Shown here piece by piece: positions 1-64,000 of a stretch of DNA of 64,000 bases; the first letter of the stretch is position 1, and every line of letters begins with the position of its first letter. Below the pieces are notes generated by a model. The model searched no databases and was not told where the DNA came from. It saw nothing but the letters and a program-made list of their open reading frames with translations. This DNA comes from Vulcanisaeta moutnovskia 768-28 (GTDB lineage: Archaea; Thermoproteota; Thermoprotei; Thermoproteales; Thermocladiaceae): positions 1,488,001 to 1,552,000 of the forward strand of contig NC_015151.1 in NCBI RefSeq assembly GCF_000190315.1, written 5' to 3'. The translations under genes and the position numbers were made by a program.

Positions 1-558
<558 letters not shown>

Positions 559-596
559 TTGGGGATGGGGTTTGTTCGGGAGTTGGGGTTGGGTAT

Positions 597-646
597 GGTT
601 GGGGTTGGATCATCCCCAACCTTCCGCCCGGGCTGTTCCCGGGTGG
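597..646 (-). other. 16S leader hairpins (processing region)
   Basis: Two inverted repeats lie between the rRNA promoter and the mature 16S end. The first is ggttgggg (597-604) with ccccaacc (614-621), an 8-bp stem with a 9-nt loop. The second is ccgcccggg (624-632) with cccgggtgg (638-646), one mismatch, 5-nt loop. Their position fits pre-rRNA processing or leader structure. The function is inference. Confidence 0.5.
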
Positions 647-690
647 TTTGGTTGGGGACTCATTGTGCGGTTGGTTTCCTTGTTTTTGTG

Positions 691-700
691 TTTTATAAGT
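691..700 (-). promoter_or_regulatory. TATA box of the rRNA operon
   Basis: On the minus strand this reads acttataaaa, preceded by an A-rich run that fits a BRE. Transcription would start near 668, about 110 nt before mature 16S. The box sits only 26 bp past the stop codon of the upstream helicase gene on the same strand. Confidence 0.65.
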
Positions 701-725
701 TTTTTCTTCGTAGTTTTTGGTGTTG

Positions 726-3566
726 TTATTCGTTCCAGAAGGGTTTTGTTTTTTGGTATTGTCGTTCTGCCTCTAGTATTTGTTGGTAGAGTTCCTGTTC
801 TGTCTTTGCTTTTGGTAGGACCTTTCGTATTGCTGTTGTTGGTCCTACTCCGTGTGCTGCTAGGGCTATTATGGCTTTTTTGCCGTATTGTAGGACTGCT
901 AGAGCTGTTTGTGTTAGTTCTTGCCATTTTTCCTGTTCCTCCTTTGTTAGTCTTTGGTTTCTCCTGGCTTTCTTGGTTATTTCGTATGCTCTTGTTGGGT
1001 CTTCTCCGTGCTTTAGCACGGCTATTTGTCTCATGCCGCACCTTGGGCATTTGACTTGTTCTGGTATGTACTTGACCTTGGTTGTGGTGTGCCACCCGCA
1101 GTTTAGGCATAGTAGTGTTACTTCTCTTTCCTCGATTCTCTTCTTTAGTAGTTGTAGGATTGTGGTTGTTGGTATTCCCTGGATTGCGGTGTCGTATTTG
1201 CTTGCTTGGTTTATTATGTGTTGGGCTGTTGGTGTGTATTGTTCGACTTTAGTGATCTTTATGTTCATCCTCCCCTCCCTGATTTTGCTTATCAATTGCT
1301 TGAGTGGTGTTGGGTTTATTTTTTCGGTTAGTATTTCCCTGATGACCTCCCTGTCTACAACCGTGTCCCTAAGAGCCGTGGTTAGTCTCTCGATGTTCAC
1401 GTCCACGGATTCTCTCGGCAGCACCCCAAATCTCCTCGCCACGTGTATGAACCTGTACTTATACAGTCTCGTGCTTCTTATGGCATCTCTCAATTCCCCA
1501 TCAACGTAGTCCGGGCTTTGGTTTAGGGCCTCGGTGATTGCCTGGGGCGGTATGCCTATTGGTGTTGTTATGAGTACCCTGTATGGGTCGGTCACGTAGG
1601 TCACGGCAACCCTATACCTCTGCCCAATGTACTTGGCCAGGTATAGGGCTAGTGCCTGGTTTCCCTTGGTGCCTAGGCATGCGTGGATCACGGAATCCCT
1701 ACCCCTCCACTCAATGTTTATGGTGTTGGTGAACTCCGTGATCTCGGTACCTGCCTGCTGTCTTGACTCCTCGATGAGTGGGTTGGGGGTTTCGTCTGTT
1801 GGGTAGTTTCTCAGTACCGTGGTTGGGTCTGCACCGTTTGTCATGGTACTTATTAACTCATCCCTTAGTCTGCATACTTCCTGGGCTACCTCGGTTGGTA
1901 CTGGTATTTCCTCGCCGATCCAGGTGGGTACTGCGTTTAGGATTTGATTCAGTGGTTCTAGGACTACCTCCCTCTTTTCGTGGTCTATACTGACTATTCT
2001 CCAGGGCCTGCCCGCAAGTATTATCTGTGTCTCTGGCTCTGTGGTCTCCACGAACTCCTCATCCAACTCCCCAATTGCCCTGTTTGTGATCATGTCTCTG
2101 GCCCTGTAGTGTTTTTGGTCTGGTATCATGGATATGTTCTCGAAGTAGTACCTGTGGAGCCCCCTCCTCGGTGTTATTGTTCCGTCCTCATTAGCCCTGA
2201 CGAGCCTGCTACCCTCCATGAACCTCAAGACATCCATGAGCTCCTCAGGCGTTAACTCCCTGTATGGGTGTGCCCTCCTCACTGTGTTTAGGACGCCATT
2301 AATCGTTAATGTCCTGCCCTCGATCCTAGCTTCAATCACCATGCCCGCGATCTGGTGGTGGAGCACGTCGAGAGCTTTCTCGTGGTATTCAACCTCCCTC
2401 TCTAACTCGTTGTTTAGGGCTTTCCTGGCGATTACGAGGGATTCAAGGTAATCGTCGGTGTCCCTCGCAATTACGTAACCAATGGCTCTCCTGCCAAGTC
2501 TATGCCCGCTCCTGCCGACCCTCTGGATTAGCTTTGTGACTTGCCTCGGGCTTGAGTACTGTATTACGGCATCTACGTGCCCAATATCGATGCCCAGCTC
2601 AAGGCTTGACGTGGTGACCACCGCCCTGACCCTACCATTCCTCAGGCCCTCCTCGAGACCCTCCCTCTCCTCCCTGTCCAGTGATCCGTGGTAGACACCG
2701 ACCGCGTCATCACCAATCACTCTACTGAGTCTATGCCCCAGTAGTTCTGCCTCGTCCCTCGTGTTCGTGAATATCAGGGTTGCCCTATGCCCGCTTACTA
2801 TTTCAGCGATTCTCCTGAGTCTCGCGGCGGTTTCGGGTATGGTATTTAACTCCTCAGCTAAGCCCATATCCTCCTCGGATGCCTCGGGGTACTCCACGCT
2901 TATCTCCATCTCCCTACTCACGTCCACACTCACCACCTCCACTTGCCTACCTATGCCGGCTAGGAATTGACTGGCTAGTTCGGTGTTTCCAATGGTTGCG
3001 GAGAGCCCAATCCTCTGGTACTCACCGGCTATGTTCACGAGTCTCTCCAGGGCTATGGATAGCTGGGCACCCCTCTCATCGTTCATTAATTCGTGTAGTT
3101 CGTCAATGATTATCCACTTCACATTCCTTAGGGCTCTCCTCATGCTCCTCATTACTAGGATTACCTGCAGTGTCTCGGGTGTGGTTATGAGTATCGTGGG
3201 GGGCTCCCTAACCTGCCTCCTACGCTCACTCTCCGGTGTATCACCGTGCCTAACGGCTGTGGTTATGCCCAGCCTATTGGCTATCTCCCTTAGCCTAACG
3301 TTCACGTCCCTATTGAGCGCCCTTGCCGGCGTTATATAAATCGCCGCAACACCACCCGCTAAGCCCTCACTCAGTATCTTGCTCATTATTGGGAACATGG
3401 CGGCCTCGGTCTTGCCGCTGCCCGTGGGCGCTGTGATTAGGACATTGACACCGCTGAGCACCCTGGGTATCGCCCTCTCCTGAACCGGCGTTGGCTCTAG
3501 GTAACCAAACTCCTCAATCACATCCGCAAGCCTTGGGTGTAGGTACCTGAGCCAGAAGTTGCTCAT
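726..3566 (-). CDS. lhr: Lhr-type DEAD/DEAH-box ATP-dependent helicase
   Basis: This 946-residue superfamily 2 helicase is of the large helicase-related (Lhr) type, whose members unwind nucleic acid in repair or RNA metabolism. Visible motifs are a Q-motif-like PTPVQ near residue 26, Walker A TAPTGSGKT near 45, DELHE (motif II), SATIGN (motif III) and the C-terminal RecA motifs ending QRVGRSGHR. Near residue 820 there is a CxxC...CxxC knuckle (CLNCG...CPRCG), followed by a charged tail, as in archaeal Lhr proteins. The ATG start at 3566 gives MSNFW, directly before the helicase core. The gene stands alone on its strand and ends just before the rRNA promoter. Its 3' quarter has an A/C-rich mRNA, unlike the gene's 5' half. 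Family assignment is firm; the substrate is not known from sequence. Confidence 0.93.
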   Translation of the reverse strand: MSNFWLRYLHPRLADVIEEFGYLEPTPVQERAIPRVLSGVNVLITAPTGSGKTEAAMFPIMSKILSEGLAGGVAAIYITPARALNRDVNVRLREIANRLGITTAVRHGDTPESERRRQVREPPTILITTPETLQVILVMRSMRRALRNVKWIIIDELHELMNDERGAQLSIALERLVNIAGEYQRIGLSATIGNTELASQFLAGIGRQVEVVSVDVSREMEISVEYPEASEEDMGLAEELNTIPETAARLRRIAEIVSGHRATLIFTNTRDEAELLGHRLSRVIGDDAVGVYHGSLDREEREGLEEGLRNGRVRAVVTTSSLELGIDIGHVDAVIQYSSPRQVTKLIQRVGRSGHRLGRRAIGYVIARDTDDYLESLVIARKALNNELEREVEYHEKALDVLHHQIAGMVIEARIEGRTLTINGVLNTVRRAHPYRELTPEELMDVLRFMEGSRLVRANEDGTITPRRGLHRYYFENISMIPDQKHYRARDMITNRAIGELDEEFVETTEPETQIILAGRPWRIVSIDHEKREVVLEPLNQILNAVPTWIGEEIPVPTEVAQEVCRLRDELISTMTNGADPTTVLRNYPTDETPNPLIEESRQQAGTEITEFTNTINIEWRGRDSVIHACLGTKGNQALALYLAKYIGQRYRVAVTYVTDPYRVLITTPIGIPPQAITEALNQSPDYVDGELRDAIRSTRLYKYRFIHVARRFGVLPRESVDVNIERLTTALRDTVVDREVIREILTEKINPTPLKQLISKIREGRMNIKITKVEQYTPTAQHIINQASKYDTAIQGIPTTTILQLLKKRIEEREVTLLCLNCGWHTTTKVKYIPEQVKCPRCGMRQIAVLKHGEDPTRAYEITKKARRNQRLTKEEQEKWQELTQTALAVLQYGKKAIIALAAHGVGPTTAIRKVLPKAKTEQELYQQILEAERQYQKTKPFWNE

Positions 3567-3748
3567 TAATCTGCCCTGACAAGGGAACTAGAGCTTTCCG
3601 GGGGCTTTATGAGTCTGTCTATTTCGTTTTACAAATGAAGCATTGCTGAGTAAATCAATGCGGCTGGTAAACTACGTTGCTCTGGGTATTTAAGTGATTG
3701 AGTTGGGCAAAAGTAATATAAATATTGCCCTGAGATGGTCATAATTGG

Positions 3749-4537
3749 ATGCTAATCGTAGTAACCAGCGGAATTAAGGGAGGCACTGGGAAGAGCACTG
3801 TGGCGCTTGGTTTGTCAGCCATACTATCACTTAGGGGTTTTAGGCATGAGTTGTTTGATTACTCCTGTGGCCTTGGTGTTTGCACGGGGGTTTATTACTA
3901 CCTTAGTGATTTTGTTGATGGTGTTAATAGGTTATCGAGACTTGTTGGGATTAGGCAGGGGTTGCCTCCACAGGATTTTGAGGGCCTTGCCATTGTTGAT
4001 TTGCCTCCCATGAGTCTCGCCCAACCCGAGTTTACTGATTTGCTTGGTAGGGCTGATGCTCTTGTTGTTGTTAGTTCCTATGAGCCTGACTCCGTGGTTT
4101 CTGTGGAGAGGGTTCTTGAGGCTTACCCAGGCGGTAGAATTGTTAAGGTTTGTAATAGGGCTTCCATGGAGGGTTGTAGGCATTACCTTAAGGTTACTCC
4201 TGAGTCTCCGTTCTTCGTGATTGGTGAACCCACGAATTTTAGGACATTTAATGAGTTGATTAATGAACTTGGCTTCGTGGGTGAGAATAGGTATGAGAGG
4301 GTTGGTAGGCAGTTCGTGGTTAATGGTGTTAGGGCTAAGCTAGTTGCTCGTTGGGACCCGTACGCCATAATTGGTGTTGAGGTTTCGCAGAAGTGGTACT
4401 ACGCCTTAATGCCTTATACGAAGCCCATTGAGGAATTGGTGAGTATGGCTTACGAACTGGTTGGGCCATCATACCTATATAGACTTGGTCTCGCTAATAA
4501 TGCCCTAACCAGACTGTTTAGGGCTATTAGGCATTGA
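3749..4537 (+). CDS. ParA/MinD-type ATPase (TadZ-like candidate)
   Basis: This 262-residue P-loop ATPase is of the ParA/MinD superfamily. The deviant Walker A is KGGTGKST near residue 10, with the signature lysine present. The switch region FDYS replaces the usual DxD, and Walker B is VDLPP near residue 85. The C-terminal 80 residues are family-specific. ATG 3749 lies about 29 nt after a TATA-like stretch (3715-3724), so a leaderless mRNA is likely. The next gene, 22 bp downstream on the same strand, is a small membrane protein. ParA-like TadZ proteins place Tad pilus machines at the pole; the neighbouring secretion ATPase and platform gene suggest a similar role. It could also be a plasmid-type partition relic, but no ParB gene or parS array is seen. 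Confidence 0.8.
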   Translation: MLIVVTSGIKGGTGKSTVALGLSAILSLRGFRHELFDYSCGLGVCTGVYYYLSDFVDGVNRLSRLVGIRQGLPPQDFEGLAIVDLPPMSLAQPEFTDLLGRADALVVVSSYEPDSVVSVERVLEAYPGGRIVKVCNRASMEGCRHYLKVTPESPFFVIGEPTNFRTFNELINELGFVGENRYERVGRQFVVNGVRAKLVARWDPYAIIGVEVSQKWYYALMPYTKPIEELVSMAYELVGPSYLYRLGLANNALTRLFRAIRH

Positions 4538-4559
4538 GTAGCATTATTTTTGGTGTAGT

Positions 4560-4976
4560 GTGATTTTATGTTACTTAACCTTAATTAGGGGTTTATCCTT
4601 CATTGGTATTATGGCAATATTGCTCAGCCTAGGTTTAATGGATCCCTACGCTGCTGCTGAATCTGCGATTCAGGGCATTGTAAGTAATACTGTTGATTTT
4701 ATGGCTTTTGTGGCTGCTGTGCTCATACTAATGACCATAGCTGGTTTAGGTCTTCTTGGTTTTCTTGCTCTTGTTCAGTCACTGATTGGTTACTCACTCA
4801 TTGAGTGGTCTAGTATTAGGCGTATTATCGGTGCCCTGGCGGCAATGGGTGTGGTTCTCGTCCTGTTAATGGGTATATTACCTGCTGTGCTTAATTCGGT
4901 TGGTTTGACTGCAATAGCCACTGCGCTTAATGGTTTTATGTCGATGGTGATGAATCACCTATCATCATTGATTTAA
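4560..4976 (+). CDS. small membrane protein, VirB2/CedA1/TedC-like candidate pilin
   Basis: The 138-residue protein starts at GTG 4560. It has a hydrophobic N-terminal segment (about residues 8-27) ending in small residues (DPYAAA), which could be a cleaved signal. Two long hydrophobic helices follow (about 45-75 and 88-112), joined by a short loop with basic residues (SSIRR). A signal-like segment plus two helices with a charged turn is the layout of conjugative pilins (VirB2/TraA and the archaeal CedA1/TedC proteins). I see no residue-level proof of that family. It is the second gene of a unit with the ParA-type ATPase. Alternatives are an unrelated small membrane subunit of the type IV machine. 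No VirB4/HerA-like ATPase is present in the window. Confidence 0.5.
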   Translation: MILCYLTLIRGLSFIGIMAILLSLGLMDPYAAAESAIQGIVSNTVDFMAFVAAVLILMTIAGLGLLGFLALVQSLIGYSLIEWSSIRRIIGALAAMGVVLVLLMGILPAVLNSVGLTAIATALNGFMSMVMNHLSSLI

Positions 4977-4983
4977 CCCAAGG

Positions 4984-5619
4984 CTATTCAAGAATAGCCT
5001 TTATTAAATTCTTTACATAGTTTCTAATTCTATCAGCAACCTCGAGTTGGTTGTTTGCTCCTTCTATGTATGGTATTACTGCGGCTGTATCGCTTGACTT
5101 TATGCTTTCCCTAACCATGTTCATTGCGTAGATAACATACTTAACGCTTACACTAGGTATGGATCTCCTTATTAATTCGGCTCTTTCTTTAATTAATGGT
5201 ATTAATAGTTTGTCTGCGGTTTCTATGGTGCCTCTTGTTAATCCTAGGTTTATCGTGCTCATTGTATCTATTATGAGGTTCTCAACCCCATAATTACTGA
5301 TTAGTGTTTTCTCTAGAGCCTTCAGCATTCTTTGCACCTCTTTTGGCGCTATTTCACTAATCTGCCTTAACTCTAGGTATTCCCTATGTCTTATTGGTAT
5401 GATTGCGTTCCCATCCCTCACATACATCATGTACTTACCGCCACGTACACTGTCTATTATGTCCGTCCTTGGGTTTAGGCCGAGGAGTAGGGATAGGGAG
5501 CGGTTGTCTGGGCTTAGGTCTATGTAGGCCATGTTCTTCGTATTCATTAGTAGGGCTAGGGTTATTGTTGTCTTCCCTACACCGCCTACGTTGCCACTTG
5601 TTACTGTTATTATTGTCAT
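4984..5619 (-). CDS. ParA/MinD-like ATPase lacking the signature lysine
   Basis: This 211-residue protein begins with a P-loop, GNVGGVGKTT, near residue 8. In classical ParA/MinD proteins this is xKGGxGKT; here the first lysine is replaced by valine, so the trans-acting lysine used for dimerisation is missing. An IDLSPDNRSLSLLLG segment matches the ParA switch I region, and a Walker B-like LIIDT lies near residue 113. Its ATG overlaps the stop of the upstream coiled-coil gene (5616-5969) by 4 nt, so the two are translationally coupled. Together with the other two ATPases it flanks the secretion ATPase. It may be a regulatory or partner subunit rather than an active motor. Confidence 0.72.
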   Translation of the reverse strand: MTIITVTSGNVGGVGKTTITLALLMNTKNMAYIDLSPDNRSLSLLLGLNPRTDIIDSVRGGKYMMYVRDGNAIIPIRHREYLELRQISEIAPKEVQRMLKALEKTLISNYGVENLIIDTMSTINLGLTRGTIETADKLLIPLIKERAELIRRSIPSVSVKYVIYAMNMVRESIKSSDTAAVIPYIEGANNQLEVADRIRNYVKNLIKAILE

Positions 5620-5969
5620 AGCCTCTTCCTGAGCTCCTCGAGCTTGTTTAGTAGGTTTTCGATCTCGCCCAGTGTTTTTACTATCTCGTTCAATGTACTT
5701 ATGTAGTTCTCTATTGTGGGTTTCATTTGTGTTAGCCTGTCCAAGTCGTTCTTAATACTCATTACCTCCTCAATCCTCCTACTCAACTCATCTATGTAGC
5801 CCCTTATGTCCGTTATGTCTTGCTGGTGCGTTGATGATTGAGGATTTGTTATTTGAGTTGAGGGTGCTGTTAGTCCGAATTCATCCTTATCCTCGTTATC
5901 TATTACAAGTTCCTCCTCGATCTCCTCATTACCTGCTAATTTCTTCTTCCTATTACCTAGTCTGAACAT
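5616..5969 (-). CDS. small coiled-coil protein coupled to a ParA-like ATPase
   Basis: The predicted product has 117 residues. The first 45 are charged and low in complexity (lysine- and acid-rich), and residues about 55-117 form heptad-like helices rich in I, L, E and K, ending LLNKLEELRKRL. No catalytic motif is seen. The gene overlaps the ParA-like gene 4984-5619 by 4 nt and must be co-translated with it. Partners of ParA ATPases are often small coiled-coil proteins, so an adaptor role is reasonable inference. I do not recognise a named family. ATG 5969 lies close to the divergent secretion ATPase promoter. Confidence 0.65.
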   Translation of the reverse strand: MFRLGNRKKKLAGNEEIEEELVIDNEDKDEFGLTAPSTQITNPQSSTHQQDITDIRGYIDELSRRIEEVMSIKNDLDRLTQMKPTIENYISTLNEIVKTLGEIENLLNKLEELRKRL

Positions 5970-6002
5970 GATTATTTAATTGAGACCTCATTAATTAGTT
6001 TT

Positions 6003-6026
6003 ACCCCTCATAACTTATTAAGGGGT
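6003..6026. promoter_or_regulatory. TATA box flanked by an inverted repeat before the secretion ATPase
   Basis: The TATA-like stretch cttattaag (6014-6022) is centred 25 nt before ATG 6043. It is enclosed by acccct (6003-6008) and aggggt (6021-6026), a perfect 6-bp inverted repeat overlapping the promoter. This is an operator-like layout in the 73-bp divergent gap. Regulation is inference. Confidence 0.45.
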
Positions 6027-6042
6027 TTGTTTATGGTTTTAT

Positions 6043-7554
6043 ATGGGCTTGTTCTATAGTCGTTCTGTGGGTGTTGTTGATGGTGAGGTTGTCTTTAGCC
6101 GTAGGGTTTCGTTCCGTGGTTTTCCCAGCGCAGTGACTATCTACAGCACTGTTTGGGGTAGTGGTTGTTTTATTGATGTTGGTGATTCAGTGCTTCCTGG
6201 TATTGATGATTTTGACCTTGAGGCGTTCATAACGAGGTATATGCCTAGGGTTAGGGATGCCGTGGTTAGGAGTGTTTCGAGGGGTTTGGGATTTGATGAT
6301 GCCGTGATCAACGCCCTGAGGATTGAGGTTAATGCTTACCTGAGGAGTATTGGTGTTGATGCATCAAGCGATGATACCAATAGGTGGGCCTCACTCCTGT
6401 TTAGGGGTCTCTATAACTATGGTGTTCTGGAGCCCGTGATGCTTATTGGTGATGAGGTTGGTCTTACGGATATTTACATGACGCCAGGGGCTAGGGTTCA
6501 TTTTAAGTTGAGTAGTCTTGGTGATTGTCAGTCGAATATTGTGCCGAGTAACCGCGAGATCGAGCTGTTGATTAGTATTATTGGCGATAGGGTTGGGGTT
6601 TACCCAACTTATTATAATCCGTCGATTGAGACCTATGATAGGGTTCATAGGCCGATGCTTAGGATAAGTATTGACTCCTTCGATGTTACGGATAGGACCA
6701 GGGTTAGTATTAGGGTTTTCCCCACGAGGGCTTGGAAGTTGATTGACATGGTTAGGCTTGGCTCGATCGATGCGAGGCTCGCGGCCTATCTTTGGCTGGC
6801 ACTTGAGGTTGGTGTTCCGGTACTCGTTATTGGGCCTGCAGGCTCCGGTAAGACGAGTATGTCCGCGGCCTTGATGTCGGCGTTGTCCCCGAGCACGGTG
6901 ATTGCCAAGGTTGAGGATATTGACGAGGTTTTACTGCCTCAGGAGTTGGTTGGTGATTATGCGGGTGGTGTTATTCCGTTGCTTAGTCGTGAGGGCCATG
7001 GGGCCGGCGTCAGGTCTATACCGCTTTTCCAGAGGCTTGTTCATGCGCTTAGGGTTGGTGCTGATTATATCTTTGTTAATGAAGTTAGGAGTGCTGAGGA
7101 TACTGTGGCCTGGCTTCATGCGATCATGAGTGGGCAGGTTGGTGGCGCAACTACAATGCATGCAGAGGGCATTAATGAAGCTCTTGTGAGGCTTAGGAGC
7201 TATGGTGCACCTATTGAATCCATTAAGTTGGTTGTGATTCTCATGGGTAGGTTTGAGGTGGGTGGTGGGGTTGTTAGGAGGGTTGTGAATGCGTGGGTTG
7301 TTGATGGTGGTAAGCCCGTCATTGCTTGGGATGGGGCTTTGCATGAGGACGTTTTTATCAGGTTCCTGGGTGGGCGTTTTGGTGAGGACTTCGTGGTTAG
7401 GGAGATTGGTGATAGGGAGTCATTCCTTAGGCATTACTCGGGCTTTGACATTGATGAGGCTGAGTGGGTTAGGTTGGTCGCCCTCTTCCACAGGGCTAGG
7501 GACTTGGTGATGCCCAGGGAAGTTAAGAGCGATGTTGTTTTTGATGAGTCCTGA
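6043..7554 (+). CDS. type II/IV secretion system ATPase (TadA/VirB11/GspE-like)
   Basis: This 503-residue ATPase powers assembly of type IV filaments or secretion pilins. The Walker A motif GPAGSGKTS lies near residue 266. It is followed by VEDIDEVLLPQE (Asp box region), an arginine/aspartate-rich stretch, Walker B-like YIFVNEVRSAED near 345, and GGATTMHAE, the His-box motif of the family. The N-terminal 240 residues carry the diverged N-domain. ATG 6043 is 25 nt after a TATA box. The 3' end overlaps the convergent gene 7523-7864 by 32 bp. With the TadC-like protein and the prepilin nearby, this is the motor of the island. Confidence 0.9.
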   Translation: MGLFYSRSVGVVDGEVVFSRRVSFRGFPSAVTIYSTVWGSGCFIDVGDSVLPGIDDFDLEAFITRYMPRVRDAVVRSVSRGLGFDDAVINALRIEVNAYLRSIGVDASSDDTNRWASLLFRGLYNYGVLEPVMLIGDEVGLTDIYMTPGARVHFKLSSLGDCQSNIVPSNREIELLISIIGDRVGVYPTYYNPSIETYDRVHRPMLRISIDSFDVTDRTRVSIRVFPTRAWKLIDMVRLGSIDARLAAYLWLALEVGVPVLVIGPAGSGKTSMSAALMSALSPSTVIAKVEDIDEVLLPQELVGDYAGGVIPLLSREGHGAGVRSIPLFQRLVHALRVGADYIFVNEVRSAEDTVAWLHAIMSGQVGGATTMHAEGINEALVRLRSYGAPIESIKLVVILMGRFEVGGGVVRRVVNAWVVDGGKPVIAWDGALHEDVFIRFLGGRFGEDFVVREIGDRESFLRHYSGFDIDEAEWVRLVALFHRARDLVMPREVKSDVVFDES

Positions 7555-7864
7555 CGCTGGTGAGTAATTGTCTCGCCAATTCGTTTATGTCGATTGGGGT
7601 TGGGTAATTATTAATTAATGTCTTCTTACCGATGCTTAGGGTCCTCCTAGTCTCACCCTCACTTGCACCTAATTCCCTTAATGCCTGCTCCAGAAGTTTC
7701 AGTCCATTACTTACATAGACCTTCACAGCATCCCTACTGGGCTTAACTTCACCCTCAACCCTGAACCTTGGCTTATTACTAATCCTCTTTATGAGCTTAA
7801 TAATCTCCTTATCTTCATCCTCATTGGAACCTCTCCTGTGTCGGGATCTCATGGTCTCGCCCAA
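7523..7864 (-). CDS. small basic protein coupled to a ParA ATPase
   Basis: The product has 113 residues, with a strongly charged N-terminus (MRSRHRRGSNEDEDKE) and a helical remainder. I do not recognise its family. The start overlaps the end of the ParA gene 7849-8628 by 16 bp, so the two form a coupled pair, like the coiled-coil/ParA pair at 4984-5969. The 3' end overlaps the convergent secretion ATPase gene. It could be the DNA- or membrane-binding partner of the ParA protein; that is inference from position only. Confidence 0.6.
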   Translation of the reverse strand: MGETMRSRHRRGSNEDEDKEIIKLIKRISNKPRFRVEGEVKPSRDAVKVYVSNGLKLLEQALRELGASEGETRRTLSIGKKTLINNYPTPIDINELARQLLTSVRTHQKQHRS

Positions 7865-8628
7865 ACTCTCTCCGCATTCAATCTCTCTAGTAATGCAGTT
7901 AATTCATCAATGGCCCTCCTGAATTGACTTAGCCCTGGATCCTTGATTAAATATGGTATTGAACCCAGGCGCCAGGCCGCCTCAATTGCTGAGTTCCTCA
8001 GTATCTTAATCACGTTCTTAACGCCAATGTCCAGACCTCCCTTTATGCTTGATAGCCTGTTCAGGATAATGATGCTCTCCCTCCCTGGACCTATTGCCGA
8101 GGCGTACTCCAGCATGTTTCCGAGCCATCCCATGCCTCCCGGCTCGTCAGTGGCCACTAGGGTTATTACCTCAGTATTACTTATTAATGCTGTTGTTAGC
8201 CCTGGGCTTAGGGCCGGTGATAGGGCTGGCGTATCTATAAGTATGAAGTTCGGCCTAGCCCTGTAACTACCTATTCCCCTAATTAATGATGATAACCTCG
8301 AGCTCAGCACTGAAGCGCTTGGCAGCGCGCCATATGGATTTGCAACCGGTGAGGTGCCTGGTGGTATAATTCTTATGCTACTGATGTTTCCATCCTCAAT
8401 AAACGCTGTTGATACCTTAACCGTTCTTGCGACCCCCATTAAGTACGTTAATGAACCATTAACATTACTTGGATTATTCGCACCAAGGACCTTGGATGCT
8501 GTTGCGTTTGGGTCTAGGTCGATGAGCCAGGTCCTGTAGCCCCTCATTGCCAGTGCGGTGGCTAGGCTCGTGATTATTAATGTCTTGCCAACACCACCCT
8601 TCTGGCTTAGGAACAATACTGTTAACAT
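7849..8628 (-). CDS. ParA/Soj-type ATPase
   Basis: This is a 259-residue classical ParA-type ATPase. It has the deviant Walker A QKGGVGKTL near residue 8, switch I WLIDLDPNATASKVLG near 35, and Walker B FILIDTPALSPAL near 128. The length and motif order match Soj/ParA proteins, and this is the most canonical of the three ATPases in the island. ATG 8628 lies in the 40-bp gap after the TadC-like gene on the same strand. The next gene (7523-7864) overlaps its 3' end. Likely roles are placement of the filament machine or DNA partitioning; no ParB homologue is recognised. Confidence 0.85.
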   Translation of the reverse strand: MLTVLFLSQKGGVGKTLIITSLATALAMRGYRTWLIDLDPNATASKVLGANNPSNVNGSLTYLMGVARTVKVSTAFIEDGNISSIRIIPPGTSPVANPYGALPSASVLSSRLSSLIRGIGSYRARPNFILIDTPALSPALSPGLTTALISNTEVITLVATDEPGGMGWLGNMLEYASAIGPGRESIIILNRLSSIKGGLDIGVKNVIKILRNSAIEAAWRLGSIPYLIKDPGLSQFRRAIDELTALLERLNAERVWARP

Positions 8629-8668
8629 GGTTTATAATTCTAAATGGCATTATTAAGGCTTTACCCAA

Positions 8669-9790
8669 TTAGACCATTGTTAGGATTATGTACGTGATTA
8701 CTAGGGGCACCGTGGCGTATATACCCGTAATTAGGGAATCGAGTAAGTAACCACACATGAGACCTCCAAGTATGACCGTTGGAAGCATTAATTGCACCAG
8801 GGCCATACCCCCAATTACCTGGGTTGCTATTAGTCTCGTTATGATGAGTATGGCGTCCATGAATGATACCGATATGGCCAGCGATATGTACCCAACCCTC
8901 CTGGAATCCATTATTGTGTTCATTACGTGGGTTAACGATGTAACGGCTATGTTAAGCACATCAGGTCTTCCCATTCCTGTAATGAGTATTGCCCCGGCAT
9001 ACTCATTAATGAAGTTATCAAGCCAATTTCCTGACTGTGCCTGCTCAAGTCTTGGCGTAACCACCGCCCTCATTACCCTATTAATTGCCGTGTGCCTTAT
9101 TTCAATTATCGATCTAACCTTCCCAATGTACCAACCCAGACTTAGGCCTAGGAAGGCTATGGAGAAGACAAGCCATGTTAATGCAATAGACCTAATCACT
9201 ATGTATATAGGTATTGCTGGCACTATGGCAAGTCCCAGGTACTTCATTAATTTATTATCGATGGCTATTAGCCCCGGGTCTAGGCTCCAGCTTAGTAGTG
9301 CTGTTATTGGGGATGCTGAGGCGTAGGTTATTACTAGGTATGTCGTTGGGTCAATGCTTAGGGCCTTGCTTATTAGGGTTATTGTCATGGGCATTATGGC
9401 CAGCGTAATTATTGTGAGTGTGTCTAGGAGTATTACCAGGTCTCTATAATCATTACCTAGCCTTCTCAATGCATCATCGAGTTCCCTAAGGATATAAAGC
9501 ACTGCCATGCTTGGTTCAATACCTAACCTCTCGGCATTGGTCATGACCTCGAGTATATTGCCGAACCCACCCACGTACCTTGTGATGGGTTCATTCATAG
9601 ATAGTGCTGCTCTAGCGATTAATAATCGCCTAATTAGTGAGTAACCGAAGTTAAGCCTTTGGGCCTCATTAATTAATGCATCTATAACCCTACTCACCGG
9701 TTGTGCCAGGAATAATGGGGTTGCGAGGGCTATTAACAAGGTCTCCTCTAGCCTAGCCCTAAACCAGGGCCTAGTGAAGCGTAGACTCAT
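8669..9790 (-). CDS. type IV filament platform protein (TadC/FlaJ-like, T2SSF family)
   Basis: The product is a polytopic inner-membrane platform protein of about 373 residues. Two soluble four-helix stretches (about residues 20-110 and 210-260) alternate with groups of long hydrophobic helices near 120-195, 270-320 and 340-370, as in TadB/TadC and archaeal FlaJ/ArlJ. I chose ATG 9790 (MSLRFTRPW) rather than TTG 9808, because 9790 lies about 25 nt from the TATA box at 9811-9818 and most genes here look leaderless. It is shorter than archaeal FlaJ. The divergent neighbour is a prepilin sharing the same TATA box. This protein and the ATPase at 6043 form the assembly core. Confidence 0.82.
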   Translation of the reverse strand: MSLRFTRPWFRARLEETLLIALATPLFLAQPVSRVIDALINEAQRLNFGYSLIRRLLIARAALSMNEPITRYVGGFGNILEVMTNAERLGIEPSMAVLYILRELDDALRRLGNDYRDLVILLDTLTIITLAIMPMTITLISKALSIDPTTYLVITYASASPITALLSWSLDPGLIAIDNKLMKYLGLAIVPAIPIYIVIRSIALTWLVFSIAFLGLSLGWYIGKVRSIIEIRHTAINRVMRAVVTPRLEQAQSGNWLDNFINEYAGAILITGMGRPDVLNIAVTSLTHVMNTIMDSRRVGYISLAISVSFMDAILIITRLIATQVIGGMALVQLMLPTVILGGLMCGYLLDSLITGIYATVPLVITYIILTMV

Positions 9791-9798
9791 AAGTCTAC
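9781..9798. promoter_or_regulatory. inverted repeat over the start codon of the platform gene
   Basis: gtagact-cata-agtctac is a perfect 7-bp inverted repeat with a 4-nt loop. It covers the ATG of the TadC-like gene (9788-9790). It could be an operator or a hairpin at the very 5' end of a leaderless mRNA. The function is inference. Confidence 0.4.
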
Positions 9799-9810
9799 GT
9801 ATAGGCAATG

Positions 9811-9818
9811 CTTAAAAG
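9811..9818. promoter_or_regulatory. single TATA box shared by two divergent pilus genes
   Basis: cttaaaag reads as cttttaag on the other strand. Its centre is about 26 nt from ATG 9841 (prepilin, plus) and about 25 nt from ATG 9790 (platform protein, minus). No other TATA-like sequence at the right distance is evident in this 50-bp gap, so one box may serve both directions. Confidence 0.5.
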
Positions 9819-9840
9819 TTATATCTTTCATAATTAATTT

Positions 9841-10266
9841 ATGGGTAGTAGGGGTGAATTGTCTCCATTGGTCTCTGTAATAATCGCGGCAGTACTCATA
9901 GTCATTAGTGTGACGCTAATAATGATGTTCTATCACAGTGCTAAGGCCATGGGTCAACATGCTCTCGAGGCGCCGCAGGTCGAGGCCTCAGCCAGTATTA
10001 GTGGGTCTACGGGTATTACAACTATTAATGTTTATAATGCTGGTACGACCCAGTTAACCATTGGTGGGGTTAAGGTTTATGGACCCGGTGGTTCGGTGCT
10101 CAGTTGTTCCTGGAATGGCGTTGGGACTACGGTGGTTGCTGGCGGTAGTTATGGAATTGTGGGTCAATGCAGTGGTGTTAGTCCTGGCTCCACATACACC
10201 ATAGTTATTATGCTCAACTCCACGAGTGGTTCTGTTGCCGAGTCACTCACGGTTACGGCATCCTAA
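9841..10266 (+). CDS. archaeal type IV prepilin-like protein
   Basis: The product has 141 residues with a class III signal. A short basic stretch, GSRGELSPLVS, is followed by about 20 hydrophobic residues (IIAAVLIVISVTLIMMF) and then an extracellular beta-rich domain full of G, S, T and V with two cysteines. The RG followed by (E)LSP pattern is typical of archaeal pilins cut by PibD/EppA-type peptidases, with the hydrophobic helix forming the filament core. No prepilin peptidase gene is in the window. ATG 9841 is 26 nt from the shared TATA box, so the mRNA is probably leaderless. It is likely the filament subunit, or one of the minor pilins, of this island. Confidence 0.82.
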   Translation: MGSRGELSPLVSVIIAAVLIVISVTLIMMFYHSAKAMGQHALEAPQVEASASISGSTGITTINVYNAGTTQLTIGGVKVYGPGGSVLSCSWNGVGTTVVAGGSYGIVGQCSGVSPGSTYTIVIMLNSTSGSVAESLTVTAS

Positions 10267-10319
10267 TAAATACTGATTAGTGGATTATGATTTTAATTTT
10301 GAGGTGAACTTTCCTTTTA

Positions 10320-10525
10320 TTATGTGTTGATTGTTGTTTCGTTGCTGTACTCAATAACCTTAGTTCCGTTGCTGTAGGTTATTACGTATAGTGTGATTGG
10401 TTGGTAATACATGGTATTGTAGTAACCCCACCATGTGATTACTATGCCCTTTACGTATGGCTGTACTAGGAAGTATGGCACTCCATCCGGTAACCACGCA
10501 TGGGGTGCGTCATTGTAAACAACCT
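10320..10525 (-). pseudogene. 3' remnant of an unrecognised surface-type protein gene
   Basis: On the minus strand a frame of about 65 codons is open and reads like real coding sequence, rich in W, Y and T (PHAWLPDGVPYFLVQPY and ITWWGYYNTMYYQPITL), ending at TAA 10320-10322. There is a stop codon just before it and no start codon except an internal methionine. The composition resembles a secreted or surface protein. I read it as the 3' end of a decayed gene beside the prepilin. The family is unknown. Confidence 0.45.
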
Positions 10526-10670
10526 GGCATATTCACTATAGTAAATAGTAATTTGTATCTTAACCTAGATGAAATAATAGATTTATTGATTATATAACCA
10601 TGTTTAGGTGGTTTAGGGTTATTAATTTCTATGGCTAGGTCTGTGAATACACTGGGCCTGCTAGTGTTTC

Positions 10671-10973
10671 CTATTTTTGGCTCTGTATTTTGCCCTGCCA
10701 CCTACTTATTAGTTCGTTTATTTTTCTGGCCATTTCAATGTCGAGTTGCGTTATTCCGCCTTCATCATGCGTGGTGAGCCTCAGTGTTAGGTGTTTCCAG
10801 GTTATGATCATGTCCGGGTGGTGTTCCTCCGCCTCGGCTATTTGGGCTAATTCGTTTATGAAGTTTATGCAGTCCATGAATTCCTTGAACTCCAACTCCC
10901 TGACTATGTAGTTACCCTCCAGTCTCCAGCCCTGTGGTAGGGACTTAATGACCTCCTCCCTGGTGAGCGGCAT
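10671..10973 (-). CDS. phhB: pterin-4a-carbinolamine dehydratase family protein
   Basis: The 100-residue product matches the PCD/DCoH family in length and motif. The active-site signature is EEHHPDMIITWKHLTLRL followed by THDEGGITQLD, giving the EHHPD, W/H and terminal D positions. Members dehydrate 4a-hydroxytetrahydropterins. In archaea without aromatic amino-acid hydroxylases they are linked to pterin or molybdopterin metabolism. ATG 10973 begins MPLTREEV, the normal family start. It stands alone between the gene remnant and the coiled-coil gene. Confidence 0.9.
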   Translation of the reverse strand: MPLTREEVIKSLPQGWRLEGNYIVRELEFKEFMDCINFINELAQIAEAEEHHPDMIITWKHLTLRLTTHDEGGITQLDIEMARKINELISRWQGKIQSQK

Positions 10974-11145
10974 ATGGCTTTGGTGTGTATTACTTATTAA
11001 GTATTGGGTCTTTATTCACGTGTTGTGGTAATGCCTAGTCCCGCGCCTCATGAGCCTGCTTGAGGTGGTCATGGGCTTGCTGGGTATGCGTGTATTCGCC
11101 TTATGGCGGTGGGTTTTTATTTTTAGTTGAGGAAATTATTAGTGA

Positions 11146-11907
11146 ATGTCTCTTAGGGATGAGTTTTTGCGTTTGTTGAGGGAGGATGAGGTTTTTAGGC
11201 TTGCTGTTATTGGGCTTTTGGGTATCTCGGATATTCAATCTACCCTTAGGCAGTTGGTTGATGCTGTGGGTGGTTTGGCTAGGAATCAGTCAGTGATGAT
11301 GGAAACCCTGAACAAGGTCCTTGAGACAATACAAAGACTCACGGAAAACCAGGAAAAACTTTGGGAGGAGGATAATAGGATTTGGAGGGAGGTCAATGCA
11401 CTGAGGGAGGTGCAAAGCAAGATACTCGAGGAAAACAACAAGATCTGGCAGGAAATCAAGAAACTCATCGAGAACCAAGAGAAAATGTGGCAGGAAATTA
11501 GGGGACTTAGGAGGGATGTTAATGTCATTAGGAAGACCCTGGATAATATAACGGCATCCATTGATGAGGAAGCCAATGACGTTGTTACGCACCTACTTAG
11601 GGATAGAGGTGTTAACCTGAGGACTGATAGAGTTACCCTCAACTTAAGGTTTGAGTTTGATGTTTACGGTACCAATGGTCAGTTGACAATTATTGGTGAA
11701 GCGAAGAGTAGGGTTGGCCCTAGGCTCATTGCCAGGTTTGATGAGAAGGTTAATAGAGCTGTGGCTTTATTCCCTAGTAAGTTCCCTGGAAAGGTCATTA
11801 AGGTCATCTACTGCCTAAGGGCCATGCCAGGTGCCATTGAGGAGGCTGAGAGGAGGGGTATTTGGCTTATTGAGAGTATGAGGGAGAGGACGAGACCTAG
11901 TTTTTGA
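11146..11907 (+). CDS. coiled-coil protein with a PD-(D/E)XK nuclease-like C-terminal domain
   Basis: The product has 253 residues. Residues about 40-140 are a long coiled coil with near-repeated units such as ENQEKLWEE, EENNKIWQE and ENQEKMWQE. The C-terminal 110 residues hold a restriction-endonuclease-like core, with FEFDVYG (catalytic Asp) and then IIGEAKSR (E-x-K). This layout is common in crenarchaeal hypothetical families of the DUF3782 type, often present in many copies. ATG 11146 is 26 nt after a TATA-like tttttattttt. Whether it cuts DNA is unknown; the catalytic D and ExK residues are intact. Confidence 0.75.
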   Translation: MSLRDEFLRLLREDEVFRLAVIGLLGISDIQSTLRQLVDAVGGLARNQSVMMETLNKVLETIQRLTENQEKLWEEDNRIWREVNALREVQSKILEENNKIWQEIKKLIENQEKMWQEIRGLRRDVNVIRKTLDNITASIDEEANDVVTHLLRDRGVNLRTDRVTLNLRFEFDVYGTNGQLTIIGEAKSRVGPRLIARFDEKVNRAVALFPSKFPGKVIKVIYCLRAMPGAIEEAERRGIWLIESMRERTRPSF

Positions 11908-11921
11908 ATTGTCTTAGCTTA

Positions 11922-13040
11922 TTACTCCTCGGGTAGGAACCTCCTTACCACGGCGTAGTACAGGGTTATTGTGAATATTGCCGTGAATGCCAGTGTTGAT
12001 AGGAGCATTGTGTACATGGCAATTAGGGGCAGCGGTATTAATGTATTTAGTAGTTGGGTTATTGGTATGCCTGAACCACCGCTTATGAATAGGTATGGGT
12101 ACCTGGAGCCATCATTCACGTACTCCATGAGTATGAGTATTGCCTCGGCGAGGAAACCTGTGCTAATTACTACCGGCCTAACAACTCTTCCCTGCATGAC
12201 TGCGTAGAAGGCGTATAGGGCAGTAATACCCAGGGCTATGGTTAGGGCTACCGCGGCGTAAAAGGCTGGGTAGAACATGACCGAGCTAGGGTCATAACCA
12301 AGTAATGGCCCCGCAATGTTACTGGCTATGTATGGGTCGTACCTCCCAAGGACTGTGAAGTAGTAGGCCCCGGCAATTGCCTGTGGTACGAGTAGGATTA
12401 AGCCCGTGCCGAGGGCAATACTTATGCCCTTAATGCTTAGGTTCCTCCTCGTGGTCAGTACTGAGGCTATTACGAAGGCACCAATGTCCATAGCCCCAAT
12501 GAGCGTATGCACAATAAGCGGTGGGTATACTGGGTTTGAGAATACGGTCAGTGGGTTGAAGTTCGTCGTAACGTACTGCGGGTAGTCAAGACCTGCGAAT
12601 AGGTACCTGAAGCCTATGGGTACGAGTAGTACGGATATAGCCAGCGGTAAGCCAATTAGGCTGTGAGTCCTTGGACTGACCCTACCCCAGAGGTGCCAGT
12701 AAATGGCTATGAACGGTATACTCACGAGTATCCCCACCAAGGCAATGGCCACTGGGTAGAAGTAGACCCTAGTGAATATCGCGGTCATTGATGGGAATAG
12801 GCCGGCCATGAAAACCGTGAGAATAGTACCCCAGACACCGCCAAATAGCTCCGTAACAACCATTAGTCTGAACATGCTTTTGGCCACGGACTCAAGGCTC
12901 GGGTCCTGACGCAGGTAGGCCAGGTACCTGGTTATTACCGTGAGTACTGTAGCCCCAATAATCACGTTAACGAAGACTAAGTGCATCTCTAGGGCGAAGC
13001 CTAACACGGCGAATGATAGTAAGGCTAGGTAATTACTCAT
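11922..13040 (-). CDS. cytochrome bd-family oxygen reductase, CydA'-type second subunit
   Basis: The true start is probably ATG 13040 (MSNYLALLSF), which overlaps the cydA stop by 8 bp; the longer open frame would run into cydA. The 372-residue product has nine or so membrane helices. The N-terminal helix LEMHLVFVNVIIGATVL carries a histidine where CydA has its haem ligand. It therefore looks like a second CydA copy rather than CydB. Such CydAA' pairs are known from archaea such as Caldivirga. The complex would take electrons from quinol and reduce oxygen at the membrane. Confidence 0.78.
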   Translation of the reverse strand: MSNYLALLSFAVLGFALEMHLVFVNVIIGATVLTVITRYLAYLRQDPSLESVAKSMFRLMVVTELFGGVWGTILTVFMAGLFPSMTAIFTRVYFYPVAIALVGILVSIPFIAIYWHLWGRVSPRTHSLIGLPLAISVLLVPIGFRYLFAGLDYPQYVTTNFNPLTVFSNPVYPPLIVHTLIGAMDIGAFVIASVLTTRRNLSIKGISIALGTGLILLVPQAIAGAYYFTVLGRYDPYIASNIAGPLLGYDPSSVMFYPAFYAAVALTIALGITALYAFYAVMQGRVVRPVVISTGFLAEAILILMEYVNDGSRYPYLFISGGSGIPITQLLNTLIPLPLIAMYTMLLSTLAFTAIFTITLYYAVVRRFLPEE

Positions 13041-14691
13041 GTCCACCCACCTCAACCAACCCCCTAATCCTATCCAGTAGACTTGGCCTTGTGGCCACGT
13101 AGTACATGGCCAGGACCCCCACAATCGCTATAGCGAGTAGTATGGCAACCACGAAGGCCACGAAACCCGGCGTTATGGCATCACCGGTGATCACCTCGTT
13201 AGTCGTTATTAATCCATACACAGTCCACGGTTGTCGACCTATCTCCCTAGCGGCCCAGCCGGCAGTGGCTGCTATCGCCGATAGTACGGCCATTACCGAG
13301 GCTAGGAATGGCATTACGTTGTCGGCACCTATTAATACACTGAGTATTTCATTGTTTATGAAGTCTGTTATTGTGGATAGTACGGGTACCCTGACGAGGT
13401 ATGTGAATAGGACAAGTACTGAGGCTATTGCGAGTAGTATGCCGGCTCCAATCATTGTGTAGTAAAACGCACTCACCAATGGTGCCAGTGGTTCCATGGA
13501 GAGGACGGCAGCTTCACAGTTTTGGCTCAGCATCACGTTAATCAGGGGACCGAGGTAACCAAGCATACCTGGATCAAGCTTGCTGTAGAGCTCGCCGAAG
13601 GTTAAGTTGCCCAATGACCTGCACTGACTCATGTAGTACTGAAAACCATAGAGTGGGTGATATGGGTTGCCATAGGCAAACAGCGCCTCCAGTGGATCGT
13701 AGTACTCATAACCATAGATGCCCGACCCACCGGTTAATGCGGTGAATGCTGTGAACTTGAGTGGTTGGTAGGTAACAACGTCATCACCCATGAAGTGCCC
13801 AAGCACTATGGGCTCCACCAGGAGTACTATGGTGAGTATCCAGAGGAGTGGCTTCAGTAGCTTTATGTACTTATCGTCGTGGGTCCTGAAGTACCTTATT
13901 GATATGGCCAGGGCCACTGCGCCAACGCCGATTGCGTAGGCCGCGAGTAATGTGTGTAGTGTGGTCACTATGGCGTCTGGGTTTATCATTGGTAGCCATG
14001 GGTTGTTGAAGTACGTACCCACCAATGACGTGAAGTTCACACTCGTTAGCGCCAGTGAACCAGCACCATCAACTGTGTAGTGTAGAAGTAGTGCAGCTAG
14101 GTTTAATGTTGCGGTTAGGTTTGCGGCGTCTGGACCGTAGGTTGGCAAGAATGGGTATAGTGAGTGTGGTATTTCACCCATTCCCCAGGGCACGTTCATC
14201 CATGCATTTGCCGTGATTATGAAATAACCTGATAACGAACCTAGGAACCACGCAGTAATTAATACGCTGAGTGTGTACCTGGCTCTCCATCTGCCGATGG
14301 CCACCATGAAGAGGACCACGAGGACTGCCTCGCCTATGAAGGCTATGGTGGCTTCGTAGAGGAGTGGGATGAAGGCTGAGGAGGAGAAGAGTAGTATGCT
14401 AGTTGGCCAGATATCCAGTAGGCCGAACTCCACTATGGTGCCTGTGACGGCGCCGAGGGCGAAGTTCACGGCCCAAACCATGGTCAGGGTCTTGGAGTAG
14501 TTGATGAATAATGCGTCTCCGGTCCTGTACCAAGTGATGAGCCAGGCAAGTATGGCCAGTGGGAAGCCCAGTGTGAATGATACGAAGACTGCGTGTAGGT
14601 AAATGCCGATTATGGTCATGACCATTGCGTTATTAACGTTGGCGCTATGTACGTAAATCTCATTGAGTACTCCCAGTGCTGAGTTAGTCAT
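13033..14691 (-). CDS. cydA: cytochrome bd-family quinol:oxygen reductase subunit I
   Basis: The 552-residue subunit I has the helix-1 histidine (IIGIYLHAVFVSFTLG), an FGLLDIWPTS region, a long periplasmic section (about residues 300-400) in the Q-loop position, and the conserved REIGRQPWTVYGLITT motif near residue 480. These mark the CydA family. It is first in a two-gene unit with the CydA'-type subunit, overlapping by 8 bp. ATG 14691 begins MTNSALGVLNEIY. No CydB gene or cydCD is in the window, which supports a CydAA' enzyme. The haem content cannot be read from sequence. Confidence 0.88.
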   Translation of the reverse strand: MTNSALGVLNEIYVHSANVNNAMVMTIIGIYLHAVFVSFTLGFPLAILAWLITWYRTGDALFINYSKTLTMVWAVNFALGAVTGTIVEFGLLDIWPTSILLFSSSAFIPLLYEATIAFIGEAVLVVLFMVAIGRWRARYTLSVLITAWFLGSLSGYFIITANAWMNVPWGMGEIPHSLYPFLPTYGPDAANLTATLNLAALLLHYTVDGAGSLALTSVNFTSLVGTYFNNPWLPMINPDAIVTTLHTLLAAYAIGVGAVALAISIRYFRTHDDKYIKLLKPLLWILTIVLLVEPIVLGHFMGDDVVTYQPLKFTAFTALTGGSGIYGYEYYDPLEALFAYGNPYHPLYGFQYYMSQCRSLGNLTFGELYSKLDPGMLGYLGPLINVMLSQNCEAAVLSMEPLAPLVSAFYYTMIGAGILLAIASVLVLFTYLVRVPVLSTITDFINNEILSVLIGADNVMPFLASVMAVLSAIAATAGWAAREIGRQPWTVYGLITTNEVITGDAITPGFVAFVVAILLAIAIVGVLAMYYVATRPSLLDRIRGLVEVGGHE

Positions 14692-14838
14692 TTAGGTCAT
14701 GGTATTACCCAAGCCCCTAATTAAAAATGCTTAAGTATCGGTTGTTCATTGTGGTTTGTGATTTCCAGTTAAATTCACTGGCGTTGAGGCATGGGTTTAT
14801 TTATTATTCAATTGCATTCAGTTGAATTATGACATGGC

Positions 14839-15819
14839 GTGACCCCAGCAAAAGTTTTTCTCTACCTAGGCTATGTATTACCCGTGAATTACTGGCTTGT
14901 CATTGTGAGGGAGAGGGTCTTCATGGGCATTGTCGAGACGGGCCTATTTGGTTGCCGTGATCCGGAGTGCGGCCTGCTAATGACTAGGGTCAAGCCCGGC
15001 ACCCGCCTAGTGCTCTTCGTAAGTGGCTTCGACTGTAAGTCCTACTGTAAGTCCTTCGTAGGGATTTTCGAAGCTGTTAATGATTGGGTTAAGGCTAGTA
15101 AGAAGTTGAATGATTGGTCCCACATGGTTGAGGTCAAGCCGATAGCCCTGGGTAGGGTTGAGCTCGGCAGCATAGCCGGCAAACTATCGTTCATTAGGGG
15201 TAGGAGGAGCATTACCGAGGCCCTACACTCCGTGGATCCATCCAACCCCAGGGCTATGCCCATGCCCGTTGAGGATGCGGAGTTGATAATTAATGAATTG
15301 AGGAGACAGGCGGTGCCTAAGCCCGTGATTGAGATTTGGGGAACCCCGAAGGGCGGCGCTGAGAGGGTGGTTGGTGGGGCAGGTGCTGAGGTTAGATTAG
15401 CGACTCAGGGCATTAATGAGGCGGTGGCGTTGTTGATGGAGGTAGCCCAATTGTTTGGTTATTACCCAGTAAGTAATGTGGATGCGGGTGAGTATAGGCT
15501 TGACCTTGCCTGGTGGGGTAATGAGGATGAGTATAGGGATGGATTGGCGCCATTAGCCGTCTTTGAGGTTGTTGATAATCCTGAGCAGGCATTGGCTAGG
15601 CTTAAGCACGCGAGGGATAGGTGGAGAGGCGTTAAGTTGTATGCCGTGGTTAGGGATGAGAATGCCGGGAAGGAGCTTGAGAGGACCTTGAGGGGCTCAT
15701 TCCATGAGCTTAGGAGGAGGGTTAAGGTATTATCACTGGGTGGGTTGAGGGATTTCGTCAAGGACCTCAGGAGGCATGGTGAGTTGGTTAGGGAATTCGT
15801 GATGCTAGATAAGGATTAA
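14839..15819 (+). CDS. EVE-like domain fused to a restriction-nuclease-like domain
   Basis: The product has up to 326 residues from GTG 14839; GTG 14884 (MNYWLVIV) is an alternative start. Residues about 16-140 resemble an EVE/PUA-like module: NYWLVIVRERV, then MGIVETGLFG and VKPGTRLVLFVSG. These domains bind modified bases. Residues about 200-320 resemble a PD-(D/E)XK fold: EYRLDLAWW, LAVFEVVD and then ALARLKHARDRWRGVKLYAVV. The expected E-x-K is E-V-V here, so the catalytic lysine is displaced or lost. EVE plus nuclease architecture suggests modification-dependent restriction; that is inference. Two other defence-type genes follow within 3 kb. Confidence 0.55.
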   Translation: MTPAKVFLYLGYVLPVNYWLVIVRERVFMGIVETGLFGCRDPECGLLMTRVKPGTRLVLFVSGFDCKSYCKSFVGIFEAVNDWVKASKKLNDWSHMVEVKPIALGRVELGSIAGKLSFIRGRRSITEALHSVDPSNPRAMPMPVEDAELIINELRRQAVPKPVIEIWGTPKGGAERVVGGAGAEVRLATQGINEAVALLMEVAQLFGYYPVSNVDAGEYRLDLAWWGNEDEYRDGLAPLAVFEVVDNPEQALARLKHARDRWRGVKLYAVVRDENAGKELERTLRGSFHELRRRVKVLSLGGLRDFVKDLRRHGELVREFVMLDKD

Positions 15820-15895
15820 GCCGCGTTGTTACCTGGTCTAAATAACCTATTGCGGGTGCGGTAATACTTATATATCGCCCTAATCGATTAATAAC

Positions 15896-17185
15896 GTGGC
15901 TGGGCAGGCAGTTGCTGAGGGGGTTAATGTTAGGGCCATGGTTGGTGGTATGCTTGGTTGGATGGTTGATGTCTTTGACCTAACCCTGGTCCTATTCATA
16001 GCCTCGGTACTGGGCATGTACTTCTTCCCACCAACAAGCCTAGTCGCCAGGCTCCTCTTCGTATTCGCCTCCTACTCACTGACCCTGCTCGCCAGGCCCC
16101 TGGGCGGTATAATATTTGGCCACATAGCCGACAGAATTGGTAGGAGGCTAACGATGATGGTCACGTTGATAGGCTTAGGCATATCCTCAGCCCTAACCGG
16201 TGCATTACCGACCTACCAACAAATTGGGTTAATGGCCACCGCACTCTTCGTGTTGCTTAGGCTCTTGGTTGGCGTGTTCGTCGGTGGTGAGGTGAGCGGC
16301 TCACACCTGGTGGCTATTGAGAGTTCGTCACCCAGGTATAGGGGCTTGGTCAGCGGCGTGATTGAAAGTGGTTATTACTGGGGCTACGCACTTGCAGCAT
16401 TCACCTTCGCCTCGCTAAGGGATTACTTTGGGACCAAGGCCTTCGTGGCCTATGGCTGGAGGTATGCCTTCCTCGTCGGCTTCGCGGTCGCCGTAATAGG
16501 CGTCCTACTGAGGCTAACAGTTGATGAACCGAGCATATACAGGGAACTGAAAAGGGCGGGCAAGGTGTCCAAGGCACCCGTTATTGAGTTCTTCAGTAGG
16601 GGCTACCGCGATGCTTTGATAGCCCTACTTCTACTCGCCGGAATCTTCTGGGTTGCCTACGCAACTCTCGGCTTTCTACCAACCTACCTAGGAACCTTCC
16701 TAAGGATTCCCCTATCCACGGTGTTCTGGGGACTGACCTACGCATCGCTCATTGGTGGTGTGATAACGATAATTGGTGGAGTATTGAGTAATGTCACGAA
16801 GAGGAAGTACGCATTCCTATACTACTCATTAATAGGTATTATACTCGCCTACCCACTAACGGCGATTTTGAGGAGTTCCTTCCTAACCCTCGTGGTTTCG
16901 GCGGGTATCCTAACCAGCGTCATTGGCACTGGCGGTGTCATGCTTGCTTACCTAGCCGAGCTATTCCCGACACGATTTAGGGGCTCGGCAATAGGCTTCC
17001 TATGGAATATGGCCTCCATAGGCGCAACGGCAGCCCTACTCACAGCCCCATTCTGGCTTAGGCTAGGCCTCGTGGTTGGCTACTCGGTAATGCTCATTGT
17101 TGGGTTTGTAATAGCGATAATAGGCACCGTAATAACCCGCGATAACACGGGCATTGAGTTAAGGAAGCTCGATGAAGTCTCGTAA
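15896..17185 (+). CDS. MFS transporter, metabolite:H+ symporter (MHS) type
   Basis: This 429-residue, 12-helix major facilitator belongs to the sugar-porter-like MHS group. It has GGMLGWMVDVFDL in helix 1, RPLGGIIFGHIADRIGRR (the MFS loop 2-3 signature) and GVFVGGEVSGSHLVAIES. The start is GTG 15896, 26 nt after the TATA box acttatatatc. It is a single-gene unit. The substrate is unknown; relatives carry small carboxylates or sugars. A closely similar carrier is encoded at 37.6-38.8 kb and a decayed one at 61.9-62.8 kb. Confidence 0.9.
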   Translation: MAGQAVAEGVNVRAMVGGMLGWMVDVFDLTLVLFIASVLGMYFFPPTSLVARLLFVFASYSLTLLARPLGGIIFGHIADRIGRRLTMMVTLIGLGISSALTGALPTYQQIGLMATALFVLLRLLVGVFVGGEVSGSHLVAIESSSPRYRGLVSGVIESGYYWGYALAAFTFASLRDYFGTKAFVAYGWRYAFLVGFAVAVIGVLLRLTVDEPSIYRELKRAGKVSKAPVIEFFSRGYRDALIALLLLAGIFWVAYATLGFLPTYLGTFLRIPLSTVFWGLTYASLIGGVITIIGGVLSNVTKRKYAFLYYSLIGIILAYPLTAILRSSFLTLVVSAGILTSVIGTGGVMLAYLAELFPTRFRGSAIGFLWNMASIGATAALLTAPFWLRLGLVVGYSVMLIVGFVIAIIGTVITRDNTGIELRKLDEVS

Positions 17186-17359
17186 ACCAGGCATGAGGGT
17201 TGTCTTAAAGTCATCGAGGTCTCGTGCCCATTTTAGTAATAATTAACTAATGGTGATTTCAATTTCTCTAGGCCAAGAACCCTAATTGACCATCACACGG
17301 CCTAACCACCTTGGAGATTTCTCGTCATACTTAAGTAGGGTAACCTATAATTACAATTA

Positions 17360-18421
17360 ATGAAGGGCGTACTCATTCATATTTGTCACAGGCTCGATGA
17401 GTGCTTAGATAGGGCTAGGGGCCTCAGTGATTTAACATTGTTTAATGCAGCGACTGGGTTTATTGATTATGATGGGTTATCGTACGTACTTAATTACCTG
17501 GGGGATATTAACGATGTTAGGGTTGTAGTCGGTAACTTGGGTCCGATACCGAGGACTATCTATGAGAGGTGGCGTGACGTGATTAGGGTATATCCAAACC
17601 TGCACACTAAACTTTACCTACTTGGTAGTGGTGTTGCCATTGTCGGTAGCGCCAATTTAACGGTTGGTGGTCTTTATGGTAATGTTGAATTGAATATTTT
17701 AATAAGAGATGGAGGACTTTATAGTCAATTAATGAGGTATTTTGAGGAATTGTGGCTTAATGCTAAGCCGCTTACTGAGGATTACGTGGAGGATGCTGAG
17801 GAGGTTGAGGTTAGGAGCACGAAGCGCAGCGCCGCTGGGTTTGTGAACGAGGTGAACAGGGCATTACTAGATATCCTGGGTGTTAATGAGGAGTGCCTTA
17901 CCACGTTTAACCCTAAGCGGTGCGCTGTAGCCGTTGCCGAGGCCATCAACAGGGGATTCCGTGATTGTAGAGACTCGCCGGAGAACTGCGTTGTTGATGC
18001 TGTTGCTGAGGAATTGAACCTAGAGGTTAAGGAATTGGCTAGGCGGTTAATTAGGGGGCCTGGCTTAACCGTTGTTGCAGGACACCCGCTATGTTGGGTT
18101 AGGACATTCATCAACCTGCTGAGGACTGGCCGTGTAAGTGTTGAGGAGTTGGATAGTGGTGTTAAGATTTATGAGGCTATGGTTAGGGAGGCGTCGCGGG
18201 AATGCCCAAGCAGGGCTGGGGAGCTTGCCCGTGATGAACTTATGAGGCTTGGTGACGAGCGTTATAGGGATGACTATGTCAGGTGGAAGATACCATATAG
18301 GTTACTGCCGCTGGCCTTGGTACTACCAATCACTGACTGTAGATTGGTTGGTATTCGCAGAAGAGATGGTAGTGCGTTGAGAAGGCTGGCCTGTAATCAG
18401 TGGGGTAGCCATAACTATTGA
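17360..18421 (+). CDS. phospholipase D-like (HKD) nuclease-family protein
   Basis: The 353-residue product has one PLD motif near residues 81-100: HTKLYLLGSGVAIVGSANLT (H-x-K, then N). Single-HKD proteins dimerise to form one active site, as in Nuc and the BfiI restriction enzyme. The 200-residue C-terminal part is helical, contains several cysteines (about ten after residue 190) and matches no family I know. ATG 17360 lies 27 nt after acttaagta. It sits between the EVE-nuclease gene and a convergent EVE gene, which suggests a defence function. Confidence 0.75.
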   Translation: MKGVLIHICHRLDECLDRARGLSDLTLFNAATGFIDYDGLSYVLNYLGDINDVRVVVGNLGPIPRTIYERWRDVIRVYPNLHTKLYLLGSGVAIVGSANLTVGGLYGNVELNILIRDGGLYSQLMRYFEELWLNAKPLTEDYVEDAEEVEVRSTKRSAAGFVNEVNRALLDILGVNEECLTTFNPKRCAVAVAEAINRGFRDCRDSPENCVVDAVAEELNLEVKELARRLIRGPGLTVVAGHPLCWVRTFINLLRTGRVSVEELDSGVKIYEAMVREASRECPSRAGELARDELMRLGDERYRDDYVRWKIPYRLLPLALVLPITDCRLVGIRRRDGSALRRLACNQWGSHNY

Positions 18422-18434
18422 TTACTTAGGGAGG

Positions 18435-18980
18435 TCACAGGCATGGTGTTATGTTTCCCATAAACTCCCTTAACTGCTTTATACAGGGGTGTCCCGGGTT
18501 TAAGTGATTAATTATGGTAACGTAATCCTCCTCCCTAATTGATATTATTGAGAATTGCATGTGGTCCTGCCAACCACCACGACCACTCCTTGCCTTATTC
18601 GTGATGAAGTATAGATTATTCAATACGAGATTGATATCCACAGCGCCTATGTGAAAGTCGTTGAGCTTCTCAATCTCTATTATTACATTAAATTTATTCT
18701 TCGGATTCCAACTCATTAACGCTGGGTGATTGGGATTCAATAAACCACTACTCCTAACTCTATAGGGCCCTAAGAACACCCTCTGGCACTTACTGGGTGC
18801 ATTGACTATACTCGTCCTCAATGATCTAACGTAGAATATTATGAAATCGCCAGGTTTCACAAGCTCCCTCGCTGTAATTCCGTACTTCTCATTATCAACG
18901 CCAAACGCACAATACTTTAAGCAAATAACAAGGTTTTGTGGATTAGTGGTAAAGACCCAATGCATGTTAGTGTTGCTCAT
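18435..18980 (-). CDS. EVE-domain protein
   Basis: The product has 181 residues; the core may start at Met6 (MHWVFTTNPQN). It shows the EVE pattern MHWVFTTNPQNLVICL, then ELVKPGDFIIFYV and an aromatic-rich C-terminal part ending before FMGNITPCL. EVE domains are PUA/YTH-like and bind modified nucleobases in DNA or RNA. It converges with the PLD gene, leaving a gap of only 13 bp. No nuclease domain is attached. A reader or toxin-antitoxin-like role is possible. Confidence 0.72.
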   Translation of the reverse strand: MSNTNMHWVFTTNPQNLVICLKYCAFGVDNEKYGITARELVKPGDFIIFYVRSLRTSIVNAPSKCQRVFLGPYRVRSSGLLNPNHPALMSWNPKNKFNVIIEIEKLNDFHIGAVDINLVLNNLYFITNKARSGRGGWQDHMQFSIISIREEDYVTIINHLNPGHPCIKQLREFMGNITPCL

Positions 18981-19180
18981 TAATGGCTTTTACTGTAAGT
19001 CAAATATTAATATTAATCATATGGGTCCGTAATCTTCCTACCGAATATGAATTTCATCCCGGTACCGGGCAAAAATACCTTTCGCCTTGACGATTAGGCA
19101 CTATTAACGTGGTCATTCAGCTTCATCTTGGTCGTGAAATAACCACCAAATATTTGGCCTGCTAAATGGGATGATTAGAT

Positions 19181-19681
19181 ATGGGTGCCACCAAATTCAT
19201 GGATCAACTCAGTGAGGTAGTTGAGCCGATAAGGTTGGCGCTAATTATGCATGTTTCCTCCATAATTACTGTAGTAATTACGGTTATTACCACCGCAATA
19301 ATTCGTTATCAAATAACCTACGCATCATTGGTATTATCAATAGTACTACTCACGGCAGCACTTACGAAGTTGCATAAAGCCCTGGGCAGGGCTAAGGAGC
19401 TTTATCTCACGAGGATTAGAGACGCCGTATGGAGCCAGAGGGCGATGCTTGATGTGAACAGGGAGAGTGAGGAGTTGTGGATTAGGGCTAGACTTTACGT
19501 CACTGCCCTACTCGTAATGGCTATTACGTCATTATCCTTAATGATATACTTGTTGATTAAATCGTTAAGTCTGGCAGCACCCTATAACTTAATCACATGG
19601 ATTAACCTAACCCTAACAATGACCCTCTCACTCATGGAGGTTTACCTAACAGCTAGAGTAAACTGCGCAGTATGGATTTAA
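19181..19681 (+). CDS. small four-helix membrane protein, unknown
   Basis: The product has 166 residues with two hydrophobic hairpins (about residues 20-65 and 108-155). They are joined by a soluble charged segment of about 40 residues (KLHKALGRAKELYLTRIRD...). I do not recognise a family. It stands alone between the EVE gene and the methyltransferase, with no clear operon partner. Confidence 0.55.
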   Translation: MGATKFMDQLSEVVEPIRLALIMHVSSIITVVITVITTAIIRYQITYASLVLSIVLLTAALTKLHKALGRAKELYLTRIRDAVWSQRAMLDVNRESEELWIRARLYVTALLVMAITSLSLMIYLLIKSLSLAAPYNLITWINLTLTMTLSLMEVYLTARVNCAVWI

Positions 19682-19788
19682 CGGGAGGATGTAATACTGT
19701 GCATTTGATAAATATTAACTCACGGCGATAATAATCACCGCACAAGTCACAAAGGGTATCGCCTTACTGATGCCATTGTATTCCAAAA

Positions 19789-20536
19789 TCACCTCTTAAT
19801 GGCTATAATTACGAATCGCGAATCCCTGAACTTATCGAAGTCGCTAAACGATAGTGTACTGTAGATCCTAAGTATTGTAAACCCAACCTTGGGTAACATA
19901 TCCATGAAATCCTCGATGAAGTACCTCCTAACCCTCGTCCGAGACTCACCAATGAATATGAGGTTATCCCCATCCTTCCTATAAAACCTCTCATGTAAAA
20001 CGCTATACCTCGAATTATCATCCAGGTACTCCTTCACTATGCCGATTATAACCCCATATTCATAAACAATAGCCCTATTATCAATGGAGTGCAGGTGGAA
20101 GTTTGGGAAATCAATTATTAATAACCCACCATCCCTCAGATTCTCGCGGAAGTTCTTCAGCACCTCCATGTTACCCTCATCATCGAAGTAGCCAAAAGGA
20201 TGTGAACCAATTTAAAACGACATCAACTTCCCTTCCCAGTCTAAAGTTCCTCATATTGCCGATGAAGTAGTGATCCTCAAAGTCTTTGTGATTACTCCTT
20301 ACGATTTCGATTAATTCCGTTGAGATGTCTACGCCGTATACCTCATAACCGTAACCCCTAAGATACTTATGAAGTCTGCCATGCCCGCAGGGAATGTCTA
20401 GGATTGTCCTGTATTTTTCATTTAATTTCCTACCATAAAAATCAACCAACGAATGGACATAAAATGCCTCCCTCTCATTCCTCTCCTCATTCCTTAACGT
20501 CACATGCCACTTATACAGGTCAGGAATAACCATCAC
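19789..20536 (-). pseudogene. SAM-dependent methyltransferase, split by a single-base frameshift
   Basis: Two frames together encode one class I methyltransferase of about 249 residues. The 5' part has motif I ILDIPCGHGRLHKYL and YGVDIS, and stops after NWFTSFWLLR. Removing one base in the A4 run at 20194-20197 (T4 on the coding strand) gives NWFTSFGYFDDEGNMEVL, which joins the second part at 20169 without loss. It could be a recent mutation, slippage-dependent expression or a sequencing error in a homopolymer. The rest of the frame has no stops, so decay is recent if real. The substrate is unknown. Confidence 0.75.
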
Positions 20537-20758
20537 ATCACCACTACATCCTCGCTGCGAATATTTTAACCTTAATTCCCTACATGCAGGAAATAAAAGT
20601 ATTAATTGTACTGGAAAGTACGTGGGAGTGATTTAATGAAAATGCGTGAACCAGGGCAATGCAAAACTTGAATACCTAAACAACATAACCCACGGGCAGG
20701 CAAACGTTTCTCCCATCCCTAATCAGAATCAAATTAAGGAAATACAAAGCATAACAGT

Positions 20759-20880
20759 TGGTGGGGCCGCCGGGATTTGAACCCGGGATCACTCGGGCTC
20801 TTGTTCATTTTTCTGGATCCCGAGCCGAGCCTGAGGCGTGGTTGAACCCACGTATCCTAGCCAGGCTAGACTACGGCCCC
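20759..20880 (-). tRNA. intron-containing tRNA, probably tRNA-Pro(CGG), CCA encoded
   Basis: The acceptor stem is GGGGCCG (20880-20874) with CGGCCCC (20769-20763), discriminator A and encoded CCA. The T arm is CCGGG-TTCAAAT-CCCGG, and the D arm GTCTAGCCTGGCTAGGAT is complete. The gene is about 44 nt longer than a mature tRNA. The best fold takes CTCGG/CCGAG as the anticodon stem and CTCGGG as loop start, giving anticodon CGG (Pro). One intron of about 23 nt would lie at 25/26 and one of about 21 nt at 37/38. Anticodon CCA (Trp) is a weaker alternative. The acceptor and T arm fit archaeal tRNA-Pro. Confidence 0.8.
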
Positions 20881-20974
20881 TCGTTGTAAGTTCCTACTAT
20901 GGTTTTAAGGTTTTTGTTTTCGTGGTTCAATTAAGGATTAAATCTTTAATAATACTTTGTTGGTTTATTCTATA

Positions 20975-21067
20975 ATGCCTAGTTCTTATTTGTATGTCGT
21001 TGTGATGATTATGGTTGCTTTGATTGCTATTAGTGCGTACTTAGGTATGAAATTAGTTAATCATTAA
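20975..21067 (+). CDS. 30-residue single-helix membrane peptide
   Basis: This short frame starts at ATG 20975 and encodes a 30-residue peptide that is almost all membrane helix (SYLYVVVMIMVALIAISAYL) followed by KLVNH. A TATA-like tctttaataa is centred 25 nt upstream, as for leaderless genes here. It lies between the tRNA and pheA. No family is recognised; conservation in related genomes would decide whether it is real. Confidence 0.4.
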   Translation: MPSSYLYVVVMIMVALIAISAYLGMKLVNH

Positions 21068-21402
21068 TTCTAAGTTGATAGCGCTTCAGACTAAGTATAA
21101 TCATTCAATTACCGTATGGCTATGTTGTTCTAGAGACCAACATAGGTAATGTAATAATACCATTATTACCACAGCAATAAGTCATTTCGTAATACTCATC
21201 AAACCTAAAATCCTAACTATCTAAAATAAAGCTAATGGGACAGAAACACCTCACCACCCACTATAGTACTACTTAGTAATACTAAGATCTAGCGCGAAAT
21301 GCTTGATCAATCCTAACCTAATCAGCAGTGTATAACAATGACTACGCACTTAAATAGGGTGATGGTTCTAGTATTAATGTTTTGAGGATGGTGGTACTTT
21401 AA
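21068..21402. other. gap without recognised features
   Basis: This is 335 bp of A+T-rich sequence between the small membrane peptide and pheA. I see no open frame of note, RNA fold or repeat in it. Confidence 0.5.
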
Positions 21403-22308
21403 TCATTCAGTTCTTAAATGTCTATAGCTACCGAGCACCTTTAAATACGTTGTTACGCCCCCCAACTGCCTTAAGGCATTATTACAATCCTCATCCTCCA
21501 GTTGGCATTCCATCTCGAGTAGGAAGTCGTAGCCCCATGGACTCTGCCTATTGGGTTTTGAGTATATCATTGACAGGTTTATTTCCTTCTCCGCAAATGG
21601 CTTTAGGGCGTTGTACAGTGAGCCGGGTCTATTGGATACTGAGAATATTAACAGTGTCCTGTCGCCAATGGTTGATTTATTCCTCGTTATTATGAGGAAT
21701 CTCGTGTAGTTTGGCCTATCCTCAATACCGCACATTAAGGCCTTTAAACCGCGAAGCCTTGCGCCGAACTTCGACGCCACGGCAGCCCTATTCCTATGCC
21801 CCTTTATCTTCTCAAGGGCCTCTGATGTTGATTGCGTGTAGTTTATTGAGGCGTTTAGTCTTGTTATGAAGTCCATGGCCTCCATTATTGCATGCGGATG
21901 TGAGTACAGCTCCGTAATTTCACTGAGGTCATTAACCTCCTCATTAACAACGAGACATAGAGAGACTCTATACTCCACGGAGTACTTAATGCCTACGTCC
22001 CACCTAATGAGGGCATCCATCGAATCACCAACAACACCAGCCAGGTTATTCTCTATGGGCACGATCCCAAGCCCACAATCACTATTGAATACGCACTTAA
22101 CAACATCACCAACGCTCCTCATAGGTCTAAACGGCTTATTTGTACCGAAGAGCCTTATGGCAACCTCGTGGGAATAACTACCGCTGGGTCCAAGGAATGC
22201 TATTGAACCATTACTAACGTACTCATTAATAATCCTCAACAGCAATGGCTCATTAATGCCCATAATAGCATTACTGAGCACATTATCATCAATAGCCTTC
22301 GACATCAT
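21403..22308 (-). CDS. pheA: prephenate dehydratase (PDT + ACT domains)
   Basis: The enzyme converts prephenate to phenylpyruvate in phenylalanine synthesis. The PDT domain starts with FLGPSGSYSHEVAIRLFG near residue 39, has IVPIENNLAGVV and lacks obvious breaks. The ACT domain (SNRPGSLYNALKPF) near residue 225 binds phenylalanine for feedback control. The first in-frame ATG is 22308, but the open frame runs about 30 codons further upstream as a charged helix (LTEILKSLETSISRLK). The TATA box at 22411-22420 points to GTG 22391, in the -1 frame. The real N-terminus is therefore uncertain. Confidence 0.9.
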   Translation of the reverse strand: MMSKAIDDNVLSNAIMGINEPLLLRIINEYVSNGSIAFLGPSGSYSHEVAIRLFGTNKPFRPMRSVGDVVKCVFNSDCGLGIVPIENNLAGVVGDSMDALIRWDVGIKYSVEYRVSLCLVVNEEVNDLSEITELYSHPHAIMEAMDFITRLNASINYTQSTSEALEKIKGHRNRAAVASKFGARLRGLKALMCGIEDRPNYTRFLIITRNKSTIGDRTLLIFSVSNRPGSLYNALKPFAEKEINLSMIYSKPNRQSPWGYDFLLEMECQLEDEDCNNALRQLGGVTTYLKVLGSYRHLRTE

Positions 22309-22361
22309 TATTGCCTTAAGCCTTGAGATGCTTGTCTCGAGGCTTTTTAGGATCTCCGTTA

Positions 22362-22391
22362 GTTCCTCCTCCCGAATTCCGAGTTGTTCAC
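22362..22391 (-). other. short leader frame (10 codons) at the predicted pheA transcript start
   Basis: GTG 22391 is 24 nt from the TATA box centre. It opens a frame encoding MNNSEFGRRN and is followed directly by TAA (22361-22359). The pheA body is in the +2 (-1) frame relative to it. A -1 step at the stop would give MNNSEFGRRNLTEILKS, continuous with the helical N-terminal extension. Confidence 0.4.
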
Positions 22392-22426
22392 AGCTAATGA
22401 GTATATAGGTTATTTATAAGCATTAC

Positions 22427-23440
22427 CTAGCCCAGTTTTCTAATTACTTCCTCAGTGAACTCCTCGGTCCTTGCATTACCACCAAGGTCAGGCGTTAACT
22501 TGACCCCCTCACCAAGTGCCTTAATTACTGCATTCTCCACTGCCGACCCAGCACTTACATACTTATCATCACCAACCCTCTCACCCCACCACCTAAGCAT
22601 CCAGGCGACACTAAGTATCATCGCCGTTGGGTTTGCAATGCCCTTACCCGCGATATCGAAGGCTGCCCCATGGACTGGCTCGAACATGGCCTTACTATCG
22701 CCTACATTAGCCGACGGCGCAAGCCCTATACTACCCGTCACATAGGCCGCTATGTCACTAAGTATGTCTCCATAGAGGTTCGTGGTAACTATCACGTCGA
22801 AGTCCTGGGGCCTCCTAACCATGTCCATAACCGCCGCATCTATGTACATCTCATTAACCGCAATACCTGGGTAATTCTTGGCAACCTCCTTAACCGTATC
22901 CCTGAATAGGCCGTCGGATACCGTCAATACGTTAGCCTTATGAACAATGGTAACCCTCCTGCGCCTACCTATGGCTAGGTTAAAGGCGACCCTAGTTATC
23001 CTCTCGCTGGCCCTCCTCGTTATTAACCTAAGGGCTATGGCAATATCATTACCAAGCATGTACTCGGCCCTTACATACACATCCTCAGTATTCTCACGCA
23101 CAATGATTAAATCAACACCATCCCTAACAGCCCTAACCCCGGGGTAATTCCTCGCAGGCCTAATATTGGCATACAGGTCGAACCCCCTTCTCAACTTAAC
23201 GACAACCTCACCTGCGCTCTCACCAACAGGACCCTTCAATATGGCGTCTGAGGACCCAATAATAGGCCAATACCTGCTTGGCACAGCCTCACCATACTTC
23301 CTAAGGGCGTTATCGCCAGCATCCACATACTGAAGATCTATCGTTAATCCATATTTTACCGCAGCAGCCTTTAGAACCCTTACCGCGGACCCCGTGATCT
23401 CAGGACCAACACCATCACCCTCTATTACGACAACCTTCAT
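22427..23440 (-). CDS. leuB: 3-isopropylmalate/homoisocitrate dehydrogenase family
   Basis: This 337-residue beta-decarboxylating dehydrogenase has EGDGVGPEIT at the N-terminus, ANIRPARNYPG, VRENTEDVY, the metal/substrate motif LYGDILSD, and EPVHGAAFDIAGKGIANP for NAD binding. It oxidises 3-isopropylmalate (leucine), or possibly 3-methylmalate or homoisocitrate; sequence alone does not settle the substrate, and several keto-acid elongation pathways are encoded nearby. ATG 23440 overlaps the stop of a 7-codon leader as TAATG. It lies alone on its strand between pheA and the cupin gene. Confidence 0.88.
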   Translation of the reverse strand: MKVVVIEGDGVGPEITGSAVRVLKAAAVKYGLTIDLQYVDAGDNALRKYGEAVPSRYWPIIGSSDAILKGPVGESAGEVVVKLRRGFDLYANIRPARNYPGVRAVRDGVDLIIVRENTEDVYVRAEYMLGNDIAIALRLITRRASERITRVAFNLAIGRRRRVTIVHKANVLTVSDGLFRDTVKEVAKNYPGIAVNEMYIDAAVMDMVRRPQDFDVIVTTNLYGDILSDIAAYVTGSIGLAPSANVGDSKAMFEPVHGAAFDIAGKGIANPTAMILSVAWMLRWWGERVGDDKYVSAGSAVENAVIKALGEGVKLTPDLGGNARTEEFTEEVIRKLG

Positions 23441-23463
23441 TAGACAATGAATACATAGCCCAT
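23440..23463 (-). other. 7-codon leader frame overlapping the leuB start
   Basis: ATG 23463 is 24 nt from a TATA box (gtataaata, 23482-23490) and encodes MGYVFIV, then TAA. The leuB ATG starts at the last base of that stop (TAATG). The layout fits termination-reinitiation coupling from a leaderless leader peptide. Confidence 0.5.
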
Positions 23464-23551
23464 TTTTATTTATTAACCATAGTATAAATATAATAATTAA
23501 GCCACGAATAAATACTTAATAAGGTAAATAACTACTAATTAATGATTTAAA

Positions 23552-23899
23552 ATGACCATACTAAGATATGAAGAGTCAGGCTGGGAAAAACTAAGCGACC
23601 TAATATTTAGGCGTCACGTCCATGGTTCAAGAGTTACGATAGCCCAATTTAAACTATTAAAGGGCTCCGTGGTAAAGCCTCACTCTCATCCTCACGAGCA
23701 GGTTTCAATAGTCGTTAATGGGCGTGCTAAGTTCGTTGTTGGTGATGAGACGTATATAGTGAACCCAGGTGACGTAGTGCATATACCGCCCAATGTAATG
23801 CATGGTGTTGAGGCCATCGAGGATTCGTTAATAGTTGATGTATACTCGCCGGTTAGGGATGATTGGATTAGGGGTGATGATAAGTACTTAAGGTCTTGA
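23552..23899 (+). CDS. single-domain cupin protein
   Basis: The 115-residue product is a small beta-barrel. Cupin motif 1 is seen as KPHSHPHEQVSIVVNGRAKF (two His plus Glu as metal ligands) and motif 2 as PGDVVHIPPNVMHGVEA (His). All four metal ligands are present. Small cupins bind a metal and act as isomerases, dioxygenases or sensors; the specific reaction cannot be named. It lies between the convergent leuA-like gene and the divergent leuB. Confidence 0.85.
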   Translation: MTILRYEESGWEKLSDLIFRRHVHGSRVTIAQFKLLKGSVVKPHSHPHEQVSIVVNGRAKFVVGDETYIVNPGDVVHIPPNVMHGVEAIEDSLIVDVYSPVRDDWIRGDDKYLRS

Positions 23900-23929
23900 T
23901 TTTAACCCGTTATTTAAATTAAATTAATC

Positions 23930-25099
23930 TCATTGATTCACTATCTCGCTAATTATGTGCCTAATGTCCTCATCAGACACCCTCAGACCCATGTCGCCCA
24001 ATTCCTTAATCCTCCTTAGCACCTTATTGATTATGTCATTGTTCGGTTCAATGCCCATGGACTTCAGTATATACTCTATGGAGTGCCTACCACTGTGCTT
24101 ACCAACCACAACTCTCCTACTCATACCAACACTCTCCGGGTTAATCGGCTCATAAGTCAGCGGATTAGTTAGTACTCCATGAACGTGGATTCCCGATTCA
24201 TGAGAGAAGGCGTTTGTGCCAACAATGGCCTTGTTTGGTGGTACTGGTATCCTGAAGAGTCTTGATACGAGGTCCGAAACCTCCTTAATCCTCTCAAACC
24301 TAATCCTTGTTTCATAACCAAGTAGGAACTTAACGGCGGATGCTATCTCCTCAAGAGCCGCATTACCTGCCCTCTCGCCAACGCCATTGATCGTACCATG
24401 GGCCTGATCAGCACCAGCCTCTATCGCGGCTACGCTGTTTGCAACAGCCATCCCGAAGTCGTCATGACAATGAACACTCAATAAGTAATTACCCCTAACG
24501 TTTTGTCTAACGAATCTAACTAAAGTAGCCATCCTGTTTGGCCACATGACGCCTACGGTGTCAGCAATATCGAGCCTATCAGCACCTGCATTAACAACCT
24601 CCTGAAAAACCCTAACTAGGAAGTATGGGTCACTCCTAGTGGCATCCTCTGCGCTGAATTCCACGGTTAATCCATGGGACTTTGCATAACTCACAGCCTC
24701 CACCGCCGCCTTAATAACCTCCTCCCTACTCATCCTTAATTTATACTTCATGTGTATGTCTGATGTGGCTATGAAGATGTGAATCGCCGGTACATCAGCA
24801 TCTAAAGCCTTATTGATATCCTCCTTCCTAGTCCTAGCCAGCACAATAACCTCTGAATTCCTTACCTCCCTGGCTATGTCCCTAACAGCCCTGAATTCAC
24901 CATCACTAACTATTGGGAACCCAGCCTCTATAGAGTCAACGCCTAACTCCTCAAGCCTCAGAGCAATCGCCAACTTATCCTCGGGTTTGAGGGCAACGCC
25001 GGGTGTTTGCTCACCATCTCTCAGTGTGGTGTCTAGGAACCTGGCATACCTATTTGATGCCCAACCCCTGGCTACGTCCTCCTGAGCAATCTAACCCAC
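23930..25099 (-). CDS. leuA: 2-isopropylmalate synthase / homocitrate synthase family
   Basis: The enzyme condenses acetyl-CoA with a 2-keto acid. The first conventional in-frame start (TTG 24973) would cut off the catalytic motif DTTLRDGEQTPG, which is encoded at about 24990-25030, so the coding region must reach to near 25090. Other motifs are SVHCHDDFGMAVAN and GTINGVGERAGNAALEE. No LeuA C-terminal regulatory domain is present, so homocitrate synthase is an alternative. In frame before the motif there is only GTG 25099-GGT-TAG. Another start, TTG 25089, is 1 base out of frame. ATT 25090 after GGTGGG is a possible non-AUG start. Confidence 0.8.
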
Positions 25100-25225
25100 C
25101 AATTACTTAAATAAAAATACTCTATTTAAGTATTTCCTTAAGATATAGACTAGCCATATTGCTTGGTTGATCCACATTATACTAATTACGCGGTGGAAAA
25201 GCTTAAATATTTTATAAATTAACTT

Positions 25226-25330
25226 ATGTCCAATGAGGTACTTTATTCTTTACGTACAGTAAGGATAAAAATGAGGACCAAGATCGGCGAAGAACCAATA
25301 CGTACCCCAACGATAGTAACAGGGTACTAG
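25226..25330 (+). other. 34-codon upstream frame ending in TAG directly before ilvB
   Basis: ATG 25226, about 21 nt from the TATA box cttaaata (25202-25209), opens a 34-codon frame that includes KIGEEPIRTPTIVTGY at its end. It stops at TAG 25328-25330, which is in frame with and directly adjacent to the ilvB frame. Ile, Leu and Val make up 9 of 34 residues, close to the proteome-like average, so composition alone does not prove an attenuator. Confidence 0.4.
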
Positions 25331-27052
25331 GTGGTGATTATGCCTAGAGCTATTGATTTACTTGTTATGGAGATGAAGAGTATGGGCGTTAATGAGATCT
25401 TCGGAATAATTGGTGGCCAAATAATGCCATTCTTCGACGCCCTTTATAACTCGGGGATTAAGGTTTACATGTTTAGGCATGAGCAGGGTGCTATACACGC
25501 CGCTGATGCCTATGGTAGGGTGACTAGGAAGCCCATGATCGTTGTCGTGACCTCTGGGCCTGGCGCCACGAATTTGGTCACGGGGCTTGCTAATGCCATG
25601 ATGGACTCATCGCCATTAATAGCCATAACTGGTCAGGTACCCACGATATTCTTTGGTAGGGATGCCTTTCAGGAAACGGACATAGTTGGTGCTACAATGC
25701 CCATAACGAAGCACACATTCATGATTAAGAGACCCGAGGACTTAGTCCCAGCCTACAGGGCCGCGTATGAAATTGCTATCGATAGAAGACCAGGCCCTGT
25801 GCTAATAGATGCGCCTAGGGACGTCCAATTATCCGAGACTAAGAGTGAAATCACTAGGGATATTCATATTGCCAAGAAGATACTGCCTGAACCAGACCCA
25901 TCACTTATTTCCTACGCCATTAAACTACTCCTAAATGCTGAAAGGCCTGTAATGCTTGTTGGCGGTGGTGTGTGTTGGAGTGGTGCGACTAATGAGGTAC
26001 TAATCCTCGCCGAGTTGTTGGGTATGCCCATAGTGACGACACTGCTTGGTAAAAACTGCGTACCAAGTAATCACCCATTGGTTATGGGGACACCTGGAAT
26101 GCATGGTAGGCTTGAGGCTGATGCGGCCTTAATCAACGCCGATGTAGTACTGGCTGTGGGCACTAGGTTCAGTGATAGGACTGTGGGAAACTTTAATGAG
26201 TTTAGGAGGGGTAGGAGGATCATACACATAGACATTGATCCAAGCGAGATTGGTAAGAACGTGAAGCCTGAGGTGGGTATTGTTGGGGATGCTAAGACTG
26301 TGCTCTCAGCGATGATAAACCTAGTACCAAAGGCCCTAGAGCAGAGTCATGAGGCATTCATAAGGTGGCTAAGGAGTATTAAGGAGAGCTATGAGGAGTA
26401 TAGGAATAAGGTACCATTCAGCGGATTCGCGCCTTGGAGAGTCCTAAAGGTACTTAGGGAGGTCATGCCACCGCATGCCATAACCACTACTGGTGTTGGT
26501 AGCCACCAGATGTGGTGTGAGCTTCATTGGGACGTTTATGTACCAGGCACATTCATAACCAGCGCCGGCCTTGGTACTATGGGCTTCGGAATACCGGCGG
26601 CACTTGGCGCGAAGATAGCTAAGCCAGATGTTCCTGTGCTTGATATTGATGGTGATGGCTCCTTCCAAATGACGATGCAGAACCTGGCCCTTATCCGTGA
26701 ATACAACCTACCAATAATAATCACGATATTCGACAACTCAACACTGATGCTCGTTAGGCATTGGCAAGCCATGCTGTACAGTAAGAGGATAATTGCCGTG
26801 GACTTCAACGTGAACCCGGACTTCATGAAAATCGCTGAGGCATACGGTATTGATGGCGTGAGACCCAGTAATTACGATGAGTTGAGGATGTCGGTCTCAA
26901 GGGCCGTTAGGAATAATGAGCCCTTGATAGTGGATGTTACGATAGATAGGGAGAGAGATTTCGTGCTACCGTTCGTGCCGTCTGGCAAGTGGCTTGAGGA
27001 GGTCATAATGCCCGAGGGATTCCATGTGGACCTTAGGTACAGAGGTGATTAG
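25331..27052 (+). CDS. ilvB: acetolactate synthase, large subunit
   Basis: This 573-residue ThDP enzyme makes acetolactate or acetohydroxybutyrate for valine, leucine and isoleucine. It has the catalytic Glu region FRHEQGAIHAADAYGR near 50, VTSGPGATNLVTGLANA, and the ThDP/Mg motif IDGDGSFQMTMQNLALIREYNLPI near 440. The likely start is ATG 25340 (MPRAIDLLV) after GGTGGTGATT, a ribosome-site-like stretch; GTG 25331 is also open. It is first in an ilvB-ilvH-ilvC operon with tight spacing. The upstream in-frame TAG-terminated leader is described separately. Confidence 0.95.
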   Translation: MVIMPRAIDLLVMEMKSMGVNEIFGIIGGQIMPFFDALYNSGIKVYMFRHEQGAIHAADAYGRVTRKPMIVVVTSGPGATNLVTGLANAMMDSSPLIAITGQVPTIFFGRDAFQETDIVGATMPITKHTFMIKRPEDLVPAYRAAYEIAIDRRPGPVLIDAPRDVQLSETKSEITRDIHIAKKILPEPDPSLISYAIKLLLNAERPVMLVGGGVCWSGATNEVLILAELLGMPIVTTLLGKNCVPSNHPLVMGTPGMHGRLEADAALINADVVLAVGTRFSDRTVGNFNEFRRGRRIIHIDIDPSEIGKNVKPEVGIVGDAKTVLSAMINLVPKALEQSHEAFIRWLRSIKESYEEYRNKVPFSGFAPWRVLKVLREVMPPHAITTTGVGSHQMWCELHWDVYVPGTFITSAGLGTMGFGIPAALGAKIAKPDVPVLDIDGDGSFQMTMQNLALIREYNLPIIITIFDNSTLMLVRHWQAMLYSKRIIAVDFNVNPDFMKIAEAYGIDGVRPSNYDELRMSVSRAVRNNEPLIVDVTIDRERDFVLPFVPSGKWLEEVIMPEGFHVDLRYRGD

Positions 27053-27053
27053 T

Positions 27054-27338
27054 ATGAGTTATAGCAACTTCTCAATAGAATTCACGATAATTAATGATGT
27101 TAACCCATTGGATGCTGTGGTTAGAGCCATGAACGTACTCAGGAGAGGTAAGGTCACTATTAGGCACATAACCGTGGATATGAGCGATTCGGCGATAAGG
27201 GTTTCGGTAAAGGCGTCCGGTGAGGAGGACGAAGTTAGGTGGATTTGTAATAAGCTTGATAAACTTTACGATATAGTAAATGTTAAATATATGCCCGAAG
27301 AAGTACAGCCGAATAAGGTGGTAATAAGAAATGGCTAA
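27054..27338 (+). CDS. ilvH: acetolactate synthase small (ACT) subunit, short form
   Basis: The product has 94 residues from ATG 27054, one base after the ilvB stop; GAGGTGAT just before it is a strong ribosome site. It contains a single ACT domain (FSIEFTIINDVNPLDAVVRAMNVLRRG), which activates the catalytic subunit and confers valine sensitivity. Bacterial IlvH is about 160 residues, so this one keeps only the ACT half. It overlaps ilvC by 8 bp. A longer frame from 27024 exists but would overlap ilvB. Confidence 0.8.
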   Translation: MSYSNFSIEFTIINDVNPLDAVVRAMNVLRRGKVTIRHITVDMSDSAIRVSVKASGEEDEVRWICNKLDKLYDIVNVKYMPEEVQPNKVVIRNG

Positions 27339-28314
27339 AATATACAAAGATAAGGATGTGGATCTATCGATATTAAGTAAAAAGGTCGTTGCTGTGCTAG
27401 GTTACGGCATTCAGGGCAGAGCCTGGGCGCTAAATATGAGAGATAGCGGTGTTAAGATTATTATTGGCGTCAGACCTGGTAAGAGCTTTGATTTGGCCAG
27501 GCAGGAGGGTTTCGAGGTATATTCCGTGAGTGAGGCCGTGAAGAGGGCCGATATAATCGCCGTACTGCTTCCAGACATGACGCAACCAAGTGTTTGGTCT
27601 GCTGAAATAGCACCGAACCTTAGGAGAGACATGAATGTGATCTTCGCCCACGGTTTCAACATAAGGTTCGGACTAATAAAACCACCTAACGATGTCGACG
27701 TAGTTCTAATAGCACCTAAGGCTCCTGGTAAGGCCGTTAGAGATGAATTCGTTAGAGGTTGGGGTGTCCCTGCCCTGGTGGCTGTTCACCAAGACTTTAC
27801 TGGCAATGCGCTTAAGACAGCCCTTGCTGTGGCTAAGGCTAATGGGTTCACGAGGGTTGGTGTTATTGAGACTACCTTCGCAGAGGAGACGGAGACTGAC
27901 CTGATTGGCGAGCAGAATGTGTTGGTTGGCGGATTACTGCAATTGCTTAAATACGGTTTTGAGGTTATGGTGGAACTTGGTTACCAACCTGAGGTTGCCT
28001 ACTTCGAGGCAATAAACGAGGCTAAGTTAATAATGGACTTAATATGGGAACGCGGACTGACCGGCATGCTGCTTGGTGTTAGTGAGACGGCTAGGTATGG
28101 TGGATTAACAGTTGGTCCCTTCGTGATTAATGAGGATGTTAAGAGGAGGATGAGGGAGGCTGCCGAGAGGGTTAGGAATGGAGAGTTTGCAAGGGAGTGG
28201 GTTAATGAGAACCAGAGGGGTGCGCTTAAATTGAGAGAACTCCTTAAGCAGGTGCAGAATAGTCAGGTGGAGAGGATTGGTGAGGAGTTGAGGATGATGA
28301 TGCGTAGCGGTTAA
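27331..28314 (+). CDS. ilvC: ketol-acid reductoisomerase (class I)
   Basis: The 327-residue enzyme isomerises and reduces acetolactate or acetohydroxybutyrate. It has the Rossmann motif GYGIQGRAWALNMRDSG near 25, HGFNIRFG, APKAPGKAVRDEF, and the catalytic ETDLIGEQNVLVGG near 190; the C-terminal E-rich domain is complete. The length fits class I. It is third in the ilv operon, overlapping ilvH. No dihydroxyacid dehydratase gene is in the window. Confidence 0.96.
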   Translation: MAKIYKDKDVDLSILSKKVVAVLGYGIQGRAWALNMRDSGVKIIIGVRPGKSFDLARQEGFEVYSVSEAVKRADIIAVLLPDMTQPSVWSAEIAPNLRRDMNVIFAHGFNIRFGLIKPPNDVDVVLIAPKAPGKAVRDEFVRGWGVPALVAVHQDFTGNALKTALAVAKANGFTRVGVIETTFAEETETDLIGEQNVLVGGLLQLLKYGFEVMVELGYQPEVAYFEAINEAKLIMDLIWERGLTGMLLGVSETARYGGLTVGPFVINEDVKRRMREAAERVRNGEFAREWVNENQRGALKLRELLKQVQNSQVERIGEELRMMMRSG

Positions 28315-28463
28315 ATCCGTCAATTCCGTGCCAATTTAAAATCAATTAAATTATTTCTAATTCAGTCTTTAACTTATGAGTAGGTTCCAGGGGTGTTAGG
28401 GTAACTTTATAGATTAATTACCTAGTGGGTAATTAATATAAATACTATATTTAACTTAACACA

Positions 28464-29714
28464 ATGCCCCAAACACTCACTGAGAAAATACTAACTAGGG
28501 CTTCGGGCAGGCCAATAAGCCCTGGCGATATTGTTGAGGTCAATGTTGACCTAGCGGCATTTCATGATTTGACGGGTTACCACGTGATTGAGGTTATGGA
28601 GAAGATGGGTAAGGTCAGGATCTGGGACCTTGACAAATTCGTCTTGGCCTTCGACCATTTAGCACCACCACCGACGGAGAGGGCTGCCGAGATTCAGGTT
28701 GGGCTTAGGAAGCTTGCTAAATCGTTAAATGTTAAGTACTTCCATGATGTTGGTGATGGAATACTACACCAACTACTCCTTGAGAAGTACGCATTGCCTG
28801 GGCAGGTTGTGATGGCCGCAGATAGCCACACAACGACCGCCGGTGCCGTGGGCGCTTTCGCGCAGGGTCTTGGCGCAAGCGATATAGCCGCTATAGTAAT
28901 CACTGGAAAGACTTGGCTCATGATTCCTGAGCCCTTCAAGATAAGGCTAATGGGTAGGCTAAACCCTGGAGTTTATGGAAAGGATGTGGCACTACACATA
29001 CTCCGTGAGTTTAAGGCAGAGGGCCTTAGTGGCAAGTCCGTTGAGTTCTACGTTGATGACCCGAGCGCATTCCCAATGGATTATAGGGCCACAGTATCAA
29101 ACATGGGGACGGAAATGGGCGCCGATGCAGCTATGTTTATTCCTGATCAGGAAACCATAAATTACATACGTAATACTAGGAATCTCGATGTAAAGCCAGT
29201 AACGCCTGACCTAGGGGCCAAGTACATGGATGAGTACGATATAGAATTAAGTAGGCTTGAACCCCTTGTGGCTGCACCCCACAGTGTTGATAATGTTAAG
29301 TCGATAAGCGAGGTTGAGGGCTTAGATGTTGATTACGTGTTCATAGGCTCATGCACCAACGGCAGGCTAAGCGATATTGAAGCCGCGGCAAAGATATTAA
29401 AGAGAGGTAAGGCTAAGGCTAGGTGCATAGCCATACCAGCCTCCAGGGACGTGTTTGAGAGGGCTCTTGAACTTGGTTACATAGATATACTCGTGAAGGC
29501 CGGCTGTGTTGTTACCTACGGAACCTGCGGACCATGCATTGGCGGGCACTTTGGGCTTGTTGGTCCAGGCGAAGTGGCAGTCTCAACAAGCAATAGGAAT
29601 TTTATTGGTAGGATGGGTTCAAAGGAGGGTAAGGTTTACCTGGCGAATGCCGCCGTGGCTGCAGCGACAGCACTTGAAGGTAAACTCGCTGATCCAAGGA
29701 AATATCCTTCATAA
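28464..29714 (+). CDS. leuC: 3-isopropylmalate dehydratase large subunit
   Basis: The 416-residue aconitase-family subunit carries the [4Fe-4S] ligands in IGSCTNGRL and in [14 protein letters not shown]. Other motifs are [22 protein letters not shown] and YKAT-like [19 protein letters not shown]. It isomerises 2- to 3-isopropylmalate, and probably citramalate, with LeuD (encoded convergently at 30.6-31.1 kb). A close homologue, homoaconitase, cannot be excluded. ATG 28464 lies 26 nt after a TATA box (aatataaatac), a normal leaderless start in frame. Confidence 0.93.
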
Positions 29715-29726
29715 CGTGAGAAGGAC

Positions 29727-30548
29727 TTAATTAGGACCTATTACGAACCTAACCCCATCTGCTTCATAATCCTCCTCGCCCTTATACTCAATAGACTCCT
29801 CCAACTCCTTATCCTCATTAACAACATGTAACTTCCTACCATCTAATGACCTCTTGACATTATTAATTATGAGCTTCCATAGGGACCTAGGTGCATTAAC
29901 ACGTATATTTAGTTCAATTACCTGCTCATTACCATAATCAACCTCTAATTCACCTTCAATATGTATTGCCCATTTTGCATTGCTTAAGTTCATTACATAA
30001 TTAGCCTTATTAAAGGACTCAGTACCATCTAGGAGCGTTATGCTTTCCACCTCAATATCATCGTTGGTTAGCAAGGTCTCATTATCACCAAATCCACCGC
30101 TTTCCAGCACAGCCGTACTTAGGTAAAGATTAACTACATCAGCCTCGGATTGATTAATTACGTCCTTAACGTATTTCAACGCATCCTTAAGCGAGCACTT
30201 ACATGCATTTGGAGGTGGTACATACTTCTCAATTATGCTTTGCGGTGCTGAGAATCTGATTAACTTGTACTTATGGCCATTATTGCGTATGAAGTCTATG
30301 ATGTAATGACTCAGTTCTTCTAGGCAATTAATTGGGGCGTGTATATCTATGCGTGCCTCACCATCCGCCTTCAAAATATCCTTACCATTATATGTTAATT
30401 CGCGACTCTCATAAGTTCTGGCATTGTACTCCAAGGCATCACCCTTCTCTTCAAGGTCAATATTGATGGTACTGATGCGCCTCTCGCTTATCCATGCCAG
30501 TAATTTATGCCATAAGTCCCTAGCGCAAATGATACTATTCACACTCAT
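29727..30548 (-). CDS. hypothetical protein between leuC and leuD
   Basis: The 273-residue product has mixed alpha/beta character and repeated acidic patches, with four cysteines (one pair ACKC near residue 120). I see no membrane segment, P-loop or known motif. ATG 30548 follows the TATA box ctttttaagtaa by about 27 nt. It is on the same strand as leuD, 76 bp downstream of it, and converges with leuC (12-bp gap). I do not recognise the family. Confidence 0.6.
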   Translation of the reverse strand: MSVNSIICARDLWHKLLAWISERRISTINIDLEEKGDALEYNARTYESRELTYNGKDILKADGEARIDIHAPINCLEELSHYIIDFIRNNGHKYKLIRFSAPQSIIEKYVPPPNACKCSLKDALKYVKDVINQSEADVVNLYLSTAVLESGGFGDNETLLTNDDIEVESITLLDGTESFNKANYVMNLSNAKWAIHIEGELEVDYGNEQVIELNIRVNAPRSLWKLIINNVKRSLDGRKLHVVNEDKELEESIEYKGEEDYEADGVRFVIGPN

Positions 30549-30624
30549 GGTTAAATGCTTGCTTATTTACTTAAAAAGGATTTTAGTACTCCAGTTTCTG
30601 TAGAGACCTCATTGAAAGTTTTAC

Positions 30625-31149
30625 CTATAAGTTGAAGCGTGACTTAACGTATTCAAGTAAACCACCGCTGATTAGTATTTCAAGCGCCATTCCAGTTATT
30701 GGCTTGGCTCTCAGAACCTTTTGACCGTTATTTACAATGACCTCACCAGTACTAACATTCACCTTCACGAAATCGCCCTCGTTAACCTCCCTACTCACAT
30801 TAGGAACCACTAGGACCGGTAATCCATTGTTTATGGCATTCCTATAGAATATCCTGGCAAAGGACTCTGCAAGCACAGCCCTAACGCCAGCCGCCTTTAA
30901 CGCGATTGCCGCCTGCTCACGGCTTGAACCCATACCAAAGGCCCTCCCAGCCACTAAAACCACACCCCTACTGGCATTCTCGTAGAAGTGGGGGTCAAGA
31001 GGCTCCATAGCGTGCTTAGCCAATATGGCTGGATCCGTATATACCAAGTACCTGGCTGGTATTATTACGTCAGTGTCTATATTATCACCAACCTTAATCA
31101 CTGGACCCTCTATGACTAATGAGGACATGCTGAGTTTTAGAACCTCCAT
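30625..31149 (-). CDS. leuD: 3-isopropylmalate dehydratase small subunit
   Basis: The 174-residue swivel-domain subunit has [15 protein letters not shown] near residue 22, [22 protein letters not shown] and [13 protein letters not shown]. It completes the dehydratase with LeuC. The N-terminus from ATG 31149 carries about ten extra residues ([10 protein letters not shown]) before the usual start; ATG at residue 8 is an alternative. It is transcribed toward leuC, not with it, and diverges from cimA. Confidence 0.92.
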
Positions 31150-31277
31150 AAATTTATAATTATTACCCTATTTACTGGTTATTCAATTCATATAGTGACT
31201 ATGATTGTTCCCAGGTCAATATATTTATGATAAATATAGCTGGGTAATACTTAAATAAGCAATATAATTATGCCATA

Positions 31278-32861
31278 ATGGTATGGGTGGTCTAGAAATC
31301 AATAGAGGTTCTCGATACAACACTCCGTGATGGAAGTCAAGGAACCGGAATATCCTTCACGCTAAATGACAAGGTCAGAATCGCGATGCTTCTTGATGAG
31401 TTAGGTGTGGATTACATAGAGGGTGGTTGGCCTGGTAGTAACCCTAAGGATGCCGAGTTCTTCAAAGCCATTAAAAATTACTCCCTAAATCATGCCAAGA
31501 TTGCTGCCTTTGGGATGACTAAGAGGAAGGGGGTCAGTGCCAAGGATGATACTAACTTACTAGCCATACTAAATGCCGATGTTGGTGTTGCGGTTGTTGT
31601 CGGTAAGTCCTGGATACTTCACGTTAGGGAGGTCCTTAGGGTTAGCCCTGAGGATAACCTGGACATGGTTTATGATAACGTTGAATACCTCAAGGATCAC
31701 GGGCTAGGGGTTATATTCGATGCGGAGCACTTTTATCAGGGATTTAGGGAGGACCCTGACTATGCGCTTAGGGTTGTTAAGACGGCTGAGGAGGCAGGTG
31801 CTGATGTTATTGTTCTTGCGGATACTAACGGGGCTATGCTTCCCATGGATGTTTATGAAATAACGTCTAAGGTGGTCGAGAGGGTTAGGGTGAGGGTTGG
31901 GGTTCATATGCATAATGATTCGGGTTGTGCTGTGGCTAATACGTTAATGGGTGTCTTGGCAGGGGCTAGGCATGTGCAGGGTACTATAAATGGTATTGGG
32001 GAGAGGACGGGAAATGCCGACCTAATTCAGGTACTTCCTAACCTAGTGCTTAAGATGGGGTTCAAGGCCTTAAAGGGTGTGGAGAGTCTTAGGAGGATGA
32101 GGGAGGTATCGCACTTTGTCTATGAGGCGGCAGGTCTTCAACCAAATCCGTATCAGCCCTATGTCGGTGACTATGCATTTTCCCATAAGGCTGGGCTTCA
32201 TGTTGATGGGGTTTCAAAAATAACCAAGGCCTACGAACACATAGACCCAGAGCTCGTGGGTAATGCCAGGAGGTTCGTAGTTTCAGAGCTGGCAGGTACG
32301 TCAAACCTCCTTATTTACCTTAAGGATTTGGGAATTAGTGTCGGTAAGGACGACCCAAGGCTTAGGAGGGCCCTGGAGAGAATAAAGGCTATGGAGAATG
32401 AGGGTTATAGCTTCGACCTCGCACCAGCATCTGCCATACTCGTAGTACTAAGAGAACTAGGTCTTGCTAAGGACTTCCTGAGCGTTGATTATTGGAAGGT
32501 CTTTGGCGAGCACAATCTTAATGTTGCTGTGGTTAAGGTTAATGGTGAACTCAGTGTGGCTGAAGGCGTTGGTCCTGTCCATGCGGTTGACCTGGCCATA
32601 AGGAATGTTGCCTCGAGGATATACCCAGAACTGAATAGTGTTAGGTTGACTGATTACCGCGTCGTACTTCCGGGTGAGGTTAAGAGTACGGAGAGTGTTG
32701 TTCGTGTTCTAATGGAGTTCACTGATGGGAGGAGGGTGTGGAAAACAATGGGTGTCTCCACAAGCATAATTGCCGCAAGTGTAAAGGCCTTGTTGGATGG
32801 CCTTAATTATATCCTCATTATTAATAATAATGAAATTGGTAAGAGCATTAATAATAAATAG
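31278..32861 (+). CDS. cimA: (R)-citramalate synthase-type enzyme, with in-frame TAG near the start
   Basis: The HMGL-like domain starts VLDTTLRDGSQGTGISF, continues GGWPGSNPKDAEFF, HMHNDSGCAVAN and GTINGIGERTGNADL, and ends with a LeuA-type regulatory dimer domain, about 520 residues in all. The SQGTGIS and GGWPGSNPKD forms are typical of CimA, which condenses pyruvate with acetyl-CoA for isoleucine. The promoter (TATA cttaaataagc, 31250-31260) points to ATG 31278, which is in frame, but codon 6 is TAG (MVWVV-stop-KSIEV). The next in-frame ATG (31386) loses the catalytic motif. ATA 31303 after GGTGGT is a possible start. Confidence 0.82.
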
Positions 32862-32987
32862 TTAAATTAGGGATGTATGGATTTAATATATTATTATTGT
32901 TATTTATAACATGAACGTAAATATATATCCATTTGATTGAGGTAAATTTTAAATAGGTGTTATGTACGTGCCTATATAGGTGGTGAG

Positions 32988-34114
32988 ATGGAAATGGAAA
33001 CCAAGTACTAGAACGGGATGCCCCTGTCTCTAAGGTGGGTGGTTCATTACTGACTAGAAAATCTGTCCTTAACACAATAAGTAGGGTTGTTGAGAGGGAT
33101 TTTCACGGTAATAAGCTTATTCTTGTGGTTTCCGCAATGAAGGGCATTACGGACCTGCTAATTAAGGCGCTTGATGAGCACGATCCACGGTTAATAGATG
33201 AGGCAGTCCAAATGTATATAGATGAGGCTATTGACCTAGGGCTTGATAGGCTCGCTAGGTTCCTGGAACTCGTTGGTGAGGATTTACGTAGGTTCGTTAG
33301 TGTGGGTGAACCGTGGGTTAAGGATCACGTGATCATCCATGGTGAATTACTATCAACATTGTTAGTTAGCGAAGTATTAAGTGAGGTAATTGGTGTTAAT
33401 GCCAAGGCCATCTACGAACCCGGCATAGTGACAAATCAGGAGTGGGGTAATGCCTCGGTAATTGATGAATTAAGCCTTAAAAATGTTCGTGAAAGGTACG
33501 TGAGACTTTTAAGTAAGTACGACATTATAGTTACCCCTGGTTTCCTCGGTATATCCATGGATGGTAGATATACATCACTGGGTAGGGGTGGTAGTGACTA
33601 TACGGCCTCATTAATCGCCAGTTACCTAAATGCCTCGAGACTAACGTTTTATACGGACAGTGGTGGTGTGCTGAGTGGTGATCCTAAGATAGTTGAGGAT
33701 CCAATACTCATTAAGGAGATTAGTTATGAGGAGGCTCATGCGGCGTCCAGGGTTGGTGCAAAGAAGTTCCATCCAAAGACCTTCGAACCACTTATGAAGA
33801 GTAGGGTCCTCACGTTAATAACAAGCCCCCAACTCGACTCTGGCACGTACATCACGAACAACTGTATTAGGGTACCTAAGGTCGTGAGCGTTGGTAGAAT
33901 TAACCAAGGCTTGTATAGGGTTTCTATTGTTGGTTGTGGCATATCGCTGAATAATGAGGTTATAAAGGATTTAAGTGAGATTATATCTTCACATGGTATA
34001 AATGGTGTCGTTAACGATGACGTACATGTAATATCTATGCTTGTAAATGATGGGGACAACGCAATAGATCTCACCAGGGATGTGCATAGGTGGGTGAGAA
34101 AATGGATAGGGTGA
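32988..34114 (+). CDS. ask: aspartate kinase; start codon out of frame
   Basis: The enzyme phosphorylates aspartate at the head of the threonine branch. The body has KVGGSLLTRKS, GEPWVKDHVIIHGELLST, LGRGGSDYTASLIA, FYTDSGGVLSGDP and HPKTFEP, followed by a short ACT region. The first in-frame start, GTG 33035, would remove the catalytic lysine of KVGGS, so coding must begin upstream. ATG 32988 follows GGTGGTGAG but is 1 base out (body at +2) and stops after MEMETKY. A -1 step there gives MEMETKYLERDAPVSKVGG. It overlaps asd by 13 bp from ATG 34102. Confidence 0.85.
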
Positions 34115-35121
34115 AGGTTTCCATACTCGGTTCTACGGGCCTTGTTGGGCAATGGATGGTTAAGTTATTGGCTAATCACTCATTCATAGAAGTTATCAAG
34201 CTATCGGCATCCCCAGGTAAGGTTGGTCGAAAATATGGGGAGGTTGTTCATTGGTTCCTGCCGGGCGATGTCCCTGAATACGCCAGAGACCTGGTGCTGG
34301 TGTCTACGGATCCGTCGGACCATAAGGACGTGGATGTTGTCCTGTCGGCGCTACCCAACGATGTTGCCAATGCTGTTGAGAGTAAATTACTTGCCTCTGG
34401 CCTTAACGTGATCTCCAACGCATCGCCGGAGAGGATGAATCCTAGGGTGCCTTTGATAAACCCTGAGGTTAATTGGAACCACCTAACGGTGCTTAGGGAG
34501 GTTAAGGGTAATTGGCTTGTGAAGAATCCTAATTGTACGGCGGCCATAATATCAATGCCACTAAAGCCCATTAATGAATTGATTAGGGAGCTCCATATAG
34601 TCACTCTTCAGTCAGTCTCTGGTGCAGGTTACCTTGGCATCTCGTACCTCGCCATTGATGGTAATGTAATACCGTTCATAAAAGGTGAGGAGGAGAAGAT
34701 AGATGCCGAGATTAATAAGATGCTTGGGAACCAATACGTGGATCACTACGTGCCCTGGGGCAAAAACGTGTATGTGACGACAACGAGAGTTCCCGTTAAG
34801 TACGGCCACATGGCAGTAATACACGCAGTACTTAATGATAGTATTGATCAGAAACAAATAATCGAGAGACTGAGGGGCTTTAGGTCATTCCCGCAGGAGC
34901 AGGAGTTACCGACGGCGCCTCGGGAACCCATAAAGGTTCTCGATAGGGTGGATGCACCACAGCCAATGAGGGATTTAGACCCTATGGCTGTTAGTGTTGG
35001 TAGGGTTCTCGTTAGAAACAATATACTTAGAATGGTTGTCTTAGGGGATAATCTGGTCCGCGGTGCTGCAGGCATTACAATACTTACCCTTGAAACGATG
35101 AAGGCGCTAAAAATATTATAA
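34102..35121 (+). CDS. asd: aspartate-semialdehyde dehydrogenase
   Basis: The enzyme reduces aspartyl phosphate to the semialdehyde. ATG 34102 (MDRVKVSILGSTGLVGQ) was chosen over GTG 34090; it follows GGTGAG and overlaps ask. It has GSTGLVGQ for NADP, the catalytic cysteine in KNPNCTAAIIS near 145, and VSGAGYLG. The length of about 339 residues fits archaeal/fungal-type Asd. It is co-transcribed with aspartate kinase. Confidence 0.94.
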   Translation: MDRVKVSILGSTGLVGQWMVKLLANHSFIEVIKLSASPGKVGRKYGEVVHWFLPGDVPEYARDLVLVSTDPSDHKDVDVVLSALPNDVANAVESKLLASGLNVISNASPERMNPRVPLINPEVNWNHLTVLREVKGNWLVKNPNCTAAIISMPLKPINELIRELHIVTLQSVSGAGYLGISYLAIDGNVIPFIKGEEEKIDAEINKMLGNQYVDHYVPWGKNVYVTTTRVPVKYGHMAVIHAVLNDSIDQKQIIERLRGFRSFPQEQELPTAPREPIKVLDRVDAPQPMRDLDPMAVSVGRVLVRNNILRMVVLGDNLVRGAAGITILTLETMKALKIL

Positions 35122-35148
35122 TAACTATTCTCAAGGAATTATTAGAAC

Positions 35149-36129
35149 TTAACTAAGCCTTATGGAATTAACTATGTCTACTAGGTCCGTAAGTACCGCC
35201 TGTGCTGTCTCGAACTTACCAGCCCCAGGCCCAATAATGAGCAATTCACTTAACGTGTCTAGCTTAAACCTCAACGCGTTAAGATTACGTGATACATGGG
35301 CAAGGACATCATTCTTGTCAAGTGGTGTGGGCTTTACGTAGGCTTTACCCTTGTCTGCATAGGCTACCAACTTAATCACCTTATCACCATACCTCCTAAT
35401 GTCAATGTCCCTAATACCCTCAACCTCCACATTCTCAAACCTATGTCCCCAACCAATAACCCTAGAGAGAATGACAACCTTAAGCGCGGCATCAATACTA
35501 TCAATGTCCAGAGATGGGTCAGCCTCGGCATAACCCAGCTGCTGGGCGAGCTTGAGGGCTTCGTTGAATGATAAGCCCTCCTCATACATCCTACTTAGTA
35601 TGAAGTTCGTGGTTCCATTCAGGATACCCATGAAGTACTCAACGTGAGCACCAGGTAGCAGTTTAAGTATGTTGAAGGATGGTGTTCCAGCCATGACAGT
35701 GCCCTTAAACCTAACCAACCTATTATACTTTCTACTTAATTCCATTAACTCATCGTAGTGAAAGGCTATTGGCCCCTTATTGGTCGTGATCACATGCTTA
35801 CCACTCCTAATAGCCGTTGACAAGTATGTAAAGGCTGGCTCACCCCTAGATTTAACATTCAGATCTGTAAACTCACACACTATATCTGCATTACTTTCCG
35901 TTATCAGCCTAGGTATCTCGTCAATATCCACCTTACGCCCTATTAATCTACCCTTAGCGACATCCTTGAGGATGTCAGGGCCTGGGTTAATTATGTAGCC
36001 GCGACTCCTATCGATTATCTCACCGATGGTAATATCGAAACTGAGTAAATCCCTCTTAGTATTGAGAAGTTCATAGAATGCCTGTCCAACATTTCCAAAA
36101 CCAATGATTAAGATCCTAACGCCTCTCAT
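35149..36129 (-). CDS. hom: homoserine dehydrogenase
   Basis: The 326-residue enzyme reduces aspartate semialdehyde to homoserine. It has the Rossmann motif IIGFGNVGQAFYELL, TTNKGPIAFHYDEL and GTMAGTPSFNIL, then the HSD signature GYAEADPSLDIDSIDAALKVVIL. No ACT domain is attached. ATG 36129 is about 26 nt from a tttaaatata TATA box, a normal in-frame start. It converges with asd and diverges from thrC. Confidence 0.95.
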   Translation of the reverse strand: MRGVRILIIGFGNVGQAFYELLNTKRDLLSFDITIGEIIDRSRGYIINPGPDILKDVAKGRLIGRKVDIDEIPRLITESNADIVCEFTDLNVKSRGEPAFTYLSTAIRSGKHVITTNKGPIAFHYDELMELSRKYNRLVRFKGTVMAGTPSFNILKLLPGAHVEYFMGILNGTTNFILSRMYEEGLSFNEALKLAQQLGYAEADPSLDIDSIDAALKVVILSRVIGWGHRFENVEVEGIRDIDIRRYGDKVIKLVAYADKGKAYVKPTPLDKNDVLAHVSRNLNALRFKLDTLSELLIIGPGAGKFETAQAVLTDLVDIVNSIRLS

Positions 36130-36241
36130 TTTTGCGCTAGATTTATTGATTATATTTAAAGTATTACTACGGTACTCAATACCCTATTAATTTAATGATA
36201 ATGCTTAAATAACCTAAATTGTAGAAAGACTGGGGATAGAA

Positions 36242-36265
36242 ATGGAAACCCAGACATGCAATTAA
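36242..36265 (+). other. 7-codon leader frame overlapping thrC
   Basis: ATG 36242 encodes METQTCN then TAA; two of seven residues are threonine. The thrC ATG (36256) lies inside it, in the +2 (-1) frame. The preceding gaaATGGAAACC is shared with the ask leader (32985-33002). A threonine-sensing leader is an attractive but unproven reading. Confidence 0.4.
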
Positions 36266-37479
36266 AGCCGTTGGGTAAATACGTCCTTAAATGCCCAAGA
36301 TGTGGTTATGAGGTTGAGCCTAGCCCATACATAATGAGGTGCCCACGGTGTGGTGAATTACTTGATGCATCGATTATTACTGAGAAAATTAGGATTAAGT
36401 GGGGTGAGTTACGTGGTAGGGGTGTTTGGAGGTATAGGGATTTACTCCCTGAGCTCAAAAATGTAATCACCATGAGTGAGGGGTCAACGCCACTAATTAG
36501 GCTTAGGGCTTATCCCAATGCCTATGTTAAGTTTGAGGGCGCCAACCCAACTGGGTCCTTTAAGGATAGGGGTATGACTGTCGGTGTTTCATTAGCCTCA
36601 TCATTGGGTGTTAGGGGTATTATAGTTGCGTCCACTGGCAATACCGCGGCCTCAGCCGCAGCCTACTCTGCAAGGGCCGGTATTGAGTGCATGGTTGTCC
36701 TGCCAAAGGGTGGTGTTGCTAAGGGCAAACTCGGCCAAGCATTACTACATGGCGCAAGGATTGTGGAGGTGCCTGGAACATTTGATAATGCGTTAGAGTA
36801 TGTCCTAAGCACTGTTCTGGAAAGTGGTAGTGCAGGTAATGCCAGTTATTATCCGCTTAATTCTATAAATCAGTGGAGGTTGGAGGGCCAGAAGACGATT
36901 GCTTATGAAATTGTTGAGGAGGTCGGTGTGCCTGACTACGTGTTTGTCCCTGTGGGTAATGGCGGGAATATTTATGCTATTTGGAAGGGGTTTGGGGAAT
37001 TGATGGAGCTCAATATAATAGACAAAATGCCAAAAATGATTGGTGTACAAGCCTCAGGAGCCGCACCATTGGTCAAGTATTGGAGAGGCTTAGGTGAGGC
37101 TAGAGTTGATAAGCCAAGTACTGTGGCGTCCGCCATAAGGATTGGTAAGCCAATTAATTGGTATAGGGCCTATAGGGCTGTTAAGTACAGTAATGGCTTC
37201 TTTATCGATGCTTCCGACGATGAGATATTAATGACACAGAGAGTGCTTGGTAGGGAGGGAGTTGGTGTTGAACCGGCTAGTGCGGCATCGTTGGCTGGTT
37301 ATATGAAGGCTTTAAGGGAGGGTGTGATCGATCCTAGTGATAATGTTGTTTTAATAGCCACAGGACATGCACTTAAGGATCCAGATGCGTTATTGAGGGA
37401 TAGTGTTCACACGGTCAGTATATCATCAATTGACGAGCTCAAAGCACTAATCATGGGTAGATCAATCATTGATGTTTAG
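36256..37479 (+). CDS. thrC: threonine synthase
   Basis: The 407-residue PLP enzyme converts O-phosphohomoserine to threonine. An N-terminal zinc-ribbon (CPRCGYE near 13 and CPRCGELL near 29) is followed by the PLP lysine in PTGSFKDRG near 95, ASTGNTAASAAAYSARAG and VPVGNGGNIYAIWKG. The C-terminus is complete. ATG 36256 (MQLKPLGKYVLKCPRC) gives a plausible complete protein. The promoter (cttaaataa, 36204-36212) lies before the overlapping leader frame. It is a single-gene unit. Confidence 0.94.
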   Translation: MQLKPLGKYVLKCPRCGYEVEPSPYIMRCPRCGELLDASIITEKIRIKWGELRGRGVWRYRDLLPELKNVITMSEGSTPLIRLRAYPNAYVKFEGANPTGSFKDRGMTVGVSLASSLGVRGIIVASTGNTAASAAAYSARAGIECMVVLPKGGVAKGKLGQALLHGARIVEVPGTFDNALEYVLSTVLESGSAGNASYYPLNSINQWRLEGQKTIAYEIVEEVGVPDYVFVPVGNGGNIYAIWKGFGELMELNIIDKMPKMIGVQASGAAPLVKYWRGLGEARVDKPSTVASAIRIGKPINWYRAYRAVKYSNGFFIDASDDEILMTQRVLGREGVGVEPASAASLAGYMKALREGVIDPSDNVVLIATGHALKDPDALLRDSVHTVSISSIDELKALIMGRSIIDV

Positions 37480-37551
37480 TGGTGTCTATTTATTATCAAT
37501 AATAATTAGGTAAAATTTAAATAACCTATAAAGTACGTAATTTCGGCGATT

Positions 37552-38822
37552 ATGTCCCTGGAACACAGGTAAGGAACAACTGGCGCAATGTCGTTGGTTC
37601 AATGCTAGGTTGGGGAATGGATGCCTATGACTTTGTTGCCTATGCCTTCGTTGCACCAATAATAGCTCCTCTATTCTTCGGTCAACTAGGTCATTTAGGC
37701 TCAATACTGGCTACGTTGGCCACCTTCAGCGTATCACTGGCTGTTAGGCCCCTCGGTGGTGTCTTCTTTGGTAACCTGGCTGATAAGTTGGGTAGACGTG
37801 GCGTTCTTTATATAACGATGCTTGGCGCAGGCCTTTCAAGTTTCCTAATGGGCTTCCTACCGACCTATGCTCAGGCCGGTATATTAGCGATAATACTACT
37901 AGTGATTCTAAGGTTTGTTGTTGGTTTCTTCCTTGGTGGTGAGTACTCATCGAGCGGTATTATGGCTGTTGAAAGCGTTGCTAAGAGGAGAGGGTTGGCC
38001 AGTGGTATTATGCAGGCAGGCTTTGACCTCGGTATATTCGGCGTCACCTTCACCTACACCTTAGTCGCCACTTACCTGCCGCAGAGCGCCTTGAGTACTA
38101 TTGGTTGGAGGATCGTGTTTTGGAGCGGTATTGTCACTACAATAATTGGTTGGCTATTTAGGAGGAAGTTCCTAACAGAATCCTTTGAGTGGGAGAGGGC
38201 GGAGAAGGTCAGTACTCCCTACAGGGTTTTATTCACGAAGTATTGGCTACCCGTAATAGTGATTCTACTGGCCACCATGGGCTTCCTCTATGAGTACTAC
38301 GTAATGCTCGAGCTCTCACCGTTTGTACTACAAAGCGTACTCAACTACACACCAGCCCTAGCCGGTCTAATACTCACGGTATTATCGGCAAGCGACGCTA
38401 TTGGCAGCATCTTTGGTGGCGTCCTCGTTGATTGGTTAAGAAGCTCGGCAAGGGCCTTATTGACCACGGCGTTAATAATAATAGCCCTCATATACCCAAC
38501 GATGTATGCAATACTCATGCTTGGTAATGGCTGGTTAGTGCTACTTTGGGACTTCATAGCAGTACTACCTGTTGGGGTTATGCAAGTTTACATTAGGGAC
38601 TTGCTACCGCCAAGTGTGAGGGCCACAGGCGCTGGTTTAAGCTATAACGGCGGTACCTGGCTGGCGGCCTGGGCCGCCATAGTAACAACATTGATGGCGG
38701 GAGCATCCACAAAGCCAGGCCCATGGCTATCAGCAATAGTCATAAACACAATATGGAGCAGCGTATTAATGGTGATAAGCTCTATGGCAGCCATAACCAT
38801 TATTAGGAAGATGAAGACTTAA
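37552..38822 (+). CDS. MFS transporter (MHS type); start codon out of frame
   Basis: The body is a 12-helix carrier: SMLGWGMDAYDFVAYAF (helix 1), RPLGGVFFGNLADKLGRR and GFFLGGEYSSSGIMAVES. The first in-frame ATG, 37602, falls inside helix 1; the frame is coding upstream (VRNNWRNVVG, matching the second carrier at 15.9 kb), with no start codon there. ATG 37552 gives MSLEHR and then TAA, with the body at +2. A -1 step at the stop would yield MSLEHRVRNNWRNVVG. The substrate is unknown. Its position beside thrC suggests an amino-acid or keto-acid carrier, which is inference. Confidence 0.85.
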
Positions 38823-38922
38823 GTGAAGAATATAGATGGATAAAGTAAAAATTAAATATTGAGAATTAATTATATAGTACTGTGTTGTAATATTTATAAA
38901 CTATTAATTTGGGTCATAGACG

Positions 38923-38949
38923 ATGGTGGAGAAATGCGCTGTCCCTTAA
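38923..38949 (+). other. orphan short leader-type frame
   Basis: A TATA box (tatttataaa, 38891-38900) is 27 nt before ATG 38923, which encodes MVEKCAVP then TAA. No gene follows on this strand; the -1 frame stops after a few more codons. It looks like a promoter plus leader whose gene has been lost, or a tiny peptide or RNA gene. Confidence 0.3.
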
Positions 38950-39008
38950 TTTTTATGAGGAACTGAATGTGGGATACAGCGTCAATTAGATTTTCGGGTA
39001 TGATTGCG

Positions 39009-40084
39009 TTAAACAGGATATAATGGAACTTGATCTAATGCTGTTGTTTCTGGAAAGCCCAGTGCGACGTTCATTGCCTGTACTGCCTGCCCTGACGCTC
39101 CCTTCATTAGATTGTCTATTGCAGCCAACACCACAAGCCTATTCAGCCTAGTGTCTATCTCAAAGCCTATGTCAACGAGGTTCGACCCTATTACGTACTT
39201 AACGTCTGGGTACCTCTGGAAGCCGGCTCTATCCTTAACGAGTCTGATGAAGGGTTCATTACCGTACATTGTCCTGTACGCTCTCCAAACCTCCGGCTCC
39301 TGTACTGGCTTTGTTAGCCATGCATGCGACGTTGTCAGTATACCCCTAACCAGGTCTACGGCATGTGGTGTGAAGGCTACACGCACCTGCCTATTAATTA
39401 GTAGGCCTAGTTCCTGCTCTATCTCGGCCGTGTGCCTATGGTGAACAACCTCGTAGGGCCTAATCACGTATGTCCTAAAGGGATGTAGGTCTAGCCTTGG
39501 TGCGTGGGCCCCAGCGCCCGAGCTCGATATTTTTGCGTCAACAACTATCCTATCAGTATCGACAAGGCCCGCCTTAACCACTGGTGCCAGTGATATTATT
39601 GCGGCAGTTGCCATGCACCCAGGTACGGCTATTAACTTGGCACCCTTCAATTCCTCCCTGTGAAGCTCCGGCATACCATACACAGCCTTACTGAGCAGGT
39701 CTGGGTATGGGTGTGGCTTTTCCCAACCATACCACTCCACATACGCCTTTGGATCCTTAAGCCTAAAGTCAGCCGATAGGTCAACAATCGTTAACCCAGC
39801 CTCATACAGCTTAGGAACCCACTCAATACTTTGCCCGTGGGGTAGCGCCAGGAATACCACATCGATATCCTTCTTAAGCACCGAGTCTATTGTGGAGTCA
39901 CTGAATGTTAACTCGGTCCTACCCCTCAGGTTTGGGTGCACCCTAAATACGTACTCACCCCTAAACTCCCTGGAGGTTGCACAAACAAGCTCAACACCTG
40001 GATGATTAATCAACAGCCTGAGTAATTCGCCACCGGTCACACCACTGGCTCCAACCACACAGACCCTATACCTACCACTCGCCA
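39009..40084 (-). CDS. lysY: [LysW]-aminoadipyl/glutamyl phosphate reductase
   Basis: This ArgC-family reductase works on the carrier-bound acyl phosphate of lysine or ornithine synthesis. ATG 40084 (MASGRYRVCVVGASGVTGGELL) is preferred; a longer frame to 40106 overlaps the upstream gene more. Motifs are GASGVTGGELLRLL for NADP, the catalytic cysteine in VPGCMATAAIISLAP near 150, and FTPHAVDLVRGIL. Its 5' end overlaps the 40072-40815 gene by 13 bp, so the two form an operon. LysW at 46.4 kb is the likely carrier. Confidence 0.92.
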
Positions 40085-40815
40085 TTGTACCACCCCATAA
40101 TGGCACTTACTACGTAATCCAGATTCTCTATTGTAAGTTCAATTCTAGGGTCTATACCGAGGATTTGGGGCTCATTACCATAGATACCCACTATGTAGGT
40201 ACAGATAATGCAGTTCAGACTCCTCGTGAGCCTTAGTAACATGTCGCCAAGGTTATTGCAGTTAATGCAGTGATTGCCAATTACCTGCGTATTCAGCACC
40301 TTGTCAGGGGCTTTCATCAATATGCTTATCCTAGCCAATGGGTTCTCCATGTACATCCTATGCTCGGCCACGGACTTACCACCCTCCCACGTAGTGACCG
40401 CACCATCAAGGCCGAGAGCAGGTGTTGGTGTTGCCATGTACGTCCTACCAATACCCCTAACCACCTTAGCAACGACATTGGGATTAAGCGCCACGCTGAA
40501 GTTCGGTGTTGAGTAACCAAGCTTATTCAACTCCTTAAATAGTAATGCCCTATCAATCGCCATCTCGTATATCAACCTCGGATTTAACGTTTCGTTAAAT
40601 AAACTCGCCATTATGAGTGATTCAAAGACGTCGTCGAGCAGAAGCACGGCCTTTCCCGGTTGAGGTTTGACCTCCTCATCCCTGGTATTTACCACAGAGA
40701 CCTTGAGTCCAGTATTGAGTAGTTTGTTATGCAGCTGTTGTTCTAGTGGTCCGTACTTACTAACCACGAGGAATAGGTCTTTATTGATTGTGGATCCCGC
40801 TTCAATGATAACCAC
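40072..40815 (-). CDS. diverged ATP-grasp (LysX-like) protein, probably non-catalytic
   Basis: The 247-residue product aligns by eye with LysX/ArgX. An N-terminal VVIIEAG strand precedes NPRLIYEMAIDRALLFKELNKLGYSTPNF, which matches the LysX segment with a lysine and PVP. The usual KPxxGSWGR and VNEVN metal motifs are absent, replaced by an insertion with CINCNN. It could be a regulatory or scaffold paralogue in the lysY operon. GTG 40815 is open, or ATT 40806 after GGTGGTTATC. The assignment rests on weak similarity and position. Confidence 0.5.
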   Translation of the reverse strand: MVIIEAGSTINKDLFLVVSKYGPLEQQLHNKLLNTGLKVSVVNTRDEEVKPQPGKAVLLLDDVFESLIMASLFNETLNPRLIYEMAIDRALLFKELNKLGYSTPNFSVALNPNVVAKVVRGIGRTYMATPTPALGLDGAVTTWEGGKSVAEHRMYMENPLARISILMKAPDKVLNTQVIGNHCINCNNLGDMLLRLTRSLNCIICTYIVGIYGNEPQILGIDPRIELTIENLDYVVSAIMGWYNGEW

Positions 40816-40930
40816 CTGATCGATTAACTGATTTGTGGGTTATTAAATATTTTCTTTATTTATCCAGGGATTACTAGGCATATTATGTTGATTGAGGAAA
40901 TATTTATATAGCATATTTATACGTAAACCT

Positions 40931-41775
40931 GTGGCAGTGATGGAACGGTTTCCATACTGTATGATGTCCTAAGGACTGAGGAGAAACTACTCATGAGCGA
41001 ATTTAGGAGGTTTGGTGTCGATGTCGAATTAATAAATATTGATAACATTTCATTAGACCTTAACGAGGGTTGGAATGAAACTGGCATAGTATTGGTAAGG
41101 CCCTTAAGCCATTTTAAGGCTAGTTTAATAGCCCGTATATTGAATACGCATGGCGTCAAGACAATAAATAGTGGTATGGCCATAGAGAACTCCTGGAATA
41201 AGGCCATTGCCATATCAATACTGGTCAGGTCAGGCATACCGGTGGTGCCGACGAAGCTCATGTTCTCAGAGGTGCCCCAAGAGGATGGTGTTGATTATCC
41301 CGCCATTATTAAACCGCTCCATGGCTCATGGGGTAGGCTCGTAAGCCTAGTCAGTGATGTGGATGAGCTAAAACTGATACTTAGGCATAAGGCCTTTAGC
41401 GACACTTACCTAAAGGTGTCGGTGATCCAGCCATTCATTGGTGATGGTACTGACTATAGGGTCTTCGTTGTTGGTAATGAGACTGTTGCTTCAATGGTTA
41501 GGAGACCTGTTGAGGGTGAGTGGAGGAGTAATGTGGCTAGGGGTGGTAAGGCCGAGGCTGTTAGGCTTGGCGATGAGGTTTATGAGATGGCTATAAAGGC
41601 TGTCTATGCTTTAGGTCTTGACTATGCCGGTGTTGATGTGCTCTATAGTCGTGAGTATGGTTATGTAGTTAACGAGGTTAATGCGATACCCGAGTTTAAG
41701 GGCTTAATGAGTGTTTCCGGTGTTAATATTGCGCGTAAAATAGCTGAGTATGTATTAAATTTGGTTAGGAGGTGA
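40931..41775 (+). CDS. lysX: [LysW]-aminoadipate/glutamate ligase (LysX/ArgX family); start out of frame
   Basis: This ATP-grasp ligase attaches the amino group of aminoadipate or glutamate to the LysW C-terminus. Motifs are TVSILYDVLRTEEKLL, AIIKPLHGSWGRLVSLV, RSNVARGGKAEAVRLG and VVNEVNAIPEFKG. The first in-frame ATG (40993) would cut off the first strand. GTG 40931 is 25 nt after the TATA box tatttatata, but the body lies at +2, and that frame ends after MAVMERFPYCMMS. One extra A in GGAAC would give MAVMETVSILYDV. The next gene, lysJ, follows after 7 bp. The substrate (Lys or Arg branch) is not decided. Confidence 0.87.
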
Positions 41776-41782
41776 TTAGGCA

Positions 41783-42955
41783 ATGAGCGATGACGTGCTT
41801 AGGTTTGAGGATGAGTACCTGGCGAGGTACTACAGTAAGAAGCCGCTGAATATAGTCAGGGGCTACATGCAATACGTGTGGGACTCAAAGGATAACAAGT
41901 ACCTGGATATGCACACGGGATTTGGCGTGGCCTTCCTAGGGCATAGGAACCCTAAGGTCGTGAATGCAATAAGGGAGCAGTTGGATAAGATACTCACTGT
42001 ACCACTGACCTTCTATAGCGAGGCCAGGGCTGAGTTCGTTAGGGAGTTCATGAAGATTGTGCCGAACAGCTTCGGTAAGGTCTTCCTACAGAACAGCGGT
42101 ACTGAGGCTGTTGAGGTGGCGTTGAAGATAGCTAGGAAGATAAGTAAGAGGTCTGAGTTCCTGGCCTTCCTAAACTCATTCCATGGCAGGACCCTGGGCT
42201 CACTCTCAGTGACAGGCAATGAGAAGTATAGGAAGGCCTTTGAACCATTGCCCTACAGGGTTAGGTTTGCCCCGTTTAACGCCGTTGACCAGGTCGATAA
42301 ATTAGTCACTGAGGACTTAGCGGCGGTCATTGTCGAGCCAGTGCAGGGCGAGGGAGGTGTTAACCCAGCAAGGCCTGAGTTCCTAAAGGCCCTTAGGCAG
42401 GTCACCAGGGAGAGGAATGTATTGTTAATATTTGATGAGGTTCAGACTGGTTTTGGCAGGACTGGTAGGGTCTGGGCCTTTGAGAATTATGGTGTCGAGC
42501 CGGACATATTCACGGTCGGGAAATCAATAGCGGGTGGGTTACCAATAGGCGTGGCGGTTGTTAGGAGGGAGTTTGGCGATGTATTTGAGCCTGGGGAGCA
42601 CGGTAGTACCTTCGCAGGTAATCCAATAACCATGGCGGCGGCTAAGGCCGGTGTTGAGGTCTTGGTTAGCGAGGATGTACCGGGTAAAGCCAGGCTAATG
42701 GGTGAGAGGTTTATGAGAATTCTTGAGGATGAGGTTGGCAGGTTAAAGCCAGTACTTAGGGTTAAGGGTTTGGGTTTGATGCTCGGTGTTGAATTGAGGA
42801 AGAGGGCTGATGCTTACGTTGATGAGTTGATCAGCCTGGGACTGCTGACGAGCGTTGCTGGCGGCACAACCGTCAGGTTATTGCCACCATACTGTATCAC
42901 TGATGATGATTTAAATATGGCGATAAGTGCATTAAGCAAGGCCTTGGCCGAGTGA
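41783..42955 (+). CDS. lysJ: [LysW]-lysine/ornithine aminotransferase
   Basis: The 390-residue class III PLP aminotransferase works on carrier-bound semialdehyde to give LysW-lysine or LysW-ornithine. Motifs are NSGTEAVEVALKIARK, NSFHGRTLGSLSVTGN, IFDEVQTGFGRTG and the PLP lysine in TVGKSIAGGLPIG near 255. A strong ribosome site, GGAGGTGAT, precedes ATG 41783, as expected for an internal operon gene. Its 3' end overlaps the convergent gene 42932-44254 by 24 bp. Confidence 0.94.
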   Translation: MSDDVLRFEDEYLARYYSKKPLNIVRGYMQYVWDSKDNKYLDMHTGFGVAFLGHRNPKVVNAIREQLDKILTVPLTFYSEARAEFVREFMKIVPNSFGKVFLQNSGTEAVEVALKIARKISKRSEFLAFLNSFHGRTLGSLSVTGNEKYRKAFEPLPYRVRFAPFNAVDQVDKLVTEDLAAVIVEPVQGEGGVNPARPEFLKALRQVTRERNVLLIFDEVQTGFGRTGRVWAFENYGVEPDIFTVGKSIAGGLPIGVAVVRREFGDVFEPGEHGSTFAGNPITMAAAKAGVEVLVSEDVPGKARLMGERFMRILEDEVGRLKPVLRVKGLGLMLGVELRKRADAYVDELISLGLLTSVAGGTTVRLLPPYCITDDDLNMAISALSKALAE

Positions 42956-44254
42956 TTTCATTACATCATTTACTATCTCCATAAGTTCATCATCACCTAA
43001 AGGCTCCCTCTTAAACCCATTATCATAGAGTGACCTAACCCTCTCAAAGACCGTATCCACTATTAAATCATTGACATCAATACCATGCAGCCTAAGCCAG
43101 TGCCTTATCGAGGACTTCCCTGAATATGGCCCTATGACTATCCTCGCATCACGGCCGATTATCCTGGGATCCATCGATAGGTAGGTTATGGAATTCTTCA
43201 ACTGTGCATCTATGTGTATTCCGGCCGCTGTGGTGAATGCGTTCTCACCAACTATTGGTTGGTACATGGGCACCCTATAACCCATGGAACTAAACGTCTC
43301 TATAATGTCCTTAATGGCACCTGGATTCATACCATCAAAGGAACCCTTAATCCTTGCATACCAAAGCACCAGCGCCTCTATTGGTACATTACCCGCCCTC
43401 TCACCAATACCGAGCAATGTACCATTATTTATCGCGGCACCGTATAACCAAACGGCAACCGCATTCGCAACAGCCATGTGGTAATCACCATGTCCATGAA
43501 ACTCAAGCCTATCACTCGGTAAACCCAGCACCTTCCTAAACACCCACACTAACTTCGGTATGCTGTATGGCAGCGAGACAAATGGGTAGGGAACACCCAC
43601 GCCCGTGGTGTCGGGTAATTTAATGACTATGTCAACGCCATACTTCTCACCCAACTTTAGTAGCCTACGCACGAAGGGTACTACGAAACCTACAACGTCT
43701 GACCTAGTCACATCCTCAAGAGAGCACCTAAGCCTAATACCATTCCTAAGCGCATATTCGGCAACCTCCAGGTACTTACCGATCACCCAATCCCTCGTGG
43801 AATTAAACTTATACCTAATATGTATATCCGAGATTGACATAAGCATCACCATCTCATCAAGGCCAGCCTCCTTAACAAGCCTCACATCCTCAACCCTAGC
43901 CCTACCCCAACCAATAACCCTAGGCCATTCCAGGCCCAATTCCCTAACAGCCTTAACAAGCCTCCTATCCCTCTCGGTATATAGGAAGAACTCACTCCTA
44001 ATAATCCTACCACTCCCATTATCAAGATCCGCAAGCAACCTAAACAGCTTAATGGCATCATCTATCGAGTAATAAACATAGAAGGCCTGCTGACCATCCC
44101 TAAAGGTAGTGTCAGTTATGAACAAGTTGTTAGGTACCTCAGGCTCTACGTATAAACCATCAAAGGACAAAACTGGAGGTAACGGCCATTGACTCACAAC
44201 CTCCTTTAAAACATCCTCACCATCTACATAATCGATACCCTCATCCCTAAGCAT
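42932..44254 (-). CDS. HMGL-like acyltransferase, candidate homocitrate synthase
   Basis: The 440-residue product has an N-terminal extension of about 45 residues and then ITDTTFRDGQQAFYVYY, SDIHIRYKFN, SLEDVTRSD, FHGHGDYHMAVAN and GIGERAGNVPIEALV. These are the metal and acyl-CoA motifs of the IPMS/homocitrate synthase family, with DTTFRDGQQ instead of DTTLRDGEQ. The third such enzyme in the window, it sits among lysine genes, so homocitrate synthase is the best guess. Its 3' end overlaps lysJ. The start is normal and in frame. Confidence 0.75.
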   Translation of the reverse strand: MLRDEGIDYVDGEDVLKEVVSQWPLPPVLSFDGLYVEPEVPNNLFITDTTFRDGQQAFYVYYSIDDAIKLFRLLADLDNGSGRIIRSEFFLYTERDRRLVKAVRELGLEWPRVIGWGRARVEDVRLVKEAGLDEMVMLMSISDIHIRYKFNSTRDWVIGKYLEVAEYALRNGIRLRCSLEDVTRSDVVGFVVPFVRRLLKLGEKYGVDIVIKLPDTTGVGVPYPFVSLPYSIPKLVWVFRKVLGLPSDRLEFHGHGDYHMAVANAVAVWLYGAAINNGTLLGIGERAGNVPIEALVLWYARIKGSFDGMNPGAIKDIIETFSSMGYRVPMYQPIVGENAFTTAAGIHIDAQLKNSITYLSMDPRIIGRDARIVIGPYSGKSSIRHWLRLHGIDVNDLIVDTVFERVRSLYDNGFKREPLGDDELMEIVNDVMKSLGQGLA

Positions 44255-44374
44255 TTTAATTAATTGGCCCGAGCCCCTGACATTAGTACCAACTTCAATA
44301 GAGATCCCTATTTCAGGGAAAATAAATAATTTATAAATTTTACCCTCATCAATAAATAATTATCTATATTGCAC

Positions 44375-45451
44375 TTATCTATACATATTCATAAATTCGA
44401 TAATCGCTTGTTTATATATCTTTACGGCATTCAAGTAGTCACTAATAAGTATGTATTCCTCCATTGAGTGGGACATTAAGCCATCACCAGGTCCATATGC
44501 CACTAGATTCCTCGTTAGTTGCACAAGATCATTCATATCACTGGTACCCCACTTCCTGGCAAGCATGGGTTTCTCATTTAACACCTTAATTATGGCTCTT
44601 GAAATAGCCCTTGCAGTTGGATTATCTATGGGAACTTCCACGGGCTCGGTGCACCACCTCACGTTAATTACAACATTGCTACCAAACTCAGCGCTTAATT
44701 TACTAACTGCATTCCTCACCTCATCGCAGGATTTGCCTGGCGGTATCCTAATATCTAGCACAAGCCTGCAATTACTTGGTATCATGTTATCTGCCTCACC
44801 GCAGTTCATAATTGTTGGTGTTACGAGGAAATCCTCATAATTCGTGCCAGCCTTTAAATACTCACGTAACCTATCATAGACCCTCATTGCGATTAATATG
44901 GAGTTCGATTCGAGGTCCGGATTCGATGCATGACCACCCCTGGTGCTTATTGAAACATCCACCTTTGATCCACCCCTATACTTAGTCACCACCTTATTGA
45001 CGCCGGTGGGTTCCCCAACAACTATACCGTCAGGTCTAGGGACGTGATTACTCCTGATCAGGTTAGCCGTGCCTAGGCTATCGCCTTCCTCGTGAACAAC
45101 AGCCGTAAGCACTAATGTGCCTTTGGGTAAGTCGGCCTCCATGAATGCCATGGTCATTGCCATCAATGGACCCTTATCATCACTCGCACCCCTACCAATT
45201 ATCTTGTCGCCCTCGCGCCTAACCTCTATGAAGCCGGGCACTGTGTCCATATGGGCATGAAGCCAAAGTACGGGTTTACCCTCGCCCTTAATTGCGATTA
45301 CGTTACCGACATCATCAATTGCAGCATTGAAACCATTCATTATTAGTAGATCCCTAAGGAACTCCGCGAGTTCATGCTCCTCACCTGTTGGTGAGTATAT
45401 GCTTAACGACTCCATGAGTAATTTTAACATCGCCTCATCGCTAAATGCCAT
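44375..45451 (-). CDS. lysK: [LysW]-lysine/ornithine hydrolase
   Basis: The 358-residue M20-type metallopeptidase releases lysine or ornithine from LysW. Metal ligands appear in LWLHAHMDTVPG, GRGASDDKGPL and VVHEEGDSLGT, followed by VGEPTG. ATG 45451 is directly after the stop of the LysX-type gene (45454), so the pair is co-transcribed. The length and motif order match LysK. Confidence 0.93.
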   Translation of the reverse strand: MAFSDEAMLKLLMESLSIYSPTGEEHELAEFLRDLLIMNGFNAAIDDVGNVIAIKGEGKPVLWLHAHMDTVPGFIEVRREGDKIIGRGASDDKGPLMAMTMAFMEADLPKGTLVLTAVVHEEGDSLGTANLIRSNHVPRPDGIVVGEPTGVNKVVTKYRGGSKVDVSISTRGGHASNPDLESNSILIAMRVYDRLREYLKAGTNYEDFLVTPTIMNCGEADNMIPSNCRLVLDIRIPPGKSCDEVRNAVSKLSAEFGSNVVINVRWCTEPVEVPIDNPTARAISRAIIKVLNEKPMLARKWGTSDMNDLVQLTRNLVAYGPGDGLMSHSMEEYILISDYLNAVKIYKQAIIEFMNMYR

Positions 45452-45453
45452 GG

Positions 45454-46311
45454 TTAACCCCTCCTGGCCATATCAAGCACCAGCTCTGCTATGTGCCTAG
45501 CCACATTAACACCGGTGACCCTCTGGACATTCTTGAATTCAGGCACTGTATTCACCTCAAGGACCTTATAACCTCCGTCAGACTCGACAACATCAACGCC
45601 CGCATAGTAGGCACCTATAGCCTTAGTAGCCCTGACACTGATGTCCTCGAGCTCCGGGTCTATTCTAACAGCCTCAGCCTTACCACCCCTGGCAGTATTA
45701 GTCCTCCAATCATCACCGACCGCGTACCTATATATGGCTGCCACGGCCCTATCACCAACAACGGTAACCCTAATGTCCCTACCGGGCTTCTTAACGAATT
45801 CCTGAAGTAGGTAGGTGCCGTATTGAGGATTCTCCATGGAATCTCTATGCCTAATGAGGAGATCCATATCATCTGAACTACCGACTAGGCTTACGAGTCT
45901 ACCCCACGAACCATGCACAGGCTTAACAATGGCAGGTACACCAACCCTATCCAACGACCTTATCACGACCTTACTTGATAAGGCAACAACGCTATTGGGT
46001 ATTGGCACGCCAAGCCTGCTTAGTATGGCTAGGGTCACCGCCTTATTATTACCTATCAATATTGACATAGCCGGGTTAATCGACTTACCGCCAATCGCCT
46101 CATAAAGCTGTGAAAGCATTTGGGTCCTATGCTGACTAACAGTCCTTATGAAGGCAATACCCATATCATTACTATTGGGGAACTCAAACGTTAGTTTCTC
46201 AGCATTAATAAGCCTATAATTCATCCTTAAATTATCGAACTCCCTAATTAGGAGTTTCTCGTCGAGCCTTATGACATCGTAGAGAAAGTGAACGACTTCA
46301 ATGAGAACCAC
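45454..46311 (-). CDS. lysX: [LysW]-aminoadipate/glutamate ligase, second LysX/ArgX paralogue
   Basis: The 285-residue ATP-grasp ligase has VVHFLYDVIRLDEKLL, PAIVKPVHGSWGRLVSL, RTNTARGGKAEAVRID and VLEVNTVPEFKN. It is encoded right after lysW and before lysK. Two LysX-type ligases suggest one for aminoadipate (Lys) and one for glutamate (Arg); which is which is not resolved. GTG 46311 is open, but it sits inside a GGTGG ribosome-site-like stretch; ATT 46302 (IEVVHFLYDV) is a plausible non-AUG start. Confidence 0.9.
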   Translation of the reverse strand: MVLIEVVHFLYDVIRLDEKLLIREFDNLRMNYRLINAEKLTFEFPNSNDMGIAFIRTVSQHRTQMLSQLYEAIGGKSINPAMSILIGNNKAVTLAILSRLGVPIPNSVVALSSKVVIRSLDRVGVPAIVKPVHGSWGRLVSLVGSSDDMDLLIRHRDSMENPQYGTYLLQEFVKKPGRDIRVTVVGDRAVAAIYRYAVGDDWRTNTARGGKAEAVRIDPELEDISVRATKAIGAYYAGVDVVESDGGYKVLEVNTVPEFKNVQRVTGVNVARHIAELVLDMARRG

Positions 46312-46321
46312 CTCTCAGCAG

Positions 46322-46498
46322 TTATTCTCCCCAATCCTCCTCCTCAACCTTAATGAGCTTCAACTGTATTAAGCCATTCTGAATAACCACCTGGTACTTC
46401 TGTCCACAACTCGGGCAACTAACCAACTCGCCATCCAGGACATCATCTGGAACATTTATGTCTGCGCCACATACCTGACAGGCAATCTTTGTGGGCAT
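46322..46498 (-). CDS. lysW: amino-group carrier protein LysW
   Basis: The 58-residue carrier has a zinc ribbon (CQVCGAD near 7 and CPSCGQKY near 28) and the diagnostic C-terminus EEEDWGE. Its last glutamate holds aminoadipate or glutamate during synthesis. ATG 46498 is 27 nt after the TATA box tatttaagc (46521-46529), so the transcript is leaderless. It heads a lysW-lysX-lysK operon. Confidence 0.96.
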   Translation of the reverse strand: MPTKIACQVCGADINVPDDVLDGELVSCPSCGQKYQVVIQNGLIQLKLIKVEEEDWGE

Positions 46499-46592
46499 CA
46501 AGGATTACGTGAATATAGCCTATTTAAGCATTGCGGTCAGCAACAATTAAATCTATAAATAATATTATAAAATAAATATACTGAATTGAAAA

Positions 46593-47402
46593 TCAGCTCG
46601 GCGTAACATGGGTGCCGAGACCATTGATGGCCGACGTTATAGGGTTCTCAATAGTGCCATTTGAAATCACTGCATGGATACCCTTACTCGCCAGTTGAGC
46701 GGCTGTATACACCTTCCTCTTCATACCACCCTTGACCTCAGGGTTCTTGAAAAGCTCGAGAGCCTCGCTTACCGAGACCTTACTAACTACCTTTCCACCC
46801 ACTATGACGCCATCAACGTCAGTAAGTATTACAGCAAAACCTGGATTTAACGAATAGGACAAGACCTCAAGTGCCTGATCTCCATCCACATTTAGGGGCC
46901 CACCTGTCTTATTGTCCATAGCTATTGGAGCTATCACTGGTACAAGACCCTCATTGAGGAACCTAAGGAGAAACTCGGCATTTGCACTCTCTATCTTACC
47001 AGTATATCCACCATCAATAACCCTCTCCCTACCCCTCTCATCGATTATTATCATCGACTCCCTCCTCCTAGCCCTAAGTAAGCCACCATCCACGCCTGAT
47101 AGACCAACAGCGTTAACACCAACACCCTGCAACCTACTCACCAGCTCCTTGTTTAGGAACATCATGCCCATCACGTAGACCCTAAGCGTCTCAAGATCAG
47201 TATACCTGCTGGTCACACCACTCGGGCTTGTTACGAACCTAGGCTTTAAGCCCATCTTCTCCATTAGCTCACTTATGAAGTAACCACCACCATGAACAAG
47301 CACAACCTTATGACCAGACTGGATTAGGTTGGGGACTTCCTTAATGAGGTTATCCACGCCTTTCCTAATGACTGAACCTCCCACCTTAACTATAATGAGC
47401 AT
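46593..47402 (-). CDS. lysZ: [LysW]-aminoadipate/glutamate kinase
   Basis: This 269-residue amino-acid kinase of the ArgB fold phosphorylates the carrier-bound side chain. It has KVGGSVIRKG at the N-terminus, VLVHGGGYFISELMEKMG, LSGVDGGLLRA, NVDGDQALEVL and VKGGMKRKVYTA. ATG 47402 is in frame and normal. It stands alone 95 bp upstream of lysW on the same strand. It feeds LysY. Confidence 0.93.
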   Translation of the reverse strand: MLIIVKVGGSVIRKGVDNLIKEVPNLIQSGHKVVLVHGGGYFISELMEKMGLKPRFVTSPSGVTSRYTDLETLRVYVMGMMFLNKELVSRLQGVGVNAVGLSGVDGGLLRARRRESMIIIDERGRERVIDGGYTGKIESANAEFLLRFLNEGLVPVIAPIAMDNKTGGPLNVDGDQALEVLSYSLNPGFAVILTDVDGVIVGGKVVSKVSVSEALELFKNPEVKGGMKRKVYTAAQLASKGIHAVISNGTIENPITSAINGLGTHVTPS

Positions 47403-47459
47403 ACGGAGAAAATGAGGACAAATAAATATTATAAATATTACACTACACGACGTACACGG

Positions 47460-48656
47460 TCATAGGGACTCCCCATACTCACTAACGGCCTCACCAATCT
47501 TCCTAATACCCTCCCTAATCCTATCAATACTCTCAACGACGAAGGATACCCTAATCGCTGCCCTGTATATATCACTGAAGTACGTACCTGGAATAACAGT
47601 AACGCCAAACTTCTCAAGAAGGATCTCGGCAAACCTCTCGGAATCCCTAATGTACCTAGACATGTCAACAAACACGAACATGGAGCCTCTAGGAATAATA
47701 AAGCGCGCCTCTGGCAAATAATTCCTCAACGCCTCAATAGCAGCATCCCTCCTCGACCTATACTCCTCAATAATGTACCTTAGATGCTTCATCCTGACCT
47801 CAGACCTGAGGTAAGCAGCCACAAACCTCTGAGCCACCACCGGTGGGCAGTATGTCATTTCCTCAGCAGCCAATTTAAGCTTAGGTACGGCATCGCTTGG
47901 TCCATACACAAAGCCCAACCTCCAACCTGGGATTCCAGGGTCTTTAGAGAATGTGTTTATTGAAATCACGTGATCGGGCGCATACCTATAGATATACGTG
48001 TGCTCACCCTCATAGATCAAGGTCCTATATGCCTCATCAGACACTATCCAGAAGTCCTTATCCCTAGCCAGGTCGGCTATTGCCTTGGCGGTGTCCCTAT
48101 CCACTATATTACCTGTCGGGTTATCTGGCGAGACAAGGACCAAGGCCTTGGTCCTACTTGTTATCAATTCCTTTAACCTTTCAACGTCGATTTTAAAACC
48201 CTCATCCATACTTAGGGCGAGCCTCTTAATTCTGCCACTGAAGTACTCAATTATTGGTTTGTAACCGAAGTATGTAGGATCCAAGAGGATAACCTCGTCC
48301 CCAGGGTTGAGTATTGTCATGAAGGTTGCGAACATGCCCTCTTGACCACCGGTGATGATCACTATATTGCCTGGATCAACGTCAATACCACCAAGTCTCT
48401 TTAAGTCCTCGGCCACGGCCTCCCTAAGCTCTATAATGCCCTGGCTCGGAGTATACCCATACAAATCCATACCCCTTTCCTCAAGGAGTTGCTTTGCCAG
48501 TAACGACCTAATCTCAATGGGCGGCGGTATTCCAGGTTGACCGGCCGATAGGTTGATAATATCCCTATTCTCACGCTTCAACCTCTCCCTAATAGCGTCA
48601 ATCTTCCTAGTAGGTGACTCCCTAAGGAACGATATTGCCTGTGAAAAGCCGCGCAT
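47460..48656 (-). CDS. lysN: PLP aminotransferase, aminoadipate aminotransferase type
   Basis: The 398-residue fold-type I aminotransferase has INLSAGQPGIPPP, TGGQEGMFATFMTI, SPDNPTGNI, SDEAYRTLIYEG and the PLP lysine in NTFSKDPGIPGWRLGF. LysN-type enzymes make 2-aminoadipate from 2-oxoadipate and often also act on branched-chain and aromatic keto acids. ATG 48656 (MRGFSQAISFLRES) is preferred to the longer frame from 48728. It diverges from carA. Confidence 0.85.
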   Translation of the reverse strand: MRGFSQAISFLRESPTRKIDAIRERLKRENRDIINLSAGQPGIPPPIEIRSLLAKQLLEERGMDLYGYTPSQGIIELREAVAEDLKRLGGIDVDPGNIVIITGGQEGMFATFMTILNPGDEVILLDPTYFGYKPIIEYFSGRIKRLALSMDEGFKIDVERLKELITSRTKALVLVSPDNPTGNIVDRDTAKAIADLARDKDFWIVSDEAYRTLIYEGEHTYIYRYAPDHVISINTFSKDPGIPGWRLGFVYGPSDAVPKLKLAAEEMTYCPPVVAQRFVAAYLRSEVRMKHLRYIIEEYRSRRDAAIEALRNYLPEARFIIPRGSMFVFVDMSRYIRDSERFAEILLEKFGVTVIPGTYFSDIYRAAIRVSFVVESIDRIREGIRKIGEAVSEYGESL

Positions 48657-48757
48657 CTTTACTCTTATTTTGAACAAATATATATACATTATGTATTCAT
48701 TGCCGTGATATAAAGGTCTTAAGGGCAAAGCTTATAAAATATTTATAATAACCCTGC

Positions 48758-49842
48758 ATGGATGATTCGGTCTAAGGAAGCGCTACTTAGTGCTTCAGGA
48801 TGGAAGTGTGTATCGTGGTTACGCCTTTGGTGTTGACGCTAATGCCGTTGGCGAGGTAGTATTCACAACAGCCAATGTTGGCTATCCCGAATCACTCACA
48901 GACCCATCATATAAAGGCCAAATCCTTGTCTTCACAAGTCCACTAATCGGCAATTACGGAGTATCACCCGATCAGTGGGAGAGTGATTCAGTCCAGGTTA
49001 GTGGGGTTGTGGTTTTTGATGCTACGTCACCAAGCCACTACACATCAGTAATGAGCTTAGACGAGTGGTTGAGAAGGGAGGGCGTACCTGGCATCTTTAG
49101 GGTTGATACTAGGGCGTTAACCGTGAAGTTGAGGGAGGTTGGTGTTATGATGGGTGCAATCGCTAATAGTGTCAATGAGGCATTTAGATTATTGGCTAAT
49201 GCTCCCCGTTATGATGAGGTAGATTTCACAAGGTTGGTCTCGCCAAAAAATATCATTAGTTATGGTAATGATGATAGGCCATGTATTGGGATTGTGGATT
49301 GTGGGGTTAAGATGAGTATTGTCAGAAATCTCCTAATTAGAGGGTTCAGGGTTGTTAGGTATCCATGCCACATGTGGAGTAAGGCCCTGAGTGATTGCGA
49401 TGGTGTACTACTGAGTAATGGGCCAGGTAACCCGAACCTATTGACTTATCTAAGCGACGTCGTTGTTGATATTATTAGGGATAGAAAACCAACACTGGGC
49501 ATATGCCTAGGGCATCAAATAATTGCGCTAGGTGCAGGTGCTAAGTTGTATAAGATGAAGTATGGGCATAGGGCCATAAACAAGCCAATCCTCGATTTAG
49601 CTAGGAATAGGGTCTATGTAACAACCCATAATCATGGCTATGCCGTGGATCCACAATCAATAAGGAATACAGGATTTAGGGTATGGGCTGTGCAACCTGA
49701 TGATAATACCGTGGAAGGGCTAATTCACGAGAGGTTACCAATACTAACAACGCAATTCCACCCGGAGGCTAAGCCTGGGCCTCATGATACTACCTGGGTC
49801 TTTGATGAGTTCGCTAAAATGGTGATGGGTCATGGACATTAG
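48758..49842 (+). CDS. carA: carbamoyl-phosphate synthase small subunit; start out of frame
   Basis: The glutaminase subunit feeds ammonia to CarB for arginine and pyrimidines. It has RYLVLQDGSVYRGYAFG, GIVDCGVKMSIVRNL, and the class I glutaminase triad in ICLGHQIIALG (Cys) and TQFHPEAKPG (His, Glu). The first in-frame start, GTG 48790, cuts the first strand. ATG 48758 lies 23 nt after the TATA box cttataaaat but gives MDDSV then TAA, with the body at +2. A -1 step at the stop gives MDDSVLRKRYLVLQDG. It overlaps carB by 11 bp. Confidence 0.9.
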
Positions 49843-52800
49843 GAAGGTCTTAGTCATTGGCAGTGGTCCCATTAAGGTTGCTGAGGCTGCTGAGTTCGAC
49901 TATTCAGGTATACAGGCCCTTAAGGCCTATAGGGAGGAGGGACTTACGACAGTCCTTGTTAATCCCAACATAGCCACTGTACAAACAACTAGGATTTTCG
50001 CGGATAGGGTTTACCTGGCACCAATAAGACCTGAGTTCCTGGTTAAGATTATAGAGAGGGAGAGACCTGATGGCATTGCCTGCGGTTTCGGTGGACAAAC
50101 AGCACTATCTGCATGCGTTAATCTAAATGAGATAGGCGTCTTTAAGAAGTACGGCGTTAAGGTACTGGGTACACCGATTGAGGGCATTAGGTCAGCCCTA
50201 AGTAGGGAGCTGTTTAAGGAGTTGATGAGTAGACACGGAATATCTGTACTACCATCAATAACCACGTACTCACCTAATGAGGCCTTAGATGCAGCCAATA
50301 AGTTGGGCTACCCAGTATTGGCTAGGGTCTCCTTTAACCTAGGTGGTGCGGGCGCCTTCGTTGCATACAACAGCAATGAATTGGCCAGTAAGTACCACAA
50401 GGCCCTGGCCCAGAGTGAGATAAAGGAGGTGCTTATTGAGAAATACATAGGTGGTTGGAAGGAGATCGAGTTTGAGGTCATGAGGGATAGCCATGGTAAT
50501 TCCGTGGCCGTAGTTTGCATGGAGAACATAGATCCAATGGGCATACATACTGGGGATTCCGCGGTTGTTGCTCCCTGCCTAACGCTAACGAATGATGAGT
50601 ACCAAAGGGCTAGGTTATTATCAATAGGCGTCGCTAACGCCATAAACCTCATTGGTGAGTGCAATGTGCAGGTTGCAATTAACCCAGCAGGACCCGAAAT
50701 GTACGTTATAGAGACTAACCCGAGGATGAGTAGGTCAAGCGCCCTGGCCAGTAAGGCTTCTGGTTACCCATTGGCGTACATAGCAGCCAAGTTAACGCTT
50801 GGTTATAGACTTGACGAGTTAATTAATAAGGTCACCAATAGGACCGTGGCTGCCTTCGAACCGAGCCTAGACTATATAGTGGTTAAGATACCTAGGTGGG
50901 AGAGCGACAGGTTTGAGGTTGATGAGTCCCTAGGCCCCGAGATGATGAGTATTGGCGAGGTAATGGGGATTGGTAGGACGCTTGAGGAGGCGTGGCAGAA
51001 GGCCGTGAGAATGCTGGATATCGGCGAGCCGGGCCTGGTTGGTGGTCGTATATACAATGAGGCTAGTGTCGAGGAGGCCAGGGAGAATGTCATGAAGAGG
51101 AAGCCCTACTGGTTCCTGTACGCGGCTGTACTGCTCAGGGAGGAGGTTACTGTCGATGAGATTAGTAAGTGGACAGGCGTAGATAAGTTCTTCCTAAATG
51201 CCATAAAGAGGATTGTTGACTTTTACGAGGGTGCTAAAAGAGGCACGATACAATTAAGTGAGGATGTCCTTGAGGAGGCTTACGTACTCGGCTTTAGTGA
51301 GGAGCAACTTCGTAATGCCTTAGGCAAGGATGTGCAGGCCAAGCTGCCTGTCGTTAAGCAGATAGATACGCTGGCCGGTGAGTGGCCTGCCAGTACTAAT
51401 TACCTGTATTTAACACATGGTGGTGAGTATGATGATAATACTGGGCCTAGTGTTGATGCATTGGTCGTGGGAGCTGGCGTGTTTAGGATTGGTGTTAGTG
51501 TTGAGTTTGATTGGGCAGTTGTTAACACAGTGCTTGCGTTGAGGAGGTTGGGGCTTAGGGTTGGCATTATTAATTATAACCCAGAGACTGTAAGCACTGA
51601 TTGGGACTTCGCTAATAAATTATTCTTTGATGAATTAACACCAGAGACCCTGAGGAACATGTTGATTAAGGAGAAGCCTAAGCTAGTGGTTCTATGGGCT
51701 GGTGGACAAATAGGACAGAGACTTTATGGCAAGTCTAGGCTCTGGATCAATGACGAGGTTAAACTACTCGGCACATCACCTAGCGGTGTGGATCTCGCTG
51801 AGGATAGGGTCAAGTTCTCGAAATTACTTGATGAGTTAGGTCTTGATCAACCACCATGGACCTTCGCCAGCAGTCTTGAGGAGTTGATTAGCCTTGTCGA
51901 GAGGTGGCTTGACTACCCAGTCATTGTGAGGCCCAGCTACGTGCTTGGCGGCGCATACATGGGACTTGCCAGGGATAGGCAAGAATTAATAAGGTACATC
52001 AGTAAGGCGACTAGGATAAGCCCTGAGCACCCTGTCGTGGTTTCTAAGTATATTAATAACGGCGTTGAGGTGGAGGTTGATGGGGTTAGTGATAGTTCCT
52101 CAGTAATTGTGGTGCCTGTGGAGCATATAGAACCACCAGGAGTTCATTCTGGAGATAGCACCATGGTAATACCACCGAGGGGTTTTGATTATAGGCTCAG
52201 TGATTATTGGAGAAGAGGTATGGCCGAGGCGTCCTTCAGGATAGCTAAAGCGGTGGGAGTTAAGGGTCCATTCAACATTCAATTTATTGTTAGTGATAAG
52301 CTATACGTAATTGAGGCTAACGTTAGGGCTAGTAGGTCCATGCCCTTCACAAGTAAGGCTGTTGGAATTAATTTAATGGATCTATCGGTTAAGGCAGCAT
52401 TAAATGGCTTAGGGATGGATAGGGAATACCTAGTACTTAGGCCGAAGCGTTGGTGGGTTAAGACAAGCCAATTCTCATGGAGCAGGGTTAGAGGTGCATA
52501 CCCAAGACTCGGCCCTGTTATGTATAGTACGGGTGAGGTTGCCTCAAGCGGTCGCGTGTTTGAGGAGGCATTACTAAAGGCTTGGTTATCAACAATACCG
52601 TCCAAGGTGCCACGCAGTAACGCCCTGATATACACATACGATAAATACCTGGAGAACTTAATTGATGACGTTAAGCGTGAGCTTAATGGCTGGTTAAAGG
52701 TCATAGGTGAACCAAGTGAAAATGTGCTTAATGACTTAAAGAGTGGCCGTATGGACATAGTTATCACCGGTGGTGACACTAGGGAGTATGACTATGCTGT

Positions 52801-52948
52801 ACGTAGGTTGGCAGCGGATACGGCCACACCAATAATCCTACACCCGAGCTTAGGACTTGAATTAGCCAGGTCGTTTAAGTGGTTATGGTCGGGTAATGAC
52901 ACCACGGTTGAAGAATTATGGGAGACTTACATTAATTCCTTATTTTAA
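49832..52948 (+). CDS. carB: carbamoyl-phosphate synthase large subunit
   Basis: The 1038-residue subunit has two ATP-grasp halves: VLVIGSGPIKVAEAAEFDYSG and GGQTALSACVNL in the first half, and SVEFDWAVVNTVLALRRLG, WAGGQIGQRL and VRPSYVLGG in the second. It ends with a short MGS-like allosteric domain. The first half's PIKVAEA form is normal for this family. It is translated with carA through an 11-bp overlap. The length matches standard CarB. Confidence 0.97.
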   Translation: MDIRKVLVIGSGPIKVAEAAEFDYSGIQALKAYREEGLTTVLVNPNIATVQTTRIFADRVYLAPIRPEFLVKIIERERPDGIACGFGGQTALSACVNLNEIGVFKKYGVKVLGTPIEGIRSALSRELFKELMSRHGISVLPSITTYSPNEALDAANKLGYPVLARVSFNLGGAGAFVAYNSNELASKYHKALAQSEIKEVLIEKYIGGWKEIEFEVMRDSHGNSVAVVCMENIDPMGIHTGDSAVVAPCLTLTNDEYQRARLLSIGVANAINLIGECNVQVAINPAGPEMYVIETNPRMSRSSALASKASGYPLAYIAAKLTLGYRLDELINKVTNRTVAAFEPSLDYIVVKIPRWESDRFEVDESLGPEMMSIGEVMGIGRTLEEAWQKAVRMLDIGEPGLVGGRIYNEASVEEARENVMKRKPYWFLYAAVLLREEVTVDEISKWTGVDKFFLNAIKRIVDFYEGAKRGTIQLSEDVLEEAYVLGFSEEQLRNALGKDVQAKLPVVKQIDTLAGEWPASTNYLYLTHGGEYDDNTGPSVDALVVGAGVFRIGVSVEFDWAVVNTVLALRRLGLRVGIINYNPETVSTDWDFANKLFFDELTPETLRNMLIKEKPKLVVLWAGGQIGQRLYGKSRLWINDEVKLLGTSPSGVDLAEDRVKFSKLLDELGLDQPPWTFASSLEELISLVERWLDYPVIVRPSYVLGGAYMGLARDRQELIRYISKATRISPEHPVVVSKYINNGVEVEVDGVSDSSSVIVVPVEHIEPPGVHSGDSTMVIPPRGFDYRLSDYWRRGMAEASFRIAKAVGVKGPFNIQFIVSDKLYVIEANVRASRSMPFTSKAVGINLMDLSVKAALNGLGMDREYLVLRPKRWWVKTSQFSWSRVRGAYPRLGPVMYSTGEVASSGRVFEEALLKAWLSTIPSKVPRSNALIYTYDKYLENLIDDVKRELNGWLKVIGEPSENVLNDLKSGRMDIVITGGDTREYDYAVRRLAADTATPIILHPSLGLELARSFKWLWSGNDTTVEELWETYINSLF

Positions 52949-52987
52949 TAAATACGTACTTTCTGTCAGTTATCTTTCCGAGGAAGT

Positions 52988-54346
52988 TTAATCCTCGAGA
53001 ACCCTTAGCACATTCTTAACCTTTAATTCATTATTAAGTAACCAATTGCTTATAGTCTCCACATCAGATAACCTTCTCATTGCCTCGTTCCTAACCTGGG
53101 CCGGGTTTGGAGACCCAATGTTACCCTTACCGCTAAGCACATCCAGAGGACTGAGCATTATGCTCCTTATATCGCCGCTCCTTATTGATCTCGCAACCTC
53201 ATTATAGACATCCCTAAATGGTTTGTGACTACTTATTGATACTTTCTCGGCATACTCAGCGGTGGTTATTGGGTATTTAGAGATATCCTCATTGACCCTA
53301 TCGTTATTGACACGTATGCCTTCAATGAAATCCCTAAGTATTGACAAACCCTCAATGGCTATCCTCATGATAGCCCAAACATGCCTAGTACTCTCCTGGA
53401 GATCCAATTGGTAACCAACCTCGACAGGCCTCTCTATTGAGTAAAAAGCCACTAGATGCCCCACGGCCTCACCAATCCTAGCCCTAAAAACCTCCAGAGT
53501 TGCTGGGTTGTGCTTGTGCGGCATAATACTGCTTGTGGCTAGGTGCGATGGATCAGCCATTACGTAGTTGAGTTGAGGCATTAACCACGCCTCAAGGTTA
53601 TTGATGAACCTACCAACCTCCACCAGGTAGGACACGACTAAGGACATAGTCTGCAGCGCGAAGTACCTGGACCCGGTGGCATATATGCTATTATTGACAA
53701 CACCGTTAAAACCCAACTCTCCGGTCTCTCTGACCCTATCGATGGGCGTTATAACGCCCGCTAATGGGCCTGTGCCTAGTGGCGATTTATCAACCACCTC
53801 GTATGCGTGTATCAACGTGCTTAGGAAATCGGCCGTCAACTCATCTAGTGCAAGTAAGTAGTGGCCCAACGTTGTGACCTGAGCCGGTTGTTTATGCGTT
53901 GAGCCTATTATTAATTGATCAGCGGTTTCAATAGCCTTATTAAGTAATGTCCTCCTAAGCTCGATCAAAGTCTTGACTAGGTCAAGTAAGTAATCTCTTA
54001 ACCTAAGCCTAATTGCCGTAGCTACATGGTCATTCCTAGACCTGCCAAGCCCAACCCAACCACCAATGCTACCTAACCTCCTAATGAGCTCTGCCTCGAC
54101 ATACTCATGAACATCCTCATAGCTGGTTAGCCTGGTCGGTTCATAACCACCACGCCAAATATCCCTAAGGGCATTCCTAATCCTGCCGGCCTCATCGCTC
54201 CTTAATACGCCAACCCTCTCAAGTTCGTTTACGTGGACCATTAGCGTTATTATTACGTACCTAAAGATCTCCGCATCATCCATAACCGATGATGTATAAC
54301 TTATCTTATCAACACTTCCAGGTCCCAATAACTCCCTACGATACAC
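52988..54346 (-). CDS. argH: argininosuccinate lyase
   Basis: The 452-residue fumarase-family enzyme splits argininosuccinate to arginine and fumarate. The signature TSSIMPHKHNP near 275 and GRSRNDHVATAIRLRLRD and GSTHKQPAQ are intact. The start GTG 54346 (MYRRELLGPGSV) is in frame. It converges with carB (40 bp) and is separated from argG by 1.4 kb of decayed sequence. Confidence 0.95.
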   Translation of the reverse strand: MYRRELLGPGSVDKISYTSSVMDDAEIFRYVIITLMVHVNELERVGVLRSDEAGRIRNALRDIWRGGYEPTRLTSYEDVHEYVEAELIRRLGSIGGWVGLGRSRNDHVATAIRLRLRDYLLDLVKTLIELRRTLLNKAIETADQLIIGSTHKQPAQVTTLGHYLLALDELTADFLSTLIHAYEVVDKSPLGTGPLAGVITPIDRVRETGELGFNGVVNNSIYATGSRYFALQTMSLVVSYLVEVGRFINNLEAWLMPQLNYVMADPSHLATSSIMPHKHNPATLEVFRARIGEAVGHLVAFYSIERPVEVGYQLDLQESTRHVWAIMRIAIEGLSILRDFIEGIRVNNDRVNEDISKYPITTAEYAEKVSISSHKPFRDVYNEVARSIRSGDIRSIMLSPLDVLSGKGNIGSPNPAQVRNEAMRRLSDVETISNWLLNNELKVKNVLRVLED

Positions 54347-54374
54347 AGAAGCAATAATGCATTAAGATATTAAT

Positions 54375-55147
54375 TTAAGGATTTATACTCCTTAGCATCT
54401 CCTCCATTTCTCTAATCAACGTCTCTATATCCCTCCTCGCAGACCCATCATCTTTGTAGGGACTAAGTACCCTCTCGGGATCAGGCCCATTATACTGGTA
54501 TTGGTGAACCCATAAGGCCTTATCGGTAAGTAGATCAACCTTACCACCAATTACCATCGCCACATCCTTCAAATAGCTCGTCGGCATCACGACTATTACC
54601 CAATCAACCCTATCAACACGCTCCTTCATACCCCTAATCCTCACCGCATCAGCTAGGAAGTGGGAAGTCTCGCCTTTTAAGGCGGGGAGGTACTCTTTCA
54701 ATGCTCAATACAAGGGCACCCATCATGAAAACATGGAGCAAAGGACTTACATGTTTTTTGCTTTTCTAGGTTTTGGAGTTGGGTTGGGGCGAGCCTAGCA
54801 GGCCATGAGCCCCAACCTCCCCGAAGCTGACGGCAGGGACTGAACAAGTGATGCCACGCCCGTGAGGAGCTCCAGAGAAGTGTCGAAAAGCCCCAGTGGA
54901 CGCAGAACCCTCGCCATTCAGGGCGGGGAACCGCCAGCTTCCCACTAAACACCTTGCTCAACTCATCCCTTTTGTCAGTAGCTAAGGCAGCAACCAGGGC
55001 TTTCCAGGCCTGAAATACCTTACCAGCCGCATTCCTAGTCAAACCTTCCTTAAGGAACTTCTTGGCTATATCTAGCTCATTCCTCGCTTCTTCAATACGT
55101 ATTCTCCTGTATTCCTTAAGATCATACCAAGGCTTCGGTAACTGCAT
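54375..55147 (-). pseudogene. PaREP1-family gene interrupted by an inserted element
   Basis: The N-terminal part (55147 down to about 54946) has the PaREP1 pattern KPWYDLKEYRRIRIEEARNE, AKKFLKEGLTRNAAGKVFQAW. After SKVF the frame enters foreign sequence (54660-54945) and later stops. The C-terminal part resumes at FLADAVRIRGMKERVDRVDW and ends at 54375. Both halves look undamaged, so insertion is recent. PaREP1 proteins are a multi-copy Thermoproteales family of unknown function. Confidence 0.78.
54660..54945. mobile_element. non-autonomous IS200/IS605-like element inserted in PaREP1
   Basis: This 286-bp segment interrupts a coding frame. It is bounded by gtgggaag (54660-54667) and cttcccac (54938-54945). 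Near each end is the same hairpin in direct orientation: tcgcc-N6-ggcgggga at 54670-54688 and 54911-54929. Direct subterminal hairpins are typical of IS200/IS605 ends. There is no transposase or tnpB frame. A nested hairpin (gttggggc 54783-54790 with gccccaac 54809-54816, inner gcct/aggc) suggests a structured RNA, perhaps an omegaRNA-like remnant. Confidence 0.6.
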
Positions 55148-55272
55148 AGTCCTAGGTTAAAAGCGGTACTGAAATTAAATCCTTAGTGAGAAACTTCCTT
55201 TCCCTATAATGACCTAAGCCTTAATTGCCATCTTCGGAAGAAACCTGCTTTTAAGCAAATATTATTCAGGTT

Positions 55273-55615
55273 TCACTCTATCTTCCTTAGGTTATTCACC
55301 ACGGTGTTAACAATTCTATACGATTCCCTATATTCCAGGGTATCTATGTTGGAGCTTACGAATTCGCCCCTCGTCACCGTAACCTTAAGTTCCTAATACT
55401 GACGCGCTTATCCTTAACAACCCTAACACCGCCGGGCAAGCCCTCAGCACTTATATTCTCACCCTCCATAATCCCCGAAGTCAGCGATGCCCTGCCCTTA
55501 CCTCTAATACTCAATTCTATGGATGAACCGCCACCAAGGTTTATCTTTATTATGCCCAGATTAATCGACCTTCCTTAGCCTTTAGAATACTCCTCAGTCT
55601 AATGAGCAGCACTCA
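55273..55615 (-). pseudogene. decayed gene of unknown family
   Basis: On the minus strand, coding-like stretches follow each other in different frames: LRSILKAKEGRLIWA, then INLGGGSSIELSIRGKGRAS and GGVRVVKDKRVSIRNL, then RGEFVSSNIDTLEYRE and VNTVVNNLRKIE ending at TGA 55273-55275. At least two frameshifts separate them. I do not recognise the family. It fills much of the 590-bp space between PaREP1 and argG. Confidence 0.5.
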
Positions 55616-55734
55616 TCGGTTTATGAGAAATATCGATTAATTAATGTTATAAATAATTAAGTGAAAGCTTGAAAATAAAAATATAAATATTGATTTATTT
55701 ATTATTTAAGCATATCATAATATTAATTGACTTA

Positions 55735-56945
55735 TTACCTGCGTCTTACCCTATATGCAGTTAATGAATGTAGTGTGTGCATTCTTATGAAGCCCCTCGC
55801 CTCCTCCTCGCTTGGGTACCAACCACCCACGTAATCCACAAGATCTTCACTATAACTAGCGTATGGACTCTCCCTACCGAGTATTGTTAAGCCACCGAAA
55901 ATCTTAACCTTAACTATACCACTAACCCACCTGTTCATGGTCCTAATAAGACCATCAAGCTCCTCACGCAGTGGTTCATGCCATAAGCCGCTATAGACCA
56001 GGTCAGTCCAGGTCTGATCAATCATCTTCTTAAACCTATACTCAAGTGGTGTATAGACAAGTTTCTCCAAGTCCCTATGAGCCTCAATAAGTGTTAATGC
56101 AGCCGGAGCCTCATAGACCTCCCTAGACTTAAAACCAACAACTCTATTCTCAATATGGTCAATTCTGCCAAAACCATGTGCGCCAACCACCTTATTAAGC
56201 AGCGATATTAAGCTTACCAGGTCAATTTTCTCGCCATTAACCGCCACGGGCAATCCCTCTCTAAACTCAATCTCAAGTATGAGAGAACCATTGACCTTCT
56301 CAGATGGTACTGTCCATTTAAAGGCATCTTCAGGAACTTCGATGTTAGGATCATCTATTTCATGACCCTCTATACTCCTTGACCACAGATTATCATCAAT
56401 ACTAAACCTACTATGTATGTTTGGTATTGGGATACCATGCCTCCTTGCATACTCAATCTCCTCGGCCCTATTCATACTCCAAATCTTCGCTGGCTCAATA
56501 ATCATGAGATCGGGCGCTAAGGCCATTAATGCCTCGTTAAACCTGACCTGGTCATTGCCTTTAGACGTGGATCCATGCGCAATGGCATCACAGCCCTCCT
56601 TCCTGGCCACCTCAACGACCTTCTCAGCAATTAATGGCCTAGCCAATGCCGTACCCAATGGGTACTTATCCTCATAGAGAGCATTAGTCATTATCGCCAT
56701 TGCCACAGGACCCTCGGCAAATTCCCTCTTAGCATCAATGGTGTAATGCTTAAGGGCACCTGCCTTATATGCTCTCTCCTCAATGTCCCTGAGATCATCA
56801 TCCTGCCCAACATCCACCGTGACTGTTATAATCTCTGCATCAAACCTCTCCTTAAGCCAGTGAATTGCTACTGTTGTGTCGAGACCTCCTGAGTAGGCGA
56901 GTGCGATTTTACTGGGTTTCCTAAGTACCGGTTTAGGGAATTCAC
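55735..56945 (-). CDS. argG: argininosuccinate synthase; start codon out of frame
   Basis: The enzyme joins citrulline and aspartate. The ATP-binding motif KIALAYSGGLDTTVAIHW is encoded at about 56860-56910, upstream of the first conventional in-frame start (GTG 56817). From the in-frame TAG at 56953-56955 down to that motif there is no ATG, GTG or TTG. The TATA box tattaataag (56965-56974) is 25 nt from GTG 56945, but the body lies at +2 to it. A -1 step would give MNSLNRYLRKPSKIALAYSGG. Other motifs are HGSTSKGNDQVRFN and IPNIHSRFSIDDN. Confidence 0.9.
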
Positions 56946-57006
56946 GACCACTCTAAACCCTATGTATTAATAAGCCTTACCCTCAATAACCTATATAATT
57001 ATATAA

Positions 57007-58125
57007 TTAACCAACCACCGCGATGGCGGGTTTCGAGAGATTCCTTAACTCCCTTGACACATCCTCAGGCCTTAACCCACTTATGTAGCTAATGAACTTC
57101 TCATAGTAATCAGCTGGTAAGCCATAGGTTGGTATTACCGAATAAAGCATTGCCACACCCTCTGGTGACTCGGCAGTGACCTTAATTCTACCAATCCTAT
57201 TCTTAATGGCCATATTCAATTCCTCCTCAGAAATCACTTGATTACCTATTGTGCCAAGCATAACATCGATAGTCTCCTTAATGACCTCCCTACGCACACC
57301 AGCCATTGCAATAAGTACGCCCGAACTACCCAATGGCCAATACATGGAGTACGCGTAGTAAGCAAGGCCCCTCTTCACCCTAACTTCCCTGTAAAGTCTC
57401 GATATTAAGCCCATACCTCCGAGTATGGTATTCATCACTGTAACCCTAAAGGAGCCCTCTAGATTCGAAATGCCGTAGCTTGGGTAGGCAATGGTTATTG
57501 ACGCCTGAACCTTACCCTCAAGCCTTACATCGACATTACCACTTCCAAACCTACTTATGGGCACCTTGGCATAGCCTGCATATGGCAGGTTAATATCTAC
57601 CATATCCTCAGGGGCAACAACAGTCAATGACAAGACCTTCAAAGCGTCAACAGCCCTCTTAATATCATCCTTTGTTATACCATCAAAGCTATAATCATAG
57701 GCAATGGGATGCCTAGAGTATGGGTGGTCATTAAATAGCACCTTCAGAGCCTCGGCCACTGACCTGACCGAGGTGTCCTCCCTATTAATGCTTATACTTG
57801 TCCTCGCCTCCCTAATGGCATCACTTAACCTATCAATGACCGGGTTTAGGAACATGTCCTCTATCAGCTTCACCGCCTTATTAACGACGGAGAACCTAGC
57901 CTTAACCCTAAGCGTGAGCGCGTCAAACCCCTTCTCGAAGGAGAATGAAACACCAATTCTCTCCAACTCCCTGGCATAATTACTCATTCTCCATAGTGGT
58001 ATTAAAACATTCGCAATGCCAGGATAAGCCTCCTGCAGTGAGCCTAGGTTCAACTTAATGTCAAGTACGGCCACGTCCTTTACAGGCGATCTAATGAATA
58101 ATTTATTAGCCACCATAGACATCAC
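57007..58125 (-). CDS. M16-family peptidase homologue, non-catalytic partner
   Basis: The 372-residue product has the M16 fold but no HxxEH zinc motif. It keeps the R/Y pair region (GLISRLYREVRVKRGLAYYAYS near 240), as inactive M16B partners do. Its start overlaps the stop of the catalytic partner (58122-59369) by 4 bp, so the two should form a heterodimer that degrades or processes peptides. The last residues (KPAIAVVG) are complete. Confidence 0.82.
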   Translation of the reverse strand: MMSMVANKLFIRSPVKDVAVLDIKLNLGSLQEAYPGIANVLIPLWRMSNYARELERIGVSFSFEKGFDALTLRVKARFSVVNKAVKLIEDMFLNPVIDRLSDAIREARTSISINREDTSVRSVAEALKVLFNDHPYSRHPIAYDYSFDGITKDDIKRAVDALKVLSLTVVAPEDMVDINLPYAGYAKVPISRFGSGNVDVRLEGKVQASITIAYPSYGISNLEGSFRVTVMNTILGGMGLISRLYREVRVKRGLAYYAYSMYWPLGSSGVLIAMAGVRREVIKETIDVMLGTIGNQVISEEELNMAIKNRIGRIKVTAESPEGVAMLYSVIPTYGLPADYYEKFISYISGLRPEDVSRELRNLSKPAIAVVG

Positions 58126-59369
58126 CTGTAAAGGATTGAAATCGATCTATTTAATAAATTATTCACGAAATCTATATACTCGCTGGTGTCCGATTTCGTC
58201 GCGTCCTCAATCACGGATATTAACCTACCTGGATCACCCATGAATAATTGTGATAAGCCGTAAATCTGGGCTAACTTACTTGGTGAGTCCGTGGAGAAGA
58301 CAAGCCTAGCCATTATCCTCTCCCTGGCAAAGCCCAGCTCATCCTCACTAGGTCTCTCCGCTATTAACTCCTCAACCCTCATAATTGCCCTATCCGGATC
58401 CTTGACGTTATATATTATTATTGAGTATAGGTTGTTCATGTAAGTAACCTCGTAATAGCTATAGACTGCATCGCCAAGGCCCTCCTCAACAAGCCTATAA
58501 AGCCTTGAGGATCTCGGAACCACCATGGGTTCCCTACTCGTTAAGCCATAGGTGAATGCCCTATCGCCGGAAATTATGAAGTCCGCTAAAATTGTCTTCC
58601 TTAAGCCATCAATGTCGTGCGCTCCAGGGACTTTAAACGCGATTAATAACCTGGGCGTCTCGCCACTCAATGCCTTTAACTCAACCCTAACCCTACCCTG
58701 TAATCCATCATCCCAGGGCTTAATAACTCCCGATTCACCACCAGGTTCTATACTGCCGAAGTACTTATTGGCTAACTCAACGGCCTTATCCTCACCTAAT
58801 CCACCAACCACGACCAGCACGGCATTACCAGGGTTGTAATAACGCCTATAATACCTAAACAACTCATCCCTAGACACCCTGTTTAGGTCACTTCTCAATC
58901 CAGCGACTGCGTACCTATATGGGTGTACGTCCCAGGCAATCATCGATGCCCTATACACAAGCCTAAAGTCTGGGTCGTTCTCATTCATGTCAAATTCACT
59001 GAGTACAATCTTCCTCTCCAACTCGAATTCGCTTGGGTCAAACACCGCATTGGTCATCCTCTTACTCTCGATCTCAAAGCCCAACTCGGCATATTCCGCG
59101 GGTAGTACTTCGACGTAGACCGTATAGTCGTAGTTCGTAAATCCATTAAAGTAGCCGCCAACCCCCTCAACGAGTTCGTCCACGCTACCCCTTAACCCTT
59201 CGATCTTCCTGAAGAGCATGTGCTCCACTAGGTGTGAGCCTCCGAATATGCCGGGGTACTCGTTCTTGGCGCCTACGTTGTAGAAGACATAGATCGCGGC
59301 AACGTCAATAGGCATGTGGTGTACAATTACTGTTAATCCATTACTCAGCCTTGATAGACTCACCATCAA
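58122..59369 (-). CDS. M16-family zinc peptidase, catalytic subunit
   Basis: The 415-residue product has the inverted zinc motif GGSHLVEHMLF (HxxEH) near residue 45, with the distal glutamate region ELERKIVLSEFDMNENDPD near 130, as in mitochondrial processing peptidase-like and PqqL-like enzymes. It is the first gene of a two-gene unit. ATG 59369 or the next codon opens MVSLSRLSNGLTVIVHHMP, the normal family start. It acts in the cytoplasm; no signal peptide is seen. Confidence 0.88.
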   Translation of the reverse strand: MMVSLSRLSNGLTVIVHHMPIDVAAIYVFYNVGAKNEYPGIFGGSHLVEHMLFRKIEGLRGSVDELVEGVGGYFNGFTNYDYTVYVEVLPAEYAELGFEIESKRMTNAVFDPSEFELERKIVLSEFDMNENDPDFRLVYRASMIAWDVHPYRYAVAGLRSDLNRVSRDELFRYYRRYYNPGNAVLVVVGGLGEDKAVELANKYFGSIEPGGESGVIKPWDDGLQGRVRVELKALSGETPRLLIAFKVPGAHDIDGLRKTILADFIISGDRAFTYGLTSREPMVVPRSSRLYRLVEEGLGDAVYSYYEVTYMNNLYSIIIYNVKDPDRAIMRVEELIAERPSEDELGFARERIMARLVFSTDSPSKLAQIYGLSQLFMGDPGRLISVIEDATKSDTSEYIDFVNNLLNRSISILYR

Positions 59370-59668
59370 AGGGCAATAAGGTAAGTATCAATAAAAGTGT
59401 TGCGAGTAATGAATATCGAGCCAACAAAACAATGAAGCGTTAATAGGTTTACTTATTCACCCTTGATTCTTTATGAACCAGGGAAAGGCTTTTTACCATA
59501 TAATAAATGGATGAGTTAGTGACGAGTTTAGAGCCCACTGAATATGTTTCCCTGCGTTAAATGATGAGAGGCTGAGAGCTGAGTTATGAATGGTCTTGCA
59601 ATAATTGAATGAATACGGTTTGGTCGGGTTTGAATTTGGAGAAGTTAGGTGTTCCTGAGGAGGAAATG
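59370..59668. other. gap without supported features
   Basis: About 300 bp between the M16 pair and rpsJ. It contains atgatgag followed closely by ctga repeats (59561-59580), which I tested as a C/D-box RNA and rejected because the guide spacing is too short. No open frame of note. Confidence 0.4.
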
Positions 59669-59980
59669 CTAATCAACTAGTTCTATCTCTATTTTTATGT
59701 TTTCGGGGACCCTCATCCTCATTAATTGCCTAATGGCCCTCTCGTCAGCATCCATATCTATTAATCGCTTGTAAATCCTCATTTCCCAATGATCAAACGT
59801 GTGGTATCCCTGACCACTCGGTGCTCTTCTCACAGTTACCAGGAGTCTCTTCCTGGGTAGTGGTATTGGTCCTGAAACCTTAACACCGAGCTTCTTGGCT
59901 ATGCCGACTATTTCACTGGCTAGGTCATCAACCTGCTTACTGTCTGTTCCCCATATGCGTATTCGCGCCTTTCTCGGCAT
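59669..59980 (-). CDS. rpsJ: 30S ribosomal protein uS10
   Basis: The 103-residue product is full length for archaeal S10: MPRKARIRIWGTDSKQVDDL at the start, the conserved GPIPLPRKRLLVTVRRAP loop, and FDHWEMRIYKRLI before the end. It binds 16S rRNA in the 30S head. It follows tuf by 6 bp on the same strand, the usual archaeal tuf-rpsJ order. Confidence 0.98.
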   Translation of the reverse strand: MPRKARIRIWGTDSKQVDDLASEIVGIAKKLGVKVSGPIPLPRKRLLVTVRRAPSGQGYHTFDHWEMRIYKRLIDMDADERAIRQLMRMRVPENIKIEIELVD

Positions 59981-59986
59981 TAATCA

Positions 59987-61330
59987 TCACACCTTAATTT
60001 CAATCTTCTTAGGCTTAATCTCGATTATCTGCCCAGCGGCTATTGTCCTACCCATATCCCTTAGGGCGAACCTACCAAGCCCTGGGAAGTCGCTGAACTT
60101 CTCAACAACCACATCCTTAAGTGGTTTTAGCCTAACGATAGCAACATCACCCTGCTTAATGAACTGCGGCTTCTGCTCCACGGTCTGACCAGTCCTTGGA
60201 TCTAACTTAGCAATTAACTCAATTATTTGTGTCGGCACTGTTGCTGTGTGTACGTGAAGTACCGGTGTGTAGCCAGGGCCTATTGCCGTTGGGTGCCATA
60301 GAACAGCTAGTCTCGCCACAATCTCCTCAGCAACCGTTGGTGGGTTAGCTAGGTGACCCATTACGTCGCCCCTCTTCACATCATCCTTCTCAATGCCCCT
60401 AACGTTAATACCAACGTTGTCTCCCGGCTGAGCTTGCTCAAGCTTCATGTGGTGAGTCTCAATACTCCTAACATCGCCAACCTTGGCAGGTGGCATTACA
60501 ACAATCCTATCGCCAACCTTCAGCACGCCAGTCTCAATCCTACCAACAACTACCGTACCAGCTCCAGTTATTGTGTATACGTCCTGTATTGGTAACCTGA
60601 ATGGCTTATCAGTAGGCCTTGGTGGCGGTTGTAACGCATCCAGTGCCTCTATTAGGGTTGGTCCGTTGTACCAAGGCATGTTACTACTCTTCTCCTTTAT
60701 ATTATCACCCCTCAATGCACTGACTGGTATGAAGGGAACCTTTGAGGGATCGTAGCCTAGCAACTTCATGAACTTACCAATCTCGGCCTTGATCTGCTCA
60801 TACCTCTTCTGGTCATAATTAACAACATCCATCTTGTTAACAGCCACAATTACCTGCCTAATACCCAACGTAGCGGCTAGGAATAGGTGCTCCCTGGTCT
60901 GGCCCTGTGGGCCAATACCTGTCTCGAACTCACCAGGTCTTGCTGATACAACGAGCATGGCAGCATCCGCCTGGCTTGCACCAACTATCATGTTCTTGAC
61001 GAAGTCCCTGTGGCCTGGCAGGTCTATGATTGTTATGAAGTACTTGGGCGTCTCGAAACCTACGTGCATCGCCTCAATCGTGACACCCCTCTCCCTCTCC
61101 TCCCTAAGTCTATCGGTTACCCAGGCATAGACGAAGTCCTCCTTACCCATCTTCTTGGCTTGCTCCTCAAGCTCCTTGAATCCCTTCTCATCAACATAGC
61201 CAGTGGCTACCAGCAGGTGGCCTACCAGTGTTGATTTGCCGTGGTCCACATGCCCTATAACCGCTAGGTTAAGGTGTGGCTTCTGTAAAGCCGACTCCTT
61301 AGGCTTCAGTATTAGGCTCATACCTATCAA
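59987..61330 (-). CDS. tuf: translation elongation factor 1-alpha
   Basis: The 447-residue GTPase brings aminoacyl-tRNA to the ribosome. It has G1 GHVDHGKSTL, effector TIEAMHVGFE, G3 DLPGHRDF, G4 NKMD and G5 VSALRG. TTG 61330 lies 24 nt from the TATA box at 61350-61358, so a leaderless TTG start (MIGMSLILKPKE) is possible; ATG 61321 (MSLILKPKE) is the conventional choice. It is the first gene of the tuf-rpsJ unit. Confidence 0.98.
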   Translation of the reverse strand: MIGMSLILKPKESALQKPHLNLAVIGHVDHGKSTLVGHLLVATGYVDEKGFKELEEQAKKMGKEDFVYAWVTDRLREERERGVTIEAMHVGFETPKYFITIIDLPGHRDFVKNMIVGASQADAAMLVVSARPGEFETGIGPQGQTREHLFLAATLGIRQVIVAVNKMDVVNYDQKRYEQIKAEIGKFMKLLGYDPSKVPFIPVSALRGDNIKEKSSNMPWYNGPTLIEALDALQPPPRPTDKPFRLPIQDVYTITGAGTVVVGRIETGVLKVGDRIVVMPPAKVGDVRSIETHHMKLEQAQPGDNVGINVRGIEKDDVKRGDVMGHLANPPTVAEEIVARLAVLWHPTAIGPGYTPVLHVHTATVPTQIIELIAKLDPRTGQTVEQKPQFIKQGDVAIVRLKPLKDVVVEKFSDFPGLGRFALRDMGRTIAAGQIIEIKPKKIEIKV

Positions 61331-61394
61331 GACGGAGCTGTGAAATAAAAATTAATAAGTTTTTGGGTTTCGATCACCGACATGGACAAGGTCA

Positions 61395-61841
61395 TCACGA
61401 GAGTCTCTGCCTTAGTTTTTCCACACTGTCTTGGACTATCCTCTGGGCCACTGGGTCTAATACCCTGGCCCCCATTGACCCTATTAAACCGCCTATGCTC
61501 CCGTCGAAGTACCAATTAACCTTTGTCTTACCTGGACTTGGCTCCTCAAGCCTAAAGCCGATCTCGAAGTCCATAGTACTCTGCATGCCAGTTCCCCTAC
61601 CAATGACTTTGGCGCTCTCCGGCGGCCTCTTCTCGGCGAATTTGGCGGTTATATTTATCGTGCCCTTAATGGCCCCAACACCCATGCTAGCCTTAACCTT
61701 GAAATTGTCCGGGTCAATAACGTCAACGGACTCGACACCAGGTATTATCGAGGCTATGTTCCTCGGGTCAATGAGAAAGTTATAGACCACATCCCTAGGC
61801 TTATCAACCTCGAAGGAACCATCATAGTGAACCCTCGCCAT
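61395..61841 (-). CDS. CoxG/SRPBCC-family protein
   Basis: The 148-residue product is a START/SRPBCC-fold protein: HYDGSFEVDKPRDVVYNFLIDP, then IPGVESVDVIDPDNFKVKASMGVGAIKGTINI, typical of CoxG-type proteins. CoxG recruits CO dehydrogenase to the membrane, but many archaea carry such proteins without CO dehydrogenase and no cox genes are nearby. The specific role is open. Confidence 0.82.
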   Translation of the reverse strand: MARVHYDGSFEVDKPRDVVYNFLIDPRNIASIIPGVESVDVIDPDNFKVKASMGVGAIKGTINITAKFAEKRPPESAKVIGRGTGMQSTMDFEIGFRLEEPSPGKTKVNWYFDGSIGGLIGSMGARVLDPVAQRIVQDSVEKLRQRLS

Positions 61842-61886
61842 ACGAATTATTCAGTGCAGGCCCATTTATAAGTAATTCCAATGATT

Positions 61887-62830
61887 CTATATCAACAAGG
61901 CCATCATCGAGGCTATGCAGGACATGAGGAGTAGGGTCGGTGTTGCTATAAGCCCTGCTTTAAGGCCATACATTGATATTAATATTGATATTAAGTAAGT
62001 CATTAAACCACCCAATGAACTGGCCACGTGGTACGAGACACCAGCACCAACATGCTTAATATCGCCTCTAAATAGTGATACTAGGTATAGTGATTGCGGT
62101 GTGTATGCTATTGCGTCGGCCATACCGAAGAGTGCGAAGAGTAGTAATGGGTTTATCCTGAACATGAACGCATTTATTAGCGAGAAAATCACATAACTAA
62201 GCATCAACACCTTGGTAGGCTTCACCCTGGTCATGACGGCTGACATTATTAATGTGAGGATTAGTAGGGATATCGTGGACGTAATTATTAGGTCGGGAAC
62301 CTCATGCGCATTGAAGTATATGAGAATTACGGAGGTGTATGCATAGAAGCTTGAACTCTCACCGAACTTAACCCCAATGGCCCTAATGACCTTCTTAACA
62401 TCCTCAATACGGAAAGCGAACCTCCAATTAATGGGCCTGGCACCCTGAGCAAGCGTTAAGATTACGATCGCCGATAAAAGACTTAATAACGACCCCGTCA
62501 ATAATGCCAATCGCCATTGAATAACCATAAGGCCCACTCACCGCCAAGAGCTAATCCCTGAGCTATCCTGAGCATTAATAATTCATACGTTGCATACCAC
62601 GTCTTCTCGATCGTCGATATTAACATTGTTGAGATGCCCATGATGATTAGGGTTAGCGCCAGTGATGACTTGCTTGAGTACTTATCACCGATTAAGCCAA
62701 AGACGTAGGCTCCGATGGGTCTTGCAATGAATGCCACGAATATTGATGCAATAACATTATGGGCTAGGAAGTTGAACCAAGTTGATACCGTACCCACCGC
62801 ACTAAACAACGCCACCACTAGATTTCTCAT
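61887..62830 (-). pseudogene. decayed MFS (MHS-type) transporter gene
   Basis: The 5' frame (62830-62498) has ARPIGAYVFGLIGDKYSS and GLALGGEWA, then leaves the family pattern. The second frame (62537-61887) resumes at IQWRLALLTGSLLSLLSAI. About 70 codons expected between GGEW and this point are missing, and the frames differ. The region after helix 1 is also short. It is a degenerate relative of the carriers at 15.9 and 37.6 kb. Confidence 0.7.
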
Positions 62831-62882
62831 GCGTCTAATTCCATCTATGCATTTGGATTCTTGAATATTTATGGTTAAGCAA

Positions 62883-63248
62883 TCACGGATTTATTATTAA
62901 TAATAGGGCGGTCAATAATAAAATAACGTCTGTGGTTAGGCAATACATGCAATAGGCATTGTGGCTTACCTGTAGGTATATGCCGTAAACGCCAATTATT
63001 AGCCCAATGATTGATAGGGCCAGTGCAATCATTAATGCGTTCATTATTATTAAGAGTCCTGTTAGGAATAGGGCGATGACGGCCCCGACGGATAGCAATA
63101 ACCTAGTCCTCCTCGGCACTATGAAATTAAACCTATCGCAATGAAATATGCCAGGTAAGCACGCATTCACGTATTTGACATTCTCATACGTATAATATAT
63201 CATCAATCCTGAACCCGCCAGTGGCACTATGGCTAGTAACGGTGCCAT
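62883..63248 (-). CDS. VKOR-like four-helix membrane thiol oxidoreductase
   Basis: The 121-residue product has four hydrophobic segments. The active-site-like CxxC is AYCMYCLTTDVI near residue 98. A second cysteine pair (ACLPGIFHC) lies in the loop near residues 29-37. This is the layout of vitamin-K-epoxide-reductase-like proteins, which oxidise quinone-coupled thiols to make disulfides in exported proteins. Disulfide formation is frequent in Thermoproteales proteins. No DsbA-like partner is adjacent. Confidence 0.75.
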   Translation of the reverse strand: MAPLLAIVPLAGSGLMIYYTYENVKYVNACLPGIFHCDRFNFIVPRRTRLLLSVGAVIALFLTGLLIIMNALMIALALSIIGLIIGVYGIYLQVSHNAYCMYCLTTDVILLLTALLLIINP

Positions 63249-63338
63249 TAATGAGCTAATGCATTAAGGCGTTAAAATTAATGAGAATTGGTGCAAAATA
63301 TGCATTTTAATTTAGTTATAATATAGTGAATGCTCTAA

Positions 63339-63866
63339 TCATGACCGAATTATGTAAAGTATGTGGGGTAGTTCCTGAAGTATTATTTCAAGTCCAGTCC
63401 TAACGCCGTCTGGTGAGCCGGGTAGTGCCACTATTAACTTGCCCCTGGTGACCCCAGCCGTAGCCCTCGTCATTATGACCCCGGTACCAATCTTCTGATA
63501 ACTGACCTGCCTAAATAACTCACCGAATCCCTCAAGCTCCTTCTCAAAGAGTGGCCTAACGGCCTCTATTGTAACGTCACTCCTGGCGAGACCAGTACCA
63601 CCGGTAAGCACTATCACGTCAACATCATCACGAAGGAGGAGGGAGTCAACGAGTGAACGTATCATGACAAGGTCATCCTTAATCAACTCACTACCAACAA
63701 CCCTATGCCCAGCCTGCCTAAGCATGGACTCGGCGAGGTCCCCTGACTCATCCGTGTATGGCTGACCACTCACCTTAGCGTTGTATCGTGACGTAGACAC
63801 AGTTATCACGAAGAAATTAGCCGTCTTAGGACCAGCCTCCCTATGCATTGTCCTTGGCACACTCAT
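63339..63866 (-). CDS. moaB: molybdenum cofactor biosynthesis protein MoaB
   Basis: The MoaB/Mog-type protein adenylates molybdopterin before metal insertion. ATG 63866 (MSVPRTMHREAG) is preferred: it is 27 nt from the TATA box ccttaaatatc, and the longer frame from 63905 would run past it. Motifs are VITVSTSRY, DESGDLAESML, VLTGGTGLARSDVTIEAV and ALPGSPDGVRTGLE. The length of about 175 residues is normal. It diverges from the partial gene at the window end. Confidence 0.93.
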   Translation of the reverse strand: MSVPRTMHREAGPKTANFFVITVSTSRYNAKVSGQPYTDESGDLAESMLRQAGHRVVGSELIKDDLVMIRSLVDSLLLRDDVDVIVLTGGTGLARSDVTIEAVRPLFEKELEGFGELFRQVSYQKIGTGVIMTRATAGVTRGKLIVALPGSPDGVRTGLEIILQELPHILYIIRS

Positions 63867-63974
63867 TAAGAAGAGTATTTTTGTATTGATATTTAAGGAC
63901 TTCATTTAGTTTACGTATAATTATTCATTAACCGTGTAAAAACACTTATTTAACCTGGTTAGTTGATAGGCCCA

Positions 63975-64000
63975 ATGTCTTCATGTGAATTCTTTAGGGC
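63975..64000 (+). CDS. start of a gene cut by the window end
   Basis: ATG 63975 opens MSSCEFFR and runs off the window. A TATA box (cttatttaacc, about 63946-63955) is centred 25 nt upstream, matching the leaderless pattern here. The product cannot be named from eight residues. Confidence 0.45.

Follow-up and report, generated by a model that had tools for sequence, protein, structure and literature searches.

An EVE-nuclease gene of Vulcanisaeta moutnovskia, probably a detached part of a familiar type of DNA-restriction system

Do neighbouring genes for two EVE proteins, a PLD-family protein and a carrier form one system of defence against modified DNA? The question is raised by the window, that is, the whole stretch of 64,000 nucleotides that was analysed (Vulcanisaeta moutnovskia 768-28, NC_015151.1, positions 1,488,001 to 1,552,000), for which an initial annotation had proposed a possible modification-dependent defence cluster. 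The genome (G000) is one contig of 2,298,983 bases. All four open reading frames of the proposed cluster, including the MFS carrier in between, were found in place (Table 1); each gene is designated here by its lower coordinate, and G and L numbers stand for genomes and loci. In our opinion, 14839 is probably the orphaned, eroding effector of a modification-reading restriction module, lying in a small and changing defence hotspot. It resembles a leftover from an established type of DNA-restriction system more than a new system.

Table 1. Genes and residues of the EVE-nuclease locus, in window coordinates
Feature	Coordinates	Strand	Details
Cytochrome bd-type quinol oxidase subunit I gene	13033..14691	-	divergent from 14839; fixed anchor of the locus
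EVE-PD(D/E)XK fusion protein, 326 aa	14839..15819	+	EVE ~16-157; weak linker ~160-187; nuclease-fold domain ~183-325
Residues of the 14839 nuclease-fold domain			E201, D222, E243, V245 in place of Gln/Lys, K256-H257
MFS metabolite/H+ symporter family	15896..17185	+	own TATA-like box; family search
Single-motif PLD-family protein, 353 aa	17360..18421	+	HTK 82-84, GSAN 96-99, E110; Cys-containing C-terminal domain
Standalone EVE protein, 181 aa	18435..18980	-	Pfam EVE 22.9 bits; PH1033 3.4e-5

Domains and active site of 14839

The proposal depended on the N-terminal domain of 14839 being EVE. Pfam recognized residues 17-152 as such at 22.4 bits, just below the 23-bit cut-off, and at 24.4 bits, above it, in a whole-genome search; the match to PRK00809 reached 2.4e-11. 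An AlphaFold2 model calculated with ten homologs showed two domains of high confidence with a weak linker (residues 160-187) between them. Residues 16-155 of this model align to PH1033 (1wmm) with a Z of 17.1 and an rmsd of 2.4 over 132 residues; PH1033 and MJECL36 stand at Z ~17, followed by YTH domains at Z 12-13. The N-terminal domain is thus EVE, and the EVE assignment of 18435 was likewise borne out by its Pfam and PH1033 matches.

When the Pfam EVE model was run over the whole genome, only 14839 and 18435 were found. One more EVE gene came from a protein search; its product shares 72% identity with 18435, and it lies beyond the window, some 20 kb upstream of 14839. As the genome holds so few EVE genes, two of them within 4.2 kb exceed the background density. 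The third gene (L040 4873-5433, genome ~1,482,872-1,483,432) has a Csx1-like CARF gene (L040 2904-3938) on one side and the 23S/16S rRNA genes on the other.

Modelled alone with 39 homologs, the C-terminal domain of 14839 (C-domain) gave a pLDDT of 93.8 and a separate fold of PD-(D/E)XK-like topology. VIA-align placed AF1548 at the top (Z 8.7, rmsd 3.2, 105 aligned), then EndoMS and EcoT38I (both 7.6) and, in further rows, Can2 (7.5), the BspD6I small subunit (7.4) and MspJI (6.1). The leading rows are what we take to be PD-(D/E)XK nucleases, partly from their titles; the 50 rows also hold response regulators and other alpha/beta proteins, and with Z of 6-8.7 the matches are of middling strength. 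With Foldseek by itself no PDB match was obtained at E <= 0.001, and a PDB sequence search gave none. Among 14 family members, no C-domain matched a named Pfam family (two members match Mrr_N, seemingly in their N-terminal part). NCBIfam over 39 members returned scattered weak matches, PHROGs weak unknowns, and a viral fold library a best E of 1.5e-3, with several nucleases amid many unnamed rows. The family motifs follow the order R-x-D-V-x-W ... F-E-V-Q ... L-K-H-A. Because the VIA-align rows are led by nuclease-fold proteins and the motifs come in this order, the predicted PD-(D/E)XK assignment is good, though unproven, and the restriction-like domain that had been noticed fused to EVE is upheld by the model.

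The active site was compared in 39 aligned C-domains, an alignment that omits a fragment (L100) and two copies (L078 and L095, of L056 and L061). Asp and Glu are present in 39/39; the third catalytic place is Gln in 26, His in 5, Glu in 3, Val in 2, Ser in 2 and Asn in 1. The His of LKHA (H257 in the window) is found in all 39, and the Lys corresponding to K256 in 34. In the window the site reads D222-E243-V245, with D222 intact. The five other Vulcanisaeta-type orthologs, which stand outside this alignment, were compared by tblastn; among them are G016 (V. distributa JCM 11216), G019 (V. sp. JCM 16159) and G015 (V. distributa JCM 11217), whose loci are the same as L073-L075. All six orthologs at the oxidase-linked locus have Val at the third place. 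The Asp is kept in the window, G016 and G019, where its codon is GAC, and is replaced by Gly in the other three (G014, G015 and G018), where the codon is GGG and is accompanied by further common neighbouring changes. In G015 an extra-base error falls in the same stretch as this codon; the replacement is also present in the single-contig genome G014. Val at the third place (ExV) also occurs in the G034 copy, which lies 7-8 kb from a DUF499 gene, and therefore is not a mark of orphaning alone.

Decay by frameshift, for which the broken EVE-nuclease frames of G015, G016, G018 and G019 were considered, was rejected. These breaks were taken as sequencing errors, since the quinol oxidase and other household genes are broken too in those drafts. 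Between the window and G014, dN/dS of 14839 is 0.19 for the whole gene, ~0.14 for the EVE half and ~0.18 for the C half; the values are 0.17 for the PLD gene, 0.28 for the standalone EVE gene and 0.09 for both the MFS and the oxidase genes. Judged from these codon comparisons, 14839 is under purifying selection despite its altered metal site.

Company kept by the relatives

The C-domain family is spread over archaea and several bacterial phyla, and its N-terminal modules comprise EVE, a zinc ribbon (L018, L057) and winged-helix domains, to which the two Mrr_N matches belong. All nine Thermoproteales relatives away from the oxidase locus have in their vicinity either a DUF499/SNF2 system (BREX-related, Hma) or a DNA methyltransferase. 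In eight of them an amino-methyltransferase reading frame (motif like FDYVVGNPPW) is found within 2.5 kb, and the ninth, G034, has its EVE-nuclease close to SNF2 and DUF499 genes. A family member and DUF499 are no more than ~8 kb apart in G017, G023, G034 and G012. In G017 a 994-aa methyltransferase and then a 1037-aa DUF499 protein come after the EVE-nuclease; G023 has a zinc-ribbon nuclease gene oriented divergently from the methyltransferase and DUF499 genes; and in G012 a piece of EVE-nuclease precedes methyltransferase, DUF499 and SNF2 helicase genes, and the other side carries a zinc-ribbon nuclease and an 881-aa PLD protein. In G024, G081, G143, G206 and G005 the family gene stands within 2.5 kb of a methyltransferase of 466-1239 aa. 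The methyltransferase and SNF2 calls at single loci were made from motifs and mutual similarity, and pooled family scans agree with them.

In the pooled survey, the two genes on either side of the family member at the 39 loci (136 proteins) gave Eco57I 4, N6_Mtase 3, DUF499 2, PADLOC mad2 4 and HmaB 2. Among the PADLOC families listed for 74 more distant genes, used as a control, each was matched by 1 protein, a difference in the direction expected, and a methyltransferase-type gene was also included; the counts are pooled rather than per locus, the near and far sets are unequal in size, and the families are the first 25 listed. These neighbour surveys bear out the tie between the 14839 family and DNA-modification defence that the initial annotation had suspected.

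The amino-methyltransferase motif was found in 0/62 reading frames of the window. DUF499 was found in 11/45 genomes from the order; the six with an oxidase-linked copy (G000, G014, G015, G016, G018 and G019) are all without it. The G017 methyltransferase, used as a single query, found no match in five of these six, G000 included, and a weak match of 43 residues in G018. In a C-domain tree of 27 chosen rows, the window and G014 copies are sister to the G034 copy (91/83) after a branch of 1.45 changes per site; the two forks that bear on the argument are supported at 84/88 and 91/83, short of full. From the neighbourhoods of the relatives and the placing of the window and G014 copies by that of G034, the likeliest ancestor of the solo copies is a gene that had partners.

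Two further genes of the window deserve mention. A SAM methyltransferase-like gene at 19789-20536 is broken into two reading frames, and its G015 counterpart is also split, at a different place. A coiled-coil protein at 11146-11907, whose C-terminal stretch (EFDVYG...IIGEAKSR) resembles another PD-(D/E)XK nuclease, has a 38% identical counterpart that occupies the oxidase-adjacent place in G017.

These data bear on a rather unlikely alternative, namely that 14839 is a fully active modification-dependent (type IV-like) enzyme that tolerates Val, with K256 or H257 of the next helix replacing the lysine. The retention of D222, E243, K256 and H257 in the window and the variability of the third place across the family are consistent with it, as is the presence among the VIA-align rows of BsoBI (Z 6.6), whose entry title speaks of histidine-catalysed hydrolysis. 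However, the otherwise invariant Asp is Gly in half of the orthologs, the DUF499 partner has been lost and the branch is long.

We favour the reading of 14839 as an orphaned effector. Its EVE domain, from what is expected of the family, would test a flipped modified base in nucleic acid, and its PD-(D/E)XK domain would cut nearby. The ancestor, to judge from the neighbourhoods of the relatives, would have worked beside a DNA methyltransferase or a DUF499 ATPase-methyltransferase-SNF2 helicase system. In Vulcanisaeta-type genomes the partner would have gone, as DUF499 has, and the gene, now settled beside the quinol oxidase genes, sits on a long branch and has, by sequence, a weakened metal site. 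Loss of the partner, long branch and weakened metal site would together make 14839 either a weakly active type IV-like enzyme that works alone or a reader whose cut is being lost or already gone.

Gene turnover around 14839

At the six loci anchored by the quinol oxidase, the EVE-nuclease is present in 6/6, even where the other flank is rearranged. This constant adjacency could speak for 14839 being a non-defence EVE regulator of the divergent oxidase genes, tied to respiration, as could the link of some bacterial EVE proteins to cytochrome c biogenesis noted by Bell et al. (PMC7641849). Such a role is hardly credible: the same oxidase (69-86% identical) stands without an adjacent EVE-nuclease in G017, G020, G023 and G024, and other family members lie near DNA methyltransferases.

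The remaining genes are less constant. Full-length MFS genes occur in 3/6 loci (G000, G014 and G015), with short remnants in G016 (by eye) and G019, and none was seen in the G018 locus; the MFS gene, of which two relatives keep remnants only, is a bystander. The PLD gene is found in G000, G014 and G018 (3/6) and the standalone EVE gene in G000 and G014 (2/6), while G015 keeps both flanks without either. The genes occur together in few relatives: one of the five other orthologous loci, that of G014, has the full set in conserved order, but PLD, EVE and MFS come and go separately in the others, which argues against a single defence system at the level of the cluster. In G014 the standalone EVE gene adjoins a pair of genes (L041 12425-13316), without counterpart in the window, which from their sequence features look HEPN-like and nucleotidyltransferase-like; G018 retains the nucleotidyltransferase-like gene.

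Protein 17360 had been described as an HKD nuclease with a cysteine-rich tail. Its match to Pfam PLDc_2 (1.3e-10), its one HxK (H82, K84) and its GSxN (G96-N99) support the family, but the Asp of the HKD motif is absent from it (HTKLYLLG) and from close orthologs; from its sequence, 17360 would be a relaxed PLD-family protein only. Eight of its ten cysteines follow residue 170, in a C-terminal domain that is conserved in Thermoproteales; to the eye their spacing does not suggest a zinc finger, and C327 and C345, which form the final pair, are best kept. A relative in G359 (L130 8280-9401) has lost the H and K of the motif and sits in an archaeal Dpd (7-deazaguanine) island with DpdA (4.9e-75), DpdJ and a DpdK-like PLD protein. 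The 881-aa protein of G012 (L137 9500-12904) has a C-terminal PLD domain (DpdK/DrmC-like) and is directly upstream of the zinc-ribbon C-domain nuclease, beside the DUF499 system.

One new multi-gene defence system, in which the EVE-nuclease and the standalone EVE protein read modified DNA and recruit the PLD nuclease, is in our judgement unlikely. It would agree with the complete gene order kept in G014 and with purifying selection on the three candidate genes (dN/dS 0.17-0.28). It would also agree with the EVE-PLDc fusions described in PMC7641849 and with G211 (L136 8246-9233), where PLD and EVE occupy two frames that overlap at a tract of seven C (C7), probably a PLD-EVE fusion broken by an assembly frameshift. 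Against it stand the patchy loci described above and the relatives elsewhere: full-length PLD relatives in G351, G081, G359, G004 and G066 have no EVE alongside, and no PLD-family match adjoins the standalone EVE relatives of G024 and G012. Furthermore, inspection by eye showed a TATA-like box upstream of each of 14839, the MFS gene and the PLD gene, and of 18435 on the opposite strand, so that the promoter-like stretches are separate; 17360 and 18435 are convergent, with 13 bases between their stops.

We regard as distinctly unlikely a variant in which 14839 retains little or no nuclease activity and persists as a reader of modified bases, and the adjacent PLD protein, with or without the second EVE protein, cuts, a split defence rebuilt from BREX-related spare parts. 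A working partnership of the PLD protein with the adjacent EVE protein is possible by analogy, as such modules are fused elsewhere. With 14839 as an orphaned effector, the PLD and standalone EVE genes would be further defence-type genes of the same hotspot, each of which comes and goes alone.

Comparison with known systems

What is usefully added here is the company kept by the relatives and the loss of the metal-binding Asp in half of the orthologs; the fusion type is already published, and the function is one that we infer. Through 14839, one EVE-PD(D/E)XK family is linked to loci for methyltransferases and DUF499 (BREX-related), and the N-terminal module of this family can be exchanged (EVE, zinc ribbon or Mrr-type winged helix). 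Its members range naturally from enzymes that are intact and have partners to orphaned copies that lack the metal-binding Asp, which makes it testable what the EVE domain reads and whether a restriction domain persists as a reader after its cut is lost.

No DISARM or Dpd set was recognized among the six window proteins scanned, and neither 14839 nor 18435 matched any PADLOC family. The best PADLOC matches of the PLD domain of 17360 (residues ~75-149) are DrmC of DISARM and DpdK of Dpd; these are partial (DrmC 1.9e-9), and NCBIfam DrmC gave 30.1 bits against a cut-off of 133. The published EVE-PLDc fusions likewise combine PLD nuclease and EVE modules, as do the frames that run together in G211, whereas the window has two separate convergent genes, and 17360 carries a Cys-containing C-terminal domain instead of EVE.

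DUF499-centred systems are named BREX-related (BR) or Hma in PMC12839542; EVE proteins of the standalone type that accompany a DUF499 operon were noted by Bell et al. (PMC7641849). Relatives of 14839 adjoin the DUF499 ATPase, methyltransferase and SNF2 helicase of such systems, whereas the window genome lacks DUF499 and any match to the G017 methyltransferase (one query). No EVE-PD(D/E)XK gene is mentioned for BR loci in the passages of PMC12839542 that were consulted.

The closest likeness is with the EVE-PD(D/E)XK fusions themselves, presented by Bell, Wolf and Koonin (2020, PMC7641849) as predicted modification-dependent (type IV) restriction enzymes in which EVE would flip the base and the nuclease would cut. 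The pairing of domains and their folds are the same in 14839. Unlike the fusions as described there, the window clade has Val as third residue, lacks the Asp in half of its orthologs and stands solo beside a quinol oxidase gene.
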